Below, one piece after another: positions 1-64,000 of a stretch of 64,000 nt of DNA (position 1 is the first letter of the stretch; every line of letters begins with the position of its first letter). The position numbers were made by a program, and so were the translations under genes. The DNA lies in the NCBI RefSeq assembly GCF_900128485.1, contig NZ_LT635859.1:391242-455241 (forward strand). Reading direction: 5' to 3'. The stretch comes from Duodenibacillus massiliensis. Lineage in GTDB: Bacteria > Pseudomonadota > Gammaproteobacteria > Burkholderiales > Burkholderiaceae_F. Below the pieces are notes generated by a model that did no database searches, was not told the origin of the DNA, and saw nothing but the letters and a program-made list of their open reading frames with translations.

Positions 1-268
1 AGGCTCCGTCTGCTCGACCTTGCGGTCGGTGGTGATCCTTCGCCAATGTTGGAAGGGGTTTGTTGTCTGAAGCACCGCTCCTACCTCTCAGAGCTTTTAA
101 CCGCAGACCGCAGAGCGCGGGACTAGGATCGACATCCCGCGGTGCCTGTTTGCGTCCCGTCTTGCGACTGAACGGATTCCCAACCAACGGAGTCCGTCCG
201 AAAACGGACTGAGGCTAGTCAACCAAGACTTGTTGCCAAGCCTCTGACTTCAGTCAGGGGTAGTTGAC
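1..268 (+). other. IS200/IS605-like right end / candidate omega RNA scar
   Basis: A non-coding stretch with nested RNA-like folds. A 7-bp hairpin has arms at 191-197 and 204-210. An 8-bp hairpin with loop TTCA has arms at 241-248 and 253-260. GTCAAC at 218-223 is complementary to GTTGAC at 263-268 and could form a pseudoknot around the last hairpin. This arrangement resembles the right end and guide-RNA scaffold of TnpB-carrying elements. One frame is open from the window edge to a TAG at 124-126 (41 codons) but has no motif I recognise. The element body, if there is one, lies outside the window. Assignment is inference. Confidence 0.35.
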
Positions 269-377
269 GAGGTTTCTCCCTTCACGTTTACTCTGACTGC
301 CGCGGGTTAAAGCGTGACGTCCGCCCTGCAGTCGGCAAGCCGGCCTTTCGCCATGAAAGACCGGCTTTGGGGTTTAC
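269..377. other. Intergenic spacer after gyrA
   Basis: No gene is seen here. It holds the gyrA terminator stem-loop (337-367) and joins to the RNA-like right end at 1-268. Confidence 0.5.
337..367 (-). terminator. gyrA 3' stem-loop
   Basis: Two 13-bp arms (337-349 and 355-367) pair with a single C/A mismatch around a 5-base loop. The hairpin lies 10 bases past the gyrA stop. No strong U-tract follows on the minus strand, so it may be a weak terminator or a 3' stabiliser. Confidence 0.5.
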
Positions 378-3122
378 TTAGTTGTTGTCGGTAGTGTCTG
401 ACGGTGTGTCAGGTGCGGTCGTTTCGTTCTCCGCCGTTTCCTGATCCTCAGCACCCGTCTGAGCGGCTCCCGCTTCACCGTCACCCTCGCCGCCTTCGCC
501 CTCGTTATCGAGGTCGTCTTCGGCCACGCGCACGATGTGAATGAGCCGGTCATCGCCCCTCACATCCATGAGCGTCACGCCCTGTGCGGCGCGCCCGGTG
601 ACACGCACGTCGGAGACGGGGCTCCTCACGATGTTGCCCGACTCCGACAAGAACATCACGGAGTCATTTTCGTGCACGAGCACTGCCCCGATCACGCGGC
701 CGTTACGTTCCGTCGTGGCAATCGCGATCATGCCCTTGGTGTTTCTGGCGTGACGCGTGTATTCGCTGATCGGCGTGCACTTACCGTAGCCGTTTTCGCA
801 GGCTGTGAGAACCATCTGCGTGTCGTCTTCAGCCACCAAAAGGGCAATCACACGGTCTTCGCCCTCAAGCCTCATGCCGCCCATACCGCGGGCCGTACGG
901 CCGAGGCTTCTCACGCAGGCTTCATCAAAGCGCACGGCTTTGCCGGCGTCCGAAAAGAGCATCACATCGTGCTTACCGTCGGTGATGGCAACCCCAATCA
1001 GGCTGTCACCTTCATCGAGACTGATCGCAGCCTTGCCGGCGCGCTTCACCTGCTCGAACTCGGTAAGCGGTGTCTTCTTCACAACGCCCTTGGCGGTTGC
1101 CATAAAGACGAAGTGATCAGCCTCAAAGGCGGTCACAGGAAGCGCAATCGTGATCTTTTCTTCGGGCATCAACTGCAGAAGGTTCACGATCGCCTTGCCT
1201 TTACTCGCGCGGGCGCCTTCCGGAATGAGGTAGACGTCAAGCGAATAAACGCGGCCGAGGTTACTGAAGCAGAGCACCTTACCGTGGGTGTTGGCGACAA
1301 ACACCTGTTCAATGACATCGCCTTCCTTCATCTTCGCAGCGCGCTTACCCGTGCCGCCGCGCTTTTGTTCACGGTATTCGGCGAGCGCCAAGCGCTTGAT
1401 GTAGCCCTCACGCGAGAGCGTCACAACGACGTTTTCGTTGGCGACAAAATCGAGGGGATTGAAGTTCGGGTCGCTTGAATTATCGATTTCAGAGCGGCGC
1501 GCGTCGCCCCACTTCGTCTTCAACTCTTCAAGTTCCGCGTCCATGATCGCCATCACGCGCTCGGGGCGCGCGAGGATATCCAGAAGATCCGCAATCTGAG
1601 CGTGGCATTCGCGGTATTCGTCGTTTAATTTGTCCTGCTCAAGGCCCGTCAATTTCTGCAGCGCCATCTGCAGAATCTTGTCGGTCTGAACGCCGCTTAA
1701 GTGGTAGCGCCCGTCCTTATCAAGCCCGCAACCGGCTTCGGCGTCCTCGGGCATGTAGGCCGACGGGTCACCGACACCGGTGAGAAGCGACGTGACGAGC
1801 GCCGATTCCCAGGCGCGCGCCATCAGCTGCTGCTTGGCAATTGCAGGGGTCGGCGCCGTCTTAATGACGTTTAAGAACTCATCGATGTTGGACAAAGCCA
1901 CCGCCTGGCCTTCCAAAATGTGGCCCCTCATACGGTTTTTGTTGAGCCTGAAGATCGTGCGGCGGTTCACAACCTCGCGGCGGTGTCTCAAAAACGACTC
2001 AATGATCTGACGGAGGTTTAATAGGCGCGGCTGGCCGTCCACGAGCGCCACCATGTTCATGCCGAACGAGGTCTGCAGCATCGTGAGCTTATAGAGCTGG
2101 TTGAGGATCACCTCGCCAAAAGCGCCCTGCTTAAGTTCCATCACGATGCGCACGTTCTGCGACGACTCGTCACGAAGTTCCGAAATCCCTTCGATCTTCT
2201 TGTCGTGCATCAGGCGGGCGATGGTTTCAACGAGCACCTTCTTATTGACCTGATACGGGATGTCGTCAACGACCAGAACCTGGCGCCCTGTCTTCGTTTC
2301 TTCGTAGTGCGTGTGCGAGCGGATCACAACGCGCCCGCGCCCGGTGCGGTAGCCCTCGTGCACGCCCTTGAGGCCAAAGATGATGCCCCCCGTGGGAAAG
2401 TCTGGAGCGGGCATCTTGGCAATCAGTTCGTCAACACTGGCGTCCGGGTGGTGCAGAAGATGGCGGCACGCGTCCACGGTTTCTCCGAGGTTGTGCGGCG
2501 GGATGTTCGTTGCCATACCGACCGCAATACCCGCAGAACCGTTCACCAGCAGGTTCGGAAGTTTCGCAGGGAGCACCACCGGTTCTTTTTCGGAGTTATC
2601 AAAGTTCGGGACAAAGTCGACGGTGTCTTCCTCAAGGTCGTCCAGCATGGAGTCCGCAATCTGCGCAAGACGGCACTCCGTGTAACGCATGGCCGCCGCC
2701 CCGTCGCCGTCAATGGAACCGAAGTTACCCTGGCCGGAAACGAGCGGATAGCGCATCGAAAAGTCCTGCGCGAGGCGCACCAAGGTCTGGTACGCGGCCT
2801 GGTCGCCGTGCGGGTGGTACTTACCGATCACGTCACCCACAACACGCGCGCACTTTTTGGTGGGGTTATTGAAGGTGTTGTTGAGCTGGTGCATCGCGTA
2901 CAGAACGCGCCGGTGCACGGGCTTAAAGCCGTCACGCACATCAGGAAGAGCACGGCCCACGATCACACTCATGGCGTAATCGAGGTAAGCCTGCTTCATT
3001 TCCGTTTCCAGCGTCACGGGAAGCGTTTCAAGGGAATAGGAAATCGGCATGCCGTTGGCTTCGCCGTCGTTGATCGATCCGCTTTCGTCGTGATTCTGAT
3101 TGTCGTTGGTGTCCTGATCCAT
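378..3122 (-). CDS. gyrA: DNA gyrase subunit A
   Basis: A 914-residue GyrA, the breakage-reunion subunit that introduces negative supercoils together with GyrB. The catalytic tyrosine is Y147 in the AAAMRYTE motif, and the GyrA box QKRGGTG in the C-terminal domain separates it from ParC. The N-terminus has about 25 extra residues compared with E. coli, and the C-terminus ends in an acidic Glu/Asp/Gly tail. The quinolone pocket reads HGDQAAYQ (residues 105-112), so the positions equivalent to E. coli Ser83 and Asp87 are both Gln. ATG start at 3122. Monocistronic, divergent from the OmpA-domain gene. Confidence 0.97.
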   Translation of the reverse strand: MDQDTNDNQNHDESGSINDGEANGMPISYSLETLPVTLETEMKQAYLDYAMSVIVGRALPDVRDGFKPVHRRVLYAMHQLNNTFNNPTKKCARVVGDVIGKYHPHGDQAAYQTLVRLAQDFSMRYPLVSGQGNFGSIDGDGAAAMRYTECRLAQIADSMLDDLEEDTVDFVPNFDNSEKEPVVLPAKLPNLLVNGSAGIAVGMATNIPPHNLGETVDACRHLLHHPDASVDELIAKMPAPDFPTGGIIFGLKGVHEGYRTGRGRVVIRSHTHYEETKTGRQVLVVDDIPYQVNKKVLVETIARLMHDKKIEGISELRDESSQNVRIVMELKQGAFGEVILNQLYKLTMLQTSFGMNMVALVDGQPRLLNLRQIIESFLRHRREVVNRRTIFRLNKNRMRGHILEGQAVALSNIDEFLNVIKTAPTPAIAKQQLMARAWESALVTSLLTGVGDPSAYMPEDAEAGCGLDKDGRYHLSGVQTDKILQMALQKLTGLEQDKLNDEYRECHAQIADLLDILARPERVMAIMDAELEELKTKWGDARRSEIDNSSDPNFNPLDFVANENVVVTLSREGYIKRLALAEYREQKRGGTGKRAAKMKEGDVIEQVFVANTHGKVLCFSNLGRVYSLDVYLIPEGARASKGKAIVNLLQLMPEEKITIALPVTAFEADHFVFMATAKGVVKKTPLTEFEQVKRAGKAAISLDEGDSLIGVAITDGKHDVMLFSDAGKAVRFDEACVRSLGRTARGMGGMRLEGEDRVIALLVAEDDTQMVLTACENGYGKCTPISEYTRHARNTKGMIAIATTERNGRVIGAVLVHENDSVMFLSESGNIVRSPVSDVRVTGRAAQGVTLMDVRGDDRLIHIVRVAEDDLDNEGEGGEGDGEAGAAQTGAEDQETAENETTAPDTPSDTTDNN

Positions 3123-3485
3123 ACTGAGCTCTGTTTGTGTCTGACAACCCTAAAAATGCCGGAAAAGATTCTTTGCCGGCGGAAAACGATTTATTTTACC
3201 GTTTTAGCCCGCGTTTCTCCTCACCCGTTTCCGCGTCCGTAAGGCCCTCAAACAGGGCTTCACCGTTGAAAAGTGAGACACGCAGACTGTGCCGACACAC
3301 AAATCAGGCCGATTTCTACCACATTGGCCGTTTTTTAGGGCACAATGGCATAAGTCAGAACTATATCTGCCGCAGGCGTAGCACTGCGCCCGCGGCTCAT
3401 CTTCCCGTTTTTCGGGTCCGGCGGCCGTATTTCCCGCCGGTGTGTGGACGCTGCAAACAGTGCCTATTTTTTGAAGGAAAAGGAA
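3123..3485. other. Divergent gyrA / ompA promoter region
   Basis: A 363-base spacer between divergent starts. It should hold both promoters, but I could not fix convincing -35/-10 pairs. No additional gene is credible; the open frames here are uninterrupted by chance and have no family features. Confidence 0.4.
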
Positions 3486-4157
3486 ATGAAAACTTCTGTC
3501 AAGATCGGCGGTCTGATTGCCGCGACTTTGATTGCGACGACCGGTGTTAGCACGGCTGCTCCCGTGAACCCCTACGTTGTCAATTCCACCAACGCCACCG
3601 TCATGAATCCGTTCGGCCTTTGCTGGCGTACCGGTTTCTGGACTCCGGCTCTGGCTGAACAGGCCGGTCCCGAAGGCGCCGGCTGCACCTGCGACAAGGA
3701 CATCCTCTCGGCGGAAGCCTGCGGCAAGACCGCTGCGGCTCCGGTGACCGCTCCCACAACCGCCAAGGTGACGCTTTCCGCCGATATGCTCTTTGGCTTT
3801 GACAGCGTGAACCTCTCCGCTGCCGGTCAGGTTCTTCTTGACCAGCTCGTGAGCCGTATGGCCGGCATGGACCTCGAAGTCGTGCTTGCCACCGGTTACG
3901 CTGACCGCCTGGGCTCCGAAGCCTACAACCAGAAGATCTCCCTCGCACGCGCCGAATCCGTGCGTGACTACCTCGGCATGAAGGGCGTTGACACGACCCG
4001 CATCCAGACCGAAGGCCGCGGCACCGCTGATCCGGTTGTTGACTGCCCGAATCCCAGCAAGGCCGGCGACATCAAGACGAAGGCTGATCTCATTGACTGC
4101 CTCGCCCCGAACCGCCGCGCTGTGATCGAAGTGATCGGTACGCGTACTGTTGAATAA
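3486..4157 (+). CDS. OmpA-domain outer membrane/periplasmic protein
   Basis: A 223-residue secreted protein. Residues 1-24 form a Sec signal peptide, followed by a short Cys-containing linker (about 47-80), an Ala/Pro/Thr stretch (82-93) and an OmpA-like peptidoglycan-binding domain (about 95-220), including the LARAESVRDYL helix and the final NRRAVIEV strand. It lacks the eight-stranded N-terminal barrel of E. coli OmpA, so it probably tethers envelope to wall rather than forming a pore. The start was chosen at 3486 because AAGGAAAAGGAA lies just upstream and the signal peptide begins there; an upstream in-frame start at 3444 adds a non-signal-like extension. A strong terminator follows. Confidence 0.88.
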   Translation: MKTSVKIGGLIAATLIATTGVSTAAPVNPYVVNSTNATVMNPFGLCWRTGFWTPALAEQAGPEGAGCTCDKDILSAEACGKTAAAPVTAPTTAKVTLSADMLFGFDSVNLSAAGQVLLDQLVSRMAGMDLEVVLATGYADRLGSEAYNQKISLARAESVRDYLGMKGVDTTRIQTEGRGTADPVVDCPNPSKAGDIKTKADLIDCLAPNRRAVIEVIGTRTVE

Positions 4158-4188
4158 AGATTCAACAGTCTCGGTTGTTTTATTCCGT

Positions 4189-4223
4189 AAAGCGGCAAGG
4201 GTTTTACCTTGCCGCTTTTTTTA
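4189..4223 (+). terminator. Rho-independent terminator after OmpA-domain gene
   Basis: A 12-bp perfect stem (AAAGCGGCAAGG with its complement) and a 6-base loop, followed by a run of T. It separates the housekeeping side from the AT-rich polysaccharide cassette. Confidence 0.9.
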
Positions 4224-4294
4224 TGCAATCTCAACAACTGATCGCTTAACAAATTTCAATTATTGGCTTTAACTTTAAAAGATAAAATGTTCTC

Positions 4295-5191
4295 TTGGTT
4301 CAAAAAAAATCTTTGCCTGTATCGGGATACGAATACCTAGCTGAACATGCAGGAACCTATGATCAGCTTTTCACACCTATCGCAGCTGAGCACTGCATAA
4401 CCAATATCAATCAAAAAATTGTGTGGCAAATGTGGTGGCAAGGGATGCATACACTGCCTCCGATTGCCAGAGTTTGCATAGAAAGCTGCTCCAAAAACTG
4501 TCCTCCTGGATACAGACACGTAATCATAACAAAGGATAATATTTCAGATTTTATTGTTATTCCGGACACAATCAAAGAAAAGCTTTCTCGTGGTTATATC
4601 TCAATCACACATTTTTCGGATTATGTAAGAGTTTGTCTCTTAAACAAATTTGGAGGAATTTGGGCTGACTCTACAGTCTTTTTCAGGGCACCCCCACCAG
4701 AGTTTGTCACATCATCAAACTTATTTTATTTTCAATCACCATCTTGGTTTATTTACAACCAATCCATACCTCAAAACTTAGCCAAAGGTTATTTAAATCT
4801 TCCCTCGTCTGTAGGCACAATCCACTCAGGGTCTTCTTGGTTCATTGCAGCTGCCCCGCAAACATACACACTATCCTATACAAAAAAAATACTAGAAAAA
4901 TATTGGGAGGAACAGAATAAATTGATCGATTACTTTCTTTTTCATGCGGCAATTTCTTGGGCCATCACAAGCAAGAGTGAATGTCGTGCTGAATTTGATT
5001 CGATGCCAAAATTATCCAATATCGCTCCGCATCTACTTCAGTTCTCACTACTTGAAAATGAAGAGCTTATTCTTGATATTTTTAAACAAAGTTTTTGCCA
5101 CAAGCTGACATGGAAACGCAAGATTAGCTCTTGTCAAGAAAAGAAAATACTCGCCTCTCTACAATCACTGGGGAAAATCCTTCAGAGGTAA
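4295..5191 (+). CDS. Capsular polysaccharide synthesis-type glycosyltransferase (possible frameshift at start)
   Basis: A 298-residue protein of the capsular polysaccharide synthesis / DXD-sugar-binding glycosyltransferase family. The hallmark block runs from HFSDYVRVCLLNKFGG to IWADST (about 106-127), where the acidic residue binds metal-nucleotide sugar. No membrane segment is obvious. In this frame the only start is a TTG at 4295. An ATG at 4287 would start the same protein as MFSWFKKK only if the A8 run at 4302-4309 had nine As; as written that frame stops after 17 codons. It is the first gene of an AT-rich three-gene cassette; the next start is 5 bases past the stop. It probably adds a sugar to the polyol-phosphate repeat unit. 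Confidence 0.8.
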   Translation: MVQKKSLPVSGYEYLAEHAGTYDQLFTPIAAEHCITNINQKIVWQMWWQGMHTLPPIARVCIESCSKNCPPGYRHVIITKDNISDFIVIPDTIKEKLSRGYISITHFSDYVRVCLLNKFGGIWADSTVFFRAPPPEFVTSSNLFYFQSPSWFIYNQSIPQNLAKGYLNLPSSVGTIHSGSSWFIAAAPQTYTLSYTKKILEKYWEEQNKLIDYFLFHAAISWAITSKSECRAEFDSMPKLSNIAPHLLQFSLLENEELILDIFKQSFCHKLTWKRKISSCQEKKILASLQSLGKILQR

Positions 5192-5196
5192 AAAAA

Positions 5197-6312
5197 ATGA
5201 AAAATCCGTTATCCTTCATCTTCAATCTTCTACAAATCAACAAAGAGAAAATTGTATTTTCAAACTTTGATGGCAGAGGATACGGGTGCAACCCAAAATA
5301 TATAACCGAAGAACTACTAAGGCGAGGAGTTCATTGCAAAATTATTTGGCTAAGCGATGACCCTGCCGAAACATTTCCGGACAACGTATGGGTAAAAAAA
5401 TGGAATAAAATTTTAAGAATATTCGAATGGAGCACTGCAAAAATAATTGTCAATAATGTCAGAATGGGAAAATATTTCGACAAAGGCTTCCATAAAAAAA
5501 ATGGCCAAATATATATTCAAACCTGGCACGGATCAATGGGAATTAAGAAAATGGAAGCCGATTGCAAACATCTGACATCAAAATACATAAAAAGATCTCA
5601 GTTAGATTCCTCCAAAATTGACTACTTGCTATCAAATTCAACCTGGCTGTCTGAAAAGTACAGAAGCTCTTTTTTCTATTCAGGGGAAATTATAGAGGAA
5701 GGAAGTCCGAGAAATGATTTATTTTTTTCTGCTAATCGAAAAGAAACTGCCAACAAGATAAAGCAACTTCTTGGAATTAGCTCCGCATCGAAAGTAGCGC
5801 TATATGCGCCAACATTTAGAGATGGCAATGGCAATAGACAGATCACAGTAAATCTCCAAAATCTAAAACATGCTCTAGAAAATAAATTCGGGGGCGATTG
5901 GAAGATAGCTTTACGTCCACCCCCGAATCAGCCGCTTAATATAAATGAAGAAAATGAAGCAATAAACGTTGCTCACTATCCAGACCCACAAGAACTTTTA
6001 TTAATAGCAGATTGCCTAATAACGGATTATTCAAGTGCTGCCTATGATTTTATGTTATTAAGGAGACCCGTTTTTCTCTTCGTCCCCGACTACGACCATT
6101 ATCTGTGCACAAGAGGGCTCTACTACCCACTAGCAGAAACTCCTTTTTCAATTTCAAAAAATAACGCAGAACTATCCAAAAACATAGAATCATTTAACCA
6201 GGCAGATTACACATTAAAAGTCAATAGTTTTCTAAAAGAAAAGGGATCCCGTGACTGTGGTCACGCATCCAAAGCTATTGTAGACATCATAATAAGAAAT
6301 ATCGGGAAATAA
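5197..6312 (+). CDS. CDP-polyol (glycerol/ribitol) phosphotransferase, TagB/TagF family
   Basis: A 371-residue cytoplasmic/membrane-associated enzyme of the CDP-glycerol:poly(glycerophosphate) glycerophosphotransferase family. Visible signatures are YIQTWHGSMGIKK, LYAPTFRD and TDYSSAAYDFMLLRRP, the last being the conserved C-terminal CDP-binding block. The family moves glycerol- or ribitol-phosphate from CDP donors onto a growing chain in teichoic acids and in Gram-negative capsules. The start was put at 5197 because GAGG lies 7 bases upstream and homologues begin near there. The following gene makes CDP-ribitol, so ribitol-phosphate is the likely substrate. Confidence 0.87.
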   Translation: MKNPLSFIFNLLQINKEKIVFSNFDGRGYGCNPKYITEELLRRGVHCKIIWLSDDPAETFPDNVWVKKWNKILRIFEWSTAKIIVNNVRMGKYFDKGFHKKNGQIYIQTWHGSMGIKKMEADCKHLTSKYIKRSQLDSSKIDYLLSNSTWLSEKYRSSFFYSGEIIEEGSPRNDLFFSANRKETANKIKQLLGISSASKVALYAPTFRDGNGNRQITVNLQNLKHALENKFGGDWKIALRPPPNQPLNINEENEAINVAHYPDPQELLLIADCLITDYSSAAYDFMLLRRPVFLFVPDYDHYLCTRGLYYPLAETPFSISKNNAELSKNIESFNQADYTLKVNSFLKEKGSRDCGHASKAIVDIIIRNIGK

Positions 6313-6316
6313 TAAA

Positions 6317-7681
6317 ATGAAAAACGTAGCAATTATTTTAGCTGGCGGCTCAGGAAAACGGACGGGGCTAAGCAAACCAAAACAATTTATCAAAATTGCC
6401 GGCAAAATGGTGATTGAGCACACCATACAAGCCTTTGAGCAACATAAAAACATCGATGAAATTGCAGTTGTGGTTTCTACATCATGCTACGCCGAAATGG
6501 AAGACATTATCTGTCGCAATAATTGGCATAAGGTCAAAAAGATTTTAAATGGCGGCTCAGAAAGATTTGAATCCAGTCTTTCGGCCATAAAAGCTTATGA
6601 AAAAGAAAAAGATATAAATCTAATTTTTCACGATGCCGTTAGGCCTCTCGTTTCTTCGAGAGTAATCAGTGATGTATGTGACGCGCTAACACAATATTCA
6701 GCAGTAGATGTTGTAATCCCTGCTGTTGATACTATTGTTAACGTTAGTAGCGATAAAGATTTTATAAAAAACATCCCTGATCGAGCCTTTCTGTATCGAG
6801 GACAAACGCCTCAAGGGTTCTACCTCCCTACAATTAAGAGCGCCTATGATCTCGCTTTGAAAGATAAAAACTTCCAAGCCACAGATGACTGTGGCGTAGT
6901 AGTGAAGTACCTACCTAAAACAAAAGTAAAACTGGTCTTAGGCGAGGAGACAAATCTTAAGTTGACTCACCAGGAAGATATTTTCCTTTTAGACAAACTT
7001 TTCCAGCTTAAAACCAATACTCCAGAAGAAAGAGATCTCTGCAGTCTCAAAGATCAAGTCATTGTGATTTTTGGCGGCAGTTCTGGCATTGGCAAGGACA
7101 TTGCTGATATCGCAAAACGTTATTCTGCCAAAGTCTATGTATTTTCAAGATCCTTTGGCAATGTAGATGTTGCAAAGCGAAATGATGTCCGTGATGCTTT
7201 AGAAAAGGTTTTCTTACAAGAGGGATGCATTAACTTTGTAGTTAATACTGCTGCAATTCTTCGGAAGGGATGTCTTGTCGGAACGAATTCTCAAGAGATT
7301 AAAGACCTGATTGATATCAATTATTTTGGCGCAGTTAATGTCTCGGCAGAAGCTTATAAATACTTAGCCATGTCTCAAGGACAACTTTTGCAATTTACTT
7401 CAAGCTCTTACACAAGGGGAAGATCCGGCTACGCCCTATATTCGTCAACAAAAGCTGCTGTCGTTAACCTTGTGCAAGCCCTTGCAGAAGAATGGGCAAG
7501 TAAAAACATCCGAGTGAATTGCATTAATCCCCAACGCACCAACACTCCAATGCGACTGGCTAATTTTGGAATTGAAGACCCAAAAACATTGCTGAATTCC
7601 AAAGATGTTGCCAAAGCCTCTTTGCAGACTCTTCTGTGCAATACCACAGGCGAAGTTATAGACGTAAAACTGCCAAGTTAA
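6317..7681 (+). CDS. bcs1: Bifunctional CDP-ribitol pyrophosphorylase / ribulose-5-phosphate reductase (Bcs1/Acs1-like)
   Basis: A 454-residue fusion. Residues 1-230 are an IspD/TarI-type cytidylyltransferase (LAGGSGKR at 8-15, KPKQF, HDAVRP at 105-110, TDDCG at 189-193). Residues 245-454 are a short-chain dehydrogenase (GGSSGIG at 253-259, NTAA, Ser 362-364, Y375xxxK379). The same fusion is known from Haemophilus influenzae type a and b capsule loci, where it reduces ribulose 5-phosphate and makes CDP-ribitol. It starts 4 bases after the phosphotransferase gene, consistent with one operon supplying and using CDP-ribitol. The AT-rich sequence suggests horizontal acquisition. The symbol is given by analogy. 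Confidence 0.87.
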   Translation: MKNVAIILAGGSGKRTGLSKPKQFIKIAGKMVIEHTIQAFEQHKNIDEIAVVVSTSCYAEMEDIICRNNWHKVKKILNGGSERFESSLSAIKAYEKEKDINLIFHDAVRPLVSSRVISDVCDALTQYSAVDVVIPAVDTIVNVSSDKDFIKNIPDRAFLYRGQTPQGFYLPTIKSAYDLALKDKNFQATDDCGVVVKYLPKTKVKLVLGEETNLKLTHQEDIFLLDKLFQLKTNTPEERDLCSLKDQVIVIFGGSSGIGKDIADIAKRYSAKVYVFSRSFGNVDVAKRNDVRDALEKVFLQEGCINFVVNTAAILRKGCLVGTNSQEIKDLIDINYFGAVNVSAEAYKYLAMSQGQLLQFTSSSYTRGRSGYALYSSTKAAVVNLVQALAEEWASKNIRVNCINPQRTNTPMRLANFGIEDPKTLLNSKDVAKASLQTLLCNTTGEVIDVKLPS

Positions 7682-7686
7682 TGTAA

Positions 7687-7725
7687 TACAGCCATTGTTA
7701 TGTAACCTTTACACCAATGGCTGTA
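7687..7725. terminator. Inverted repeat between convergent genes
   Basis: Perfect 11-bp arms (7687-7697 and 7715-7725) with a 17-base loop, lying between the converging bcs1-like and glnB genes. No T-run is present, so termination may be Rho-assisted or the repeat may only protect 3' ends. Confidence 0.5.
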
Positions 7726-7742
7726 AACACTACAAGCAACCG

Positions 7743-8084
<342 letters not shown>

Positions 8085-8102
8085 TTATGTCCTCAAGGAA
8101 AA

Positions 8103-9725
8103 TTAAATCTTTGCTGTAATCGGAAAGCGCCAGTCGCGGCCGAAGGCAAGCGCTGAAACTTTGGGGCCCAGCGGGCTCTGGCGCCGTTTGTATTCATTTC
8201 TGTGAATCAATGTCACGATGCGGTGCACGAGACTCTCGGGTAACCCTGTTTCTCGGGCAATGGTCTTTTCATCCTCGCGCTTTTCCATGTAGCGCGCAAG
8301 AATGGCATCGAGTTCTGCGTAATCCGGAAGCGAATCCTGATCGGTCTGCCCTTCGCGGAGCTCAGCGCTCGGCGCACGCGTAATGATTGTTTCAGGGATG
8401 AGTTCAAAACCCGCTTCCCTGTTGATCTCTCGGGCCAGGGCCCAGACGCGGGTTTTAAAGACATCCTTAATGGGCGCAAAGGCCCCCGCCGTGTCGCCGT
8501 AAAGCGTGGAATACCCCACGGCCGTTTCGGACTTGTTTCCTGTTGTGAGCACCAGTTGCCCGAACTTGTTGGAATAGGCCATGAGCAAAACGCCGCGGAT
8601 TCTGGCCTGCAGGTTTTCTTCGGTCACATCGGACTTTCGATCCTTGAAGTCCGCGGAGAGCTCTGAGACAAAGGCAGCAAAAAGCGGTTCAATGGGCCGC
8701 ACGACGTAGTGGATGCCGAGGTTGGCGGCAAGCTTCTCTGCTTCCGTGACACTTAAATCCGCCGTAAACCGTGTGGGCATCATGACGGCATGAACGTGCT
8801 CTCTTCCGAGGGCCTTCACGGCAATTGCGGCCACCACGGCACTGTCGATGCCGCCTGAGAGCCCGAGCACCACGTCGGTAAACCCGCTCTTTCTCACATA
8901 GTCTCTGACCGCGAGTGTGAGCGCCTTATAAAGCTCTCCCTCCGGTTCTTCCGCCGAAACAGGGACCGCCTCATAGCTTTCGTCCGTCTCAAAAACCGCA
9001 AAGTCCTCATCAAATGCTTTCAGACGAAGACCGATGGTGCCGCGAGCATCCGACGCAAAACTTGCCCCGTCAAAAATGAGTTCGTCCTGGCCGCCGGTGC
9101 AATTCACATAAATAAGACCGAGCCCTGCGGCTGCGGCATGTCCTACGACAGTGCGCTCCCTCTGACGTGCCTTACCTGCTTCGTAGGGGCTTGCATTACA
9201 GGCAACAAGGATCTCGGCGCCCATGGCTTTGGCTTTTTGAGCGACGTCCGGGTACCAAAGGTCTTCACAGATGCAAAGACCGACTTGCACTCCCCCAACC
9301 GTTGCGATCGTTGTGTTGTTGCCTGGCGTAAAGATGCGGGTCTCGTCAAACACACCGTATTCGGGATGATGCTGCTTGCGGCAAAGGGCCTCGATGCGGC
9401 CTGCTTTGAGGACCGCAATACTGTTAAAGCGATGACCCTCTGCGACTTCCGGCACGCCGACCAGGACGGCCAGATCCGGGAAGTCTGCGAGTTTTTCCGC
9501 CAGCCGCTGAAGTTCCGCCCGGGCCTTCGCGCAGAAGTCGTCTCTTAAAAGCCAGTCCTCCGCGGGGTAGCCCACAAGGCTCATTTCGGGCGTCACAAGA
9601 AGCGAGCAACCCACATCGGCCGCCTTTCGGGCCGCCGACAAAATTTTCTCAGCGTTTCCCCTAAAGTCACCGACTTTTGGGTTCATCTGATAGAGCGCGC
9701 ACCTTATCGGTTCTTTGGTCTGCAT
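8103..9725 (-). CDS. nadE: Glutamine-dependent NAD+ synthetase
   Basis: A 540-residue two-domain enzyme that makes NAD+ from deamido-NAD+, ATP and glutamine. The N-terminal nitrilase-type glutaminase (about 5-260) shows the Glu47/Lys117/Cys153 triad (TPEM, RKQHH, CICEDLW). The C-terminal synthetase carries the ATP pyrophosphatase loop SGGIDS (290-295) and TTGNKSE. ATG at 9725 was chosen because it begins 8 residues before the first glutaminase strand; a GTG at 9773 would add 16 residues. It is followed closely by glnB, a suggestive pairing because PII control of this enzyme class has been described in Azospirillum. Confidence 0.93.
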   Translation of the reverse strand: MQTKEPIRCALYQMNPKVGDFRGNAEKILSAARKAADVGCSLLVTPEMSLVGYPAEDWLLRDDFCAKARAELQRLAEKLADFPDLAVLVGVPEVAEGHRFNSIAVLKAGRIEALCRKQHHPEYGVFDETRIFTPGNNTTIATVGGVQVGLCICEDLWYPDVAQKAKAMGAEILVACNASPYEAGKARQRERTVVGHAAAAGLGLIYVNCTGGQDELIFDGASFASDARGTIGLRLKAFDEDFAVFETDESYEAVPVSAEEPEGELYKALTLAVRDYVRKSGFTDVVLGLSGGIDSAVVAAIAVKALGREHVHAVMMPTRFTADLSVTEAEKLAANLGIHYVVRPIEPLFAAFVSELSADFKDRKSDVTEENLQARIRGVLLMAYSNKFGQLVLTTGNKSETAVGYSTLYGDTAGAFAPIKDVFKTRVWALAREINREAGFELIPETIITRAPSAELREGQTDQDSLPDYAELDAILARYMEKREDEKTIARETGLPESLVHRIVTLIHRNEYKRRQSPLGPKVSALAFGRDWRFPITAKI

Positions 9726-9781
9726 GGCGTTTTGTGAAAGAAGTCTCAAAGCAAACAACGGCACAGATGACACAATAGCGA

Positions 9782-9833
9782 AAAGCCCGCCACAAACAAA
9801 GAAAACGAGAATTCTCTGTTCGCCGCGGGCTTT
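9782..9833 (-). terminator. ppa terminator
   Basis: 9-bp arms AAAGCCCGC (9782-9790) and its complement (9825-9833), with a T-rich end on the minus strand. The loop contains a short palindrome GAGAATTCTC. Lies just past the ppa stop. Confidence 0.6.
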
Positions 9834-9855
9834 ACCGGGAGCTCAAAACCGAAAA

Positions 9856-10407
9856 TTAAGCGGTCTTGGGCTTCACGTCCATTTCTTCGTAGGCTTTGGC
9901 ACCGGCCATGATGAGTTCTTCGGCATCCTTGGCAGTCTTCCAACCCTTCACCTTCACCCACTTACCCGGTTCGAGATCCTTGTAGTGCTCGAAGAAGTGA
10001 CGGATCTGATCGAGTTCGTCTGCGGGAACGTCGTCAGCGGACTTCCAGGTGGAATAACGCATACAGACCTTGTTGACGGGCACTGCAAGGATCTTCCAGT
10101 CAATACCGCCTTCGTCTTCCATCACGAGAACGGCGATCGGACGACAGCGGATCACGGTGCCGGCGGTAAGCGCAAAAGGCGTCAGAACACACACGTCAAC
10201 CGGGTCACCGTCATCGGCAATCGTCTGCGGAATGTAGCCGTAGTTGCAGGGATAGCGCATTGCGGTACCGACGAAGCGGTCCACGAAAAGGGCGCCGGAC
10301 TCCTTGTCCACTTCATACTTGATGGGATCGGAATTCGCCGGAATTTCAACGATCACGTTAAAGTCATGCGGCACATCACGGCCGGCAGTCACTCGGGCAA
10401 GACCCAT
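9856..10407 (-). CDS. ppa: Inorganic pyrophosphatase (soluble, family I)
   Basis: A 183-residue family I pyrophosphatase hydrolysing PPi to two phosphates and pulling biosynthetic reactions forward. The signature DGDPVDV supplies metal-binding aspartates, and the conserved IEIPANSDPIKYEVDK opening and the EDEGGIDWK segment are present. Length matches the family (about 175-180) with a few extra C-terminal residues. ATG at 10407. Monocistronic, with a terminator on each side. Confidence 0.95.
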   Translation of the reverse strand: MGLARVTAGRDVPHDFNVIVEIPANSDPIKYEVDKESGALFVDRFVGTAMRYPCNYGYIPQTIADDGDPVDVCVLTPFALTAGTVIRCRPIAVLVMEDEGGIDWKILAVPVNKVCMRYSTWKSADDVPADELDQIRHFFEHYKDLEPGKWVKVKGWKTAKDAEELIMAGAKAYEEMDVKPKTA

Positions 10408-10529
10408 TTTTATGACACTCTGCTAAAAAATTCTGTGAAAGAAACGCATCCGGCCCGTCAAACAAGGCCCCATAAAAGATGATGCATTCCGAAAGGGGGC
10501 GTATTTTAGTGCAAAAGGCGCCGCAACGG

Positions 10530-10575
10530 AAAAAAGGAACCTGTAATTACAGGCAATTTTGCAAATTTCCGTTGC
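10530..10575 (-). terminator. hemC-hemD operon terminator region
   Basis: On the minus strand just past hemD, a short hairpin built on CTGTAATTACAG (10541-10552) is followed by a T-run. It is nested inside a larger repeat with arms at 10523-10532 and 10566-10575. Intrinsic termination is likely, possibly with alternative pairing. Confidence 0.5.
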
Positions 10576-10581
10576 ACCGCC

Positions 10582-11376
10582 TTACGCGTAAAGGTTTGCG
10601 CAGATGTGGCCTCTCACGCGCTCATCGTCCGTCCCGGTGATTTCGATGTGCTCGAACCCAGCTTCTTTTAAGCGCTCAGCACAGCGGGGATGAATCGTGA
10701 CCGCGGCGCCCTTTAAGAACCACTCGCGCGCGCCGGGCACAACCTTTACGGCATGAAGCATCGTTGCAACTGAGTCGGAACTCGTGAGGTACACAATGGG
10801 AGAGGGGCCGTTGACGGCCTTCTCCAGATCCCGGATCTGCCGGGGATTCAATTCAATCGGCACACGCACGTAGCAGGCGAGCTTTTCAACGTCTGCGCCC
10901 AAAGCAATCAGCTGGTCGCTTAACCACTCACGCCCGGTCTGCCCGCGCGCAATCAAAACGCGCATCGGAACGCCCGTCTTTTTAACGAGCGCAAAAAGTG
11001 CTTCGCTGCCGGAGTGCTCAGCGTCACCCTTGGGGAAGAGAACCTTGACGTCATCCCCCCAGGCTGCCTTAATGACTTTAGCCGTACCTTCACCGACTGT
11101 GGCAAGCGTAATGTGCTCGGGCCAGCGGCGCACCCAATGAGCGACCGCAGCGACTGCGGCAGGAGAGGCCATCACCACCATCTGGACGTCATCGAGATGC
11201 GCAAAGCGGTCCGAAACGATGTCCTGATCCTCGGGCAGCGTGATCGTGAAAGCGGGCCAGCGCCAGACTTTCTCAACGCCGTCGGATTCCAAAAGATCGG
11301 CCAGCCGGTCGTTTGCCGCGCCGGGGCGCGTCAGAATCACCGGCCGCTGCTTGTTTTCAACAGAACTCCCTGACAT
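10582..11376 (-). CDS. hemD: Uroporphyrinogen-III synthase
   Basis: A 264-residue HemD that closes and inverts ring D of hydroxymethylbilane to give uroporphyrinogen III for haem and sirohaem. The family is poorly conserved; here the evidence is the RPVILTRP opening, VMASPAAV, the LIARGQTGREWL hinge, YLTSSDSV and the closing IHPRCAERLKEAGF motif. It starts 36 bases after the hemC stop, the usual hemC-hemD order. No hemX/hemY follows, unlike in enterobacteria. Confidence 0.88.
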   Translation of the reverse strand: MSGSSVENKQRPVILTRPGAANDRLADLLESDGVEKVWRWPAFTITLPEDQDIVSDRFAHLDDVQMVVMASPAAVAAVAHWVRRWPEHITLATVGEGTAKVIKAAWGDDVKVLFPKGDAEHSGSEALFALVKKTGVPMRVLIARGQTGREWLSDQLIALGADVEKLACYVRVPIELNPRQIRDLEKAVNGPSPIVYLTSSDSVATMLHAVKVVPGAREWFLKGAAVTIHPRCAERLKEAGFEHIEITGTDDERVRGHICANLYA

Positions 11377-11412
11377 TCTTCTCTGTGTTTGGATTGTTAA
11401 CGAGCTTCTGAC

Positions 11413-12354
11413 TCAGGCGGCCGTTTCTCTGAGAACTTTCTCAAGAAGCGCACGCGCACCCTGCTTTTCGAGTAATGCCACAACTGTGGCGGCAAGGCCC
11501 TCGGGATCGGCAAAAGCGCCTCGGGCCTCGGTCCGGATGCATTCCCCGGTGCGGTGGTCGCCCACGTGCGCTCTGAGCCACAACTCGCCCTTATCAACAA
11601 TGCAGTAAGCCGCCAAAGGCACCTGGCAGGAGCCGCCCAGCGCGCGAGAGACAGCGCGCTCGGCCATCGTACAGGCACGGGTTTCGGTGTCGTTTAAAAA
11701 CTGAAGGGCTTCAAGGATTGCCTTGTTGTCAGCCCTCACTTCAATACCCAGGGCGCCCTGCCCCGGCGAAGGAAGACTCTCAGCCGGTTCAATGAAATGG
11801 CGGATACGATCCGATAAGCCCAGACGCTTTAAGCCGGCACCTGCCATCACGAGCGCATCAAAATCACCCCGATCGAGCTTCGAGAGGCGCGTACCGACGT
11901 TACCGCGGATCGAAGCCACGTTTAACTTCGGAAAGCGCGAACGGATCATGAGTTCACGGCGAAGGCTCGCGGTTCCGACCTTGGCGCCGTCCGGCAGGTC
12001 TTCAAGACGCTCGTACCTAGGGCTTACAAAGGCGTCACGCGGATCTTCGCGCGTACAGACTGCGGCAAGCACGAAGCCTTCGGGGAGCTCCATCGGCACG
12101 TCCTTTAAGGAATGCACGGCAAGGTCTGCTTCACCCGCAAGCATCGCGGCTTCGAGTTCCTTCACAAAAAGGCCCTTGCCGCCCACCTTGGAGAGGGTCT
12201 TGTCAAGGATCTGATCGCCGCGGGTGGTCATACCGAGAATATCCACCTGCGCCTTCGGATAGTGCTTTCTGAGCCTGTCCTGAATATGAAGTGCCTGCCA
12301 CATCGCCAGCGGACTTTCACGCGTGGCGATAACGCAATGCTGCAGATCAGCCAT
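11413..12354 (-). CDS. hemC: Hydroxymethylbilane synthase (porphobilinogen deaminase)
   Basis: A 313-residue HemC that polymerises four porphobilinogens. Cys243 in GGSCQVPLAAY anchors the dipyrromethane cofactor; Asp85 in HSLKDVP is the catalytic acid, and the arginines of TASLRRE and IRGNV bind the cofactor. The start was set at the ATG at 12354, which has AAAGGAG nine bases upstream; the frame is open further 5' without homology. First gene of hemC-hemD, divergent from argH. Confidence 0.95.
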   Translation of the reverse strand: MADLQHCVIATRESPLAMWQALHIQDRLRKHYPKAQVDILGMTTRGDQILDKTLSKVGGKGLFVKELEAAMLAGEADLAVHSLKDVPMELPEGFVLAAVCTREDPRDAFVSPRYERLEDLPDGAKVGTASLRRELMIRSRFPKLNVASIRGNVGTRLSKLDRGDFDALVMAGAGLKRLGLSDRIRHFIEPAESLPSPGQGALGIEVRADNKAILEALQFLNDTETRACTMAERAVSRALGGSCQVPLAAYCIVDKGELWLRAHVGDHRTGECIRTEARGAFADPEGLAATVVALLEKQGARALLEKVLRETAA

Positions 12355-12665
12355 GAACCTTTTCTCCTTTGCTCTTTCTTTTTGCGCCGGACCTTTCTGT
12401 ACTCCGGACGCAGACAATTTAGGAATTGTATCAAGCCGTCATTGCGCAAACCTTACTGCCCGCGGCCCTGCGGAAAAGCACCCGCAGAATCTTCCCGTGA
12501 TACGGTCAGAAGCACAAAATTCCACAGCTGATCAGGCAATTACACCTAGTTTTGATCGGGTGCTTTTTGCTAGAATGCGCGTTTTTCCACGGATTTTGAC
12601 CGGATTACCCCGGCCGCACAATCCCTTACCGCGGCAATTAGCCGCACACTGCCGGACTCTCCGCT
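12355..12665. other. Divergent hemC / argH promoter region
   Basis: A 311-base spacer. For argH an extended -10 box TGCTAGAAT is visible at 12568-12576. No gene of its own was recognised. Confidence 0.45.
12546..12576 (+). promoter_or_regulatory. Predicted argH promoter (extended -10)
   Basis: TGC-TAGAAT at 12568-12576 is a good extended -10 element. The -35 at 17-bp spacing is poor (AGTTTT), as is usual for extended -10 promoters. Transcription would start near 12583, about 80 bases before argH. Confidence 0.45.
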
Positions 12666-14105
12666 ATGACTCAAGAGCACAACAACTCCGCCGATCCCCT
12701 GCACGCCAAGAAAGAAGCTTGGTCAGGCCGCTTCTCTGAACCCGTTTCCGAGTTCGTGCTCCGATACACGCAGTCGGTGAGTTTCGATAAGCGCATGGCG
12801 ATGGCCGACATTCAGGGGTCGCTCGCGCACGCGGCAATGCTCGCAAAGTGCGGCGTCATCAGCGAACAGGATCTTGCCGACATCCGCCGCGGCATGGCCA
12901 CGATCACCGATGAAATCAAGACCGGCAAGTTTCTCTGGCAGCTTGAGCTCGAAGACGTGCACCTCAACATTGAAGCGCGCCTTACGGCCCTGATCGGTGA
13001 CGCCGGCAAACGCCTTCACACGGGCCGCAGCCGCAACGACCAGGTGGCTACCGACATTCGTCTCTATCTGAGGGGCGAAATCGATGAGATCATTCGGCTG
13101 CTCGATCACCTTCAGGAAGTACTCGTTGCGCAGGCCCACAAGGAATACAACACGATCATGCCGGGCTTTACGCACATGCAGGTGGCGCAGCCCGTCACGT
13201 TCGGGCACCACATGCTTGCCTACGTCGAAATGTTTGAACGCGACCGCGAGCGTATGTCTGACCTCCGTCACCGTGTGAACCGCTCGCCCTTAGGCGCCGC
13301 GGCTTTAGCCGGCACCACCTACCCCATTGACCGCGAGTACAGTGCAAAGCTCCTCGGGTTTGAAGCTGTTGCGCAGAATTCGCTGGACGCCGTAAGCGAC
13401 CGCGACTTCGGCATTGAATTTACTTCGGCCGCGAGCCTCATCATGGTGCACATCTCGCGCCTGTCCGAAGAGCTCGTCTACTGGATCAGCCAGCCCTTCT
13501 CCTTTGTGAAGCTCCCCGACCGCTTTACGACGGGGTCTTCGATCATGCCGCAGAAGAAAAATCCGGACGTCCCCGAAACCGCACGCGGCAAGTGCGCGCG
13601 TGTGGTGGGCGACCTCATCTCCATGGCCATGCTCATGAAGGGGCTGCCTCTTGCCTACAACAAGGATCTGCAGGAAGACAAGGAACCGGTCTTTGACGCA
13701 ATTGACACCGTCAAAGACACGCTGCGCGCCTTCATCGAAATGATGGCGGGCGTTGTCCCCAACCGCGAACAGATGCGTAAGGCTGCTGCGGCCGGTTACC
13801 CCACCGCCACAGACCTTGCCGACTACCTCACCCGCCGCGGCGTACCGTTCCGTACCGCGCACGACATCGTGGGGCGCGTCGTGCGTCACGCCTCCGAAGC
13901 GGGCTGCGACATTGCGGAACTCTCGCTTGACGATCTCAGAAGCTACAGCGACGTGATCACCGATGACGTCTATAAGGTTCTCACGCTTGAAGGGTCTGTT
14001 GCCGCACGCAACCACGTGGGCGGCACGGCCCCCAACCAGGTCTTAAAGCAGGTGGAGCGCTGGGAAGCGATCTTTAAGGACCGCCACGCCAAAGACGAAG
14101 CGTAA
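12666..14105 (+). CDS. argH: Argininosuccinate lyase
   Basis: A 479-residue member of the fumarase/aspartase superfamily that splits argininosuccinate into arginine and fumarate, the last step of arginine synthesis. The signature [11 protein letters not shown] holds the catalytic serine loop; [13 protein letters not shown] and [16 protein letters not shown] are the other two active-site blocks. Length is close to the usual 460. It stands alone between its own promoter and a strong terminator; argC is 44 kb away in the same window. Confidence 0.96.
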
Positions 14106-14128
14106 GAAACGTTTCGGCTGAAAACGCG

Positions 14129-14156
14129 AAAGCCCGGTTTTGACGCCGGGCTTTTT
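14129..14156 (+). terminator. argH terminator
   Basis: 9-bp stem AAAGCCCGG with its complement and an 8-base loop ending in five Ts. Confidence 0.88.
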
Positions 14157-14235
14157 CATGGCTCCAACCTCTAGCGTCCGCCCTTTAAAATACCCCGTTA
14201 ATTCGAACTCTGACTGCCGCCTGCGGCCGATACCG

Positions 14236-16209
14236 ATGCCCCGCCCCTTCAATGCGCCGACGCTCTTTTCCTTTTTCATAAAACCTGTCGTCTTTTTCCT
14301 CGGTTTTCTTCTGATCCTGACAGGGATCCGCTGCTTTTTTTTCACGGAATTCGGTTCAGGCACCCTGACGTGGGATGATTTTTCGCCTGCCTTCTGGATG
14401 GGACTGAGAATTGACGCACGATGGCTTTCCATGCTGATGCTTCCGGCCTGGGTACTGTGGCTTTTCAGTGCACGCTTTAAAGCCTGCCGTACGGCATCCG
14501 TTCTTTTGGGGCTCTTGGGCGGCGGTGTAATGCTCCTTTTGGGATTCGTCAACGTTGAGTTTTTCCGCTTTTACGGCACCCCCATCTCCACCGTCATCTT
14601 CGGACTTTTTCAGGACGACACCAACGCCATTATTGCTACCCTGGTTTCCGATTGGCCCATCCTGCAGTACAGCCTCTTCTTTTTAATCTGCACGCTGCTG
14701 CCGCTTGTCTTGGCGTGGTACCCCGGCGTCCGGTACACCCCCGGCGGATGGATCCGCTTTTTTTCCGCAGCTGCTTTACTTTCCGTAATTCTTGGGGTGA
14801 TGCTCAGAGGAAGTCTCAGTACCTTTCCGCTTCGCTATGAAAATCTCGCTGTCTCAACGCACCCTTTCATCAATCAATGTGTTCCCAACGGTGCCATCGG
14901 GCTATATGAAGCATGGAAAGGGCAAAAGGCACTGTCGTTTAATGACGGCCCGGAAGGAGGCCTGAAAAAACTGGGCTTCCCCGACATCAATGCCGTCAAT
15001 AAGGTACTCGGCACCCCTGAGTCCCGGTCGGTTTCTCCTGCTCCGGCGGTCAAGCCCCACGTTGTGCTCGCTGTAATGGAATCCATGGGCCGAGACGAAT
15101 TTGAAGCGCATGTCCCCGGAAAAAACAACTTGCTCGGAAGGCTGAGCGGTGAACTCGATGACGCCTGGGTTTTCCGAAACGGACTCACAATCGGCAGCGG
15201 AACATTTCCGGCACTGGAAGGCATCTTGTTTGATACGCCCTATACACCGCTTTCGCAGAGCCGTTACGGACACAAACCTTTCCCGTTTGCCAAAGTCATG
15301 GCCTTTAAAAATGCCGGTTACAAAGTCGTTTTCCTGAGTGCGGGCTTTGCCAACTGGCGCGGCCTTAATGAAACACTGCCGCTGCACGGCTTTGACAAGG
15401 TGTTCGGCGCCTCCGACATCATGGCGGCGTTTCCTGAAGCCCAAACCGGTACTTGGGGTGTCGGTGACGAATGGATGTTTAAGTACGCCCGGAAACTGCT
15501 CGCTCAGTCAGACGCAGTAAAACAACCTTTACTTTTGGTTTTATTGTCCACGACCAATCACCCGCCGCACAAAGTACCGGACGGGCGTGCGTCACTGCCC
15601 GTGGATCCGGATCTGCTCCCTGCGGTTATTGTCCGGGACAAAACCAAAGACGAGTTTGTTCAGGAACTCAGAACCTATCAATATGCAACCGACTGGCTGG
15701 GCTGGTTTATCGGTGATACCCGCAAATCAGGGCTTCTTTCAAAAACGATCATTGCTGCAACGGGCGACCATAATGCCCGCTTTACCTATCCTGCAGCCGG
15801 GGCGTGGCATCATCACCTCGGGGTCCCTGTGCTTTTTTGGGTTCCCGAAGCGGTCAGAACCCCCTTAGGAGATGTTGACCAAAACCGCTGGGTCACACAA
15901 CGGGACATCTTTCCGACTTTGATCGGATTATCACTCGGGCAAACTCCGGCCGCTGAAGACGGCCAGAACCTCGCCCGGCCGACAAGAAAATTCACCTACG
16001 GCTTTTTCGGTATCGGCAAATACGGCTTTTCCATCGGACCAGCCGGCATTGCCACCGTTGAAGAAGCAGGAAAAACAAATTGCTTCCGGTTCAGCAGCGA
16101 CGTACTCAAACCCGCCGTGTGCACAGATACACTCCGGGCGCAGGCAAGATTCAGTGCTGCTCAGCGCGCCAAAGTGGATTGGAATATCCGGTCGGCCCTG
16201 CTGAAATAA
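14236..16209 (+). CDS. LtaS-like membrane phospho-group transferase (alkaline phosphatase superfamily)
   Basis: A 657-residue inner-membrane protein. Five hydrophobic segments (about 16-38, 62-80, 88-108, 141-163, 175-193) precede an extracytoplasmic sulfatase/LTA-synthase fold. Likely metal and catalytic residues are Glu282 (VMESMG), Thr323 in GSGTFPALEG as nucleophile, and the Asp-His pair of ATGDHNAR near 507. Relatives move phosphoglycerol or phosphoethanolamine from phospholipids to glycans or lipids; the substrate here is unknown. The start at 14236 places the first membrane segment near the N-terminus; earlier in-frame ATGs at 14158 or 14140 overlap or abut the argH terminator. Confidence 0.75.
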   Translation: MPRPFNAPTLFSFFIKPVVFFLGFLLILTGIRCFFFTEFGSGTLTWDDFSPAFWMGLRIDARWLSMLMLPAWVLWLFSARFKACRTASVLLGLLGGGVMLLLGFVNVEFFRFYGTPISTVIFGLFQDDTNAIIATLVSDWPILQYSLFFLICTLLPLVLAWYPGVRYTPGGWIRFFSAAALLSVILGVMLRGSLSTFPLRYENLAVSTHPFINQCVPNGAIGLYEAWKGQKALSFNDGPEGGLKKLGFPDINAVNKVLGTPESRSVSPAPAVKPHVVLAVMESMGRDEFEAHVPGKNNLLGRLSGELDDAWVFRNGLTIGSGTFPALEGILFDTPYTPLSQSRYGHKPFPFAKVMAFKNAGYKVVFLSAGFANWRGLNETLPLHGFDKVFGASDIMAAFPEAQTGTWGVGDEWMFKYARKLLAQSDAVKQPLLLVLLSTTNHPPHKVPDGRASLPVDPDLLPAVIVRDKTKDEFVQELRTYQYATDWLGWFIGDTRKSGLLSKTIIAATGDHNARFTYPAAGAWHHHLGVPVLFWVPEAVRTPLGDVDQNRWVTQRDIFPTLIGLSLGQTPAAEDGQNLARPTRKFTYGFFGIGKYGFSIGPAGIATVEEAGKTNCFRFSSDVLKPAVCTDTLRAQARFSAAQRAKVDWNIRSALLK

Positions 16210-16227
16210 AAAGGAATCTTTCAGAAC

Positions 16228-16255
16228 GAGCTCTGTTGTCTCAACACCAGAGCTC
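16228..16255. terminator. Shared hairpin between convergent genes
   Basis: 8-bp perfect arms (GAGCTCTG and CAGAGCTC) with a 12-base loop between the LtaS-like gene and uppP. Without a long T-run it is a weak intrinsic signal in either direction. Confidence 0.5.
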
Positions 16256-16272
16256 TTCCTGCCAGTCTGTAC

Positions 16273-17103
16273 TCAGAAATCGGCAAGTCCTGCAGCACAC
16301 AGCGCAAGAACCACGATACCGAAGACAATACGGTACCAGCCGAACACGCGGAAGTCGTTCGTACTCACAAAGCGCAGCAGCCACCGCACCACAAGGATGG
16401 CGGAGAAAAAGCTCACCACAAAGCCTATGGCAACGGACGGCAGCACATCAACAGAGAGCACCTCACGGCTTTTATAGAGGTCGTAGACCGTTGCGCCGAA
16501 AATCGTCGGGATCGCAAGAAAAAACGAGAATTCCGTTGCAGCCTTGCGCGAGAGACCCAATACAAGTCCCCCGATAATCGTTGCGCCCGAGCGGCTGGTG
16601 CCGGGAATAAGGGCAAAACACTGCATCAGCCCCACGCCCACCGCGTCCTTCCAGGTCATGTCGTCCATGGAAGCCACGCGCGGCGCCTTGCCGCTTTTTT
16701 CATGAGCACGTTCAATCCAGAGAATCAGAATGCCGCCTACGATAAGGGCCGCTGCTACCGCCGCAGGATTAAAGAGGTAGGCTTTAATCGTTGAGGAAAG
16801 GAGTACCCCGAGGAAAGCCGCCGGAATAAAGGCGATCACGGTGTTCACGGCGAGCCGCTGTTCTTTCCCGGGCACAAAGAGGTTTCTTAAAATCGCGAAA
16901 ATCCTCTCCCGGTAGTGCCAGCACACGGCAACAATGGCGCCCGCCTGAATTGCAATGTAAAAGGTGTCCGCGGAGGACCCCGTGTGAAACCCGATGAGGT
17001 CACCCGCGATGATGAGGTGCCCGGTGGAACTCACCGGCAGAAACTCCGTGAGCCCCTCGACAACTCCTAAAAAAGCCGCCTGAAGCGCTTCAATCCACTG
17101 CAT
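16273..17103 (-). CDS. uppP: Undecaprenyl-diphosphatase
   Basis: A 276-residue polytopic BacA/UppP that dephosphorylates undecaprenyl diphosphate and so recycles the lipid carrier for peptidoglycan, O-antigen and capsule. The two conserved catalytic blocks are [15 protein letters not shown] (about 16-30) and [10 protein letters not shown] (about 165-174). The usual cluster of transmembrane helices fills the rest. It starts 9 bases after the CNNM/CorC-type gene, so the two form an operon. Confidence 0.95.
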
Positions 17104-17112
17104 TCTCTATCC

Positions 17113-18513
17113 TCAGACCGTTTTGTTGGCGGGTTTAGCTTTGGCTTCACCGACAGCAGCCTGAGCGGCAACAGCGGTTGTTCCGGTACGCACGGCAGAA
17201 ACGTCAGTCGGCTTGATATCGGCGCGGATCGGCGTTGCGAGCACCTTGTCAATACGGCGCCCGTCCATGTCGGCAACTTCAAACTTCCAGCCGGCCCAGC
17301 GCACAACGTCGCCGGTCTTCGGAAGCCGCGCGAGAAGCACCATCATCATGCCGGACAATGTGTTGTAACGCCCCTGCTCTTCTTCGGGCACCGCCTTAAT
17401 CTGCAGGCAGTCCTTTAATTCGGGGACGGGAATGATGCCGTCCAAAAACCACGAGCCGTCGTTGCGGGGCACCGCCCAGGCGTCATCCGTCGTTGCGGGC
17501 TTAAATTCACCGACAATCGCTTCCAGAAGGTCGCGCGGCGTAACCAACCCCACCACGCCGCCGTACTCGTCCACAACGAGCGCAAGTTGCGTATCCGTCA
17601 CTTTGAACTGCTCCAGCAATTCCATCCCGGAAAGGGATTCCGGCACATAAGTGGCCGGCGTGAGGTTACTCATGAAGTCGGGTTTTCCGCCCTCAAGCAT
17701 CTGCTGCAGCAGGGAGCGCGTCGTACAGTAGCCCTTGATGTCATCGAGGCTGCCGCTTGCGACAATCAGGCGCGAACTCATCGAAGTCTGCACCTTGCGG
17801 ACGTTTTCTTCCTGGCTGTCTTCAAGATCGATCCATTCAATGTCCGCGCGCGGCGTCATCAGCGACCCCACCTGACGGTCGTCTAAACGGAAGACGTTAC
17901 GCACCATATCGCGCTCAGACATGTCGATGACGCCTGATTCACTGCCTTCTTCAATCATCGCGTGAATTTCTTCTTCCGTGACGCTTGCCTGGTCTTTCCC
18001 GGACTGACCAAAAAGCTTGAGCATGCCTTCGGTGGAAACGGAAAGAAGCTTCACAAAGGGGCTCATCACGACGGAAAGGAGCTTCAAAGAACCCGAGACA
18101 CGGCAGGCAACGGTTTCGGGATTGACCTGTCCCAGGCGCTTGGGAACCAGTTCACCGAACACAATGGAGAAGTAAGTGACAAGCACCACCACCGTCACGA
18201 TGCCGATGAGTTTTGAAGTTTCCGGCGAAATGCCGAAGCCCATCAGAAAATCCGCAAGGGGTTTTGCAAGTGCCGACTCGCCCACAATACCGGAGAGAAT
18301 GCCGATGGAGGTGATCCCCACCTGAATGGTGGAAAGCGCCCAGGTCGGGTCACTCTGGAGTTTCAACGCTGTATCGGCCCTCTTGTCTCCGTCCTCAGAC
18401 ATCACCTGCAGACGCGCACGGCGGCTCGTGACGAGCGCAATTTCGCTCATCGCGAAAACACCGTTCATAAAAAAGAGAAAGGCCAAAACCAGGACATCAA
18501 CCCAGCTGCTCAT
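17113..18513 (-). CDS. CNNM/HlyC-CorC family transporter-like protein (DUF21-CBS)
   Basis: A 466-residue protein with the family's standard order: an N-terminal DUF21/CNNM membrane domain (about 1-190), a CBS-pair domain (about 205-335, with DEYGGVVGLVTPRDLLEAIVG near the end) and a C-terminal CorC/HlyC domain (about 350-435). Family members are linked to magnesium and cobalt efflux; the old label hemolysin is misleading. An Ala/Thr-rich tail of about 30 residues is poorly conserved. It is the first gene of an operon with uppP. Confidence 0.87.
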   Translation of the reverse strand: MSSWVDVLVLAFLFFMNGVFAMSEIALVTSRRARLQVMSEDGDKRADTALKLQSDPTWALSTIQVGITSIGILSGIVGESALAKPLADFLMGFGISPETSKLIGIVTVVVLVTYFSIVFGELVPKRLGQVNPETVACRVSGSLKLLSVVMSPFVKLLSVSTEGMLKLFGQSGKDQASVTEEEIHAMIEEGSESGVIDMSERDMVRNVFRLDDRQVGSLMTPRADIEWIDLEDSQEENVRKVQTSMSSRLIVASGSLDDIKGYCTTRSLLQQMLEGGKPDFMSNLTPATYVPESLSGMELLEQFKVTDTQLALVVDEYGGVVGLVTPRDLLEAIVGEFKPATTDDAWAVPRNDGSWFLDGIIPVPELKDCLQIKAVPEEEQGRYNTLSGMMMVLLARLPKTGDVVRWAGWKFEVADMDGRRIDKVLATPIRADIKPTDVSAVRTGTTAVAAQAAVGEAKAKPANKTV

Positions 18514-18555
18514 ACGACGATGATCTCAAAGGAATAAATCAGAAAAAGCGAATGA

Positions 18556-18610
18556 TAAAAAATCCCGGCGCCAAATGGCTGACAGAAGCGCCATCCGCAC
18601 CGGGTTTTCT
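18556..18610 (-). terminator. dnaX-ybaB operon terminator
   Basis: On the minus strand, a stem of AACCCGG against CCGGGATT (one mismatch) is followed by TTTTTT, just past ybaB. Confidence 0.65.
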
Positions 18611-18625
18611 TGTTTCTTAATGCAA

Positions 18626-18958
18626 TCAGAAGGGGAGCTTGAACCCGGGGGGCAGCGGCAACCCCGCCGTGGCTTCCTTCATCTTCTGCTGCGAAAGGGC
18701 CTCGGCCTTGTGCGCTGCATCATTAATGGCAGCTGCCACGAGGTCTTCGAGCATTTCCTTGTCATCAGGATCGCCCGAAAGAAGCTTCGGATCGATTTCA
18801 ACGCGCCGGGCTTCGTGCTTGCAGGTGATCGTGATTTTCACGGCGCCCGCACCGGCTTCACCGGTCACTTCAATGTTGCCGAGCTCAGCCTGAAGGCGCT
18901 CAACGTTTTTTTGCATTTTCTGGGCCTGCGCCAGCAGTCCCTGAATGTTTCCACGCAT
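18626..18958 (-). CDS. ybaB: YbaB/EbfC family nucleoid-associated protein
   Basis: A 110-residue small DNA-binding protein that forms tweezer-shaped dimers and coats the nucleoid. Typical features are the [12 protein letters not shown] coiled helix, the central [18 protein letters not shown] strands and the [15 protein letters not shown] tail. It lies directly downstream of dnaX, the conserved position in proteobacteria; its start overlaps the tau extension of dnaX by 59 bases. AAGGAAACAGA precedes the ATG. Confidence 0.93.
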
Positions 18959-19448
18959 AAGTCTCTGTTTCCTTAATTTCAGCGTCCGTCATATCCCTCA
19001 CCGAGGCATCAATGACTTTCGCCTGTAGTAGCTGCACGCATTTTTGCACAAAAGGATCACTTTTGAAGGCCGTGATCATCGCAAGACGCGCCTTTCGCCG
19101 TTCCGTTTCCACTAAAAGTGAGACGCTTGGCTCATCCTGAGATCTTTCCCGCGGCGCAAAATGCACGGCAAAGGGGTGTCCGAGCGCTTTCTCGAGGGCC
19201 TCACGGATTTCCTGCTGAATGGCTTCGTTGACCAACGTCTGTGAGGCAACCGCCAGGAGCACGTGATGGTCATCGAGCTCATCCACGGCGCTTGAAGCGG
19301 CCACTTCTTTTGCCAGTCCCTTAAGACTGGTTCTGCACAGCAGTTCGCGCCAGTTAAGCAAAAGCGCCGAAGGGTGGACTTCCTGCGGAAGCGGTATCAC
19401 CTCAGGGCTTTTGGTGTGCAGTGACTTAACCGGCGCCGTGCTCTCCCC
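18900..19448 (-). CDS. dnaX: DnaX tau C-terminal extension, reached only by a frameshift
   Basis: This frame continues DnaX after the zero-frame stop at 19426 and carries the tau-specific C-terminal region (about 180 residues), including [20 protein letters not shown] and [16 protein letters not shown]. It has no credible start of its own. To join it, a ribosome at GGG (19449-19447) must move +1, or one G must be lost from the G5 run at 19445-19449. The joined protein would be about 616 residues, in the normal tau range. It overlaps the ybaB start, consistent with translational coupling. Confidence 0.8.
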
Positions 19449-20751
19449 CGTCGTCCTCCCAGGGCGGCGGCATATCCGAAATGTTGGGTTCGACAATGTC
19501 GGGTTCATGCACCGCCGGTGGTTCAGCGATTTCAGGAGCAACCTGCGGTTTAGGTTCTGCCGGCGGAACCGGCGCCGCGGCCGCAGTAGCCGTTGCCGCA
19601 GGAGTCGTTGCCGTTTCCTTCTTTTCCGGTACCTTAAGGCCGAGGCGCGTTCCCGCCGGCCTAAACGCCATCATCCGGAGAATGGCCATCGTAAAGCCGG
19701 CATATTCGTCCGGCGCGAGCGGCATATCGTTGCGTGCCTGCAGTGCAATCTGGTAATCGAGCTGCACTTCTTCCGGGGTCATGGCTTTTGCCAGAGCCCT
19801 GATGCCGGCAGACGTCGTGTCTTCATCGTCCAGAAGTTCCGGCACACGCTGTACCAAAGCCACGCGGTGCAAAAGCCCCGCCATCGCCCGCACGGCTTCC
19901 GTGTAGGAGAGCCCTTCGGAACCCAACTTTTCGGCTTCAGCAAGCGCCGCCTGCGTGTTGCCGGAAGCCACATGCATCATGAGGTCAACAAGGGCCTCGT
20001 CCCCGATGACACCCAGCATTTCACGCACAGATTTAAGTGTCACGGGGCCCGCTGCATAAGCAATTGCCTGATCCAGAAGGCTCAACCCATCGCGCATGGA
20101 ACCGCGCGCGCATTTACCGAGCAACAAAAGGGCTGATCGTTCGGCTTCGATTCCCTCTTGCTTGAGAATATTTTCCATGTGATCGGCCACGGCCTGCGGC
20201 GACATATTGCGCAAGTTAAATTGCAGGCAGCGGGAAAGCACCGTCATCGGCACTTTCTGAGGATCGGTTGTAGCGAGAATGAACTTCACATACTCCGGCG
20301 GCTCTTCCAGGGTCTTTAACATGGCGTTAAAGGCATGCGTTGTGAGCATATGCACTTCGTCGATCATGTAGACCTTGTAGCGGCCCTGCGTGGGAGCGTA
20401 CATCGCGCGCTCCAAAAGCGCGGTCATCTCTTCAACGGAGCGGTTGGAGGCCGCGTCGATTTCGATGTAATCAACGAAACGCCCTTCGTCAATCGCCCGA
20501 CAGGCTTCGCACTTGCCGCAGGGGTGCGAGGTCACGCCCCCTTTGCCGTCTTCTCCCGTGCAGTTAAGGCACTTCGCAAGAATACGGGAGAGCGTTGTCT
20601 TACCCACGCCGCGCGTGCCGGTAAAAAGGTAGGCATGATGCAGACGGTTTTCGTCCAGTGCATGCTTAAGTGCCGCAACAACGGCATCCTGACCGACCAT
20701 ACTGTCAAAGTCATGCGGACGCCATTTGCGGGCAAGTACCTGGTAGCTCAT
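19426..20751 (-). CDS. dnaX: DNA polymerase III subunit gamma (gamma/tau gene, zero frame)
   Basis: A 441-residue clamp-loader ATPase. The Walker A motif GTRGVGKT is at 45-52; zinc cysteines lie in CLNC and the CxxCxxC cluster (78-84); YMIDEVHML is the Walker B block, and LSRCLQFNLR is the SRC box. After an Ala/Pro-rich linker (about 375-425) the zero frame stops at TAA 19428-19426. It is therefore gamma-length: ATPase, lid and clamp-loader domains, without the tau tail that contacts DnaB and DnaE. The SRP RNA gene lies directly upstream. Confidence 0.93.
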   Translation of the reverse strand: MSYQVLARKWRPHDFDSMVGQDAVVAALKHALDENRLHHAYLFTGTRGVGKTTLSRILAKCLNCTGEDGKGGVTSHPCGKCEACRAIDEGRFVDYIEIDAASNRSVEEMTALLERAMYAPTQGRYKVYMIDEVHMLTTHAFNAMLKTLEEPPEYVKFILATTDPQKVPMTVLSRCLQFNLRNMSPQAVADHMENILKQEGIEAERSALLLLGKCARGSMRDGLSLLDQAIAYAAGPVTLKSVREMLGVIGDEALVDLMMHVASGNTQAALAEAEKLGSEGLSYTEAVRAMAGLLHRVALVQRVPELLDDEDTTSAGIRALAKAMTPEEVQLDYQIALQARNDMPLAPDEYAGFTMAILRMMAFRPAGTRLGLKVPEKKETATTPAATATAAAAPVPPAEPKPQVAPEIAEPPAVHEPDIVEPNISDMPPPWEDDGGEHGAG

Positions 20752-20870
20752 GAAAACGATCCTGAAAAGGTGACCTCAGCAATACCCGGCTGGCTTTACG
20801 CCGAGCATCGGTTGCAGCGGAGAGTTTAAGGCACGCAACGGCCGATCGGCAGATTTTTGAAGATACAAAA

Positions 20871-20972
20871 ACGGCGAGCCTTATCCTCGGCACTAAAAGA
20901 CTTCCGCTGTGGCTGCTTCGTTCCCGACCTGACCAGGTTCACAGAGCTTTCATGCGAGGGGACCCGCCGAGC
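20871..20972 (-). ncRNA. ffs: Signal recognition particle RNA (4.5S)
   Basis: On the minus strand the sequence contains the SRP core CCTGGTCAGGTC-GGGAACGAAGCAGCC, including the conserved tetraloop region and the asymmetric internal loop bound by Ffh. The 5' GGCGGGTCC and 3' GGCTCGCC ends pair. A T-run follows at the 3' end (20868-20872 as A on the plus strand). It lies just upstream of dnaX, a common position. The ends are approximate by a few bases. Confidence 0.9.
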
Positions 20973-21189
20973 GAGCATTATATGTGAAAACTATTATTTC
21001 AACAATGGCTGAGCTGTACAAAAATAGCCAAACACTAGTGTTTTTCATTCATGCTATTGCTTGTCTCATTATTCAAAGAAAGCATTATCGAAACTTACTG
21101 ATAGCCAATAAAAGCATTGAAAACAGAGCACCCTAGCCAAAACTAGAGATCAAACCATCCAAAACAATCCAAATTATTTTTACTTAAAA
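20973..21189. other. AT-rich spacer
   Basis: About 217 bases of AT-rich sequence between ffs and the GlfT2-like gene. The only distinct element is a 12-base palindrome AACACTAGTGTT near 21033-21044, followed by Ts. No gene is seen. Confidence 0.4.
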
Positions 21190-22933
21190 CTATCTGTCGT
21201 TTTTTTCAAAATATCTCCTCCAAAAGTTTTCGGTAGTCAACTTCTCAAGTTGGGTTTCGTATTTCTTATTACAGCATCTGAATTTCATAAAAATTCTCAA
21301 CCCCATACAAAAGTTCCGAAAAAATGACTTGATAATTTCTATTTTATTATGACGAAAGCATGTCATCACGCCCGCATCATTGTTATAACAATAGCAATCA
21401 CGATAAAAACATGTTAACTTCCAAGTTAATGGCTGCCATTTTTTTACAAAAGCTCTGCTCCCTAAAAGAAAACGAGGCAACAATGCACAATTTAAAGATA
21501 TCTTTCTCATTGGACTCATCCAAAAACGCTTCTTCAACATCTTCTGAGGAAACTCTGTAAAGGGAATAACATGATCAAATGCAGGGATATCCTGCAACTC
21601 CCCTCTAAACTTCTCCCCCGTCATGTCTTCAGCAAATAAGTTAGTTTTACACAATATATCCTGATACGCTTTATAGGTTGCATAGGACAAAGCATAGTTA
21701 TAAGAACCTACGCACCCTCTGTTTTGAGATACAAAAAGTCTGAACCAGGATCTCGCAGATGCTCTTTTGGCGTAAATTGAAATAATCAACTGAGAGCGAG
21801 CAGACAAATATTGCGTAAACACTGATTCCTTATTTGAAAAACTGTCAACCCATGTAGACACTCCGAGGAGCGTAATAATTTTTAAATTATTTTGCAGAGA
21901 AAAAAGAATATCATCACCACGGACAAAAAACGGAAAGGGATAGTGACTAATGGATTTCACAGAAAACGAAAAAAAACACCAGGCCCCATAATTAGCCGAG
22001 TACCCAAGGCTATCCATTACTGTTAAATCGTCAATAGAACCAGCATTTTTCTTTTGAAAAACACCAAACCATCCTCGCTCGCTCCAACGCCCACCTGCTT
22101 CCAATACCGTGACAGGAAAATTCTCATCAAATAAAATTCCGCTTATGCCCATTGATCGATCATCAACAACATAAGACCAGTAAGCATAAGTTCTTTTAAT
22201 ACTTTCCTCATGGCAACTAGCATCATCATCCATAAAAAGACAATGGCTAAAACCATTATCTTTCAGATATAGCAAACCTCGAGCAAAGCCCCCCCGAACC
22301 TCCAACATTTGTATTAGGTATCAAATAGACTTTGTCATTACTTTCCAGTTCATGCCTAGTCAAGTTTTTAGAATTATCAACTACCACCAAATAAATATTT
22401 GAATATCTCGTATCGTTTAAAACATCTTGGCAAATACGATGGACCGCAGGTATCACGTATTTTTTTCGATTGAAGTGTGTTATCACCAACCCCAACTTAA
22501 TGTCTCTTCTAGTTGGTTCGTTTGTAAAAAAACCACCACCAGATATCTCACCATCACTGATAGCTGTAACACTGACAAAAACCAGTCCTTGCTCCAGGCC
22601 TTCCCAAAACGGCATGTCAATGCAAGCCTCATCTGCTTCCAATGATACCTGGTGATCTCCCAACCAAAGAATCGGCTTATACGCCTTTTGCAAACCAAAT
22701 CTGACGATAAACTTACCGCTACCTCTTATCTTCATAAAAACATGATTAATTCCACATTCTTTTTTCCATGTTTTTACGGATAAAGAATTGAAAAACGTAT
22801 TAAATAATTCTTCCTGCCCCTTTCTAAAATACAGTGTTTTATTCCTTTTATCACAAACTGCATTGCCGCGGTAGAAAAGATCATGTGCTTCTATGCCTTG
22901 ATCTTGTTCAAAAGTTATATTTTGGAGAATCAT
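21190..22933 (-). pseudogene. GlfT2-like galactofuranosyltransferase, frameshifted in a G7 tract
   Basis: Two overlapping frames together encode one GT2-family enzyme of about 580 residues resembling galactofuranosyltransferase GlfT2. The N-terminal beta-domain and the motif PNTNVGGSGG are in one frame (22933-22256). The continuation FARGLLYLKDNG, the catalytic metal motif LFMDDDA and the C-terminal half are in the other (22308-21190). The break lies in seven Gs (22289-22295 as C). With six Gs the active-site loop reads NVGGSGGFARG without interruption. The gene is AT-rich and stands alone, which suggests horizontal origin. It is either phase-off, decayed, or a sequence error. Confidence 0.82.
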
Positions 22934-22988
22934 TTATTTAAATTTACTCAAAAAAGGCAGGACAAAGAGCTTTTAATCTTTAGCTTGC

Positions 22989-23021
22989 AAAAAAGGAGAA
23001 GACGTATCCCGCCCTCTCCTA
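22989..23021 (-). terminator. Terminator after the amino-acid binding protein gene
   Basis: Minus-strand hairpin with arms AGGAGA (23015-23020) and TCTCCT (22994-22999), with a T-run following. Confidence 0.65.
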
Positions 23022-23058
23022 TTTTGTACCACTGAATTATACCAAGGCTCTGTTTTGA

Positions 23059-23811
23059 TTATTGAGCACCGAACCACTTCTGATAGAGCTTCTGATAGGT
23101 TCCGTCCGACTTCATCGAGCGCAACGCATCATTGACTTTCGTTGCCACAGCTTTATTACCCTTCTTAACGGCAAAACCGAAGTATTCGGCATCAAGACGC
23201 GTCTTCTGAAGCGTCAGGCCCTTGGCGGCCTTCGGGTTCTTCACCATGAAGTAGCCGATCACCGGACGGTCCGTGATGACGGCTTCACTGCCTCTCATCT
23301 TCAGATCCATGAAGGCTTCGGCGCCCGTATTAAAGGCCTTGATTTCAGCGCCCTTAATGGTTTTGGCAAGATCCGCGCCGGTCGTTCCGATCTGAACGGC
23401 AACAACCTTACCTTCGAGGCTCTTTAAGTCCTTGTAGGTACCGGACGATTCCGTGCGGACCAAAAGGCCCTGACCTGCCTGATAGTAAGGATCACAGAAG
23501 TCAACCTTCTTCTTGCGCTCTTCCGTGATGGTGATGCCGGATGCCGCGATATCAATCGTGCCGGAAAAAAGCGCCGGGATCAGACCGTCAAAGCCCATGT
23601 TGACGATTTTGACGTCGTAGCCCGCGCGCTTGCCGATTTCACGGATGAGGTCCATGTCAAACCCGACATACTCACGGGTGTGCGTATCCATGAATTCAAA
23701 CGGCGCAAACGTCGGATGCGTCCCGACACGCAGTTCTTCGGCCGCCTGAGCAGCAAAAGACGTTACGGCTGCAGTCAACACAGCGGCCACAGCAAAAAGT
23801 TTGTTTTTCAT
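23059..23811 (-). CDS. Amino-acid ABC transporter substrate-binding protein
   Basis: A 250-residue periplasmic family 3 solute-binding protein. Residues 1-23 are a Sec signal peptide ending at AQA. The mature protein starts EELRVGTHPTFAPFEF; the family pattern GFDMDLIREIGKRAG and the hinge-lobe motif TITEERKKKVDFCDPYY are clear. These proteins pick up polar amino acids such as glutamine, cystine, lysine or arginine; the ligand cannot be read here. The start at 23811 has CAGGAGA upstream. No permease or ATPase gene is adjacent, so it is an orphan that must share a transporter encoded elsewhere. Confidence 0.88.
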   Translation of the reverse strand: MKNKLFAVAAVLTAAVTSFAAQAAEELRVGTHPTFAPFEFMDTHTREYVGFDMDLIREIGKRAGYDVKIVNMGFDGLIPALFSGTIDIAASGITITEERKKKVDFCDPYYQAGQGLLVRTESSGTYKDLKSLEGKVVAVQIGTTGADLAKTIKGAEIKAFNTGAEAFMDLKMRGSEAVITDRPVIGYFMVKNPKAAKGLTLQKTRLDAEYFGFAVKKGNKAVATKVNDALRSMKSDGTYQKLYQKWFGAQ

Positions 23812-24247
23812 TGCAAGAAATCTCCTGCACAGTATGAGAAAGGAACAATCATCTTTGTCGCCTGCCCTGCAGTTATTCCCGCCTGCAGCACATCGGGATT
23901 CGTGAAGGAAATATCCATGCACGACCAAACTCTAATTTTGCCTTGAGTCTTCCCTCTTCTCCAATAGGCCTTTATCCCTACTTCAGCCTCACTGTGTCTA
24001 CCGATGCTATAGGCTATCAATCTTGTCTGAGCCGCAGTTTTTTTGTATAGTGCATCTCACATTTAACGCATCGGGCCCGCATGCTTAAGAGCAGTTCCGT
24101 GAGCCCCTTGATTCGAGAGGTTCTGTCTGTCCCTGCTTATTCCCATACCTAGCGAAGAGCCGCAGCATTCATGGATTTCTGCGGAAATGCGCGATCAGGG
24201 CGCAGAAACGTCTCCCCAAATTCCATCTTTTTTACAGGACATCAAAA
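23812..24247. other. Divergent intergenic region with trxA promoter
   Basis: A 436-base gap between the binding protein gene and trxA. It holds a good promoter for trxA (24023-24051) and therefore a leader of about 190 bases. No further gene was recognised. Confidence 0.5.
24023..24051 (+). promoter_or_regulatory. Predicted trxA promoter
   Basis: TTGTCT at 24023-24028 and TATAGT at 24046-24051 with exactly 17 bases between them. This is a near-consensus sigma-70 promoter. Transcription would start near 24058, leaving an unusually long leader. Confidence 0.65.
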
Positions 24248-24577
24248 ATGAGCGAAAACATCCGTGTCGTAAACGACTCCAACTTCGACGCCGAAGTCAA
24301 GCAGGTTGCCGACAAGCCCGTGTTTGTTGACTTCTGGGCTCCGTGGTGCGCCCCCTGCCGTATGCTCGGCCCGCTTCTTGAGGAAGCTGCCGACACCTAC
24401 GCCGGTAAGGTTGTCGTTGCCAAGTACAACGTTGATGAAAGCAACCAGGTTGCCACCGAAAACGGCATCCGCGGCATCCCGACCATCCTCGTTTACAAGA
24501 ACGGCGAAATCATCGGCCAGCACACCGGTGCCCTGGGCCGTGCCCAGCTCACCGCCTTTATCGAGCAGTACTGCTGA
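24248..24577 (+). CDS. trxA: Thioredoxin
   Basis: A 109-residue cytoplasmic thioredoxin, the general disulfide reductant. The active site lies in FVDFWAPWCAPCRMLGP, with Cys34 and Cys37. The dipeptide between the cysteines is Ala-Pro, not the Gly-Pro of standard TrxA. The cis-proline loop GIPTIL and the buried Asp (VDFW) are conserved. It lies upstream of rho, as in many proteobacteria, but with its own terminator between. Confidence 0.95.
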   Translation: MSENIRVVNDSNFDAEVKQVADKPVFVDFWAPWCAPCRMLGPLLEEAADTYAGKVVVAKYNVDESNQVATENGIRGIPTILVYKNGEIIGQHTGALGRAQLTAFIEQYC

Positions 24578-24587
24578 TAAAATGTCA

Positions 24588-24614
24588 CGGCGCCGTGCGA
24601 TGCGGCGCCGTTTT
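24588..24614 (+). terminator. trxA terminator
   Basis: 8-bp GC-only stem (24588-24595 with 24603-24610), 7-base loop, followed by TTTT. It separates trxA from rho. Confidence 0.82.
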
Positions 24615-24684
24615 CTTCCCGCCTTCCGGGAAGTTCCCTGCGTTAAAAATCCGCTTCCTCACACAGTGGCCGTATACGGCTTCT

Positions 24685-24705
24685 GAATCCGGATACGGCG
24701 GATTC
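24685..24705 (+). promoter_or_regulatory. rho leader hairpin
   Basis: 7-bp arms GAATCCG/CGGATTC with a 7-base loop, ending 20 bases before the rho start. Rho genes are commonly autoregulated in the leader; that role here is inference. Confidence 0.35.
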
Positions 24706-24725
24706 ACTCTTCCCTATTATCAAAA

Positions 24726-25988
24726 ATGCATCTTTCAGAGCTCAAAACTCTGCACATCAGCCAGTTGCTTGACATGGCGATGGAGCTTGAGATCGACAAT
24801 GCCCAGCGCATGCGCAAACAGGAACTCATGTTTGCGATTCTCAAAAAACGCGCCAAAGCCGGTGAACAGATTTTCGGCGACGGTACCCTTGAAGTCCTTC
24901 CCGACGGCTTCGGTTTTCTGAGAAGTCCCGATACGAGCTATCTCGCCTCCACGGACGACATCTACATTTCGCCCTCCCAGATCCGCCGCTTTAATCTGCA
25001 CACGGGCGACTCCATTGAAGGCGAAGTGCGTACGCCTAAGGATAACGAACGCTACTTTGCGCTTGTAAAGGTTGACACCGTCAACGGTCAGGCTCCGGAA
25101 GCCGTCAAGCACAGGATGCTTTTTGAAAACCTGACGCCGCTTTTCCCCAACGTCCCGCTGCAGCTTGAACGCAACATGCGCGGTGAGGAAAACCTCACGG
25201 GGCGTCTGATCGACATCATTGCCCCGATCGGCAAAGGCCAGCGCGGCCTCATCGTTGCAAGCCCCAAGTCCGGTAAGACGGTTCTGATGCAGCACATCGC
25301 GCACGCCATTACCGCAAACCACCCCGACTGCGTTCTGATCGTTCTTCTGATCGACGAACGTCCGGAAGAAGTGACGGAAATGCAGCGCTCCGTCAAAGGC
25401 GAAGTTGTGGCTTCCACCTTTGATGAACCCGCCACGCGCCACGTCCAGGTAGCCGAGATGGTCATTGAAAAAGCCAAGCGCCTTGCTGAAAGCAAGAAGG
25501 ACGTCATCATTCTTCTTGACTCCATTACGCGTCTTGCGCGCGCCTACAACACCGTGATCCCGAGCTCCGGCAAGGTCCTTACGGGCGGCGTTGACGCCAA
25601 TGCCCTGCAGCGTCCTAAGCGCTTCTTCGGTGCGGCCCGCAACATTGAAGAAGGCGGCTCGCTCACGATCCTTGCAACGGCCCTGATCGACACGGGCTCG
25701 CGTATGGATGATGTCATCTACGAAGAATTCAAAGGCACCGGCAACATGGAAATCCATCTGGAACGCCGTCTTGCCGAAAAGCGTGTGTACCCGGCCATCA
25801 ATGTGAACCGCTCCGGTACGCGCCGTGAAGAGCTACTCCTGAAACCCGACGTTCTTCAGAAAGTTTGGGTTCTCAGAAAACTTCTTTACGACATGGATGA
25901 AATTGAGGCAATGGAATTCCTTCTCGATAAAATCCGCAGCACGAAGAGCAACAACGAGTTCTTCGACATGATGCGTAAGGGAGGTTAG
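24726..25988 (+). CDS. rho: Transcription termination factor Rho
   Basis: A 420-residue hexameric RNA helicase. The N-terminal helical domain (1-47) is followed by the cold-shock-like RNA-binding domain (about 50-118, with [13 protein letters not shown]), then the ATPase: Walker A SPKSGKT at 179-185, [15 protein letters not shown], Walker [17 protein letters not shown], and the Q-loop/R-loop [20 protein letters not shown]. Length is standard and there is no insertion. It ends 4 bases before the next gene. Confidence 0.98.
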
Positions 25989-25992
25989 TTCC

Positions 25993-26757
25993 ATGTCCAG
26001 TGTTTCCGCCGCGGCCCCAAATTCTCATTGGCCTTATCCGCGGTTTATAGCGCACCGCGGCGGCGGAACACTGGCCCCCGAAAACACGCTGGCCGGATTC
26101 CGGGAAGCCCGGCACTTCTGCTTTCAAGGCATCGAAACCGATGTCATGCTCACCGCGGACGGCGCTGCCGTCCTCTCCCACGACCCGGTTCTCGGGCGTG
26201 TCGTTAAGTCCGCATCCCCTGTTGCAAGTCTCTCGCTCAAAGAAATCAAAACGCTTGACGCGGGCTCACTGACCGCACAAAAATGGGCCGGAGAACGGAT
26301 TCCGACCCTGGAAGAAGCGATTGAAACATGCGAAGCCAACGGGCTTTTCATGAACATTGAAATTAAGCCCGCGAGCGAAAGCGCAACCCAGGCAACAGCT
26401 CAGGAAACCGTGCGGATTGTGAGGAAACTCTTTGCAGGAAAAAGCCTTCCCCTGCTTTCTTCGTTTTCAAGAAACGCCTTGGCAGCGGCTGCCGTTGAGG
26501 CGCCGGAAATTCCGAGAGGCCTTCTTCTTGAAGGAATCCCAACTGACTGGAAAGAGGTCTGCACGAAACTTGCCGTTAAGACCGTGCATCCTGACTGGCA
26601 GTCCGTTACTCCTGACTTTGTGGAAGAAGCGCATGCCATGGGGCTTGGGGTTATGTGCTACACAGTGGACTCACCGGACACGGCTGACGCGCTCTTTACT
26701 CTCGGCGTTGATGCGGTCTGCACCAACCGCCTCGACCTCTTTGCCAACTGCCGTTAA
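25993..26757 (+). CDS. ugpQ: Glycerophosphodiester phosphodiesterase
   Basis: A 254-residue GDPD-family TIM barrel. The catalytic blocks FIAHRGGGTLAPENT (His near 16) and GIETDVMLTADGAAVLSHD (metal Glu/Asp and second His) are intact. There is no signal peptide, so it is the cytoplasmic UgpQ type that splits glycerophosphodiesters into glycerol 3-phosphate and an alcohol. It begins 4 bases after rho and is probably read from the same transcript. A link to the polyol-phosphate genes elsewhere in the window is possible but not shown. Confidence 0.9.
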   Translation: MSSVSAAAPNSHWPYPRFIAHRGGGTLAPENTLAGFREARHFCFQGIETDVMLTADGAAVLSHDPVLGRVVKSASPVASLSLKEIKTLDAGSLTAQKWAGERIPTLEEAIETCEANGLFMNIEIKPASESATQATAQETVRIVRKLFAGKSLPLLSSFSRNALAAAAVEAPEIPRGLLLEGIPTDWKEVCTKLAVKTVHPDWQSVTPDFVEEAHAMGLGVMCYTVDSPDTADALFTLGVDAVCTNRLDLFANCR

Positions 26758-26763
26758 CCCGCC

Positions 26764-28542
26764 TCAGAGCCGCTGAGGATTTCCCGATTCAATGAAGAAG
26801 AAGGATCCGGGATAAAAGCGCCGCACAATGAAACGCTCGTCGGTTCTCGGACGCTTGATGATGTCTTTGGCACGGTCTTTCAGAAGCGGCTGATACTTCT
26901 TGTCATCCACGTCAAAACGCAGCAGCTCAAAGCGACAGACCATCGATTTTCCGGCGGTTACAGGCATGTGCCCGTAATAGGAAATAAGGGACGCCACACC
27001 CTGAGAAGCTCCGACCGTCTTTAAGCAGTCATCGGGCTGAAATCCCAGCTTATCAAGCTGAGCACGCACGGCCTGTCCCACCGGTTCATAGCTGCGGTTT
27101 TCGTTTACGGCCTGCGTGAAAAGGTTCACGACAACAATCCAGAGCACCACCATACCGACGGCCGAAAGCCAGGGGCCATTCCAAAGAACGGGCGAGCGAC
27201 GCTGCAGACGCTTGTATCCGACCCAGCACCAGGCAACCGTTGCGGTTAAAGCCAAAAGAATTCCGAGGAATCCGGCTTCCGATGCCTGCGCGGTCGGCGC
27301 AAGATTAATGATGGACTTAGCCATCTTGGGCGGAAAGCCCATCAGCCAGGCAAACCAGTAAGCCCATACACCGAGCAGTCCGAGCGTCGTGATCGTAAGA
27401 GCAAAGCCGTCGAGCATGCTCTGAAAAGAGCGTTTGGCGGAGATAAGCCCAAAGGCCGCCACCGTGCAAAGCGGGGCAATAATAAGGTTTAAGAGATCTT
27501 CCGCACTGAGGCTTCCCGACACCAAAAAGCCCACAAACCACACCGAGAGAAAAACAGCCGGTAAGGCCATGAAGGGCGCCGTCTTGTGCTTTCGCCACTT
27601 CACGAAGCCGAGAATGGCAAACGGCCACACTGGGCACAGGTACCACAGCACATGACGGACAAACCAGTCCAGTTCCTCAAAACTGAGAAACCCGAAATAT
27701 TCCACCTGCTTCTGGGCCCAAAGAAGGAAGTAGTCGCTGATCACTTCCGACGAAGTCACCCAGGCAGCCAGCGGCCAAAGCGAAAACAAAAGAACAGTGA
27801 CCGCCAGCGTGATGATCAGTTTCTTATCGGTCTTTCCCCGCGTAGGGAGCATCAGAAAACTGAAAAGGCAGGCTAAAAGCGCCGCAATCCCCAAGATGAG
27901 ACTTGCCGTAAGCATCAGACCGGCACAGGCAACACCTGCCAATGCCGCCCCAAAATAGGGCCTTGTAAGTGCCCAGGCGCAGGAGAAGAAAGCCAGAGAG
28001 CAGAACGCGAGTTCTGCGGAATCGTATGTCGGCTCTCGCAAGCGGATCACGAGCCCGAACAAAGCAATGAAAAAGAGTGTGGCGGCATCAGCGACCATGC
28101 GTCCGTAATCCCGGTAAGTCGCTTGGTCTGCAAAGATTGTACCCAAGGGCTGTGCTTCTTTACGACGCGCCAGATACCAGGTTCCGTACCAAATCGAAGC
28201 GGTTGTGATGGCAAACCACAGGCAGGCCGTAATTCTCGCTGCCACCACGGGGGTAAATTCATTCCCCAGTAGCCGCATCAGGATAGCCCCCGCCCAAATG
28301 GAAAGCGGGCCGTGATCCGTGATCACAAGACCGGAAGCCATAGGGAAAAGCCAGGAGACGAAGTCACCGTGCGCCATCTCCCAAAACTGTCCGAAAGCGG
28401 CCCCTTCTCTCACGGTCCAGACAGCTCGGTCAAAGAGCCCCGGAACAATGAAGAGAATCAGAATCGCCAGCAACAGAAAACGCGGTAGCTTGGCAGCAGC
28501 CGTTGAGCTGACGTTGGCGGGAATCGGGCGAAGGTCAAGCAT
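26764..28542 (-). CDS. GT-C type membrane glycosyltransferase (ArnT/GT39-like)
   Basis: A protein of about 592 residues with roughly a dozen transmembrane helices. The first periplasmic loop contains FDRAVWTVREGAAFGQFWEMAHGD, the position where GT-C enzymes of the ArnT/PMT family carry their acidic catalytic residue; a soluble C-terminal tail of about 110 residues follows. The family transfers sugars from polyprenyl-phosphate donors, for example aminoarabinose onto lipid A. Donor and acceptor cannot be read. ATG at 28542 puts a short cytoplasmic tail before the first helix. Confidence 0.7.
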   Translation of the reverse strand: MLDLRPIPANVSSTAAAKLPRFLLLAILILFIVPGLFDRAVWTVREGAAFGQFWEMAHGDFVSWLFPMASGLVITDHGPLSIWAGAILMRLLGNEFTPVVAARITACLWFAITTASIWYGTWYLARRKEAQPLGTIFADQATYRDYGRMVADAATLFFIALFGLVIRLREPTYDSAELAFCSLAFFSCAWALTRPYFGAALAGVACAGLMLTASLILGIAALLACLFSFLMLPTRGKTDKKLIITLAVTVLLFSLWPLAAWVTSSEVISDYFLLWAQKQVEYFGFLSFEELDWFVRHVLWYLCPVWPFAILGFVKWRKHKTAPFMALPAVFLSVWFVGFLVSGSLSAEDLLNLIIAPLCTVAAFGLISAKRSFQSMLDGFALTITTLGLLGVWAYWFAWLMGFPPKMAKSIINLAPTAQASEAGFLGILLALTATVAWCWVGYKRLQRRSPVLWNGPWLSAVGMVVLWIVVVNLFTQAVNENRSYEPVGQAVRAQLDKLGFQPDDCLKTVGASQGVASLISYYGHMPVTAGKSMVCRFELLRFDVDDKKYQPLLKDRAKDIIKRPRTDERFIVRRFYPGSFFFIESGNPQRL

Positions 28543-28613
28543 GAACTTTCCAATAATCGGGGAAAAGCAGGGCCGGAACAGCACAGGGCAATAATAAGGT
28601 GCTCAACGCCATG

Positions 28614-28668
28614 AAAAAAGGGCAGCCGGACTCAAAAATTATGATTTTGCGTCCTTCTGCCCCTTTTT
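28614..28668 (-). terminator. rpmE2 terminator (bidirectional)
   Basis: A long interrupted stem: outer arms AGGGCAG/CTGCCCC, inner GGAC/GTCC and CAAAA/TTTTG. It has runs of A on one side and T on the other, so it can work in both directions. Confidence 0.82.
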
Positions 28669-28713
28669 CCGAGAATTTGCGTCGGTCAGACGCAAACCTC
28701 AAAGAGCCCGAAA

Positions 28714-28998
28714 TTACTTGGCCTTTGCCTTGGCAGCAGCGGCGTTGAGTTCCTGGTTCTTCGCAGCGAACTTGGCGCGGAACTTTTCAACACGGCCGGC
28801 TTCAACGATACGGGTCTGAGCACCGGTGTAGAACGGATGGCTTTCAGAAGAGGTATCGAGCTTGAAGAGCGGATAGGTCTTGCCGTCGATTTCGATGGTC
28901 TCTTTCGTCTGAACAGAGCTCGAAATGATGAAGGTCTTGTTGATCGAGAGGTCAACGAAGGCAACCTCACGGTACTCGGGGTGAATATTGGGTTTCAT
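28714..28998 (-). CDS. rpmE2: 50S ribosomal protein L31 type B
   Basis: A 94-residue L31 with the type B start [18 protein letters not shown]. The zinc-binding CxxC cysteines of type A are absent, so this is the zinc-independent form. The middle [23 protein letters not shown] is typical, followed by an Ala/Lys-rich tail. In bacteria with both forms, type B is induced by zinc limitation; whether a type A copy exists cannot be seen here. Monocistronic. Confidence 0.95.
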
Positions 28999-29184
28999 TT
29001 GATAAAAATTCCGATTAATTAGTCGGTCGCCCTGGCTGCCTTGCGCGCCTGCCGCTATATATCAAGCCGTCTGCTGACGGAGCGGTCTTACGACGGGCAT
29101 GCGCCCACGTGCCAAACCGGGAAGGGGCGTATTATCAGCAATTTCCAGCATAAAATCAAGGAAGACAACCCTGTTTTTTCAGCT

Positions 29185-29748
29185 TTATGTCCTGGGGAGA
29201 GTAACACCAACCTGCCCCTGATACTTTCCGCCTCTGTCCCGATAACTCGTTTCACACTCCTCATCCCCTTCAAAGAAAAGGACCTGTGCACAGCCTTCAT
29301 TCGCGTAGATCTTAGCCGGCAAAGGCGTAGTGTTTGAAAACTCCAAAGTTACGTACCCTTCCCATTCCGGTTCAAACGGCGTCACGTTCACGATGATGCC
29401 GCAGCGGGCATATGTGGACTTACCCAAACAAATCGTCAGTACGTTGCGGGGAATTCGGAAATATTCAACGGTACGGGCCAGCGCAAAGGAATTGGGAGGA
29501 ATGATGCAGACATCACTTACAACATCCACAAATGAGGCCGGATCGAAATCCTTCGGATCAACGATGGTCGAATTGATGTTGGTAAAGACCTTGAACTCGT
29601 TGGCACAGCGGATGTCATAGCCGTAAGACGATGTCCCGTAGCTGACAATCTTTCGGTTGTCGACATAGCGCACCTGATTAGGTTCAAAAGGCTCAATCAT
29701 GCCCTGAGCCGCCATCTTGCGAATCCATCTGTCTGACTTAATACTCAT
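29185..29748 (-). CDS. dcd: dCTP deaminase
   Basis: A 187-residue homotrimeric enzyme that turns dCTP into dUTP on the way to dTTP. It carries the family core [13 protein letters not shown], the [23 protein letters not shown] block with the catalytic Glu, and the C-terminal [12 protein letters not shown] lid. The length is right for the deaminase-only enterobacterial type. ATG at 29748 was preferred to an upstream start six residues earlier, because homologues begin MSIKSD. It lies 39 bases downstream of the msbA stop on the same strand. Confidence 0.94.
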
Positions 29749-29787
29749 TTTTTCAAATCCGATCAAAATAAACTGTCCTACCGGACA

Positions 29788-31641
29788 TCAGGCTGACTGA
29801 ATCTTGTCTTCTGTGGGTTTTTGCACAAACTGAATGTTGTAGAGGTGAGCGTAAGCCCCCTTCTTTGCGAGAAGTTCTTCATGCCGCCCCATCTCGCAGA
29901 TTCTGCCCTCTTTAATAACGACAATTTTGTCTGCACCCATAATAGTTGACAGACGATGCGCGACGACAAAAGTCGTTCTACCCTTCATCAAACGGTCCAA
30001 CGAAAGCTGGATATATTTCTCACTTTCAGTGTCCAGCGCACTTGTGGCTTCATCCAGCAGAAGAATTGGAGCATTCTTCAATAAAGCTCTGGCAATGGAA
30101 ATTCTCTGCTTCTGTCCACCTGAGAGTTTTTGGCCCGCAGGACCAACCGGGCTGTTTAAGCCTTCGGGAAGTTCGCGGATAAAAGGCGTGAGATATGCAG
30201 CATCCGCAGCTTTTCTTATGTCCTCTTCTGACACGTTTTCCATGCCATAGGCAATGTTTGCTGCAATCGTGTCATCAAAGAGCACAACATCCTGACTGAC
30301 CAACGCTATCTGCTGTCTCAAGCTCTTTAAAGTAACAGTGCTTTGCGGAATGCCGTCAAAATAAATTTCGCCTTCCGTCGGTTGCCAAAATCGCGGAACA
30401 AGATTAATCAGTGTTGTTTTTCCAGCACCAGATGCACCTACAAAAGCGATCGTCTCCCCGGGCTTAACGTCGAAAGAGACATCCGTAAGGGCCTGTCGTC
30501 CTGCTCCCGCATATCGATAGCCTACATGTTCAAACCTCACACCGCCCAAAAGACGAGGCAATTCCATATTGCCTGGATCTTTTTCTGTCGCCTCATCCAT
30601 CGTTGTGAACAGGCTTTCTGCGGCAGCCGATATTCTCGCAACAGAACCATTGAGTGCAGAAAGCTTCTTAACGGGATTCATTAATAAAAGCAGGGCAGAC
30701 AAAAAAGTAATGAAATCGCCGAGTGTCAAATGTCCTGCCTGCGCCTGCAACAGTGCCACGATGACAACGATGGAAACACCGGCCATTGTGACAAACTGGG
30801 TTAGTGGCGTTCCTGCTGCAGTCACTGCCTGCATACGCATGGACAATTTATACAAGAGTTCATTAACACCGCGAAACCGCGTCTGCTCCTTTTCGTAAGC
30901 ATCGTAAATTTTGATGATTCGCTGTCCTTGATATGCCTCAAGAACCGTGTTCATCATGTTCCCCAGCGCCGTCTGTGTCTGCAGACCATATTTCTTGGTC
31001 TTTTTATTAACCCACCGAAGAATGACTGCAATCAGCGGTGCCACCACAAGCGTCACCAAAGTTAACTTCCAGTCATGCCATATCAGCAAGCCCAACAACG
31101 CCACCAGTTGCAACGAGTCTCTAACAATTGTCGTCAGAAGCTGTGCTGCTCCCCCTAAAGCTGTGCTTGCTTCGTTGATGTACTTAGACATCACAATGCC
31201 CGAAGTGTATTTTTGATAATTAGCTGCCGGCCAACGGATCTCCTTCTCAAACATTTCACAGCGGATCTTGAGCAGCACCTGCTGAGAGACTTTTTGCAGA
31301 AGATAGGAGCTTCCAAAAGTCGAGCCTCCCTGCAAAAGAGCCACTGCAATCAAAGCTGCCGGCGCCCACCAAAGAGCATTGACATCCTTGGCATAAAAAC
31401 CCTGGTCAGTCAGTTTTCCCATCAAAACAGCAATCATCGAAGACGTCAGTGCTGTTATCACCATAAAAAACATGGCTGCAATGACTGTCTTGGCATAGGG
31501 AACCAAGTAATTAAGCAACCTCGCATAGATCCCCGGGATGCGTTTAAGCCATCCTTTCTGCCAGGAATAATGTCCGCCTTGGAGCACCGATATGGTTTGC
31601 TCAGCGGTTGCTTTTGCCTCAGCGGAAGCGTTCAAAGGCAT
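29788..31641 (-). CDS. msbA: Lipid A export ABC transporter/permease (MsbA)
   Basis: A 617-residue half-transporter: a six-helix membrane domain (about 35-335) and a nucleotide-binding domain with Walker A GASGAGKT (402-409), signature LSGGQKQR, Walker B ILLLDEATSALD and the switch AHRLS. MsbA flips core-lipid A across the inner membrane. It is placed back to back with a GT9 LPS gene and near GT25/GT2 core genes, which supports LPS rather than drug export. It is followed by dcd. Confidence 0.88.
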   Translation of the reverse strand: MPLNASAEAKATAEQTISVLQGGHYSWQKGWLKRIPGIYARLLNYLVPYAKTVIAAMFFMVITALTSSMIAVLMGKLTDQGFYAKDVNALWWAPAALIAVALLQGGSTFGSSYLLQKVSQQVLLKIRCEMFEKEIRWPAANYQKYTSGIVMSKYINEASTALGGAAQLLTTIVRDSLQLVALLGLLIWHDWKLTLVTLVVAPLIAVILRWVNKKTKKYGLQTQTALGNMMNTVLEAYQGQRIIKIYDAYEKEQTRFRGVNELLYKLSMRMQAVTAAGTPLTQFVTMAGVSIVVIVALLQAQAGHLTLGDFITFLSALLLLMNPVKKLSALNGSVARISAAAESLFTTMDEATEKDPGNMELPRLLGGVRFEHVGYRYAGAGRQALTDVSFDVKPGETIAFVGASGAGKTTLINLVPRFWQPTEGEIYFDGIPQSTVTLKSLRQQIALVSQDVVLFDDTIAANIAYGMENVSEEDIRKAADAAYLTPFIRELPEGLNSPVGPAGQKLSGGQKQRISIARALLKNAPILLLDEATSALDTESEKYIQLSLDRLMKGRTTFVVAHRLSTIMGADKIVVIKEGRICEMGRHEELLAKKGAYAHLYNIQFVQKPTEDKIQSA

Positions 31642-31702
31642 TTCGCTCGCCCAAAGTGATAGTGTCGGAACGCATTGTACATTGCACTTTATCAGAACCT
31701 TT

Positions 31703-31730
31703 CTGAGGGACTCTGAGGGACTCTTATAAT
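31703..31730 (+). promoter_or_regulatory. GT9 gene promoter with 10-bp tandem repeat
   Basis: A perfect TATAAT at 31725-31730 is immediately preceded by two adjacent copies of CTGAGGGACT (31703-31712, 31713-31722). The repeat occupies the -35/-10 spacer, and no consensus -35 is seen at 17 bases. Confidence 0.5.
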
Positions 31731-31775
31731 CGACCCGTTGGCTTTTACCTCTTCTACCTCTGAAAGCACCTCATT

Positions 31776-32714
31776 ATGTCTACTGTTCTTTGCAGAATTC
31801 CCAATCATGTCGGAGATTGCTGTATGTGTCTGCCGGCCCTGAGGCTACTGGAAGCAAGCGGTTTTACGCCGGCACTAGTTGGGAAACGCTGGGCAGAAGA
31901 TTTGATGTCAGGGATGGGCTGGCGCTTTGACCCCATTGAAGGGCACGTCACAGAAGACATCAGTCGCATTCGTTATTTAGCAGATAATGCTCAAGCCACC
32001 TGCGGTCTGCTTTTTCCAAATTCTTTCGGCTCAGCACTCCTCTTTAAGTTCGCTCCAATCCAAACTGCGGGCCTCAAAACCGACTGCCGCAGTTTTCTTC
32101 TTGACACAAAAATCCCAGAACCTCCGAAGATGCATGAGGTAGAGCGCTTCTTCTATGTTGCGCACGAAGCGATCAAGGCATGGGGCGGAAAACCCGCTTG
32201 GGATAAAGCGCCGAAAAGCCTCGGCCTGATGCTTTTAAAGCGTCATGAAGCAGCCGCCAGAAACCTTATGGAGAAGTTCCACATTCCGGAACGCTACGCC
32301 ATACTCGCCCCTGTTGCTCGCGGTCTGCAGGACGGCAAAGTCAAACAGTGGCCTCACTTCAATGCCTTAGTGTCACCACTGAAGTCTATGGGTATTGAGC
32401 CGATCATTTTTCCATCTCTGCGGGAAGAGGAAGCCGCAAAACAGGCGTGTCCCGATGCCACGATCTTGCCCCCGACTTCATTAGGAAATTTTGCAGCCCT
32501 TGTCAAACATGCTCAGATCGTTGTTGCCAACGACTCAGGAGTCAGCCATATCGCTGCGGCTCTAGGGGTCAAACAAATTACGCTGGTTGGAGTAACTGAT
32601 TCCTCAAGAACTGGTCCCTGGAATCCGTTAGCTAAAGTACTTGGCTCGTATGGCTCTTGGCCAACTGTTGATGCAGTCATTCAAGCCATGGTAGCCATAG
32701 TTAGCTCAAAGTAG
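31776..32714 (+). CDS. Glycosyltransferase family 9 (LPS heptosyltransferase-type)
   Basis: A 312-residue GT9 protein. It begins with the family opening LCRIPNHVGDCCMCLPAL (the glycine-containing acceptor loop), has the inter-domain hinge, and carries the ADP-sugar binding region IVVANDSGVSHIAAALGVKQITLVG near 245-270. GT9 enzymes add heptoses to the LPS inner core. The sequence does not show whether this is heptosyltransferase I, II or another member. It is divergent from msbA. Confidence 0.85.
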   Translation: MSTVLCRIPNHVGDCCMCLPALRLLEASGFTPALVGKRWAEDLMSGMGWRFDPIEGHVTEDISRIRYLADNAQATCGLLFPNSFGSALLFKFAPIQTAGLKTDCRSFLLDTKIPEPPKMHEVERFFYVAHEAIKAWGGKPAWDKAPKSLGLMLLKRHEAAARNLMEKFHIPERYAILAPVARGLQDGKVKQWPHFNALVSPLKSMGIEPIIFPSLREEEAAKQACPDATILPPTSLGNFAALVKHAQIVVANDSGVSHIAAALGVKQITLVGVTDSSRTGPWNPLAKVLGSYGSWPTVDAVIQAMVAIVSSK

Positions 32715-32724
32715 CCTTACAACC

Positions 32725-33507
32725 TTAGTGGAACTTAAATTCAAAAGGCTGCCCCATTTTCTGTTGTTTTTTAATTCGCCTGTCCAGCAAAAAACGAGTT
32801 AATCCATGTCTAATCCAAAATGGAGCTTTTTGGACTGATTTTTTACTCCGACTACCTATGGCTGATGCAATATTCTGGTTTTGTGTCACGAGAACAGGAT
32901 CTGTTCTCCAAACCTGAAATTCATTTGCCAAATCAAACCACAGCGAAAACAAAAAATTGTCAACAGGCGCCGGCAATCTCTCAGAAAGCTCTAAAGCCCT
33001 CTTTGCTGCCCTTTTGGAGATAAGATAACACTGAGTGCCAAGTGGCATAGGGTATAACGGCTGTACCAGCCGCATCAAATCATCTATGTAAATAATCTTT
33101 TGACCAATGCGTCCTTTTTGGCATGACTCCAAGCAAGACAATTGACAAACGTCAATGGAACTTGGCAACCAATCATCTGTTTTCATATATTTTGCGGCCA
33201 AATCAGAAACAACAATATCATCCTCCATGCACATTGCCCATAACTGATCGGATTCCACTAAACGTCTCCAGCACTTTCTGTGACTCAGAAAACAACCAAC
33301 TTCACCTCTAGTTATATTTCTTGTAAAACGAACTTTTGTCGCAAAGTGATCCAAAGGATATGTCCAGCTTTGGATTTCATCATCTGTCAATACACTTCCA
33401 TCTACAGCAGGCATCCTCTCAAACTCAATGTCAAGTTGCTCAAGACGATTAGCCGTTTCCTTGAGTCTTTCTTTTGATCTATCTAAATTAATTACAAATC
33501 GAAGCAT
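32725..33507 (-). CDS. LPS biosynthesis glycosyltransferase, family 25
   Basis: A 260-residue GT25 enzyme (LgtB/LpsA type). Hallmarks are the opening FVINLDRSKERL, the MPAVDG turn, GEVGCFLSHRKCW and the metal-binding MEDDIVV, and later a VDNFLF block. GT25 proteins add galactose or glucose to the LPS outer core. It converges with the GT9 gene and lies 55 bases downstream of the GT2 gene. A second GT25 gene with an in-frame stop lies about 10 kb away (43027-43815). Confidence 0.87.
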   Translation of the reverse strand: MLRFVINLDRSKERLKETANRLEQLDIEFERMPAVDGSVLTDDEIQSWTYPLDHFATKVRFTRNITRGEVGCFLSHRKCWRRLVESDQLWAMCMEDDIVVSDLAAKYMKTDDWLPSSIDVCQLSCLESCQKGRIGQKIIYIDDLMRLVQPLYPMPLGTQCYLISKRAAKRALELSERLPAPVDNFLFSLWFDLANEFQVWRTDPVLVTQNQNIASAIGSRSKKSVQKAPFWIRHGLTRFLLDRRIKKQQKMGQPFEFKFH

Positions 33508-33562
33508 CTCCCACTTCCTCTCAAAACTTTAAAAAATTCGACTCTTTGCGCAGAAGTGCTTC

Positions 33563-34393
33563 TCAGTCTTTCCCTGCCAATCCTTTTAACGGATTTACTA
33601 ATCGATCTTTAATAACCTTTGAAAAACGAGAAGAATTAAAACTATCTTTTACCAGCGAACCTTCTCGATGATATAAATGGAAAACTCCTGTTGAAAATCT
33701 TCCACTTTTAATCCTAACACCAGAGTTAATCATACGAACAGCAAAATCTGAATCATCCAATCCCCACCCATGAAAAGATTCATCAAATCCATTTACTCGA
33801 TAGGCATCTTCACGAAAAAAAGCCATATTACAACCCCGAAAAATTTTCCAGTTATAAGGATTTTTATATCTGAAGCTCCAATCAGGAGGGAAAACAAACA
33901 AGGTTGAGAGACGATTAATTTCACCTGTCAATCTAGCCTTTAAATAATCAATCATATGCCAGCCAAGCAAATCTTCTTCTCCCTCCTCAACTTTATTAGT
34001 CAAGTCCGGCGATAACAGGCACCGATTTCCCGCAACTGCCCACCCCCTTTCCATTAACTCTCGATGCTGGGCCACAAAATTCCGCCTAGGTATACAGTCA
34101 CCATCTAAAACAACTATATACTCCCCACTGCTTTTCTTAATCCCATTATTACGGCTTTGATTCAATCTAAAACCATCATCATTCTGCCAAGCATGAATAA
34201 GCCGCAAAGGACTCCGTGACTTCCACTTCTCAATTATTTTACGAGTCTCAAAACCACTACCATCATCCGCAACCACAACTTCAAAATTGTGATCAGTTTG
34301 CTTAGACAGCCCCATCAAAACCAAATCGAGCGCCTTTGGTCGGTTATAAGTCGTTACAATAACCGATATTAAAACATCAAAGCTTTCCATCAT
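33563..34393 (-). CDS. GT2 glycosyltransferase with galactosyltransferase-like C-terminus
   Basis: A 276-residue GT-A enzyme. The nucleotide-binding opening SVIVTTYNRPKALDLVL is followed by VVADDGS and the metal-binding VVLDGDCIP; the C-terminal part contains RGCNMAFFREDAYRVNGFDESFHGWGLDDSDFA, with the W-G-x-DD/E-D motif of the galactosyltransferase C-terminal family. It probably adds hexose or amino-hexose to an LPS or O-chain. Its ATG lies inside the previous gene (17-base overlap), so translation is coupled. Confidence 0.86.
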   Translation of the reverse strand: MMESFDVLISVIVTTYNRPKALDLVLMGLSKQTDHNFEVVVADDGSGFETRKIIEKWKSRSPLRLIHAWQNDDGFRLNQSRNNGIKKSSGEYIVVLDGDCIPRRNFVAQHRELMERGWAVAGNRCLLSPDLTNKVEEGEEDLLGWHMIDYLKARLTGEINRLSTLFVFPPDWSFRYKNPYNWKIFRGCNMAFFREDAYRVNGFDESFHGWGLDDSDFAVRMINSGVRIKSGRFSTGVFHLYHREGSLVKDSFNSSRFSKVIKDRLVNPLKGLAGKD

Positions 34394-35132
34394 TCTTATC
34401 CAAGTAATACAAACGCACGTACTTTGTCATTGTATAAAAATAATGATTCACGGAAAAAATAAAACCAAGCCTCCCATCCAAGAAGCCCATATTTAAAAAA
34501 TAAACTTTAAAAAAAGCCCACGCCGGCCTAAGAACAATATCCAAGAAAAAATGCGCCCTCTTCCCCTCAGAATAATTTTGTTTTGCCATCAGTCGCGTAT
34601 AGCGATCAAATTTACCGAAATACGAATCCCAGTTATCGTAAGTAAAATGCAACAAAACACCATCGTTAATTTTCTCTTTAGAATATGATGTTTCCAATTT
34701 TTCATGGACAAGACCAATATACTCAGAGTTATCTTTAGGGAAAAGTCTTACTACCCAATCGGGCCTAAGAATTCCATGAGTAGCTTTATTAAAACGGAAG
34801 CAGTTATTCCGCCTTACTTCATAAGCTTTTTTTTCTCCTTTATTGATCTTCTCAAGCACAGAATCAGCTAACTCTTGCGTAACTCTCTCATCAGCATCAA
34901 CAACTAAAACCCAGTCTCCATTGCATCGATTTATTCCAAAATTCCGTTGACTAGACCAATCACCGTTCATTGACCGGACAAAAACTTTTGCTCCGCAAGA
35001 ACGAGCTTTAGAAACCGTCTCATCTGTGGAATGATCATCTATAACCACTACTTCATCGGCAAATGCAAGTGTCTGAATACAAGCCTCAATATTGTTTATT
35101 TCATTCTTCGCACATATCAAAGCAGAGAGCAT
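34377..35132 (-). CDS. waaE: LPS core glycosyltransferase, WaaE/KdtX-like GT2
   Basis: A protein of about 251 residues resembling the WaaE/KdtX family that adds beta-1,4-glucose to heptose I. Motifs are MLSALICAKNE, VVIDDHSTDETV, WSSQRNFGI and LVVDADERV, followed by the RLFPKDNSEYIGLVHEKLE block typical of this subgroup. ATG at 35132 was chosen: it has AAGGAG nine bases upstream and matches the family start, whereas a start at 35159 would abut the dnaE stop. It lies downstream of dnaE on the same strand and overlaps the next GT2 gene. Confidence 0.82.
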   Translation of the reverse strand: MLSALICAKNEINNIEACIQTLAFADEVVVIDDHSTDETVSKARSCGAKVFVRSMNGDWSSQRNFGINRCNGDWVLVVDADERVTQELADSVLEKINKGEKKAYEVRRNNCFRFNKATHGILRPDWVVRLFPKDNSEYIGLVHEKLETSYSKEKINDGVLLHFTYDNWDSYFGKFDRYTRLMAKQNYSEGKRAHFFLDIVLRPAWAFFKVYFLNMGFLDGRLGFIFSVNHYFYTMTKYVRLYYLDKNDGKL

Positions 35133-35159
35133 TTCACTATACTCCTTGAACTTTCTCAC

Positions 35160-38100
35160 TCAATACACATATCCCGCGCCGATCACGCCGTCCTGGGCTT
35201 TAAGCATCTGCACAAGATCGTCTGTCGGTCTCACGTAAAACTCGGGCCGGATTTCACCGGAATACCCCTGGGTGAGCACATCAATGCGGCAAGCCACGCC
35301 CTCTTCGCTTCCGGTCTTATCTGTAGAAAGGACCTTCGCAACATCCTTAAGGTCCTTGGTAGCCGAAAGCGTGATGTTAAGCACCGCGCCCTTCCTCGCC
35401 CGCATCTCTTCCATCGTCTGCACTTCGCTCGCGGTAAAGGAAAGTTTCCCGGTAACGCCGTTTTCATCACGCCTTGCACGGCAACGCCCCGTAAAGACGA
35501 GCACTTCATCGGTCTTTAAAAGCTTCTTGTAACGGTCAAGGGCCTCAGCGTAAATAAAGACGTCCTGGCTTTCTTTGCCGTTACTGATCGTGAGAATCCC
35601 GATCTTGCCGCGCTGCCCCATCAGCACGCGCATGTCGGTTACAAGCCCAGCGATCGTAAAGTTCTGCCGGCTGTCTGCGAGCTTTTTATAGGGCGTCGCA
35701 AAATGTTCCGTTTCCTTTTTGTACTGGGCAAAAAGGTCACCGGTGAGACAGAAACCAAACGCTTCAATTTCCTGTAAGAGCTTTTTGCGTTCACCCCAGG
35801 GAATCGCCTTTTTCCAGCTCACAATACGCTCGGCTTCCCCGTTTTCATCGGCAAAGAGACTCCCCTGCCCGACAGAAGCCGCAACGGTCTGCGCTGCCTG
35901 CAGTGCCTGACTTACATTCTCAAAGTAAAGTCCGCGGTCAGTGGAAATGGAATCAAAAGCACCGGCACGCACAAGCTGCTCCAGGATCTTACGGTTCACA
36001 GTGGGCACGCGCGCCGCAAGGTCAAAGATGTCCAGGTAAAGCCCGTTCATCTTCCGTTCGTTAATGATGTCTTCAACGATGTTTTGCCCCAGCCCCTTAA
36101 TTGCTCCGAGGCCGATACGGATGGTTTTGGCGTCAGGGACCGTAAAGAACCAGTCGCTCACGTTCACGTCCGGCGGCAAAAAAGTCACGCCGCAGTTACG
36201 GGCATCGTCAATCAGCGTGCGCATCTTGTCGCCCTGATCCATCACAAGGCACAAGTTCCCCGCGAAAAAGCACGCCGTATGGTGGACCTTCAAATAAGCC
36301 GTCTGCCATGCGACATACGAATAGGCTGCCGCGTGCGACTTATTAAAGCCGTACCCTGCGAACTTTTCCATGAGGTTAAAGATTTCGGTCGCGGTCTCTT
36401 CGCTCACATTACGCTCTGCGGCACCCTTAATAAAGACGGCACGCTGCCGCTTCATTTCCTCGACGTTTTTCTTACCCATGGCGCGGCGCAGAAGGTCAGC
36501 GCCGCCCAGGGAGTAGCCGCCGATAGCACGCGCGACCAGCATCACCTGTTCCTGATACACCATGATGCCGTAGGTTTCACGCAGAATCGGTTCCATGCGC
36601 TGATCCAGATACTCCACCTTCTCGCGCCCGAACTTACGGTCAATAAAGTGCGGAATCTGATCCATCGGGCCCGGACGGTAAAGAGCATTCAGAGCAACGA
36701 GATCTTCAAGGCAGTCCGGTTTTGCCTGCCGCAGCTGTTCGCGCATGCCGTCGGATTCAAACTGAAAGACGGCGCCGGTGTTGCCGGTCTGAAAAAGTTT
36801 CAGGGTTTCCTTATCGTCAACCGGAATTCGCTCGAGTTCGAAGTGTTCGCCCGGATGGAGCCTGTCAATGTACTCAACGGCTTTTCCGAGAATCGTCAAT
36901 GTCGTAAGCCCCAGGAAGTCGAACTTCACGAGGCCCACGTTTTCGACGTCTTTTTTGTCGTACTGACTCACCGTGTTTTCAGGACGGCCGTCTGCGTTAT
37001 AAAGCGGACAGAAGTCCGTGAGTTTTCCGGGAGCGATCAGGACGCCCCCCGCATGCATGCCGAGGTTGCGCGTGATGCCTTCGAGTTCCTTGGCGTAACT
37101 CATGAGCTCCTTGTACTCGGGCTGCGCTGCAAGCGCCGCAAAGTCCGGTTCCATCTCCGCGGCTTTCTCAAGCGTCACATCAAGCCCCGGCTTTTGCGGA
37201 ATGAGTTTGGCGAGGCGGTCCACCTCGTTATAACCCATGTTCAAAACGCGGCCTACGTCACGCACAACAGCCTTGGCGCCCATAGCGCCGAAAGTGACGA
37301 TCTGGCTTACGGCGTCCGCCCCGTAGACGCGCTTCACGTACTCAATCGTGCGGTCACGGTTATGCTGACAGAAGTCCACGTCAAAGTCAGGCATCGAGAC
37401 GCGCTCCGGATTCAGGAAGCGTTCGAACAGCAGCCCGTAGTGCAGGGGATCGAGGTCCGTAATACCGAGGCAATACGCGACAAGCGATCCTGCGCCCGAA
37501 CCACGGCCCGGCCCCACCGGCACACCGTTACGTTTGGACCAGTTGATGAAGTCCTGCACGATGAGGAAGTACCCGGGGAACTTCATCGTGATGATGGTCT
37601 TAAGTTCGTAATCCAGACGCTCCATGTATTCAGGGCGTTTGGCGTCACGGATCTTCTCGTCCGGATAGAGAAACGCGAGGCGCTTTTCCAACCCTTCCTT
37701 GGAGAGCTTGACCATGTAGTCATCAAGACTCATGCCGTCAGGCGTCGGAAAGACGGGGAGCTGGGGTTTCTGCAGCACACCGTCCAAGTTACAGCGCTGC
37801 GCAATCACCACGGTGTTTTCAAGGGCCTGAGGGATGTCGGAAAAGAGTTCCCGCATCTCCTCTTCGGTCTTGAAATACTGTTGCGGGGTGTACTCCCGCG
37901 GCCGTTTGGGGTCTGCCAAAACGTAGCCCTGCGCAATACACACACGCACTTCGTGCGCGGTGAAGTCCTCTTTTTTCAGAAACTGAACCGGATGAGTGGC
38001 TACAAGCGGCAGCTTCTGCGCGACCGAGTGGCCTGCCATCTTCGCAACGAGCGCATCGTCGCCTTTGCGGCCCGCTCGCTGCACTTCCAAGTAAAGCCGC

Positions 38101-38597
38101 CCGGGGAAAGCCTTCTTTAACTGCTCCGTGACGGCGTCCGCCTCCTCAGGTGTCTTCCCCATGAGAAGCCGCTCGATGATTCCTAAGGGGCCGCCCGAAA
38201 GGCAGATGAGGCCCTTACAGTTTTCGGGCGTGAGCCACTCGAGTTTCAGTTCCCCGCGTCCCAGATACTGGTTTTCCATCCAGGCCTTGGAGAGCAAGAG
38301 GCAGAGCGACAGGTAGCCTGTGTGGTTCTGGCAGTAAACCGTGAGCCTGTAGGGTTCGTTGCGTTTGCCGGCAATGCTGTTCGTGATCCATAGATCGCAC
38401 CCGACAATGGGCTTTATGCCGTCGGCGATCGCGTGCGTGTAAAAGCGCAGCCCCCCGAAGACATTCATGTTGTCCGTGATCCCGAGCGCCACCTGGCCGC
38501 GTTCGGCCGCGGTTTCCAAAATCGGATCAAGCCTGACAATGCCGTCGGTGATCGAATATTCAGAGTGAAACCGCAGGTGGACAAACTGGTTGGACAT
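35160..38597 (-). CDS. dnaE: DNA polymerase III subunit alpha
   Basis: A 1145-residue replicative polymerase of the DnaE1 type. The N-terminal PHP domain (FVHLRFHSEYSITDG) is followed by the palm with VGPGRGSGAGSLVAY and the catalytic aspartates in MPDFDVDFC, the long fingers, tandem helix-hairpin-helix, an OB-fold (around 990-1070) and the C-terminal tau-binding part. Size agrees with proteobacterial DnaE. Two LPS glycosyltransferase genes follow directly on the same strand, probably with their own expression. Confidence 0.97.
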   Translation of the reverse strand: MSNQFVHLRFHSEYSITDGIVRLDPILETAAERGQVALGITDNMNVFGGLRFYTHAIADGIKPIVGCDLWITNSIAGKRNEPYRLTVYCQNHTGYLSLCLLLSKAWMENQYLGRGELKLEWLTPENCKGLICLSGGPLGIIERLLMGKTPEEADAVTEQLKKAFPGRLYLEVQRAGRKGDDALVAKMAGHSVAQKLPLVATHPVQFLKKEDFTAHEVRVCIAQGYVLADPKRPREYTPQQYFKTEEEMRELFSDIPQALENTVVIAQRCNLDGVLQKPQLPVFPTPDGMSLDDYMVKLSKEGLEKRLAFLYPDEKIRDAKRPEYMERLDYELKTIITMKFPGYFLIVQDFINWSKRNGVPVGPGRGSGAGSLVAYCLGITDLDPLHYGLLFERFLNPERVSMPDFDVDFCQHNRDRTIEYVKRVYGADAVSQIVTFGAMGAKAVVRDVGRVLNMGYNEVDRLAKLIPQKPGLDVTLEKAAEMEPDFAALAAQPEYKELMSYAKELEGITRNLGMHAGGVLIAPGKLTDFCPLYNADGRPENTVSQYDKKDVENVGLVKFDFLGLTTLTILGKAVEYIDRLHPGEHFELERIPVDDKETLKLFQTGNTGAVFQFESDGMREQLRQAKPDCLEDLVALNALYRPGPMDQIPHFIDRKFGREKVEYLDQRMEPILRETYGIMVYQEQVMLVARAIGGYSLGGADLLRRAMGKKNVEEMKRQRAVFIKGAAERNVSEETATEIFNLMEKFAGYGFNKSHAAAYSYVAWQTAYLKVHHTACFFAGNLCLVMDQGDKMRTLIDDARNCGVTFLPPDVNVSDWFFTVPDAKTIRIGLGAIKGLGQNIVEDIINERKMNGLYLDIFDLAARVPTVNRKILEQLVRAGAFDSISTDRGLYFENVSQALQAAQTVAASVGQGSLFADENGEAERIVSWKKAIPWGERKKLLQEIEAFGFCLTGDLFAQYKKETEHFATPYKKLADSRQNFTIAGLVTDMRVLMGQRGKIGILTISNGKESQDVFIYAEALDRYKKLLKTDEVLVFTGRCRARRDENGVTGKLSFTASEVQTMEEMRARKGAVLNITLSATKDLKDVAKVLSTDKTGSEEGVACRIDVLTQGYSGEIRPEFYVRPTDDLVQMLKAQDGVIGAGYVY

Positions 38598-38717
38598 AGT
38601 CGCTGACGGAAAACTAAAAAAGGAAGCGAAAGGAAGCGGACAGTCAGATGCACTCTCTGTCCGCCAAGGAAAATGAAACGGTGCAGAGGGGTCAATCTAC
38701 ACCGTTTTATCTTAACG

Positions 38718-40382
38718 TTAGTGCTTCAGAGGCTTAAAGCGCAGGCGGTGCGGACGCGCGGCTTCTTCGCCCAAGCGCTTACGCTTGTCGGCTTCGTACT
38801 CGTTGTAGTTGCCGTTAAAGAACACCACCTTACTGTCGCCTTCAAAGGCAAGAATGTGCGTGGCAATACGGTCAAGGAACCAGCGGTCATGAGAGGTCAC
38901 CATCGCGCAGCCCGCAAATTCAAGAAGCGCTTCTTCGAGAGCACGCAGCGTTTCAACGTCCAGGTCGTTTGAGGGTTCGTCAAGGAGGAGAACGTTTCCG
39001 CCCTTTAAAAGCGTTGCGGCAAGGTGTAGGCGCCCTCGTTCACCGCCTGAGAGCACACCCACGAGCTTTTGCTGGTCGCCGCCCTTAAAGTTAAAGCGGC
39101 CGAGATAGGCGCGCGCGGGCATCGAAAACTTTCCGACCTGAAGGATGTCCTGGCCGTCGGCGATCGCGTCAAACACGGTCTTATCGTTCGGGAGCGAATC
39201 GCGAAGCTGCGCAACGGCCGCCAACTGCACGGTGTCGCCGAGCACGATTTCACCAGAGTCCGGTTTTTCCTTGCCGTCGATCATCTTAAAGAGCGTCGAC
39301 TTACCGGCGCCGTTGGGACCAATCACACCCACAATGGCGCCCGGGGGCACCGTGAAGGAAAGGTCGTCAATTAGCAACCGGTCGCCGAACCCTTTGGAGA
39401 CGTGATGAAACTCAATGACTTTGTTCCCGAGGCGCTCTGCGACCGGAATAAAGATTTCATTCGTTTCATTGCGGCTCTGATATTCGTAGCTTGACAGCTC
39501 TTCAAAGCGGGCAAGACGGGCTTTGGCCTTCGCCTGCCGGCCCTTGGGGTTCTGGCGGACCCATTCGAGTTCGTGGGCAATCGCCTTGGAGCGCGACTCC
39601 TGCTGGCGCTTTTCGATTTCCAGACGCTTTTCCTTCTGCTCGAGCCAGGAGGAATAGTTCCCCTTCCAGGGAATGCCCTCGCCGCGGTCAAGTTCAAGAA
39701 TCCATTCGGCCGCGTTATCAAGAAAATAGCGGTCATGCGTTACGGCAACGACGGTCCCAGGGAAGCGGTGCAGGAACTGCTCAAGCCACTCCACGCTTTC
39801 AGCATCGAGGTGGTTTGTCGGTTCGTCAAGAAGCAGCATGTCGGGCTGCGACAAAAGCAATCGGCACAATGCCACACGGCGCTTTTCGCCGCCCGAGAGG
39901 TGCTTGATCACCGCGTCCCACGGGGGCAGACGCAAGGCGTCCGCGGCAATTTCCATTTGTGTTGATGCGTCCGTTCCAGCCGCCGAAATAATGGCTTCAA
40001 GTTTGGCCTGTTCGGCCGCAAGCGCGTCAAAGTCCGCATCGGGCTCGGCGTAAGCCGCATAGACTTCTTCAAGGCGCTTTTGCGCGGACATCACTTCGCC
40101 CATGCCCTCTTCGACGCAGGCTCTCACCGTCGCTTCGGGATCAAGCTGCGGCTCCTGCGGCAGATACCCGATCTTTAAGCCGGAAAGCCACGTGATTTCC
40201 CCGTCGATATCCTTATCGACCCCTGCCATGATTTTGAGCAGGGTTGATTTTCCGGCGCCGTTTAAGCCCAGAACGCCGATCTTGGCGCCCGGGAAAAACG
40301 AGAGAGAAATATCCTTAAGAATCTGACGCTTCGGGGGAACGATCTTGCTCACCCGATTCATAGTCATGACATACTGGGCCAT
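38718..40382 (-). CDS. ettA: Energy-dependent translational throttle protein EttA
   Basis: A 554-residue ABC-F protein with two nucleotide-binding domains and no membrane part. First Walker A GLNGAGKST, signature LSGGEKRR and DEPTNHLDAESVEWLEQF; the linker (arm/P-site tRNA interaction motif) region around 250-300 is rich in Arg/Lys; second Walker A GPNGAGKST, LSGGERGR and DEPSNDLDVETLRALEE. EttA binds the ribosomal E-site and slows translation when ATP is low. ATG at 40382 matches the family start MAQYVMTMNRVSK. Confidence 0.95.
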   Translation of the reverse strand: MAQYVMTMNRVSKIVPPKRQILKDISLSFFPGAKIGVLGLNGAGKSTLLKIMAGVDKDIDGEITWLSGLKIGYLPQEPQLDPEATVRACVEEGMGEVMSAQKRLEEVYAAYAEPDADFDALAAEQAKLEAIISAAGTDASTQMEIAADALRLPPWDAVIKHLSGGEKRRVALCRLLLSQPDMLLLDEPTNHLDAESVEWLEQFLHRFPGTVVAVTHDRYFLDNAAEWILELDRGEGIPWKGNYSSWLEQKEKRLEIEKRQQESRSKAIAHELEWVRQNPKGRQAKAKARLARFEELSSYEYQSRNETNEIFIPVAERLGNKVIEFHHVSKGFGDRLLIDDLSFTVPPGAIVGVIGPNGAGKSTLFKMIDGKEKPDSGEIVLGDTVQLAAVAQLRDSLPNDKTVFDAIADGQDILQVGKFSMPARAYLGRFNFKGGDQQKLVGVLSGGERGRLHLAATLLKGGNVLLLDEPSNDLDVETLRALEEALLEFAGCAMVTSHDRWFLDRIATHILAFEGDSKVVFFNGNYNEYEADKRKRLGEEAARPHRLRFKPLKH

Positions 40383-40603
40383 GCGGAGAAATCCTGAAGA
40401 AAACTGAATTAAGAAGATCACGGGCGCCTGCCCGTGACGAGACTGACAACATTGTAAACGAGACGCCCTCGGGTTCAGCCGCCCGCGATACACAAAAACA
40501 GCGGCTCATGCCTTGTAAATTCAGGGGCTTTTAAGTTTTCATACGTCAAACGCACGGTAGAATGCACGCATCTTTTTTCGTGCATGACACCCGGTTTCTT
40601 TGT

Positions 40604-42154
40604 ATGCAGTCCTTGTTTCGTCTGATTTTCTGCCTTGCAGCGGGCATTGTCAGCCTATCCGCTGCAGCTCAGGACGAGCTCAGTTTTGAAGGTACCGTGA
40701 TCAATGCAACGGAAGACACGCGGGCCGCGGAAGACCTTCCCGCCACCGAGCGGGAAGTGGCCCCGCCCGCGGATATCTGGGACCGCATCCGCCGCGGCTT
40801 TCAGATGCCGGCCATGAACACCCGGCGCGCCAAGCAGGCCTTAAAACTCTATGCCCGCGATCCGGAATATATCCGCCGCGTCACGGAGCGCGCCGGCAAA
40901 TACCTCTACCACATCGTTGAAGAAGTCGAACTCCGGGGGATGCCCACGGAACTCGCGCTCCTGCCCTTCGTTGAAAGCGCTTTCCAGCCTGAAGCCCTTT
41001 CTTACGCCAAGGCCTCGGGCCTGTGGCAGTTCATGCCTACCACGGGAAGCATCTATTCCCTGCAGCAAAACCTCTGGAAGGATGAGCGGCGCGACGTACT
41101 GGAAAGCACCCGGGCCGCCTTGGACTACTTAAACCGCCTGCACACGCTTTTCGGTGACTGGCAGCTTGCACTGGCTGCCTACAACTGGGGCGAAGGCAGT
41201 GTCTCTCGGGCCATCCGCCGCGCCAAAGCCCGCGGGCAGAAAACGGACTACGTGCATCTCCGGATGCCCCGGGAAACCGCCTGGTATGTGCCCAAACTCA
41301 TGGCGGTACGTGAAATCATCGAGCACCCCGAGCAGTACGGCGTGACGCTACCTGACATCGAAAATTCGCCTTACTTTGTGCGCATCACCAAAAGCCGCGA
41401 CATTGACCTTGATACCGCGGCGCGTCTGGCGGAAATGGAGCCCGAGGACTTTAAGCTCTTAAACCCGGGGTTTAACCTTCCGGTGATTGTGGCAAGCCAC
41501 AACTCCTACATTCTGCTGCCCATTGACCGCGTGGCGGTCTTTATGGATAACCTCGCAAGCTGGGTCGATACCGGAAAACCGCTTTCTTCCTGGGCGCTTT
41601 ATCACACGCAGGCAGGTGAAACGCTTTTGGACGTCGCGAACAAAACCGGCATGACAGAGGACGACCTGCGGCGCATCAACCGTATTCCCCGGGGGCGCCG
41701 GATTTTGGCGGGCTCAGCACTGTTGGTGGACGCGGGAGGCCAGGATGCCCCAGCCATTTCTGAAGACGAATTAAACGCGAGCCTCAAACTCTCGGAACCT
41801 GAAGTGCGCCGCATCGTCTACCGTGTCCGCAGAGGCGACACGCTCTACGAGATTGCCGCGCGGTTCGGTGTGACGCAGAAGTCACTTCGTACCGCAAACC
41901 GCCTGCGCACCTCACAGCTTCGCATCGGGCAGCGCCTCATCATTGTGGTGAGCCCCAAAGCCAAGCGCTCGCGCTCGGCCCTCTCGCGGGCGGCGTGCAA
42001 CCGCAAGGGGAAGGTAACGTATTCCGTGCGCCGGGGTGACACGCTCTCTTCGATTGCCCGCCGCTACGGCACAAGCATTGCCCGCATTAAAAACATCAAT
42101 TCTCTGGCAAGTTCCCGGCTTCGCGTTGGCCAATGCCTCGTGATCCGCCGATAA
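40604..42154 (+). CDS. mltD: Membrane-bound lytic murein transglycosylase D-like protein with LysM repeats
   Basis: A 516-residue exported peptidoglycan lyase. Residues 1-20 form a signal peptide ending near SAAAQ without a lipobox cysteine. The transglycosylase domain (about 75-220) has the catalytic Glu in LLPFVESAFQPEA and the motifs GLWQFMPTT and LALAAYNWGEG. Three LysM-like repeats follow (about 325-370, 405-450, 470-516; YRVRRGDTLYEIA and YSVRRGDTLSSIA are the clearest). The start at 40604 gives a classical signal peptide; an in-frame ATG 14 codons earlier does not. Confidence 0.88.
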   Translation: MQSLFRLIFCLAAGIVSLSAAAQDELSFEGTVINATEDTRAAEDLPATEREVAPPADIWDRIRRGFQMPAMNTRRAKQALKLYARDPEYIRRVTERAGKYLYHIVEEVELRGMPTELALLPFVESAFQPEALSYAKASGLWQFMPTTGSIYSLQQNLWKDERRDVLESTRAALDYLNRLHTLFGDWQLALAAYNWGEGSVSRAIRRAKARGQKTDYVHLRMPRETAWYVPKLMAVREIIEHPEQYGVTLPDIENSPYFVRITKSRDIDLDTAARLAEMEPEDFKLLNPGFNLPVIVASHNSYILLPIDRVAVFMDNLASWVDTGKPLSSWALYHTQAGETLLDVANKTGMTEDDLRRINRIPRGRRILAGSALLVDAGGQDAPAISEDELNASLKLSEPEVRRIVYRVRRGDTLYEIAARFGVTQKSLRTANRLRTSQLRIGQRLIIVVSPKAKRSRSALSRAACNRKGKVTYSVRRGDTLSSIARRYGTSIARIKNINSLASSRLRVGQCLVIRR

Positions 42155-42193
42155 TGCCGGAACCGCCGACTTTTTAGAAAAAGGAAAACTGCT

Positions 42194-42985
42194 ATGGGTT
42201 TCTTATCCGGTAAGCGCCTTCTGATCACAGGCGTCCTCTCCAACCGTTCGATTGCCTACGGTATTGCCAAAGCCTGTCACCGTGAAGGTGCGGAACTTGC
42301 CTTCAGTTATGTGGGCGAGCGCTTTAAGGACCGCGTTGCCGGTTTTGCCGCCGAATTCGGCAGTGACCTCGTGCTCGAGATGGATGTGAGTAACGATGAG
42401 CAGATTCAGGCAGTGACTGAGAGCCTGAGAAGCGCCTGGGGCGGTCTCGACGGCTTTGTGCACTCGATCGGCTTTGCGCCGCGTGAAGCGATTGCCGGGG
42501 ACTTTTTGGGCGGCCTTTCCCGCTCGGGCTTTCACACCGCGATGGACATTTCCGCCTACTCGTGGCCGGCTCTTGCGAAGGCCCTTTTGCCGCTCATGCA
42601 GGGCCGTCAGGCGTCGATTCTGACGCTTACGTATCTCGGAAGTGAACGCACCGTTCCCAACTACAACACGATGGGACTTTGCAAGGCTGCCCTTGAAGCC
42701 GCAACGCGCTACCTTGCGGGGTCGCTGGGGCCTCAGGGAATCCGCGCCAACGCCATCTCCTCGGGCCCCATTAAGACCCTGGCTGCTTCCGGCATCAAGG
42801 ACTTCTCCAAGATCCTTGACTACATGGAAAAGACCTCGCCCCTGCACCGCACCGTGACGATTGATGAAGTGGGCAACACCGCAGCGTTCCTTCTGTCGGA
42901 TCTCGCAAGCGGCATCACCGGCGACACGATCTACGTGGATGCAGGCTTCCACACGGTGGCCGTAAGCCCAGATTGCGCCGGCTAG
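42194..42985 (+). CDS. fabI: Enoyl-[acyl-carrier-protein] reductase (NADH)
   Basis: A 263-residue SDR-type reductase that completes each fatty-acid elongation cycle. The Rossmann opening LITGVLSNRSIAYGIA, SIGFAP (Gly93 retained) and the catalytic Tyr147, Tyr157 and Lys164 (YNTMGLCK) are in the FabI arrangement. Gly93 and the adjoining residues are the triclosan contact region, so target-based sensitivity is expected. It has AAAAAGGAAAA upstream and a terminator downstream. Confidence 0.96.
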   Translation: MGFLSGKRLLITGVLSNRSIAYGIAKACHREGAELAFSYVGERFKDRVAGFAAEFGSDLVLEMDVSNDEQIQAVTESLRSAWGGLDGFVHSIGFAPREAIAGDFLGGLSRSGFHTAMDISAYSWPALAKALLPLMQGRQASILTLTYLGSERTVPNYNTMGLCKAALEAATRYLAGSLGPQGIRANAISSGPIKTLAASGIKDFSKILDYMEKTSPLHRTVTIDEVGNTAAFLLSDLASGITGDTIYVDAGFHTVAVSPDCAG

Positions 42986-42992
42986 AATCAGC

Positions 42993-43024
42993 AAAGGGTT
43001 GCCGCCGCGTGCGACAACCCTTTT
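42993..43024 (+). terminator. fabI terminator
   Basis: 9-bp arms AAAGGGTTG (42993-43001) and CAACCCTTT (43015-43023) followed by T, between the converging fabI and GT25 genes. Confidence 0.82.
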
Positions 43025-43026
43025 CA

Positions 43027-43815
43027 TTAATCAACTGCTCTGATGATCTCTCTGTGGGCTGTCAGCCGATTTAGCCAAACCTTGGCCTTCACATAAGTGC
43101 GATAGGGGTGATGACGAATCCACCAAGGGGATCGCGAAAGCTCACTAACCCTGTTTCCTATTGTAGATACGATAGTTACTTCATCGGTTGTAACCAAGGC
43201 TGGAATTACCCGATATGCGAAAACTCTGTTAGTAAACGGACTCAAAGGGCTAAACAGAAAATCGTCAACCGGAGCGACTATTGTTTTTGAAAGATCCAAT
43301 GCCTTAGCTGCCGCTGGCGAGGATATGAGATAAGCGAAAGCTCCCGATAAAAACGGTTTAATCTGCCTGATTAATTCGTATTTTCTTCCCTCTATCATTC
43401 GCTCACATTGGGAGGTTGCGTCTACCATTTCACTCTCATGGCAAAGACCAAAGTGCAACAACTGAGCTTCTTCCGGTATCCAATTTTCGCTAGCGGCAAA
43501 AGCCAGGAACTTCGGAGATAGCGTTACGTCATCTTCAAAAATCAATCCCCAACGCTCACCGGAATCAACCAACCTCTGCCAACACTTTCTGTGACTTAAG
43601 AAACAAGCCACTTCTCCGGGTTTCAACTCTCGGGGATAAACCACCTTTGAAGGATCATCAACCGCAGGGACATGGGATGCAATTTCTTCCGGAGCCATGG
43701 CTTGAGCATCAACAGCGGTCACTCGTTCAACGCTTAAACCGATTGCCTTGACCTGCTACTGCATTCGGCTCCACCGATCTTGCGCCCGGTCCAAATTAAT
43801 TACCATTCCCAGCAT
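43027..43815 (-). pseudogene. GT25 LPS glycosyltransferase with in-frame amber codon 20
   Basis: A complete GT25 reading frame of 262 sense positions except for a TAG at 43758-43756, codon 20. The 5' part reads MLGMVINLDRAQDRWSRMQ, then stop, then QVKAIGLSVERVTAVDAQ and the usual GEVACFLSHRKCW, FEDDVTLS and VDDFLF motifs. The opening INLDR block needed for nucleotide sugar binding lies before the stop, so restart at a later GTG (43722) would probably give an inactive protein. It is related to the intact copy at 32725-33507 but diverged, so it is not a recent duplication. Confidence 0.85.
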
Positions 43816-43849
43816 CTGACAACATCCTTAAACAGTTACAGGCCCGCTG

Positions 43850-44332
43850 TCACAACCCCGCCTTCTTCTTAGCCTTCTCTTCTTCCTTTGCCTTACATTC
43901 GGCGCAGATCCCGTACATCGAAAGCGAATGGCTTTCCATCGTAAAGCCCATCTTCTCTGCAACCTGTCTCTGACGCCGCTCGATCTCGCGGTCCACAAAC
44001 TCTTCCACACGGCCGCAACGCGTGCAGACAATGTGATCGTGATGATCACCATCATCCATCTCGTAAGTCGCCCGGTCTGAGCCGAAATGGTGACGCACGA
44101 GAATGCCCGCCGCCTCAAACTGCGTTAAGACGCGGTAGACGGTCGCAAGGCCCACATCCAGGTTTTCCTTGAGAAGCTGCTTGTAGACGTCTTCCGCACT
44201 CAAATGCCGCTCTTCGGGGTTTTGCTGCGCTCTCTGAAAGATTTCCAGGATCTTCATGCGGGGAGCCGTTGCCTTCAGTCCCGCTGTTTTCAGTTCTTCT
44301 TCCGGCTCTCTGATACCGTAAGTCATTGCCAT
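43850..44332 (-). CDS. fur: Ferric uptake regulator
   Basis: A Fur of about 160 residues. The winged-helix DNA-binding half contains LKATAPRMKILEIF and VGLATVYRVLTQFEAAGI; the metal sites use the GDHHDHIVC segment, CTRC and the C-terminal CAEC pair, followed by a Lys/Glu-rich tail. It represses iron uptake genes when loaded with Fe2+. ATG at 44332 (ATGGCAATG) has GGAGAG ten bases upstream. It is divergent from bamE, a conserved betaproteobacterial arrangement. Confidence 0.94.
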   Translation of the reverse strand: MAMTYGIREPEEELKTAGLKATAPRMKILEIFQRAQQNPEERHLSAEDVYKQLLKENLDVGLATVYRVLTQFEAAGILVRHHFGSDRATYEMDDGDHHDHIVCTRCGRVEEFVDREIERRQRQVAEKMGFTMESHSLSMYGICAECKAKEEEKAKKKAGL

Positions 44333-44521
44333 AGCTCTTAATCTCTCCAGACTGCGCGGGGATCTGAACAAAAATCACACACACCGGAAAAACAGGGAAC
44401 ACTTTCTCCGGAGAATACAAATAATCACGTACCCGCTCCTGATACCCGCTATCATACAATGTTGCCGTGTCTCGCCGACACACTCTTTTTGACTAATCCT
44501 GACCTCCCGGAATTAAACCGA

Positions 44522-44914
44522 ATGTCTCTGCGCACAACCCTTGTTGTCCTTACGGCTGCCGCTGCCGCATTTACCGCCGGCTGTAACTTCAACAGCTATG
44601 TTTACCGGCCCGACGTGCACCAGGGTAACCTCATCACGAGCGAAATGATTGAGCAGCTTGAGCCCGGCATGTCCCAGGCGCAGGTGCAGTTTCTCCTCGG
44701 AGAGCCTTTGATTCAAAGCCCTCTGCATAAAGACCGCTGGGACTACACCTACTATTTGAACCCCCGCCGCGGCGACATTCAGGTGCGCCGCGTCACGATT
44801 TATTTTGATGACGCGGGCCGCATGACAAAGGCCGAACACAAGGCGCTTCCCACCGAAAGGCAGGCCGACGAAATGATCCTCGGGCGTGAAACCGACTTTA
44901 ATCCGGCCCCCTAA
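44522..44914 (+). CDS. bamE: Outer membrane assembly lipoprotein BamE
   Basis: A 130-residue SmpA/OmlA lipoprotein of the BAM complex that inserts beta-barrel proteins. The signal peptide ends at the lipobox FTAGC (Cys21); the mature part has the family motifs ITSEMIEQLEPGMSQAQVQFLLG and DRWDYTYYL. ATG at 44522 gives a proper lipoprotein signal; the open frame upstream adds an unlikely 21-residue leader. It is followed by dapB 18 bases later. Confidence 0.93.
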   Translation: MSLRTTLVVLTAAAAAFTAGCNFNSYVYRPDVHQGNLITSEMIEQLEPGMSQAQVQFLLGEPLIQSPLHKDRWDYTYYLNPRRGDIQVRRVTIYFDDAGRMTKAEHKALPTERQADEMILGRETDFNPAP

Positions 44915-44932
44915 GGAAACAACACAAAAACT

Positions 44933-45724
44933 ATGACACCGATTTCCATTACCGTCACGGGTGCCGACGGCCGCATGGGGAAAATGATCCTTGAGGCGGC
45001 AGCGGCCGCTTCTGACATCACGGTTGCCGCGGCGCTTGTCCCTTCTGAAAGCGCTTCTCTGGGGCAGCCCGTTCCCGGCACAAAGCTCACCTACACCGAT
45101 GACGCCGAAAAAGCGTTTTCCGTGAGTGACGTGGTGATTGACTTCACGCGTCCGGCGGGCACGATGGCCTACCTTGCGCTTTGCCGGAAACTTAAAAAAC
45201 CCATTGTGATCGGAACCACGGGTTTCAGCCCCGAGGAAAAAGCCGCAATCGGCGCTGCAGGCGAAGAGATTGCCGTTGTCTTTGCCCCGAACATGAGTAA
45301 GGGTGTGAACGCCGTCTTTAAGCTTGTTGCCGAAGCCGCCCGTGTCCTTGCCGACTACGACTGCGAAATCGTTGAGATGCATCACGCCAAAAAAGTCGAT
45401 GCCCCTTCGGGCACCGCGCTTGAAATGGGGCGCGTTGCCGCCAAAGCGCGCGGCGTTAAGTTTGAGGACGTTGCGGTTTTGTCGCGCGAAGGCCACACGG
45501 GCGAGCGCAAAACCGGATCGATCGGGTTTGCCGCGCTCAGGGGCGGCGACGTTGTGGGAGACCACACCGTGATCTTTGCCGGGCCCGGTGAGCGCATTGA
45601 AATCACGCACCGCTCAGGTTCCCGCGCGGGTTACGCCGCAGGAGCTCTGGAGGCAGCACGCTTTGTTACAGAAAAACGCACGGGACTTTTCAGCATGGCT
45701 GATGTCCTCGGCATTACGCTTTGA
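44933..45724 (+). CDS. dapB: 4-hydroxy-tetrahydrodipicolinate reductase
   Basis: A 263-residue DapB of the lysine/diaminopimelate pathway. The nucleotide-binding loop TGADGRMGKMI, the catalytic EMHHAKKVDAPSGTAL (His-His and Lys) and the SREGHTGERKTGSIGFAALRGGDVVGDH block are all present. It supplies meso-diaminopimelate for peptidoglycan. It is in a likely operon behind bamE and ends at a hairpin terminator. Confidence 0.96.
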   Translation: MTPISITVTGADGRMGKMILEAAAAASDITVAAALVPSESASLGQPVPGTKLTYTDDAEKAFSVSDVVIDFTRPAGTMAYLALCRKLKKPIVIGTTGFSPEEKAAIGAAGEEIAVVFAPNMSKGVNAVFKLVAEAARVLADYDCEIVEMHHAKKVDAPSGTALEMGRVAAKARGVKFEDVAVLSREGHTGERKTGSIGFAALRGGDVVGDHTVIFAGPGERIEITHRSGSRAGYAAGALEAARFVTEKRTGLFSMADVLGITL

Positions 45725-45740
45725 TACCATTACGCCCGAC

Positions 45741-45763
45741 GGAAAAAGCCGGCGCTTTTTCCA
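45741..45763 (+). terminator. bamE-dapB terminator
   Basis: Perfect 9-bp stem GGAAAAAGC/GCTTTTTCC with a 4-base loop. The T-run is inside the stem, so termination may be partial and allow reading into the zapB-like gene. Confidence 0.6.
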
Positions 45764-45796
45764 AGGGAACTTTTTACCAGCAGGAAAAAATCAGTC

Positions 45797-46003
45797 ATGA
45801 AAGAACAACTTGATCAGTTGGAAAACTCCGTTCTTCAGCTTCTTACGGCCTACGCGGACGCCAAGAAGGAACTTGAAACGCTGCGCGAGGAACTCGCGCG
45901 CAAGGACGCCGAGATCGCGCAGCTCAAAGCCGACGGCAGCGCTGTCGAAGACCGCATCAGCAAACTCGTTGCCGGTCTTGAATCCGAACTGCCCCGCGCC
46001 TAA
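45797..46003 (+). CDS. ZapB-like short coiled-coil protein
   Basis: A 68-residue, almost wholly helical protein with heptad spacing (MKEQLDQLENSVLQLL, then KKELETLREELARKDAEIAQLKA). It lies 22 bases before zapA. Short coiled-coil genes at this place are annotated in many betaproteobacteria as ZapB-like or TIGR02449 proteins, and a role beside ZapA at the division ring is the natural guess. There is no enzymatic motif. Confidence 0.72.
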   Translation: MKEQLDQLENSVLQLLTAYADAKKELETLREELARKDAEIAQLKADGSAVEDRISKLVAGLESELPRA

Positions 46004-46025
46004 ACCCAATTTCGGGAGTTGATCC

Positions 46026-46313
46026 ATGCCCCGCATGACGCTAAAAATTCTCGGCCGCGACTACCTCTTCAATGTGTCCGAAGATGACAGCGCAACACTG
46101 CAGGCGGCCGCTGATCTGATCAATTCCAGAGCTCAGCGGCTGCACACCGCCGACACGACGCTCACGGCTGAGCGCCTTGCCGTGACGGCGGCTCTGGAAA
46201 TCGCCTTTGATTCGATTTCCGGACGCCTCGGCGAAAATCCCGAGGACGCAGCCTGCGCCGAACGGATGCTCGGACTGCGCTCGCGCTGCGAAGCCGCTCT
46301 GAAAAAAGACTGA
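46026..46313 (+). CDS. zapA: Cell division protein ZapA
   Basis: A 95-residue ZapA that bundles FtsZ filaments. The globular N-terminal part KILGRDYLFNVSEDD and the AADLINSRAQRL helix are family-typical, followed by the long dimerising helix. It is co-directional with the zapB-like gene and lies upstream of 6S RNA, the conserved gammaproteobacterial/betaproteobacterial order zapA-ssrS. Confidence 0.9.
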   Translation: MPRMTLKILGRDYLFNVSEDDSATLQAAADLINSRAQRLHTADTTLTAERLAVTAALEIAFDSISGRLGENPEDAACAERMLGLRSRCEAALKKD

Positions 46314-46338
46314 CAGCCTTCTGAAGGCTGTCCCAAAG

Positions 46339-46378
46339 AACACCCGCGAGAAGGTTTTGTCTTCTGTGCGGGTGTTTT
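46339..46378 (+). terminator. zapA terminator
   Basis: 9-bp arms AACACCCGC (46339-46347) and its complement (46368-46376) with TTTT after it. A second small perfect hairpin (46313-46331) lies right at the zapA stop. Confidence 0.78.
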
Positions 46379-46558
46379 CCTTTCCACGCCCGGCATTCTC
46401 CGTCCAAACAGCACTTTTCCCCTGAGAAACCACAGTCGGGACTCGGAGCCGTCACTCTCCAGTGCCGCACGCCTAAGCCCTTCCGGTCAGGTCCTTTTTT
46501 GCCACGATTCGCGTTTCTCCCTCCGCTCTCCCCCGCTCTTTTTTCGAACGGCATCACG

Positions 46559-46585
46559 TTGGGATAAGCCACATTTGCCTATAAT
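46559..46585 (+). promoter_or_regulatory. Predicted 6S RNA promoter
   Basis: Consensus -10 TATAAT at 46580-46585, seven bases before the inferred 5' end. The -35 is weak (TTGGGA at 46559-46564, 15-base spacing). Confidence 0.5.
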
Positions 46586-46592
46586 GACCTTA

Positions 46593-46770
46593 CCCTGCGG
46601 GTGTTTCAATAAGGGCTCCAATGTTCCTAACCTATGCACTGTGTGCAAGGCCGCTTAAGCCAGAGAGCCGATAGTGCACCGGGCACGCGTTGCCTGGTCC
46701 GATTTCCGCTCCGACCGCGGCCACCTGGACTTTCGGTCTAGGCGACGTAGCCCGAAACACTGTGCGGGGT
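46593..46770 (+). ncRNA. ssrS: 6S RNA
   Basis: About 178 bases whose ends pair to a long closing stem (CCCTGCGGGTGTTTC with GAAACACTGTGCGGGG). The middle opens into the large single-stranded bubble that mimics an open promoter and binds sigma-70 RNA polymerase. A T-rich run follows. Position downstream of zapA matches the conserved location. The gene has its own promoter. The ends are accurate to a few bases. Confidence 0.85.
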
Positions 46771-46806
46771 TTTTCTTTTTTCAAATTCCGACATGGGTTA
46801 AGCGTC

Positions 46807-47283
46807 ATGTACTGGCTGATGAAAAGCGAACCGGGGGAATGCAGTTTTGAGTATGTCTGCGGCCTGCCCGAGCACAAAGTCTCCTGGTGGGGCATCCGCA
46901 ACTACCAGGCCCGCAACTTCATGCGCGACAAAATGACGGTGGGGGACGGCGTGCTTTTCTACCACTCAAGCTGTGCCGAACCCGGTATCGCAGGCATTGC
47001 CGAAATTGCCTCGGAAACCTACCCCGACAGCCTGCAGTTTGATCCCGCCAGCGAATACTTTGATGCCAAAAGCACGCACGAAAAGCCGCGGTGGCTCGCG
47101 CTGGACGTGAAAGCCGTCACGCGTATCGACCCGATTCCGCTCTCCGTCTTAAGAGCCACCCCGGAACTTGAGGGCATGCTCGTGCTTTCCCGCGGCAACC
47201 GCCTCTCCATAACGCCCGTTGAGGAACATCACTGGCGCTACATCATGGATCACCTCGTTAAAAACGCCCGCAATGTCGCTTGA
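46807..47283 (+). CDS. EVE domain-containing protein
   Basis: A 158-residue protein made almost only of an EVE domain, a PUA-like fold related to YTH readers. The opening YWLMKSEPGECSFEYV, the VSWWGIRNYQARNFMR motif and the FYHSSCAEPGIAGIAEI block are characteristic. EVE proteins are thought to bind modified nucleobases; the ligand is unknown. The start at 46807 is 36 bases after 6S RNA. The 3' end overlaps the TSUP gene by 11 bases, so translation is coupled. Confidence 0.88.
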   Translation: MYWLMKSEPGECSFEYVCGLPEHKVSWWGIRNYQARNFMRDKMTVGDGVLFYHSSCAEPGIAGIAEIASETYPDSLQFDPASEYFDAKSTHEKPRWLALDVKAVTRIDPIPLSVLRATPELEGMLVLSRGNRLSITPVEEHHWRYIMDHLVKNARNVA

Positions 47284-48082
47284 ACTCATTGCCGCCCTTT
47301 TGGTGCTCGGGGCCTGCACGGGGTACCTCGCGGGCCTGCTCGGAATCGGCGGGGGCATGGTCCTCACCCCCTTTCTGACGCTTATTTTGTCGATGGCGGG
47401 CGTGCCTGACACAGTCGTCGTGCACGCCGCGATTGCCACCTCCCTTTCCACGATTCTTTTTACGTCGCTTTCTTCAGTGAGAGCGCACAACAGCCGCGGC
47501 GCGGTGCTCTGGAAGGTGGTTCTGTGGCTTGCGCCCGGGATTTTGGTGGGCGCGGCGTTAGGCGCCAAGATTTCGAGCCTTTTGCCCACCTTCTGGATTT
47601 CGATTGTCTTTGCGGCGTTTGTGGGCTTTTCAGCACTCAAAATGTTTCTTAACGCCAAACCCAAGCCCACCCGGCAGCTTCCGGCTGCGCCGGGGCTTTT
47701 CGGCGCGGGCACCGGGATCGGCGCCGTATCGTCTCTGGTCGGCGCCGGCGGGGGCTTTATTTCCGTACCCTTTATGGTCTGGTGCAACGTCCCGATGCAT
47801 AAAGCCGTGGGGACCTCTGCTGCGCTCGGTTTCCCCATCGCGTTTGCAGGAACCCTTTCCTACATCTGGGCGGGCTGGGGCAATCCTGAACTTGCCGGAA
47901 CCGAGCACATGCTGGGCTACATTCACTGGCCGGCACTTCTTTCTGTTGCCGCCATGAGCGTTCTCACCGCCCCTTTAGGTGCCAAAACCGCCCACAGTAT
48001 TGACACCAAGCCCTTAAAGCGGATTTTTGCGTGCCTGCTTTTGTGCCTGGCAACCTACATGCTCGTACGGGCCTTTATTTAA
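47273..48082 (+). CDS. TSUP (TauE/SafE) family membrane permease
   Basis: A 269-residue polytopic protein with two homologous halves, each opening with a glycine-rich loop: YLAGLLGIGGGMVLTPFL and AVSSLVGAGGGFISVPFM, the TSUP signature. The family exports or imports sulfur-containing anions such as sulfite, thiosulfate and sulfoacetate. Lying between the EVE gene (11-base overlap) and thiM (24-base gap) suggests a sulfur or thiamine-precursor link, but this is inference. Confidence 0.88.
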   Translation: MSLELIAALLVLGACTGYLAGLLGIGGGMVLTPFLTLILSMAGVPDTVVVHAAIATSLSTILFTSLSSVRAHNSRGAVLWKVVLWLAPGILVGAALGAKISSLLPTFWISIVFAAFVGFSALKMFLNAKPKPTRQLPAAPGLFGAGTGIGAVSSLVGAGGGFISVPFMVWCNVPMHKAVGTSAALGFPIAFAGTLSYIWAGWGNPELAGTEHMLGYIHWPALLSVAAMSVLTAPLGAKTAHSIDTKPLKRIFACLLLCLATYMLVRAFI

Positions 48083-48106
48083 ACGATTCTCTCCGGAGAC
48101 CATACT

Positions 48107-48910
48107 GTGTCCACAAACCCCCTTCCTCCCAAGCGCCTTGATCCGGAAACAACGGCTGCGCACCTTTTTCACCTGCGTCAGACAGTGCCCCTGGTGCACT
48201 GTCTCACCAATCAGGTCGTGCAGGAAATTACCGCCAACGTCCTTCTTAGCGCGGGCGCATCTCCCGCGATGATCATTGCCAAGGAAGAAGTGAGTTCCTT
48301 CGTGCGTATTGCCTCAGCGCTCCTTGTGAACGTCGGCACCTTAACGCTTGAGCAGGCTGAAGTGATGCACTTGGCCGTTGACGCCGCCAACCGCGCGGGC
48401 GTTCCCTGGGTTTTAGACCCCGTGGCCGCCGGCCTTATCCCATGGCGCGACCGCATGATTAACGGCCTTTTGGAACTCAAACCCACGGTAATCCGCGGCA
48501 ACGCCTCTGAAATCATGGCCTTGGCGGGCGCCGGTAAGGGCGGCAAGGGTGTGGACTCCACGGATTCCAGCGACGCGGCGCTTTCGGCCGCCCAAAATCT
48601 GGCCGCAGCGCGCGCGTGCATCGTCTGCGTCACCGGCGAAACCGACTACATCACCGACGGCCGCACCACGCTTTACGTCACGGGCGGCAACCGTCAGGCA
48701 ACGCTTGTGGTGGGCACGGGCTGCTCGCTCTCGGCGCTTGTCGCAGCCTTTATTGCCAAAACCGAGCATCCCCTTGAGGCCGCGGCCGCTGCCTGTGCTT
48801 TAGCCAAACGCGCCGCCGAGCAGGCCGCGGGCGTCTCCTCGGGACCGGGAAGCTTTAGGACCGCCTACATCGACGCACTGCAGCTTCTGCAGGCCAAGGA
48901 CTTCTATTAA
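48107..48910 (+). CDS. thiM: Hydroxyethylthiazole kinase
   Basis: A 267-residue ThiM that phosphorylates salvaged 4-methyl-5-(2-hydroxyethyl)thiazole. Recognisable blocks are VHCLTNQVVQEITANVLLSAGASPAM, VLDPVAAG and the ATP/anion-hole GTGCSLSALVAAF. It uses a GTG start with GGAGA upstream. It is followed by an attenuator-like hairpin and then thiE, its pathway partner. I see no TPP riboswitch upstream. Confidence 0.95.
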   Translation: MSTNPLPPKRLDPETTAAHLFHLRQTVPLVHCLTNQVVQEITANVLLSAGASPAMIIAKEEVSSFVRIASALLVNVGTLTLEQAEVMHLAVDAANRAGVPWVLDPVAAGLIPWRDRMINGLLELKPTVIRGNASEIMALAGAGKGGKGVDSTDSSDAALSAAQNLAAARACIVCVTGETDYITDGRTTLYVTGGNRQATLVVGTGCSLSALVAAFIAKTEHPLEAAAAACALAKRAAEQAAGVSSGPGSFRTAYIDALQLLQAKDFY

Positions 48911-48918
48911 TCGTTCGC

Positions 48919-48950
48919 AAAGGGCATGCTTTTCCGGCACGCCCTTTTTT
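48919..48950 (+). terminator. thiM-thiE intercistronic hairpin
   Basis: GGGC-TGC arms pair with GCA-GCCC with a bulged base and are followed by six Ts, so this is a rho-independent-type signal between thiM and thiE. Partial read-through is likely because thiE has no clear promoter of its own. Confidence 0.7.
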
Positions 48951-48965
48951 AAAACGCCGCCCCCT

Positions 48966-49619
48966 ATGCCTTCCACACACCCCATCGATCTTTCGCTTTA
49001 CCTTGTGCTCGACCCCGTGCTCTGCGGCGGGGAAGACGGCATGATTGAAACGGCGCGCGCCGCGTGCGCGGGCGGCGCCACCGTCGTACAGTTACGGGCC
49101 CCGGGCTGGAAAAAGCGGCAGCTCGTTGAGTGCGGCAGGGCGCTGAAAACAGTGCTTGCTCCGTATCACGTCCCCCTGATTGTGGACGACGATGCAGACG
49201 TCTGCCTTGCTGTAAATGCCGACGGTCTTCACGTGGGCCAAAGGGATCTGACGCCCGAAGACGCACGCGCGATTATCGGAGGTGACCGCATTCTGGGGCT
49301 TTCCGTCACCACCCTTGCGGAACTGACGGCCGCCGACACGACGCCCATCGACTACTTCGGCGTGGGCCCGGTCTTTGCGACCCCCACCAAGACGGATGCC
49401 GAACCCGCCTGCGGGTTGGATGGACTTCAGGCGATCACCCGTGCGGCAGGGCTGCCGACGGTGGCAATCGGCGGCATCAAGGCCTTTAATGCAGCCGACA
49501 TCGTCGCCTCGGGCACGGACGGCATTGCGGTCGTGTCCGCCGTCTGCGGGCAACCCGATCCCAAGGCGGCAGCCGAAAAGCTCCTTGCGATCGTCAAAGC
49601 CGCGCAGACAACCCCGTAA
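48966..49619 (+). CDS. thiE: Thiamine-phosphate synthase
   Basis: A 217-residue TIM barrel that joins hydroxymethylpyrimidine diphosphate and thiazole phosphate. The opening LYLVLDPVLC, GATVVQLRAPG, the metal-binding VDDDADVCLAVNADGLHVGQ, the PVFATPTK loop and the phosphate-binding VAIGGIKAFNAADI are all there. Together with ThiM it completes a salvage half-pathway; ThiD, which would supply the pyrimidine diphosphate, is not in the window. Confidence 0.94.
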   Translation: MPSTHPIDLSLYLVLDPVLCGGEDGMIETARAACAGGATVVQLRAPGWKKRQLVECGRALKTVLAPYHVPLIVDDDADVCLAVNADGLHVGQRDLTPEDARAIIGGDRILGLSVTTLAELTAADTTPIDYFGVGPVFATPTKTDAEPACGLDGLQAITRAAGLPTVAIGGIKAFNAADIVASGTDGIAVVSAVCGQPDPKAAAEKLLAIVKAAQTTP

Positions 49620-49720
49620 AACGCACACTCTGTTACCGCACAAAGGGTGTTTCTGAGAGCCCCTTTGCCCGCCGCCTTTGTACAATGCTTTGCATCGAGA
49701 TCAACCCCGGCGGCCCGGCA

Positions 49721-51247
49721 ATGGCAGAGAAAAAGAAAATTCCGACGGCAAAAATGCCGATTGAAGACGCCAAGTGCGTGCTTCTCGTGCGCTCGCTTGA
49801 AGAAAGCGCCACCCGGGAGGGCGTCAAGGGCCTTTCCTCCGCTGACTTTGCCGAAGCGGGCCTGAAGGCCGCGCACGCGCTCGGAGAAAAAGCCACCGCC
49901 GCAGAGCTTTTAGCAGAGCGCGCCCGGCGGGTGCTTGCGGCCGCCAAAGACAAGGGCCTTAAAACCAACGTGGCAACGCGCGCGCTTTTAGCGAGAACGC
50001 TTGGCGTACTTTTCGTCATCGCCGCCTTTTTCGCCGGCGCCCTGTTTGACCGAATCGCCAGTCCCGCGCGCATCGTCAATCTCCTCTCGCCCCCGTACTG
50101 GACGGTGATTGTCTGGAACCTTCTGATTTACGTCCTGTTGCTTTTGGGGGTCGTGGGACTTTTAGGACGCAAGATTGACGGGCAGGTAAACCTCCCGTTG
50201 CGCACAACGCTTGTGCGTCTTGCTTCCGGCTTTTCCTTTGCCGGGCTTCACCGCGGCTGGAAAGGAGCGTTTCTCAAGATGTGGCTCTCCGTCACGGCGC
50301 CCCTGGTGCGTTACACGGTCTCGGAACTTCTGCACGCCGCGGCGCTCTTTTTTGCGCTCGGCCTTACCGTAAGCCTTTTGGTAAGAGGCTTCGGCACGGC
50401 CTACTGGGCGGGCTGGGAAAGCACGTGGCTCGCAGATAACCCCGCTGCCGTCAAAGCCTTTCTTGATCACACCTTCGGACTTATTCCGGCCGTCGGAGGC
50501 CTTCCCGCGATCCCCGACGTTGACATGGTCGAAGCCATGCGCTCAGACCGCCTTGCTTACCTTAAGGAACCCGCAACAGCCGCTCCGTGGCTCATCCGCC
50601 TCATGGTGATCACGGCGGTCGTGATCGTCATTCCGCGCCTTTTCTTGGCGTTTCTTGCACGGCACCGCATTAAAAAATTCCGCGCCGCGGTACCGGTCAC
50701 GCTCAACGACACCTACTATGAAACGGTCTTAAGTCAGTGCCGGCAGGATGCGGCGCTCGGTCGCACCGTGATTCTTGCGCCGCAACCCCTGATTGACCGG
50801 CAGGGTACGGCACTCAAAGCCTTTGAAGCCGCCTGGCCGGATAAAAAAGGCATTGTCCTTGTGCCCGTGGACTTTGATAACGAAGCGCTCCTGATTCCCG
50901 AAACGGCGGCTGACGCCGCTGACGGGCGCAAAACGATTGTGCTTGTGTGGCTTGATGCCGCACACACCCCCGAAGACGACGTGCACGGACAGGGCCTTGA
51001 GATTCTCAAAGCCCAGTGCCCTGAGGATAAAACCGCCTTTGTGGTCATCATTGATGCCGCCGAATTTTCGCTCACGTTTGCGCGCTATCCGGAACGCGTC
51101 CGGGAGCGTGAAAAAGCCTGGCAGACCTTCTGCGAAGCGCATCAGGTGCGCGCCTATACGCTCACGGGGGCCGATGCCGCTGCCGGCATCGTTCAGAAGC
51201 TTCGCACCCAGGCCGCCGGCCGGGCGCTGATTACATCCAAGGCATAA
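49721..51247 (+). CDS. DUF2868-type membrane protein
   Basis: About 508 residues. A soluble N-terminal helical part (1-85) is followed by hydrophobic segments near 90-112, 130-152, 210-235 and 293-317, then a soluble C-terminal domain (about 330-505) with alpha/beta character but no motif I recognise. The pairing with the next gene, a DUF3482-type GTPase, is a recurrent betaproteobacterial arrangement; I assign DUF2868 from that pattern and from topology. ATG at 49721 (MAEKKK) is preferred to one at 49685, but no clear Shine-Dalgarno is seen for either. Confidence 0.7.
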   Translation: MAEKKKIPTAKMPIEDAKCVLLVRSLEESATREGVKGLSSADFAEAGLKAAHALGEKATAAELLAERARRVLAAAKDKGLKTNVATRALLARTLGVLFVIAAFFAGALFDRIASPARIVNLLSPPYWTVIVWNLLIYVLLLLGVVGLLGRKIDGQVNLPLRTTLVRLASGFSFAGLHRGWKGAFLKMWLSVTAPLVRYTVSELLHAAALFFALGLTVSLLVRGFGTAYWAGWESTWLADNPAAVKAFLDHTFGLIPAVGGLPAIPDVDMVEAMRSDRLAYLKEPATAAPWLIRLMVITAVVIVIPRLFLAFLARHRIKKFRAAVPVTLNDTYYETVLSQCRQDAALGRTVILAPQPLIDRQGTALKAFEAAWPDKKGIVLVPVDFDNEALLIPETAADAADGRKTIVLVWLDAAHTPEDDVHGQGLEILKAQCPEDKTAFVVIIDAAEFSLTFARYPERVREREKAWQTFCEAHQVRAYTLTGADAAAGIVQKLRTQAAGRALITSKA

Positions 51248-51251
51248 AGCC

Positions 51252-52679
51252 ATGACCACTGAGATTCATGACGCCACGATCAACCTCAGCATCGTGAGCC
51301 ACACCAACATCGGCAAGACGACGCTGGCGCGCACCCTCTTAAACCGCGATATCGGCGAGATTGCCGACCGCGCGCACGTGACGGTGACCGCAGACCCCTA
51401 CCCCTTAATTGACGTTCCTTCCGGCGCACGGCTCATTCTCTGGGATACTCCGGGGTTCGGTAATTCCGTGAATCTTGCCAAGCGCCTTGAGGCGCGCAGC
51501 AACCCCCTAGGCTGGTTTTTGGGTGAAGTCTGGGACCGTGTTGCCAACAAGTCGCAGTGGCTCAACCAAAAGGCACTTTTACACGTCAGAGACATCACCG
51601 ACGTCGTTCTCTACCTCGTCAACGCCGCACAGCTGCCCGAGGCCGCTCCCTACGTCGCCGCGGAAATGAAGATTCTGAAGTGGATCGGCAAGCCCGTCAT
51701 CGTGCTTTTAAACCAGATGGGCGAACCAAAGCCCTCTCGCGAAGAAAGGCTTGAAGTGCAGCGCTGGAAGGATGCGTTAAAAGGCTGCGATATCGTCAAA
51801 GATGTTCTTGCCATGGACGCCTTTGCCCGCTGCTGGGTGCAGGAGTTTGCCCTTTTTGAAAGTATCGGCAAAGCACTTCCTCCCGTGTATGAAAAGCCCT
51901 ACGCGGAACTTAAGGCCGCCTGGCGCGAGCACCGCAAAAAGGCCTTTTACCAAAGTGCGGAAGCCGTGAGCGCCTTCATCAATGCCCGCGTGAGCGATGA
52001 AGCGCAGGTCGAGGACATTTCGCTTCTGGACCGCGTGCGACTTTTCGGCAAATCCGTGGGGCTTTTTAAAAACGCCGATATGACGGGAGACCCCGCCAAA
52101 AAAGCGCAGACCGAACTCGTGCACCGCGCAGAAGACGACTTTAATACCCTCGCGCGAGAACTTTTGGCTGTAAACGGCCTCACCGGTCAGGTCGAACCCA
52201 AAGAGCTTTTCGGGAGACTCAAAGCCTCCTGGCATCAGGCTTCGGCCGGTAAAGAAGCAAAGGCGGGGCTTGCGGGTGCCATCGGCGCGGGGGCCGCGGG
52301 CGGCCTCTCCGCAGATCTCATGACCGGGGGGCTCACGCTCGGCACGGGCGCACTGATCGGCGCCATTCTCGGCGCCGCGGGTGCCGTCGGAGCCGTTCAT
52401 ATGTACAGCCGCAAAAAGGAGCAAAACGGCGTGACCGCCGCCTGGAGTCACGCGGCGCTTGAAGACTTCATGCTGCAGTCGGTACTTTTGTATCTGGCCG
52501 TCGCGCACTTCGGGCGCGGCCGCGGCAACTGGACTGAAAGCGAATATCCTCCTGCCTGGAAGGAAACCGTCGAAAAGGTTCTCAAAAACCATCAGGCCGA
52601 GGACAAGCACCTGCCGATTATGGTGCAGCCGGTGCTGGAAGAGACGCTGAAAACGCTCTACCCGGGGATCGTTCTCTGA
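51252..52679 (+). CDS. DUF3482-type GTPase
   Basis: A 475-residue protein. N-terminal G-domain: P-loop SHTNIGKTTL (16-25), G3 WDTPGFG (64-70) and a degenerate G4 site LLNQMGEP (152-159) where NKxD would be expected. The C-terminal half has helices and a glycine-zipper-like hydrophobic stretch (about 335-385, alternating Gly/Ala with Leu/Ile) of the kind that inserts in membranes. It starts 4 bases after the DUF2868-type gene, so the two form one translational unit. Substrate and role are unknown. Confidence 0.78.
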   Translation: MTTEIHDATINLSIVSHTNIGKTTLARTLLNRDIGEIADRAHVTVTADPYPLIDVPSGARLILWDTPGFGNSVNLAKRLEARSNPLGWFLGEVWDRVANKSQWLNQKALLHVRDITDVVLYLVNAAQLPEAAPYVAAEMKILKWIGKPVIVLLNQMGEPKPSREERLEVQRWKDALKGCDIVKDVLAMDAFARCWVQEFALFESIGKALPPVYEKPYAELKAAWREHRKKAFYQSAEAVSAFINARVSDEAQVEDISLLDRVRLFGKSVGLFKNADMTGDPAKKAQTELVHRAEDDFNTLARELLAVNGLTGQVEPKELFGRLKASWHQASAGKEAKAGLAGAIGAGAAGGLSADLMTGGLTLGTGALIGAILGAAGAVGAVHMYSRKKEQNGVTAAWSHAALEDFMLQSVLLYLAVAHFGRGRGNWTESEYPPAWKETVEKVLKNHQAEDKHLPIMVQPVLEETLKTLYPGIVL

Positions 52680-52927
52680 GAACGGGAATCCGCCATCCCT
52701 GCAGTTCGTGCTACCTCTGCAGCCCGCTCCTGTCCGAAGGACCGTTTCCGTCCGGCAGTTGCCCGTTACATGGAACTAACCGACGAACCATTGCCGGCAG
52801 CAACAACCTCGAAAAGCTTTACCTCGCAGGGGAATTCGGAGGCAATTACCCGGTTCGTCAAACGCAAAATCCCCGCCGGGCACCACACCCAACGGGGATT
52901 CGTTCTCAAGGAGGAGAAACTCTCTGA
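52680..52927. other. Spacer with dps terminator
   Basis: A 248-base gap between the GTPase gene and dps. Apart from the dps terminator (52868-52900) no feature was recognised; a short open frame across it and into dps antisense is not credible. Confidence 0.4.
52868..52900 (-). terminator. dps terminator
   Basis: Perfect 8-bp arms AATCCCCG (52868-52875) and CGGGGATT (52893-52900) with a 17-base loop; on the minus strand TTTTG follows. Confidence 0.75.
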
Positions 52928-53428
52928 TTACTTCGCTTTGCGGCAGGCGCGCTTGGCAGCGGGCTTGGTGTCGCAGGAAGCGGCATCAGCGTCGGTGCGC
53001 ATCGCGCGGATGAACCACAGATCCTTGGCAAAGCCGCTCAGGAATTCTTCAAACTGAGTCTGAACCTGGAAGTCGTCATTTTCAGCAGCTGCATCGCGGA
53101 TTTCTGCAGCGAGCTTCTGCATCGTCTTCATATCGGCTTCAATCATCGCCACGGCTTCGCTGCAGCAGACCGTCTTGAAGGTCCCTTCCTTGATGACGGA
53201 CTGAGCAAGGGAGTCCTTGAGCGTGGCCACCGGGCTTTCATCGCGCATCTTGAGGATTTCAGCCACATCATCGTAGGCATCGAAGGCGCGGTCGTAAAGA
53301 GCTTCGGTGTATTCGTGAACTGGCTTAAAGAGGTGACCGGTCACATTCCAGTGAATGTTGTGCAGCTTCACGTTCCAGACCAGAAGGGAAGCGATGTAGG
53401 AGTTAAGAAGCTTGGTCGTATTTTTCAT
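52928..53428 (-). CDS. dps: Dps family ferritin-like DNA-binding protein
   Basis: A 166-residue Dps-type mini-ferritin. Ferroxidase ligands are in place: His26 (KLHNIHWNV), His38, Asp53 and Glu57 (YDDVAEI), with the spacing found in E. coli Dps. It oxidises Fe2+ with peroxide and stores it. Unlike E. coli Dps the N-terminal Lys tail is short; the basic Lys/Arg residues lie at the C-terminus instead (KPAAKRACRKAK), which could provide DNA contacts. The RBS AAGGAAA precedes the ATG. Confidence 0.92.
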   Translation of the reverse strand: MKNTTKLLNSYIASLLVWNVKLHNIHWNVTGHLFKPVHEYTEALYDRAFDAYDDVAEILKMRDESPVATLKDSLAQSVIKEGTFKTVCCSEAVAMIEADMKTMQKLAAEIRDAAAENDDFQVQTQFEEFLSGFAKDLWFIRAMRTDADAASCDTKPAAKRACRKAK

Positions 53429-53522
53429 GCTGGGGTTTCCTTATCGTTATGGCGGAGCTTACTTCTTCCGGGACGGGAGTTTCTGCATCCGTTCTTGAGT
53501 TACCCGGATTTTTACACAATAT

Positions 53523-53554
53523 CTATCGTTAATCAATTCTCGATAGTATTATCG
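53523..53554 (-). promoter_or_regulatory. Repeat-rich putative operator upstream of dps
   Basis: CTATCG (53523-53528) and CGATAG (53541-53546) form a perfect inverted repeat with 12 bases between, and a further TATCG (53550-53554) makes the pattern CGATA occur three times. On the minus strand the element overlaps a likely -35 (TTGATT). The regulator is unknown; the spacing does not fit OxyR, and the match to a Fur box is poor. Confidence 0.4.
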
Positions 53555-53624
53555 TATTAACAAGCCTCTCCCTGCATTATGGTCACAGGACTTCCTCCCT
53601 CACCGTTTTTACTGCCGGGCCTGA

Positions 53625-53654
53625 TGAAAACGCCGCCCAAGGGCAGCGTTTTCA
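53625..53654 (-). terminator. secF terminator
   Basis: 9-bp arms TGAAAACGC (53625-53633) and GCGTTTTCA (53646-53654) with a 12-base loop, at the end of the yajC-secD-secF operon. Confidence 0.75.
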
Positions 53655-53687
53655 GGTTGACCCGCGTCAGTTTTTTGGGCCTTCCCG

Positions 53688-54623
53688 TTACGGTACCATT
53701 TCCTGGACTTCGTCCTTTTTGACGGGCTTCACGAGGTCTTCACGCTTCACACCCAGGTACATGGCAATTGCTGCGGCCACGAAGACCGAGGAGTAAATAC
53801 CAAGGCAGATGCCGATCGTGAGCGCGAGCGAAAAGTGGTGCAGCGCCGGGCCCCCGAAGAAGAACATCGAAAGCGTCATGGCAAGCGTTGACGTATGCGT
53901 GATCACCGTTCGCGAAATCGTTGCCGTGATGGCGGAGTTGATGACCTCAACCGTTGAGGTGCGGCGCATCTTGCGGAAGTGCTCGCGCACGCGGTCGAAA
54001 ATAATCACCGATTCGTTCACGGAATAGCCGAGCACCGCGAGCACGGCCGCAAGCACCGGCAGTGAAAACTCCCACTGCATGATCGCAAAAATACCGATGA
54101 CGATGATGACGTCGTGCAGGTTTGCGATGATCGCCGCGACGGCAAACTTCCATTCGAAACGAAACGCGAGGTAGATCATGATGCCGATCACAACCAAAAG
54201 CAGCGCCGTCGCGCCGTCGGTTGCGAGTTCCTCACCCACCTGCGGCCCCACGTATTCGTTGTTAAGAAGCTTTACGCCCGGGTCTTTGGCGCTTAACACC
54301 TTCATGAGTTCCTGCGCCTGCTGGCCCGAAGATTCACCGGCCTTCATCGGAAGGCGGATCATCAGGTCGCGCGCCGTGCCGTAATTCTGCACGGCCGCTT
54401 CGACCTTGAGTCCCTGCTGAATCTGGCCCCGGACTTCCTCAGCCGACACCGCCTGCGGGTAATTCACCACAACCTGCGTACCGCCCGTGAATTCGATGGA
54501 AAACGCCAGGCCGTGCGCAAAGATCCAGTAGACCGCCACCGCAAAGGAAATGAACGAAATCGCATTCAGAATATGCGAAAAGCGCATAAACGGAATGGTT
54601 TTGTGAATGCGGAAAAATTCCAT
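53688..54623 (-). CDS. secF: Protein translocase subunit SecF
   Basis: A 311-residue RND-type partner of SecD that uses proton motive force to pull preproteins into the periplasm. Six membrane segments, the FSIEFTGGTQV first periplasmic block and the conserved YSVNESVIIFDRVRE segment are evident. It starts 29 bases after secD. A short basic/acidic tail closes the protein. Confidence 0.96.
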   Translation of the reverse strand: MEFFRIHKTIPFMRFSHILNAISFISFAVAVYWIFAHGLAFSIEFTGGTQVVVNYPQAVSAEEVRGQIQQGLKVEAAVQNYGTARDLMIRLPMKAGESSGQQAQELMKVLSAKDPGVKLLNNEYVGPQVGEELATDGATALLLVVIGIMIYLAFRFEWKFAVAAIIANLHDVIIVIGIFAIMQWEFSLPVLAAVLAVLGYSVNESVIIFDRVREHFRKMRRTSTVEVINSAITATISRTVITHTSTLAMTLSMFFFGGPALHHFSLALTIGICLGIYSSVFVAAAIAMYLGVKREDLVKPVKKDEVQEMVP

Positions 54624-54652
54624 TTTCTTTTACTCCGAATCCGTTTACACCC

Positions 54653-56542
54653 TTAAGCCTTCGCCTTCTCGGCGTCGGGCTTCCAGACCTGACCGATATG
54701 CACGCGGGCGAGTTTCTTCTGTCGCCCGTAGATGAGGTTGATCATCGCGCGCGAAACAGTGACCGAGGTAAAGATCGAGGTCATGATGCCCAGGCAGTGC
54801 ACCACGGCAAAGCCTCTCACCGGGCCGGAACCGAAAATCAAAAGCGCCAGACCCGCGATAAGACTCGTGATGTTGGAGTCAAGAATCGTATTAAAGGCCG
54901 TATCGTAACCTTCGCTGATCGCGAGCTGCGGCGTTCGTCCGACTCTCAGTTCTTCACGTACGCGTTCGTTAATCAGAACGTTTGCGTCAACGGCCATACC
55001 CAAGGTAAGCGCAATAGCCGCGATACCGGGAAGCGTGAGCGTTGCCTGCAACATCGAAAGGATGGCGATAAGGCACATGACGTTGCAGACAAGGGAAATC
55101 GCGCTTACGACACCGAAGACCTGGTAGTAGAGCATCATGAAGATCGCAACCACCGCAAAGCCGTAGAGCGTGGAGCGGAAACCCGCTTCAATGTTGTCGG
55201 CACCAAGGCTCGGCCCGATCAGACGTTCTTCCACGATTTCCATGGGAGCAGCAAGTGACCCGGCACGCAGCAGCAGTGCAGTGTCCGTCGCTTCAATCGT
55301 TGTCATACGGCCCGAAATCTGCACACGGCCGCCGCCGATTTCCTGACGGATCACGGGAGCGGTCACCACTTCGCCCTTACCCTTTTCAAAAAGGATGATG
55401 GCCATGCGCTTACCGACGTTGTCGCGCGTCACATCGCGGAAAATGCGGGCACCCTTATTGTCAAGCGTGAGGTTTACCGTGGGCTCCTGGGTTTGCGAAT
55501 CAAACCCGGGCTGCGCGTCGTTTAAGTTTTCACCGGTGAGAATCACGCGGCGCTTCACAAGAATGGGCCTGCCCTCGCGGTCCATGTACTTTTCGTCGCC
55601 GAAGGGGACGTTACCCTGCTGCATCTGCGCATAGGCTTCGGGCGAATCGTCCACCAGACGCACTTCAAGCGTGGCGGTACGGCCGAGGATGTCCTTGGCC
55701 TTTGCGGTATCCTGCACACCGGGGAGCTGCACCACAATACGGTCGGCGCCCTGCTGCGCGATCACGGGTTCGGCCACACCGAGCTCGTTGATTCGGTTGT
55801 GCAGCGTCGAGATATTCTGCTTTAACGAGTATTCCTGAACGTTTTGAATCGCTTTCTGCGAAAGTTCCGCAACGATCATGAGTTTGCCGCCTTCGTCAGC
55901 CTCACGAAACGACAGATCGGGCTGCGTCTGACGCATCACGTCCATGGCGCGGGCGCGCTCCTCAGCGTCATTAAAGAGCACCTCAATGGTGTTGCCGGTA
56001 CGGCTGATCCCTGCGTGGCGGATGCGCTTGTCACGAAACTGCGTTCTTAAGTCCGCAGCCGTCGATTCCGCACGCTTCTGAATCGCGGTACGCATATCAA
56101 CCTGCAGCAGAAAGTGCACGCCGCCCCGGAGGTCAAGGCCGAGGTACATCGGAAGCGCGTTGATTTTCAAAAGCCACGAGGGCGTATTGGGCACAAGGTT
56201 CGGCGCAACGATATAGCCCGGATCGGTTTTGTCGGGGTTCAGGGCCTTTTCAATCACTTCGCGGGCGAGCAGCTGCTCTTCACCCTGCGTCGGATCAAAA
56301 CGCACGCGCACCGTGTTTTGCTGAGCGCCCTGCTCATAGAAAACACCGTTGGGAGTGAGCTTGGCATCGGCCAGTGCCTTCTCCACGTTTTTAAGGACCG
56401 TCTCATCGACTTTGACGGTGGACTTACCCGAACTCACCTGCACGGCAGGCGATTCGCCGTAGAAATTCGGGAGCGTATAAAGCGCCGCCACAATGAGCAC
56501 AACGGCAATCAGGATGTATTTCCAAAGAGCGTAGCGGTTCAT
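54653..56542 (-). CDS. secD: Protein translocase subunit SecD
   Basis: A 629-residue SecD. The first membrane helix (about 6-25) is followed by a large periplasmic P1 domain opening with LGLDLRGGVHFLLQVD, then five helices near the C-terminus (TLGMAVDANVLINERVREEL and FGSGPVRGFAVVHCLGI). Together with SecF and YajC it forms the accessory translocase complex. The gap to yajC upstream contains a hairpin that may attenuate expression. Confidence 0.96.
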   Translation of the reverse strand: MNRYALWKYILIAVVLIVAALYTLPNFYGESPAVQVSSGKSTVKVDETVLKNVEKALADAKLTPNGVFYEQGAQQNTVRVRFDPTQGEEQLLAREVIEKALNPDKTDPGYIVAPNLVPNTPSWLLKINALPMYLGLDLRGGVHFLLQVDMRTAIQKRAESTAADLRTQFRDKRIRHAGISRTGNTIEVLFNDAEERARAMDVMRQTQPDLSFREADEGGKLMIVAELSQKAIQNVQEYSLKQNISTLHNRINELGVAEPVIAQQGADRIVVQLPGVQDTAKAKDILGRTATLEVRLVDDSPEAYAQMQQGNVPFGDEKYMDREGRPILVKRRVILTGENLNDAQPGFDSQTQEPTVNLTLDNKGARIFRDVTRDNVGKRMAIILFEKGKGEVVTAPVIRQEIGGGRVQISGRMTTIEATDTALLLRAGSLAAPMEIVEERLIGPSLGADNIEAGFRSTLYGFAVVAIFMMLYYQVFGVVSAISLVCNVMCLIAILSMLQATLTLPGIAAIALTLGMAVDANVLINERVREELRVGRTPQLAISEGYDTAFNTILDSNITSLIAGLALLIFGSGPVRGFAVVHCLGIMTSIFTSVTVSRAMINLIYGRQKKLARVHIGQVWKPDAEKAKA

Positions 56543-56649
56543 AGGAAATCAAACAAAAACAATCCGCCGGGAGCTTAAAAATGTTCTCAACGGAAACTGA
56601 CGGAAAAAGGCAGACACGGCGTTACACGCGCGCTACCGGTAAAACGCGA

Positions 56650-56687
56650 AAAGGGCGCCTGCCGCCGTCAGTGGTCGGAGGGCGCCC
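56650..56687 (-). terminator. yajC-secD intercistronic hairpin
   Basis: 7-bp self-complementary arms GGGCGCC/GGCGCCC (56653-56659, 56681-56687) with TTTT on the minus strand, inside the 199-base gap between yajC and secD. Probably a partial terminator. Confidence 0.55.
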
Positions 56688-56741
56688 GTTTACGCGGGAG
56701 CTTTTTGTTGGGCGGCTCAAAACGGCCGCCGCAAAAAAGCA

Positions 56742-57089
56742 TCAGATCGACTTGATCGTTCCCTTGGGCAGAACCGTCTGAACGGCACCGCGCTGCATCG
56801 TAATCGTCACGGGCTTGTCGTCCACGCGGCTGATTTCGATCACGATGTACTGGTCGTTAAGATCCGCAATACGGCCGGCAATGCCTCCGAGCGTCAGGAT
56901 CTCATCACCCTTGGCGAGCTCCGAACACATCTTCATGTGTTCCTTCTGGCGCTTTTGCTGCGGACGGATGAGGAAGAACCAGAAAACAACGAAAATCAGA
57001 ACAATCGGAACAATCTGCATGAGCAGACCGCCGGCGCCGCCGGCTGCTGCATCGGCCGTCTGGGCCATTGCATCGGAAATCAGGAACAC
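56742..57089 (-). CDS. yajC: Preprotein translocase subunit YajC
   Basis: A 115-residue protein with a single membrane helix (about 22-42, IVPIVLIFVVFWFFLIRPQQ), the QKRQKEHMKM basic stretch and the GDEILTLGGIAGRI SH3-like part, all diagnostic. The start is a GTG at 57089 with AAGGGG eight bases upstream. First gene of the yajC-secD-secF operon. Confidence 0.92.
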   Translation of the reverse strand: MFLISDAMAQTADAAAGGAGGLLMQIVPIVLIFVVFWFFLIRPQQKRQKEHMKMCSELAKGDEILTLGGIAGRIADLNDQYIVIEISRVDDKPVTITMQRGAVQTVLPKGTIKSI

Positions 57090-57264
57090 AACTTTCCCCT
57101 TAAGGTATGTATGTAGGCTGCGCCCGTCAAAAGCGCAGTGCCCGCATTATACGGGCTTGCCGCGGACCGCCCAAAAATAAAGTTGCAAACAGTTGTGGAC
57201 GGATTTCACTGCAAAAGCCGCGCCCCCATGCAGTAGCATAACTGAAATTATCATAAAGCCAGTT

Positions 57265-57527
57265 ATGACGATGCACTTTACCGGCCGACAGACTGAACTT
57301 GCTCACCTCCACGCCGCCCGCGAACGCGTTTTCCAGGGGGCCTCAGAAATCAGCTTCAGACCGGCCGCCGCGGTATTGGCAAAACCTCGCTTGTTCTCAA
57401 ACACTGCGGGAACCAACGCGCGCTTTACCTGTATGCCGCAAACGTAACCGAGGGCCTTCTCACGCGGCGCTTCACAGGATTTGGGCGGAGGCACCCGCTT
57501 CTTTGCGAATCGGCTGACGCCTGCCGC
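57265..57527 (+). pseudogene. Remnant of an archaeal-type (PF01637-like) ATPase
   Basis: Two frames give the start of one protein. The first reads MTMHFTGRQTELAHLHAARE (57265 onward). After a frame change near 57360 the second reads GRRGIGKTSLVLKHCG, a Walker A loop, then RALYLYAANVTEGLL. This order (GR-E-L opening, then GRRxxGKTSL) is typical of the DUF234-linked archaeal-type ATPases. Walker B and everything after it are gone; the sequence stops at the argC terminator. It is a truncated, frameshifted relic. Confidence 0.65.
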
Positions 57528-57528
57528 A

Positions 57529-57563
57529 GAAAAAAAGACCGGTGTCTCAAACGAGTCCGGTCT
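57529..57563 (-). terminator. argC terminator
   Basis: Stem AGACCGG (57536-57542) with CCGGTCT (57557-57563), 14-base loop, and a run of seven Ts on the minus strand. Confidence 0.88.
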
Positions 57564-57590
57564 CTGCATTTTTTGGGTAGATCAAGCGCC

Positions 57591-58658
57591 TTAGGGCGTC
57601 GTTGCGGGCCGGTAAAGTCCTGTCTTTTCATCAATGCCCGCCATCAGATTCATCGCCTGCACGGCCTGACCGGCAGCGCCCTTCACAAGGTTGTCTTCCA
57701 CGACAAGAATCACCAGAAGGTCCCCGCCCTGCGGACGGTGCACGGCAATGCGAGCAAAGTTTGATCCCCGCACACTGCGTGTTTCAGGCGTTGATCCCGC
57801 AGGCATCACGTCAACGAAGGGTTCGTCCGCATAGCGCTTTTCAAAAAGCGTCTGCACATCAAGTTCCGTGCCGGGCTTACTAAAGCGCAGATAAATCGTC
57901 GAGTGAATCCCGCGGATCACCGGAAGCAGATGCGGCACAAACGTAAGTCTCAGATCCTTGTTGCCGGACAGAAGCCCTAACTGCTGCTCGATTTCAGGCC
58001 CGTGGCGGTGCCCTGCAACCCCGTAGGCATGAAAGTTATCAATGTTTTCCGCGGCAATGAGTGAAACACTTGCCTTTTTACCGGCCCCGGAAATCCCGGA
58101 CTTGCTGTCGGCAATGATGCTCGTGAGGTCAAAGGTGCCCGGATGCGCCTTTTCATAGGCCATCAAGGGAGCCAAGCCCAGTTCAATACTTGTGGGATAG
58201 CAGCCTGCCATCCCCACCACACGCGCGGTTTTCATGGCCTCACGCATAGTCTCGGGCTGACCGTAGACGGCTTCGGCCAAGAGTTCCGGGCAGGCATGAT
58301 CGAGCTTATACCAGCGCTTAAATTCTTCAGCGTCCTTCAGGCGAAAGTCCGCTGCAAGGTCAATGATCCGCACGCCTTTACTCACGAGTTCACGCGCGGC
58401 ATTCATCGCCACGCCGTGGGGCGTAGCAAAAAACACAAAGTCGCAGACGGTGAGATCTGCGGCATCGGGCGAAGAAAACTTCAGATCGTCCAAAAACCCC
58501 CGCAGAAAGGGAAAGAGTTCGGTGACAGATTTACCGGCTTCGGTGCGCGAGGTAATCGCGGTGATTTCCACGTCACTGCGGTTAGCCAGCAGGCGCAGCA
58601 GTTCACTTCCCGTATAGCCTGTTGCGCCCACAATCCCGACTTTGATTGTCTTGTCCAT
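57591..58658 (-). CDS. argC: N-acetyl-gamma-glutamyl-phosphate reductase
   Basis: A 355-residue ArgC that makes N-acetylglutamate semialdehyde in arginine synthesis. The Rossmann opening [16 protein letters not shown], the catalytic Cys in [15 protein letters not shown] and the [11 protein letters not shown] block place it in the long type 1 class. The start at 58658 has AAGGAAACAGA upstream; the frame is open for 73 more codons upstream through the rpsI terminator, which is not coding. It follows rplM-rpsI on the same strand but behind a terminator. Confidence 0.95.
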
Positions 58659-58694
58659 TCTGTTTCCTTCCCGTTTTGCGTTTTGAGCGGATAC

Positions 58695-58732
58695 AAAAAA
58701 GCCGCCAGCGGCCATAGACCGAAAGCGGCTTT
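58695..58732 (-). terminator. rplM-rpsI terminator
   Basis: Perfect 8-bp arms AAAGCCGC (58698-58705) and GCGGCTTT (58725-58732), with a run of T on the minus strand. Confidence 0.85.
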
Positions 58733-58809
58733 TCGTTTTTGCCCTCTCGTTTTCTCCCGTACGGCGCCGATCGGTGCAGTATACGGGAGAAACGCAGGTC
58801 CAAACAATA

Positions 58810-59202
58810 TCAGCGCTTGCTGAACTGCTTGGCGCGGCGGGCACCGCGCAGACCGACCTTCTTACGTTCAACTTCACGGGCGTCGCGCGTGACGAGGCCG
58901 GCGTTGGAGAGAACGCTCTTCAGATTTGCATCGTAGTCGATCAGAGCACGGGTAATGCCGTGACGCACAGCGCCGGCCTGGCCGGATTCACCGCCGCCGG
59001 TGACGTTGACCATGATGTCAAACGTTTCGACGTTTTCGGTGAGCTGCAGCGGCTGCATGACGACCATACGGCCGGTTTCGCGCTTGAAGAAATCGTTGAG
59101 TTCACGACCGTTGATCACGATCTTGCCCGTACCGCGCTTGATGAAGACGCGAGCCACAGAGCTCTTGCGGCGGCCGGTACCGTAGTTGTAGTTGCCGATC
59201 AT
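58810..59202 (-). CDS. rpsI: 30S ribosomal protein S9
   Basis: A 130-residue S9 with [13 protein letters not shown] near the start, [21 protein letters not shown] in the middle and the basic tail ending in AKQFSKR that reaches the P-site tRNA. It starts 11 bases after rplM, the universal rplM-rpsI pair. Confidence 0.97.
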
Positions 59203-59213
59203 CTTTGTCTTCC

Positions 59214-59642
59214 TTAAATATCAAGAACCTTGGGCTGCTGAGCAGTGTGCGGATGCTCGGTGCCGGCGTAGATCTTCAGTTTCTTGATCATGGCGTAGCC
59301 GAGCGGGCCCTTCGGAAGCATGCCCTTCACAGCGATTTCGAGGGCACGGCCCGGGTGCTTGGCCTGCATTTCCTGGAAGGTCGTTTCATACACGCCGCCC
59401 GGATAGCCGGTGTGGCGGTAGTAGGTCTTCTTGCCGGCTTTTTCGGCAGAGAGCTTGATTTTGTCGGCGTTGATCACGACGATGTAGTCGCCCGTATCGA
59501 CGTGCGGCGTGAATTCGGGCTTGTGCTTGCCGCGCAGACGAGCGGCAATTTCGGTGGCAAGGCGGCCGAGCACCTTGTCACTGCCGTCGACCACGTACCA
59601 GTCGCGCTTGACTTCGAGCGGCTTGGCCGAAAAGGTCTTCAT
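59214..59642 (-). CDS. rplM: 50S ribosomal protein L13
   Basis: A 142-residue L13, exactly the usual length when begun at the ATG at 59642 (MKTFSAKP), which has TTAGGTGA upstream; a GTG three codons earlier overlaps this Shine-Dalgarno. Core motifs are [34 protein letters not shown] and [20 protein letters not shown]. It binds 23S rRNA early in assembly and acts as autogenous repressor in E. coli. Confidence 0.97.
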
Positions 59643-59951
59643 TATTTTCACCTAATGGGTTGTGACGCAGCAATCAGACTCGCACTAAGGATGGCGCCCG
59701 TGCTTTAACGCGGCGGAAAAGGTGCCGCGACTGTCCGTCACTGAATCGTTTCTACAAATAGTCAGATGCCCGATTCTTCCGGACACCGAGAATGTGTTTT
59801 GCTGACGTCTGACGGTCATTATTGCCGCCGATTCAGTGGAAACGGGGAAATCTGCGGCGGCCGACAAAAAATCAGGGGGCGAATTTTACCTGCAAACGCC
59901 TGCGTGCGCAAGAGCCGCAAAAACCCTGATTTTTAAAGGCAAAAGAGGCGC
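59643..59951. other. rplM leader and promoter region
   Basis: A 309-base region holding a good minus-strand promoter (59883-59911) and a leader of about 230 bases before rplM. An 11-bp inverted repeat (59867-59877 with 59924-59934) encloses the promoter. No open frame is credible. Confidence 0.5.
59883..59911 (-). promoter_or_regulatory. Predicted rplM-rpsI promoter
   Basis: On the minus strand TTGCGC (59911-59906) and TAAAAT (59888-59883) are separated by exactly 17 bases. The start would be near 59876, inside the right arm of the enclosing inverted repeat. Confidence 0.6.
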
Positions 59952-60513
59952 CTAGCGCTTTTTCCAGCGGGTAAGCTCATCGACGGCTTCCTTAAGGTAC
60001 GCGGGCATTGTTTCGTCCTTTGCGGGCCGCCCCGTCTTATCCTGAAACTCAAGCATTCCGAACTTATTGATGAGCACGATGCGCTCGGGTTCCACAAAGG
60101 CGTTTGAGCAGTAGATTGTCGAATGAAACCAGTTTTTGCGGCGGTTTTCGCTCCAGAGCGATTCGCCCGTCGTGTAGTCAGTGGTCGGATTGGTGCAGCC
60201 GAGCGCCTCAGGAATAAGCGTTGCCGTGAGGTCCGCGGAGGACGTCACCGCGTCCACCAGCCTGCCCGCTTTTCCCGGCCAGTGCACGATGAGCGGCACC
60301 TTGATCTGCGCGTCCGTGTAGTTGCCGTTATGCCCCCAGTAGTTCAGTTTATTGTCGTTAAATTCCTCGCCATGATCCGAACTCACCACGACGATCGTGT
60401 TTTCCAGGAGCCCCTTTTCCTTAAGGTACCCCGTGACGCGCGCGAGTTCTCCGTCCGTCCAGTAAGCCGAATTGCGGTAGCGGTTAAAGTACGGCACGGG
60501 ATCCGTGTCGTTC
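59952..60513 (-). pseudogene. yejM: 3' fragment of a YejM/PbgA-like inner-membrane hydrolase gene
   Basis: About 187 codons encode the C-terminal part of a sulfatase-fold protein: YFNRYRNSAYWTDGELARV, VVVSSDHGEEFND (metal Asp-His) and LNYWGHNGNYTDAQIKVPLIVHWPG. This arrangement, including the GHNGNY loop, matches YejM/PbgA, the cardiolipin-binding regulator of LPS synthesis. The upstream end is joined to the right end of a TnpB element; the residues that should precede it are not present in the window. The fragment has no start of its own. Confidence 0.8.
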
Positions 60514-62115
60514 CTAAACAACCCGCGCTTGAAAGCGCGGGGTTTCCTGACACGGTGCAGGCTTTTCCGTAACAGCCAAGGTTTTTGAGGCCTTGTCTGC
60601 CCGGGCGTCCCCTGCACCACAGGAACATTTAAAACGCAACCGCTCTACGGGTACGGGCTTCATCAGCTCGATCCGTCGGTTCCGGCGAAGGACTGCTTCG
60701 TCTTGCCGATTCGCTGGTTTGTACTGCACTATCGATCCGGCGTTCCCTGAGACTTGTTTGAGCCTCGCAAGCGCTGATTGCTCAGCCTTCAGATCGTAGC
60801 TGTCAGTGGCGGGATCCGCAAAATACAGGTTCATGGCGGCCGCGACATCGCGGTCCATGTACCAGCCCGTGTCTCCCAACTGATGACTTCTCTCCCAAAG
60901 AGCCTTCTTACGGTACGTTCCCGTTTCGGGATCGTGCTGACTCGGGCGCAGTTTCCGGGGACTGACTTCCACCACACAACAGCCGGCGCTTTCAGCCTTA
61001 CTTGTCATCCGGGTTATCAATCCTGCAATACCGCTTTTGCCCAAACTCTTGCCGTATCCGGCTCTCTGAAATGCTTTGTATGAGTTCTTCTCCACAATGA
61101 CGGTGCCGGCCCTGCCGAACACCTGGTTAATCACTTCGCCGTGCAGGCAACGGCGGGTTTCCGCCTGACGGCGGTACAGATCCGCAAGTTTTGCCTTTGT
61201 TGCCTTATAGGTCTTGGATTCCTTCCAGACAATCTTTTTTCCGGCGGCTTTAACGGTGCCGTCCGCGTTGTAGCACTCCCGATTTGTGTCTCTGCGGGAG
61301 CGGTCCATGGCACGTAAAAGACGCGCAATCTCCTTTTCCTGAGAGACAGTGCCCGCGCTCACCAAAATCTTCTGCTGCCACTCGGGGCTGTAAAAAGTCA
61401 TGGTCCTCGGGCCCGGATCAACAGCCACCTTGAGATCCTTGGGAGCATAAACGTGCTTGACGGGCGGTACGCCTTCGACAATGAGCTGAACAAAGTAGCG
61501 CATACGGCCGCGGATCATCCGCCGGACAAGACGGCAGTATTTGACACGCTTAAAGCCGGACGGATCTGTTGCTGAAAGAAGAGCTTCTTTCTGCCAGGCA
61601 TCCGGCGCTTCAGCCTTTATCACCAGATCCAGAACCTCGAGCGTCCACGTCTTAGCCTTCCAACGCAACCCTGTTTTGTTTGATTTTCCCTCAACGCTGT
61701 GCAAGCCCCGTTTAGCACTCTTAAACCGCGGCTGACCGCCCTGATGAAGCAGCCAGCGCTCAATGCCCTGCCAGACACGTGTGGCAATTTTCTGCGCTTC
61801 GTTGATGCCGATGCGCTTTGTAAAGCCGCCCTTGGCACGGTGCTCTTTCACGACATCATGCAGGGCATACTCGGAAAGGAGAGCGGACTTCTGAATTTCC
61901 TTAAACCGCTTGTTACGGTCTTTGCCCTTGGGCATCGCGGCCGTCAGCTTCCATGCTTCAGTGCTTTTCATGGCGCGCACGCGTTTCTTTGCTGTTCCAA
62001 GAACAGCATTGAAGAGCTGGCGTGCATCGGAGAAGTAGGTCTCCAGTGCACTTTCCTGATCCTCTCCGGTTTTCAGGCCCAGCTCGATGACAAAGGACGG
62101 TGTGCGCGATTTCAT
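60514..62115 (-). CDS. tnpB: TnpB-type RNA-guided endonuclease/transposon protein (IS1341-like)
   Basis: A 533-residue TnpB-family protein. The split RuvC nuclease is complete: Asp233 (VAVDPGPRTM), Glu342 (VIVEKNSYKAF) and Asp423 (DRDVAAAMNLY). The zinc-ribbon that normally lies between RuvC-II and the last Asp has lost its cysteines (the region 388-420 reads PRKLRPSQHDPETG and has no Cys). A Cys-containing tail (around 497-499) is not a normal ribbon. The stop TAG lies beside the right-end hairpin, as usual for omega-RNA overlapping elements. No tnpA is present, so any movement would need a partner in trans. Confidence 0.85.
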   Translation of the reverse strand: MKSRTPSFVIELGLKTGEDQESALETYFSDARQLFNAVLGTAKKRVRAMKSTEAWKLTAAMPKGKDRNKRFKEIQKSALLSEYALHDVVKEHRAKGGFTKRIGINEAQKIATRVWQGIERWLLHQGGQPRFKSAKRGLHSVEGKSNKTGLRWKAKTWTLEVLDLVIKAEAPDAWQKEALLSATDPSGFKRVKYCRLVRRMIRGRMRYFVQLIVEGVPPVKHVYAPKDLKVAVDPGPRTMTFYSPEWQQKILVSAGTVSQEKEIARLLRAMDRSRRDTNRECYNADGTVKAAGKKIVWKESKTYKATKAKLADLYRRQAETRRCLHGEVINQVFGRAGTVIVEKNSYKAFQRAGYGKSLGKSGIAGLITRMTSKAESAGCCVVEVSPRKLRPSQHDPETGTYRKKALWERSHQLGDTGWYMDRDVAAAMNLYFADPATDSYDLKAEQSALARLKQVSGNAGSIVQYKPANRQDEAVLRRNRRIELMKPVPVERLRFKCSCGAGDARADKASKTLAVTEKPAPCQETPRFQARVV

Positions 62116-62241
62116 AGCGGCTGAATATACCTTAAGCGAAAACTATGTGCATGGTTTGGCTGCGTTTGGGCCAAGATTAAAAAATTTCGAAAGCCCGCAT
62201 TCCTCCCGGGGCTCAAGCCCCGGGCTTCCTGCGGGAAATTC
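60514..62241 (-). mobile_element. TnpB-only IS200/IS605-group element inserted in yejM-like gene
   Basis: The element carries one gene, tnpB. At the 3' side a 9-bp hairpin CCCGCGCTT/AAGCGCGGG (60522-60541) lies just before the stop codon and the junction with yejM. At the 5' side a hairpin CCCGGGGC/GCCCCGGG (62205-62224), with an outer CCCGCA/TGCGGG pair (62194-62199 and 62230-62235), abuts the yejM N-terminal fragment. There are no terminal inverted repeats, in keeping with the group. The exact ends are uncertain by several bases. Confidence 0.72.
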
Positions 62242-62242
62242 T

Positions 62243-62470
62243 GTGAGCGGCCACCCCGGTACCATCAAAAAGAGGAGCGTCAGAACGAAGACATGCCCGG
62301 TGAGAAACACAAAGAAGTACGCGTACTGCCAGAAGGCCCAGTCTTCGGTACCCGTAAAGTAGCGGCTGCCTGTGACGGCTGCGACAAGCGCCGTAATCAA
62401 AGCCGCACGCAGCAAAAAGCCCGCGCCCGCACGGTCGGCGCCGAGCATTTCCCATAAGCGTTTCTGCATG
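62243..62470 (-). pseudogene. yejM: 5' fragment of the YejM/PbgA-like gene
   Basis: 76 codons from ATG at 62470: a short cytoplasmic start MQKRLWEMLGADRAG, then two strongly hydrophobic segments (about 18-35 and 48-71), as at the N-terminus of DUF3413/YejM membrane proteins. The frame then enters the TnpB element. Compared with a typical YejM of about 580 residues, roughly 300 residues between this fragment and the one at 59952-60513 are absent. A TACAAT -10-like box lies on the minus strand at about 62533-62538. Confidence 0.7.
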
Positions 62471-62898
62471 GTGTTTTTTGTTGCCCGCGCGAAAACGGCC
62501 GGCCGGTGTCTCAGAAATAAAGGTGCCGCATTGTAGCGGCTCGCGCTTAAATCCCCGAAGCGCCGCGCCAAAGCCCGCGGCAGAGGCTTTCGGAGCACTA
62601 CCCCCCCCCCGCGTTTTCCCGCTCCCTAAGGAAAAACACGTGTAGTAAAAAACACAAATACCGCACTGCCTTAAGTCAAAAAGATGGCCCTCTGACTCGC
62701 CAATTGAGTCGGCTCAGCGTATTGTGTACCGTGCATTCGGCCTGAAGTCAGGGCTTTTGTCCTGAAAACTCTCGCTCACATGCTGGGATGCCGCACTTAT
62801 CTATCCGTTTTACAGCGGCATCTGGCTCTGATGTTCTTTTGTTATCGGCAGAAACGTTTTTTGCCGGAGAAGCGGAGCAGGATAATTAGGAGTTAGAA
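62471..62898. other. Intergenic region with C10 tract and cold-shock leader
   Basis: A 428-base gap between divergent yejM and the cold-shock gene. It holds ten consecutive C (62601-62610). On the plus strand there is a possible promoter TTGAGT (62704-62709) / TACCGT (62727-62732) with 17-base spacing, which would give a leader of about 160 bases before the cold-shock gene, a typical length for csp leaders. No gene was seen. Confidence 0.45.
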
Positions 62899-63105
62899 AT
62901 GGCAAGTGGTATTGTCAAATGGTTCAACGACGCCAAGGGTTTCGGTTTCATCACCCCGGACGAAGGCGGCGAAGATCTTTTTGCTCACTTCTCTGCAATC
63001 GAGATTGAAGGCTTCAAGACCCTCAAGGAAGGCCAGAAGGTGACGTTTGAAATCGTGACCGGCCCCAAGGGTAAGCAGGCTGCTCACATCAAGCCCGTGA
63101 AGTAA
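62899..63105 (+). CDS. cspA: Cold shock protein (CspA family)
   Basis: A 68-residue single-domain RNA chaperone. The RNP1 motif KGFGFITP and RNP2-like DLFAHFSAI are intact, and the length is that of CspA/CspE. Such proteins melt mRNA structure during cold or growth transitions; which paralogue type it represents cannot be told. AGGAGTTAGAA precedes the ATG, and a strong bidirectional terminator follows. Confidence 0.94.
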
Positions 63106-63124
63106 TTCACGTCTCGCTTTCGGC

Positions 63125-63165
63125 AAAAAAGCGCCGGTTCCGTTTCGGGAATCAGCGCTTTTTTC
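63125..63165. terminator. Bidirectional terminator between csp and icd
   Basis: Perfect 10-bp arms AAAAAAGCGC (63125-63134) and GCGCTTTTTT (63155-63164). A and T runs on the two sides serve both converging genes. Confidence 0.88.
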
Positions 63166-63216
63166 TTGTCCGGCAAACGCGGGAAGGCCCAAAAAACCTT
63201 CCCGTTTTTTTTGCGC

Positions 63217-64000
<784 letters not shown>

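What the first reader, a model, noticed from the sequence alone, without database searches (positions are those of the whole stretch)
19426..19464. dnaX: +1 frameshift site with a short-spaced Shine-Dalgarno-like stimulator
Zero-frame translation gives a gamma-length protein, while the tau tail is in the +1 frame. At the junction GGG-GGA (G5 run 19445-19449) is preceded by GGGAGGA with only four bases between. Close SD spacing is what promotes +1 shifting in prfB, whereas E. coli dnaX uses a -1 shift with a farther SD. If real, this is an inverted design: gamma by default and tau by +1 recoding or by polymerase slippage on G5.
Basis: partly seen in the sequence, partly recalled or inferred. 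Interest (0 to 1): 0.72.

Follow-up and report, generated by a model that had tools for sequence, protein, structure and literature searches.

The report
Conserved frameshift signal producing DnaX tau
In two related groups of gut bacteria the long form of a DNA-replication protein seems to be made only if ribosomes change reading frame at a conserved slippery site followed by an RNA hairpin, probably by stepping back two bases, a move so far described mainly in viruses.

Summary
On the minus strand dnaX has a 441-aa zero-frame ORF (gamma), and tau domain V lies in the +1 (= -2) frame. It is not a sequencing error: the 10 genomes held of the genus and 12 of a sister genus share the arrangement (one of the 12 by homology only), while 36 of 39 other dnaX-matched genomes of the family have open frames long enough for a continuous tau (3 unresolved). 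The site is nGG GGR GAR in 22 of 22, followed after 4-6 nt by a 10-12 bp long-range stem kept by compensatory changes. This is a programmed ribosomal frameshift signal: gamma by default, tau by recoding.

The short-spaced SD (+1, prfB-like) is not conserved, and slippage on G5 is unlikely (4 G in 17 of 22). The conserved footprint fits -2 tandem slippage better (tRNA-Gly GGA to GGG, tRNA-Glu GAR to GAG; first base free). SD-like motifs, present in 13 of 21, lie 8-12 nt before the P-site codon. +1 at nGG is not excluded; mass spectrometry (one glycine more or less) decides. A -2 shift in a chromosomal housekeeping gene would be new as far as my searches reach.

The parts
19426..20751 (-). dnaX zero-frame ORF, gamma form, 441 aa (domains I-III plus linker); stop TAA at 19426-19428
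18900..19445 (-). tau domain V region in the +1 (= -2) frame, from the GAG at 19443-19445 to the TGA at 18900-18902; no start codon common to the relatives
   Evidence: in the genus, differences are most frequent at the third codon position of this frame (0.385, 0.275, 0.539)
19441..19449 (-). slippery site GGG GGA GAG (zero frame), nGG GGR GAR in relatives; proposed -2 slip of P-site GGA to GGG and A-site GAG to GAG
   Evidence: 22 of 22
19454..19460 (-). GGGAGGA, SD-like; GGAGG core ends 8 nt before the proposed P-site codon; at most an optional stimulator, also codons of W-E-D
19425..19436 (-). 5' arm of stimulatory stem 1 (12 bp here, 10-12 bp in relatives); begins 4 nt after the A-site codon and contains the gamma stop codon
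19347..19358 (-). 3' arm of stem 1; also encodes L-N-W-R at the start of tau domain V
19404..19413 (-). 5' strand of helix 2 (genus-level), 11 unpaired nt after the 5' arm of stem 1
   Evidence: RNAalifold on 10 genus sequences
19359..19368 (-). 3' strand of helix 2, directly next to the 3' arm of stem 1
18626..18958 (-). ybaB/ebfC-like gene, next gene downstream; its start lies inside the end of the tau frame
   Evidence: ORF list; the gene name is recalled

Best explanation
This is a programmed ribosomal frameshift signal in dnaX. Ribosomes reading the zero frame make gamma and stop at TAA. A fraction pause at GGG GGA GAG because a long-range RNA stem starts 4-6 nt downstream, in part of the relatives helped by an SD-like sequence 8-12 nt upstream. 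They slip two bases back: peptidyl-tRNA-Gly re-pairs from GGA to GGG and tRNA-Glu from GAG to the overlapping GAG. They then read on in the frame of tau domain V and make a 617-aa tau. Shown by sequence: the frame split, its conservation, the invariant octamer, the covarying stem. Inferred: that the shift is translational, its direction (-2), the role of the SD, the gamma:tau ratio, and that the cell needs tau.
For: Frame split in 10 of 10 genus genomes and 11 of 11 sister-genus genomes with both parts on one contig, plus one split over two contigs that carries the same site. Three sister-genus assemblies are single contigs. The zero-frame stop begins 9-21 nt after the site's first base in 21 of 21; in one genome the nearest upstream stop of the new frame is only 26 nt away, so the shift must lie at or near the octamer. 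Columns 2-5, 7 and 8 invariant, column 6 A in 20 and G in 2, column 9 G in 18 and A in 4, column 1 any base. GGA is the rarest Gly codon in these genes, 38 of 535, yet stands at the site in 20 of 22. Stem 1: 94.3% of 264 cells pair, 31 cells changed on both sides against 10.1 in shuffles, slid controls at most 42% paired; found by RNAalifold without a given structure. Genus only: 21 pairs with helix 2, 11 with double changes. Window fold z = -3.38. No ATG/GTG/TTG between site and domain V in 8 of 21; none is shared by more than about 5 of 21, so separate initiation of the tail is unlikely. For -2 over +1: the free first base, the kept GAR, the 4-6 nt spacer counted from GAR, SD-like motifs at 8-12 nt, and the likeness to phage Mu's CGG GGG CGA.
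Against: No protein, ribosome-profiling or reporter data. A +1 slip of nGG to GGG reaches the same frame; in the window's genome GGG to GGG re-pairs fully and tRNA-Gly CCC exists. In 2 of 22 the site is TGG GGG GAG, where A-site tRNA-Glu would meet GGG (G-U at the middle position). Against continuous relatives of genus g14 (W-x-x-x-x-P-V/A-E) a +1 product keeps the linker length and a -2 product has one residue more. Much the same stem arms occur in g14 without a frame split. Two of five covariation measures do not exceed the shuffles. SD-like motifs are missing in 8 of 21.
Confidence: 0.68

Rival explanations
1. Programmed +1 frameshifting: the P-site tRNA on nGG slides one base forward onto GGG while the rare GGA codon waits in the A site; tau is 616 aa. 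The stem (and SD where present) stimulate.
For: GGG to GGG re-pairs fully in the window's species (tRNA-Gly CCC present). GGA is rare in these genes, 38 of 535 Gly codons. The linker length of continuous relatives g14 equals that of the +1 product. Only two pairing positions suffice at the +1 site UCC_U (passage of PMC10885494).
Against: The first base is T or C in 18 of 22, giving a first-position mismatch after the slip. The kept GAR is unexplained. SD-like motifs lie 5-9 nt from nGG where present and are missing in 8 of 21. GGR, a sense codon, stands in the A site in every sequence; a stop follows GAR directly in 5 of 21 only.
Confidence: 0.25
2. RNA polymerase slippage on the G run removes one G in part of the mRNAs, so that ordinary translation gives tau (Thermus-like).
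For: In the window the run is G5 and one G less makes the tau frame continuous.
Against: The run is 4 G in 17 of 22. The reversed dnaX genes attributed to slippage have 7-10 A (PMC3711429, passages). A covarying downstream stem at ribosomal spacing would have no role.
Confidence: 0.03
3. Assembly error or an ordinary frameshift mutation; the cell has either a continuous tau or only gamma.
For: A 1-nt change in a homopolymer is a common error; one relative (L110) has a further frame break inside its tail.
Against: Same octamer and frame split in genomes of two genera, with domain V kept in the other frame.
Confidence: 0.01
4. Tau domain V is made as a separate protein by re-initiation after gamma termination, with GGGGAG as ribosome-binding site.
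For: The site pairs with the anti-SD at -7.5 to -9.3 kcal/mol, and the gamma stop lies just downstream. A GTG at about the same codon is shared by 5 of the 10 genus sequences.
Against: No start codon between site and domain V in 8 of 21. Protein similarity in the new frame (G-E-S/N, A-P-V) begins at the octamer itself.
Confidence: 0.03

Closest known systems
Reversed dnaX genes (GeneTack cluster of 17 genes in 12 genera; PMC3711429)
   Same: Gamma in the zero frame, tau only by recoding across two ORFs
   Different: Those are -1 shifts at the DNA level, 12 of 17 on runs of 7-10 A, attributed to transcriptional slippage. Here the frame is +1/-2, the site is G-rich without a long homopolymer, and a covarying stem follows.
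E. coli-type dnaX -1 frameshift (A_AAA_AAG, SD-like upstream, hairpin downstream)
   Same: Same gene and similar layout: slippery site, stem a few nt downstream, SD-like motif upstream in part of the relatives
   Different: Shift product is tau not gamma; direction +1/-2; other slippery sequence; stem arms tens of nt apart (69 columns of loop in the alignment, fewer in the sister genus), the 3' arm made of tau domain V codons
Phage Mu tail-assembly -2 frameshift
   Same: G-rich stretch CGG GGG CGA in Mu against CGG GGA GAG here; tRNA-Gly can re-pair to GGG two bases back
   Different: Chromosomal replication gene instead of a phage tail gene; the second codon GAR can re-pair as well; conserved downstream stem. 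The exact shift point in Mu is recalled, not shown here.
prfB +1 frameshift
   Same: SD-like sequence upstream of a shift into the +1 frame (in part of the relatives)
   Different: No A-site stop codon at GGR, SD not conserved and not at the close spacing (recalled), stem downstream

Membership tests
dnaX two-product (gamma/tau) gene | Clamp-loader ATPase part and tau domain V encoded in the same gene region | tested here: met
Reversed dnaX (tau by recoding) | Gamma stop in the zero frame just after the site; tail in another frame | tested here: met
Reversed dnaX (tau by recoding) | -1 frame relation on a poly-A run, as in the published cluster | tested here: not met
   frame is +1/-2 and there is no A run
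E. coli-type dnaX -1 frameshift | A_AAA_AAG site inside a continuous tau ORF | tested here: not met
   no dnaX element among the Rfam matches up to E 10
E. coli-type dnaX -1 frameshift | Downstream hairpin stimulator | tested here: inconclusive
   a conserved covarying stem is there; that it stimulates is not shown
-2 programmed ribosomal frameshifting | The tRNAs can re-pair two bases back | tested here: met
   P-site 22 of 22; A-site 20 of 22, weak in 2; tRNA-Gly UCC and tRNA-Glu UUC and CUC present in the window's genome
-2 programmed ribosomal frameshifting | Product with the extra residue that a -2 shift gives | not testable with these tools
   needs mass spectrometry or a reporter
prfB-like +1 frameshift | SD about 3 nt before the shift codon and a stop codon in the A site (recalled) | tested here: not met
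dnaX transcriptional slippage | Long homopolymer run | tested here: not met
   G4 in 17, G5 in 3, G6 in 2 of 22

The most novel reading that the evidence does not exclude
A bacterial chromosomal housekeeping gene uses programmed -2 tandem-slippage frameshifting (GG_GGA_GAG), driven by a long-range covarying stem, and all tau, and so coupling of the replisome, depends on it in two genera of gut Burkholderiales. It would be the first cellular -2 frameshift known to me and the first dnaX of this kind.
Probability: 0.65. Interest if true: 0.82.

Novelty: new variant of a known kind. Interest (0 to 1): 0.74.

Why it matters
dnaX is known to give two clamp-loader subunits by a -1 shift, by RNA polymerase slippage or by proteolysis (PMC5009743 section 21), and in some bacteria the design is reversed. 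This adds a reversed gene in which tau needs a +1/-2 shift. The review passage that I read names phage Mu, arteriviruses and Trichomonas vaginalis virus 1 for -2 shifting. A conserved chromosomal case with 22 natural variants would be a ready system to learn how ribosomes step back two bases. It also warns that annotation may call these dnaX genes short or broken (not tested).

Tried and rejected
Sequencing error: rejected by relatives. Transcriptional slippage: run too short in most relatives. Close-spaced SD as conserved stimulator: rejected. Re-initiation: no start codon common to the set; in the genus one GTG is shared by 5 of 10. Rfam scan of 19000-19800: three matches at E 4.6-8.9, all far below gathering scores. 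A resemblance in genus g7 (R-G-E-P-L-A-P-I-K at CGG GGG GAG) to the trans-frame sequence was dropped as probable chance because it sits about 12 residues before the presumed domain V tryptophan, not about 30. Folding only 75 nt downstream did not show stem 1 in the window's genus because the 3' arm lies further away; with longer stretches did. The shuffle control is not wholly in favour: further pair types (8 against 10.8) and pairs with a double change (6 against 4.7, 109 of 500 shuffles as high) do not exceed shuffles; the other three measures exceed all 500. Genome-wide avoidance of the octamer was not tested; by a rough estimate of mine (no call) too few copies are expected. No structure prediction was run.

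Full report
What is there. The window is part of an unnamed 2.35 Mb genome. Two MAG records appear to be genomes of its genus, judged by equal contig lengths: one labelled Duodenibacillus sp., one Sutterella sp.. dnaX runs on the minus strand from 20751; its zero frame ends at TAA 19426-19428 after 441 codons. This ORF matches DnaX N-terminal models (TIGR02397 417 bits; Pfam domain III PF12169). The ORF in the +1 (= -2) frame matches the C-terminal part of three full-length DnaX models and PF12170 at 28.3 bits, just below the 28.8 cut-off. In eight relatives the same region scores above the cut-off in 6 and below in 2.

Conservation of the frame split. In the 10 genomes searched of the genus the ATPase part and the tail lie in frames that differ by +1. 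In the family, 67 genomes were searched; 61 have a dnaX N-terminal match and 46 a match to the tail. A second genus, g16, shows the same split in 11 of 11 genomes where both matches lie on one contig (positions; local tblastn showed it directly for 6 of the 11, and the printed translations for the rest). In its twelfth genome dnaX is split over two contigs, and the tail contig carries the same site. Of the other 39 matched family genomes, 36 have open frames of 533 aa or more and 3 are short (418, 253, 262) and were not resolved. Of 104 other loci read locally (some are the same genome in two collections), 87 have the zero-frame stop inside the locus, and 86 of those are longer than 510 aa; the exception is a Massilia contig with an early stop near its end. 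A DnaX tree of 49 rows puts the 21 shifted sequences on one side of a branch with modest support (77/72; 78% of bootstrap trees), in one well-supported group with continuous genera g2 and g14. One origin is likely, not proven. g16 is probably Sutterella itself, but no call names it.

The slippery site. In 22 of 22 sequences the stretch reads nGG GGR GAR. The first base is C in 10, T in 8, G in 3, A in 1; the second codon GGA in 20, GGG in 2; the third GAG in 18, GAA in 4. The zero-frame stop begins 9-21 nt after the first base in 21 of 21, directly after GAR in 5. The zero-frame residue at nGG is W, R or G, so the GG is kept at the nucleotide level. GGA makes up 38 of 535 Gly codons in the gamma parts. 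The motif occurs in that phase at 0 of 9167 other codon positions of the 21 gamma ORFs, and late in 3 of 104 loci without a frame split. The new frame then reads G-E-(S/N), or G-G-S in the GGG variant.

The RNA stem. The alignment of 22 sequences shows a stem that starts 4-6 nt after the third codon: 12 bp in 9, 11 in 11, 10 in 2. In the window its 5' arm holds the gamma stop; its 3' arm is the codons of L-x-W-R at the start of domain V. Of 264 cells 94.3% pair (shuffles 85.5%; slid controls 20.8-42.0%), 31 cells have a change on both sides (shuffles 10.1), and the covariation score is 0.374 against 0.210; two of the five measures do not exceed the shuffles. RNAalifold found 11 of these pairs without being given them, 5 with double changes. 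For the 10 genus sequences it added ten pairs of a second helix flush on the 3' side, giving 21 pairs, 11 with double changes. The window stretch 19347-19440 folds at -39.1 kcal/mol, z -3.38, with none of 200 shuffles as low. A covariance model of the signal matches once in each of the 22 genomes, from which it was built, and in none of three g14 genomes at E 0.1. It matches 5 of 300 order genomes, all of the two genera, and 1 of 398 phylum genomes, the window's own; both large searches drew a sample and used strict filters.

Mechanism. The firmest statement is that tau is made by programmed ribosomal frameshifting: an invariant octamer, a stem at the usual spacing, and a tail without a start codon common to the set. 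The direction is inferred. A +1 slip of nGG to GGG leaves a first-position mismatch in 18 of 22 and does not explain the kept GAR. A -2 slip re-pairs GGR to GGG in 22 of 22 and GAR to GAG in 20 of 22, and leaves exactly the first base free. SD-like motifs lie 8-12 nt before the GGR codon in 13 of 21 and are missing in 8; by duplex energy the upstream stretch beats nearly all linker windows in 10 of 21 (fraction 0.08 or less). Such a distance is like the backward-shifting E. coli dnaX and not like prfB (recalled). The window's genome has tRNA-Gly UCC, CCC and GCC and tRNA-Glu UUC and CUC, so both re-pairings are possible there, and +1 on GGG as well. Phage Mu, a known -2 case, reads CGG GGG CGA near the end of its tail-chaperone frame (exact shift point recalled). 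Against -2: genus g14, with continuous tau, has the +1 product's linker length.

A complication. Three g14 lineages with continuous tau carry much the same stem arms at the homologous place: GCCAGTTGAG with CTCAACTGGC; GCCAGCCGAG with CTCGGCTGGC; and one with a single mismatch (weak, E 0.06 to 4.8). The stem may be older than the frame split, or a remnant of a split that g14 lost. In L015 the -1 frame stops at a TGA inside the 5' arm (read by eye), which would fit an E. coli-like gamma there, but I see no slippery site for it.

Known work. A 2013 survey found 17 reversed dnaX genes with -1 shifts, 12 with poly-A runs (PMC3711429; passages read). A 2016 review describes reversed dnaX and names phage Mu, arteriviruses and Trichomonas vaginalis virus 1 for -2 shifting (PMC5009743; passages and section 21; only its first 300,000 characters are held). 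A 2024 prediction tool leaves -2 out (PMC10885494; passages). A Burkholderia phage paper repeats -2 for Mu (PMC2628397; passages). Searches for Sutterella or Duodenibacillus with frameshift or dnaX, Burkholderiales with dnaX, dnaX with recoding, and -2 shifting with cellular genes listed no paper on this case (listings only, each capped, open-access library). Novelty is claimed only against these searches.

The stem is now given as 10-12 bp, start codons as shared by about 5 of 21 at most, and the linker-window control and the 3 motif copies outside the split genes are told.

Noticed in passing
L015:4306-4388, L125:1430-1512, L126:1124-1206, L097:1878-1939, L017:4324-4409: Relatives of genus g14 with continuous tau carry matching stem arms at the homologous place, with a compensatory difference between two lineages; function there unknown.
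   Followed up: partly
22256-22308, G run near 22289-22295: Two minus-strand ORFs (225 and 372 aa) overlap in different frames at a run of seven G, as if one gene were switched by run length; no Pfam match for either part at E 0.001.
   Followed up: partly
g16 loci, e.g. L091:1868-1942, L105:1455-1550 (alignment A1): In the sister genus the unpaired stretch after the 5' arm holds CTCC to CTCCCC (TTCCC in one), able to pair with the GGGGAG of the slippery site; not seen in the window's genus.
   Followed up: no
18900-18958: The tau frame runs about 58 nt into the start of the next gene (ybaB-like); some relatives seem to do the same.
   Followed up: no
L110 (G057:C1, near 335376): This relative has a further frame break inside the tau tail, perhaps an assembly error; its tau would end early.
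   Followed up: no
L019: A Massilia contig has an early in-frame stop after 411 codons of dnaX in the linker, close to the contig end.
   Followed up: no
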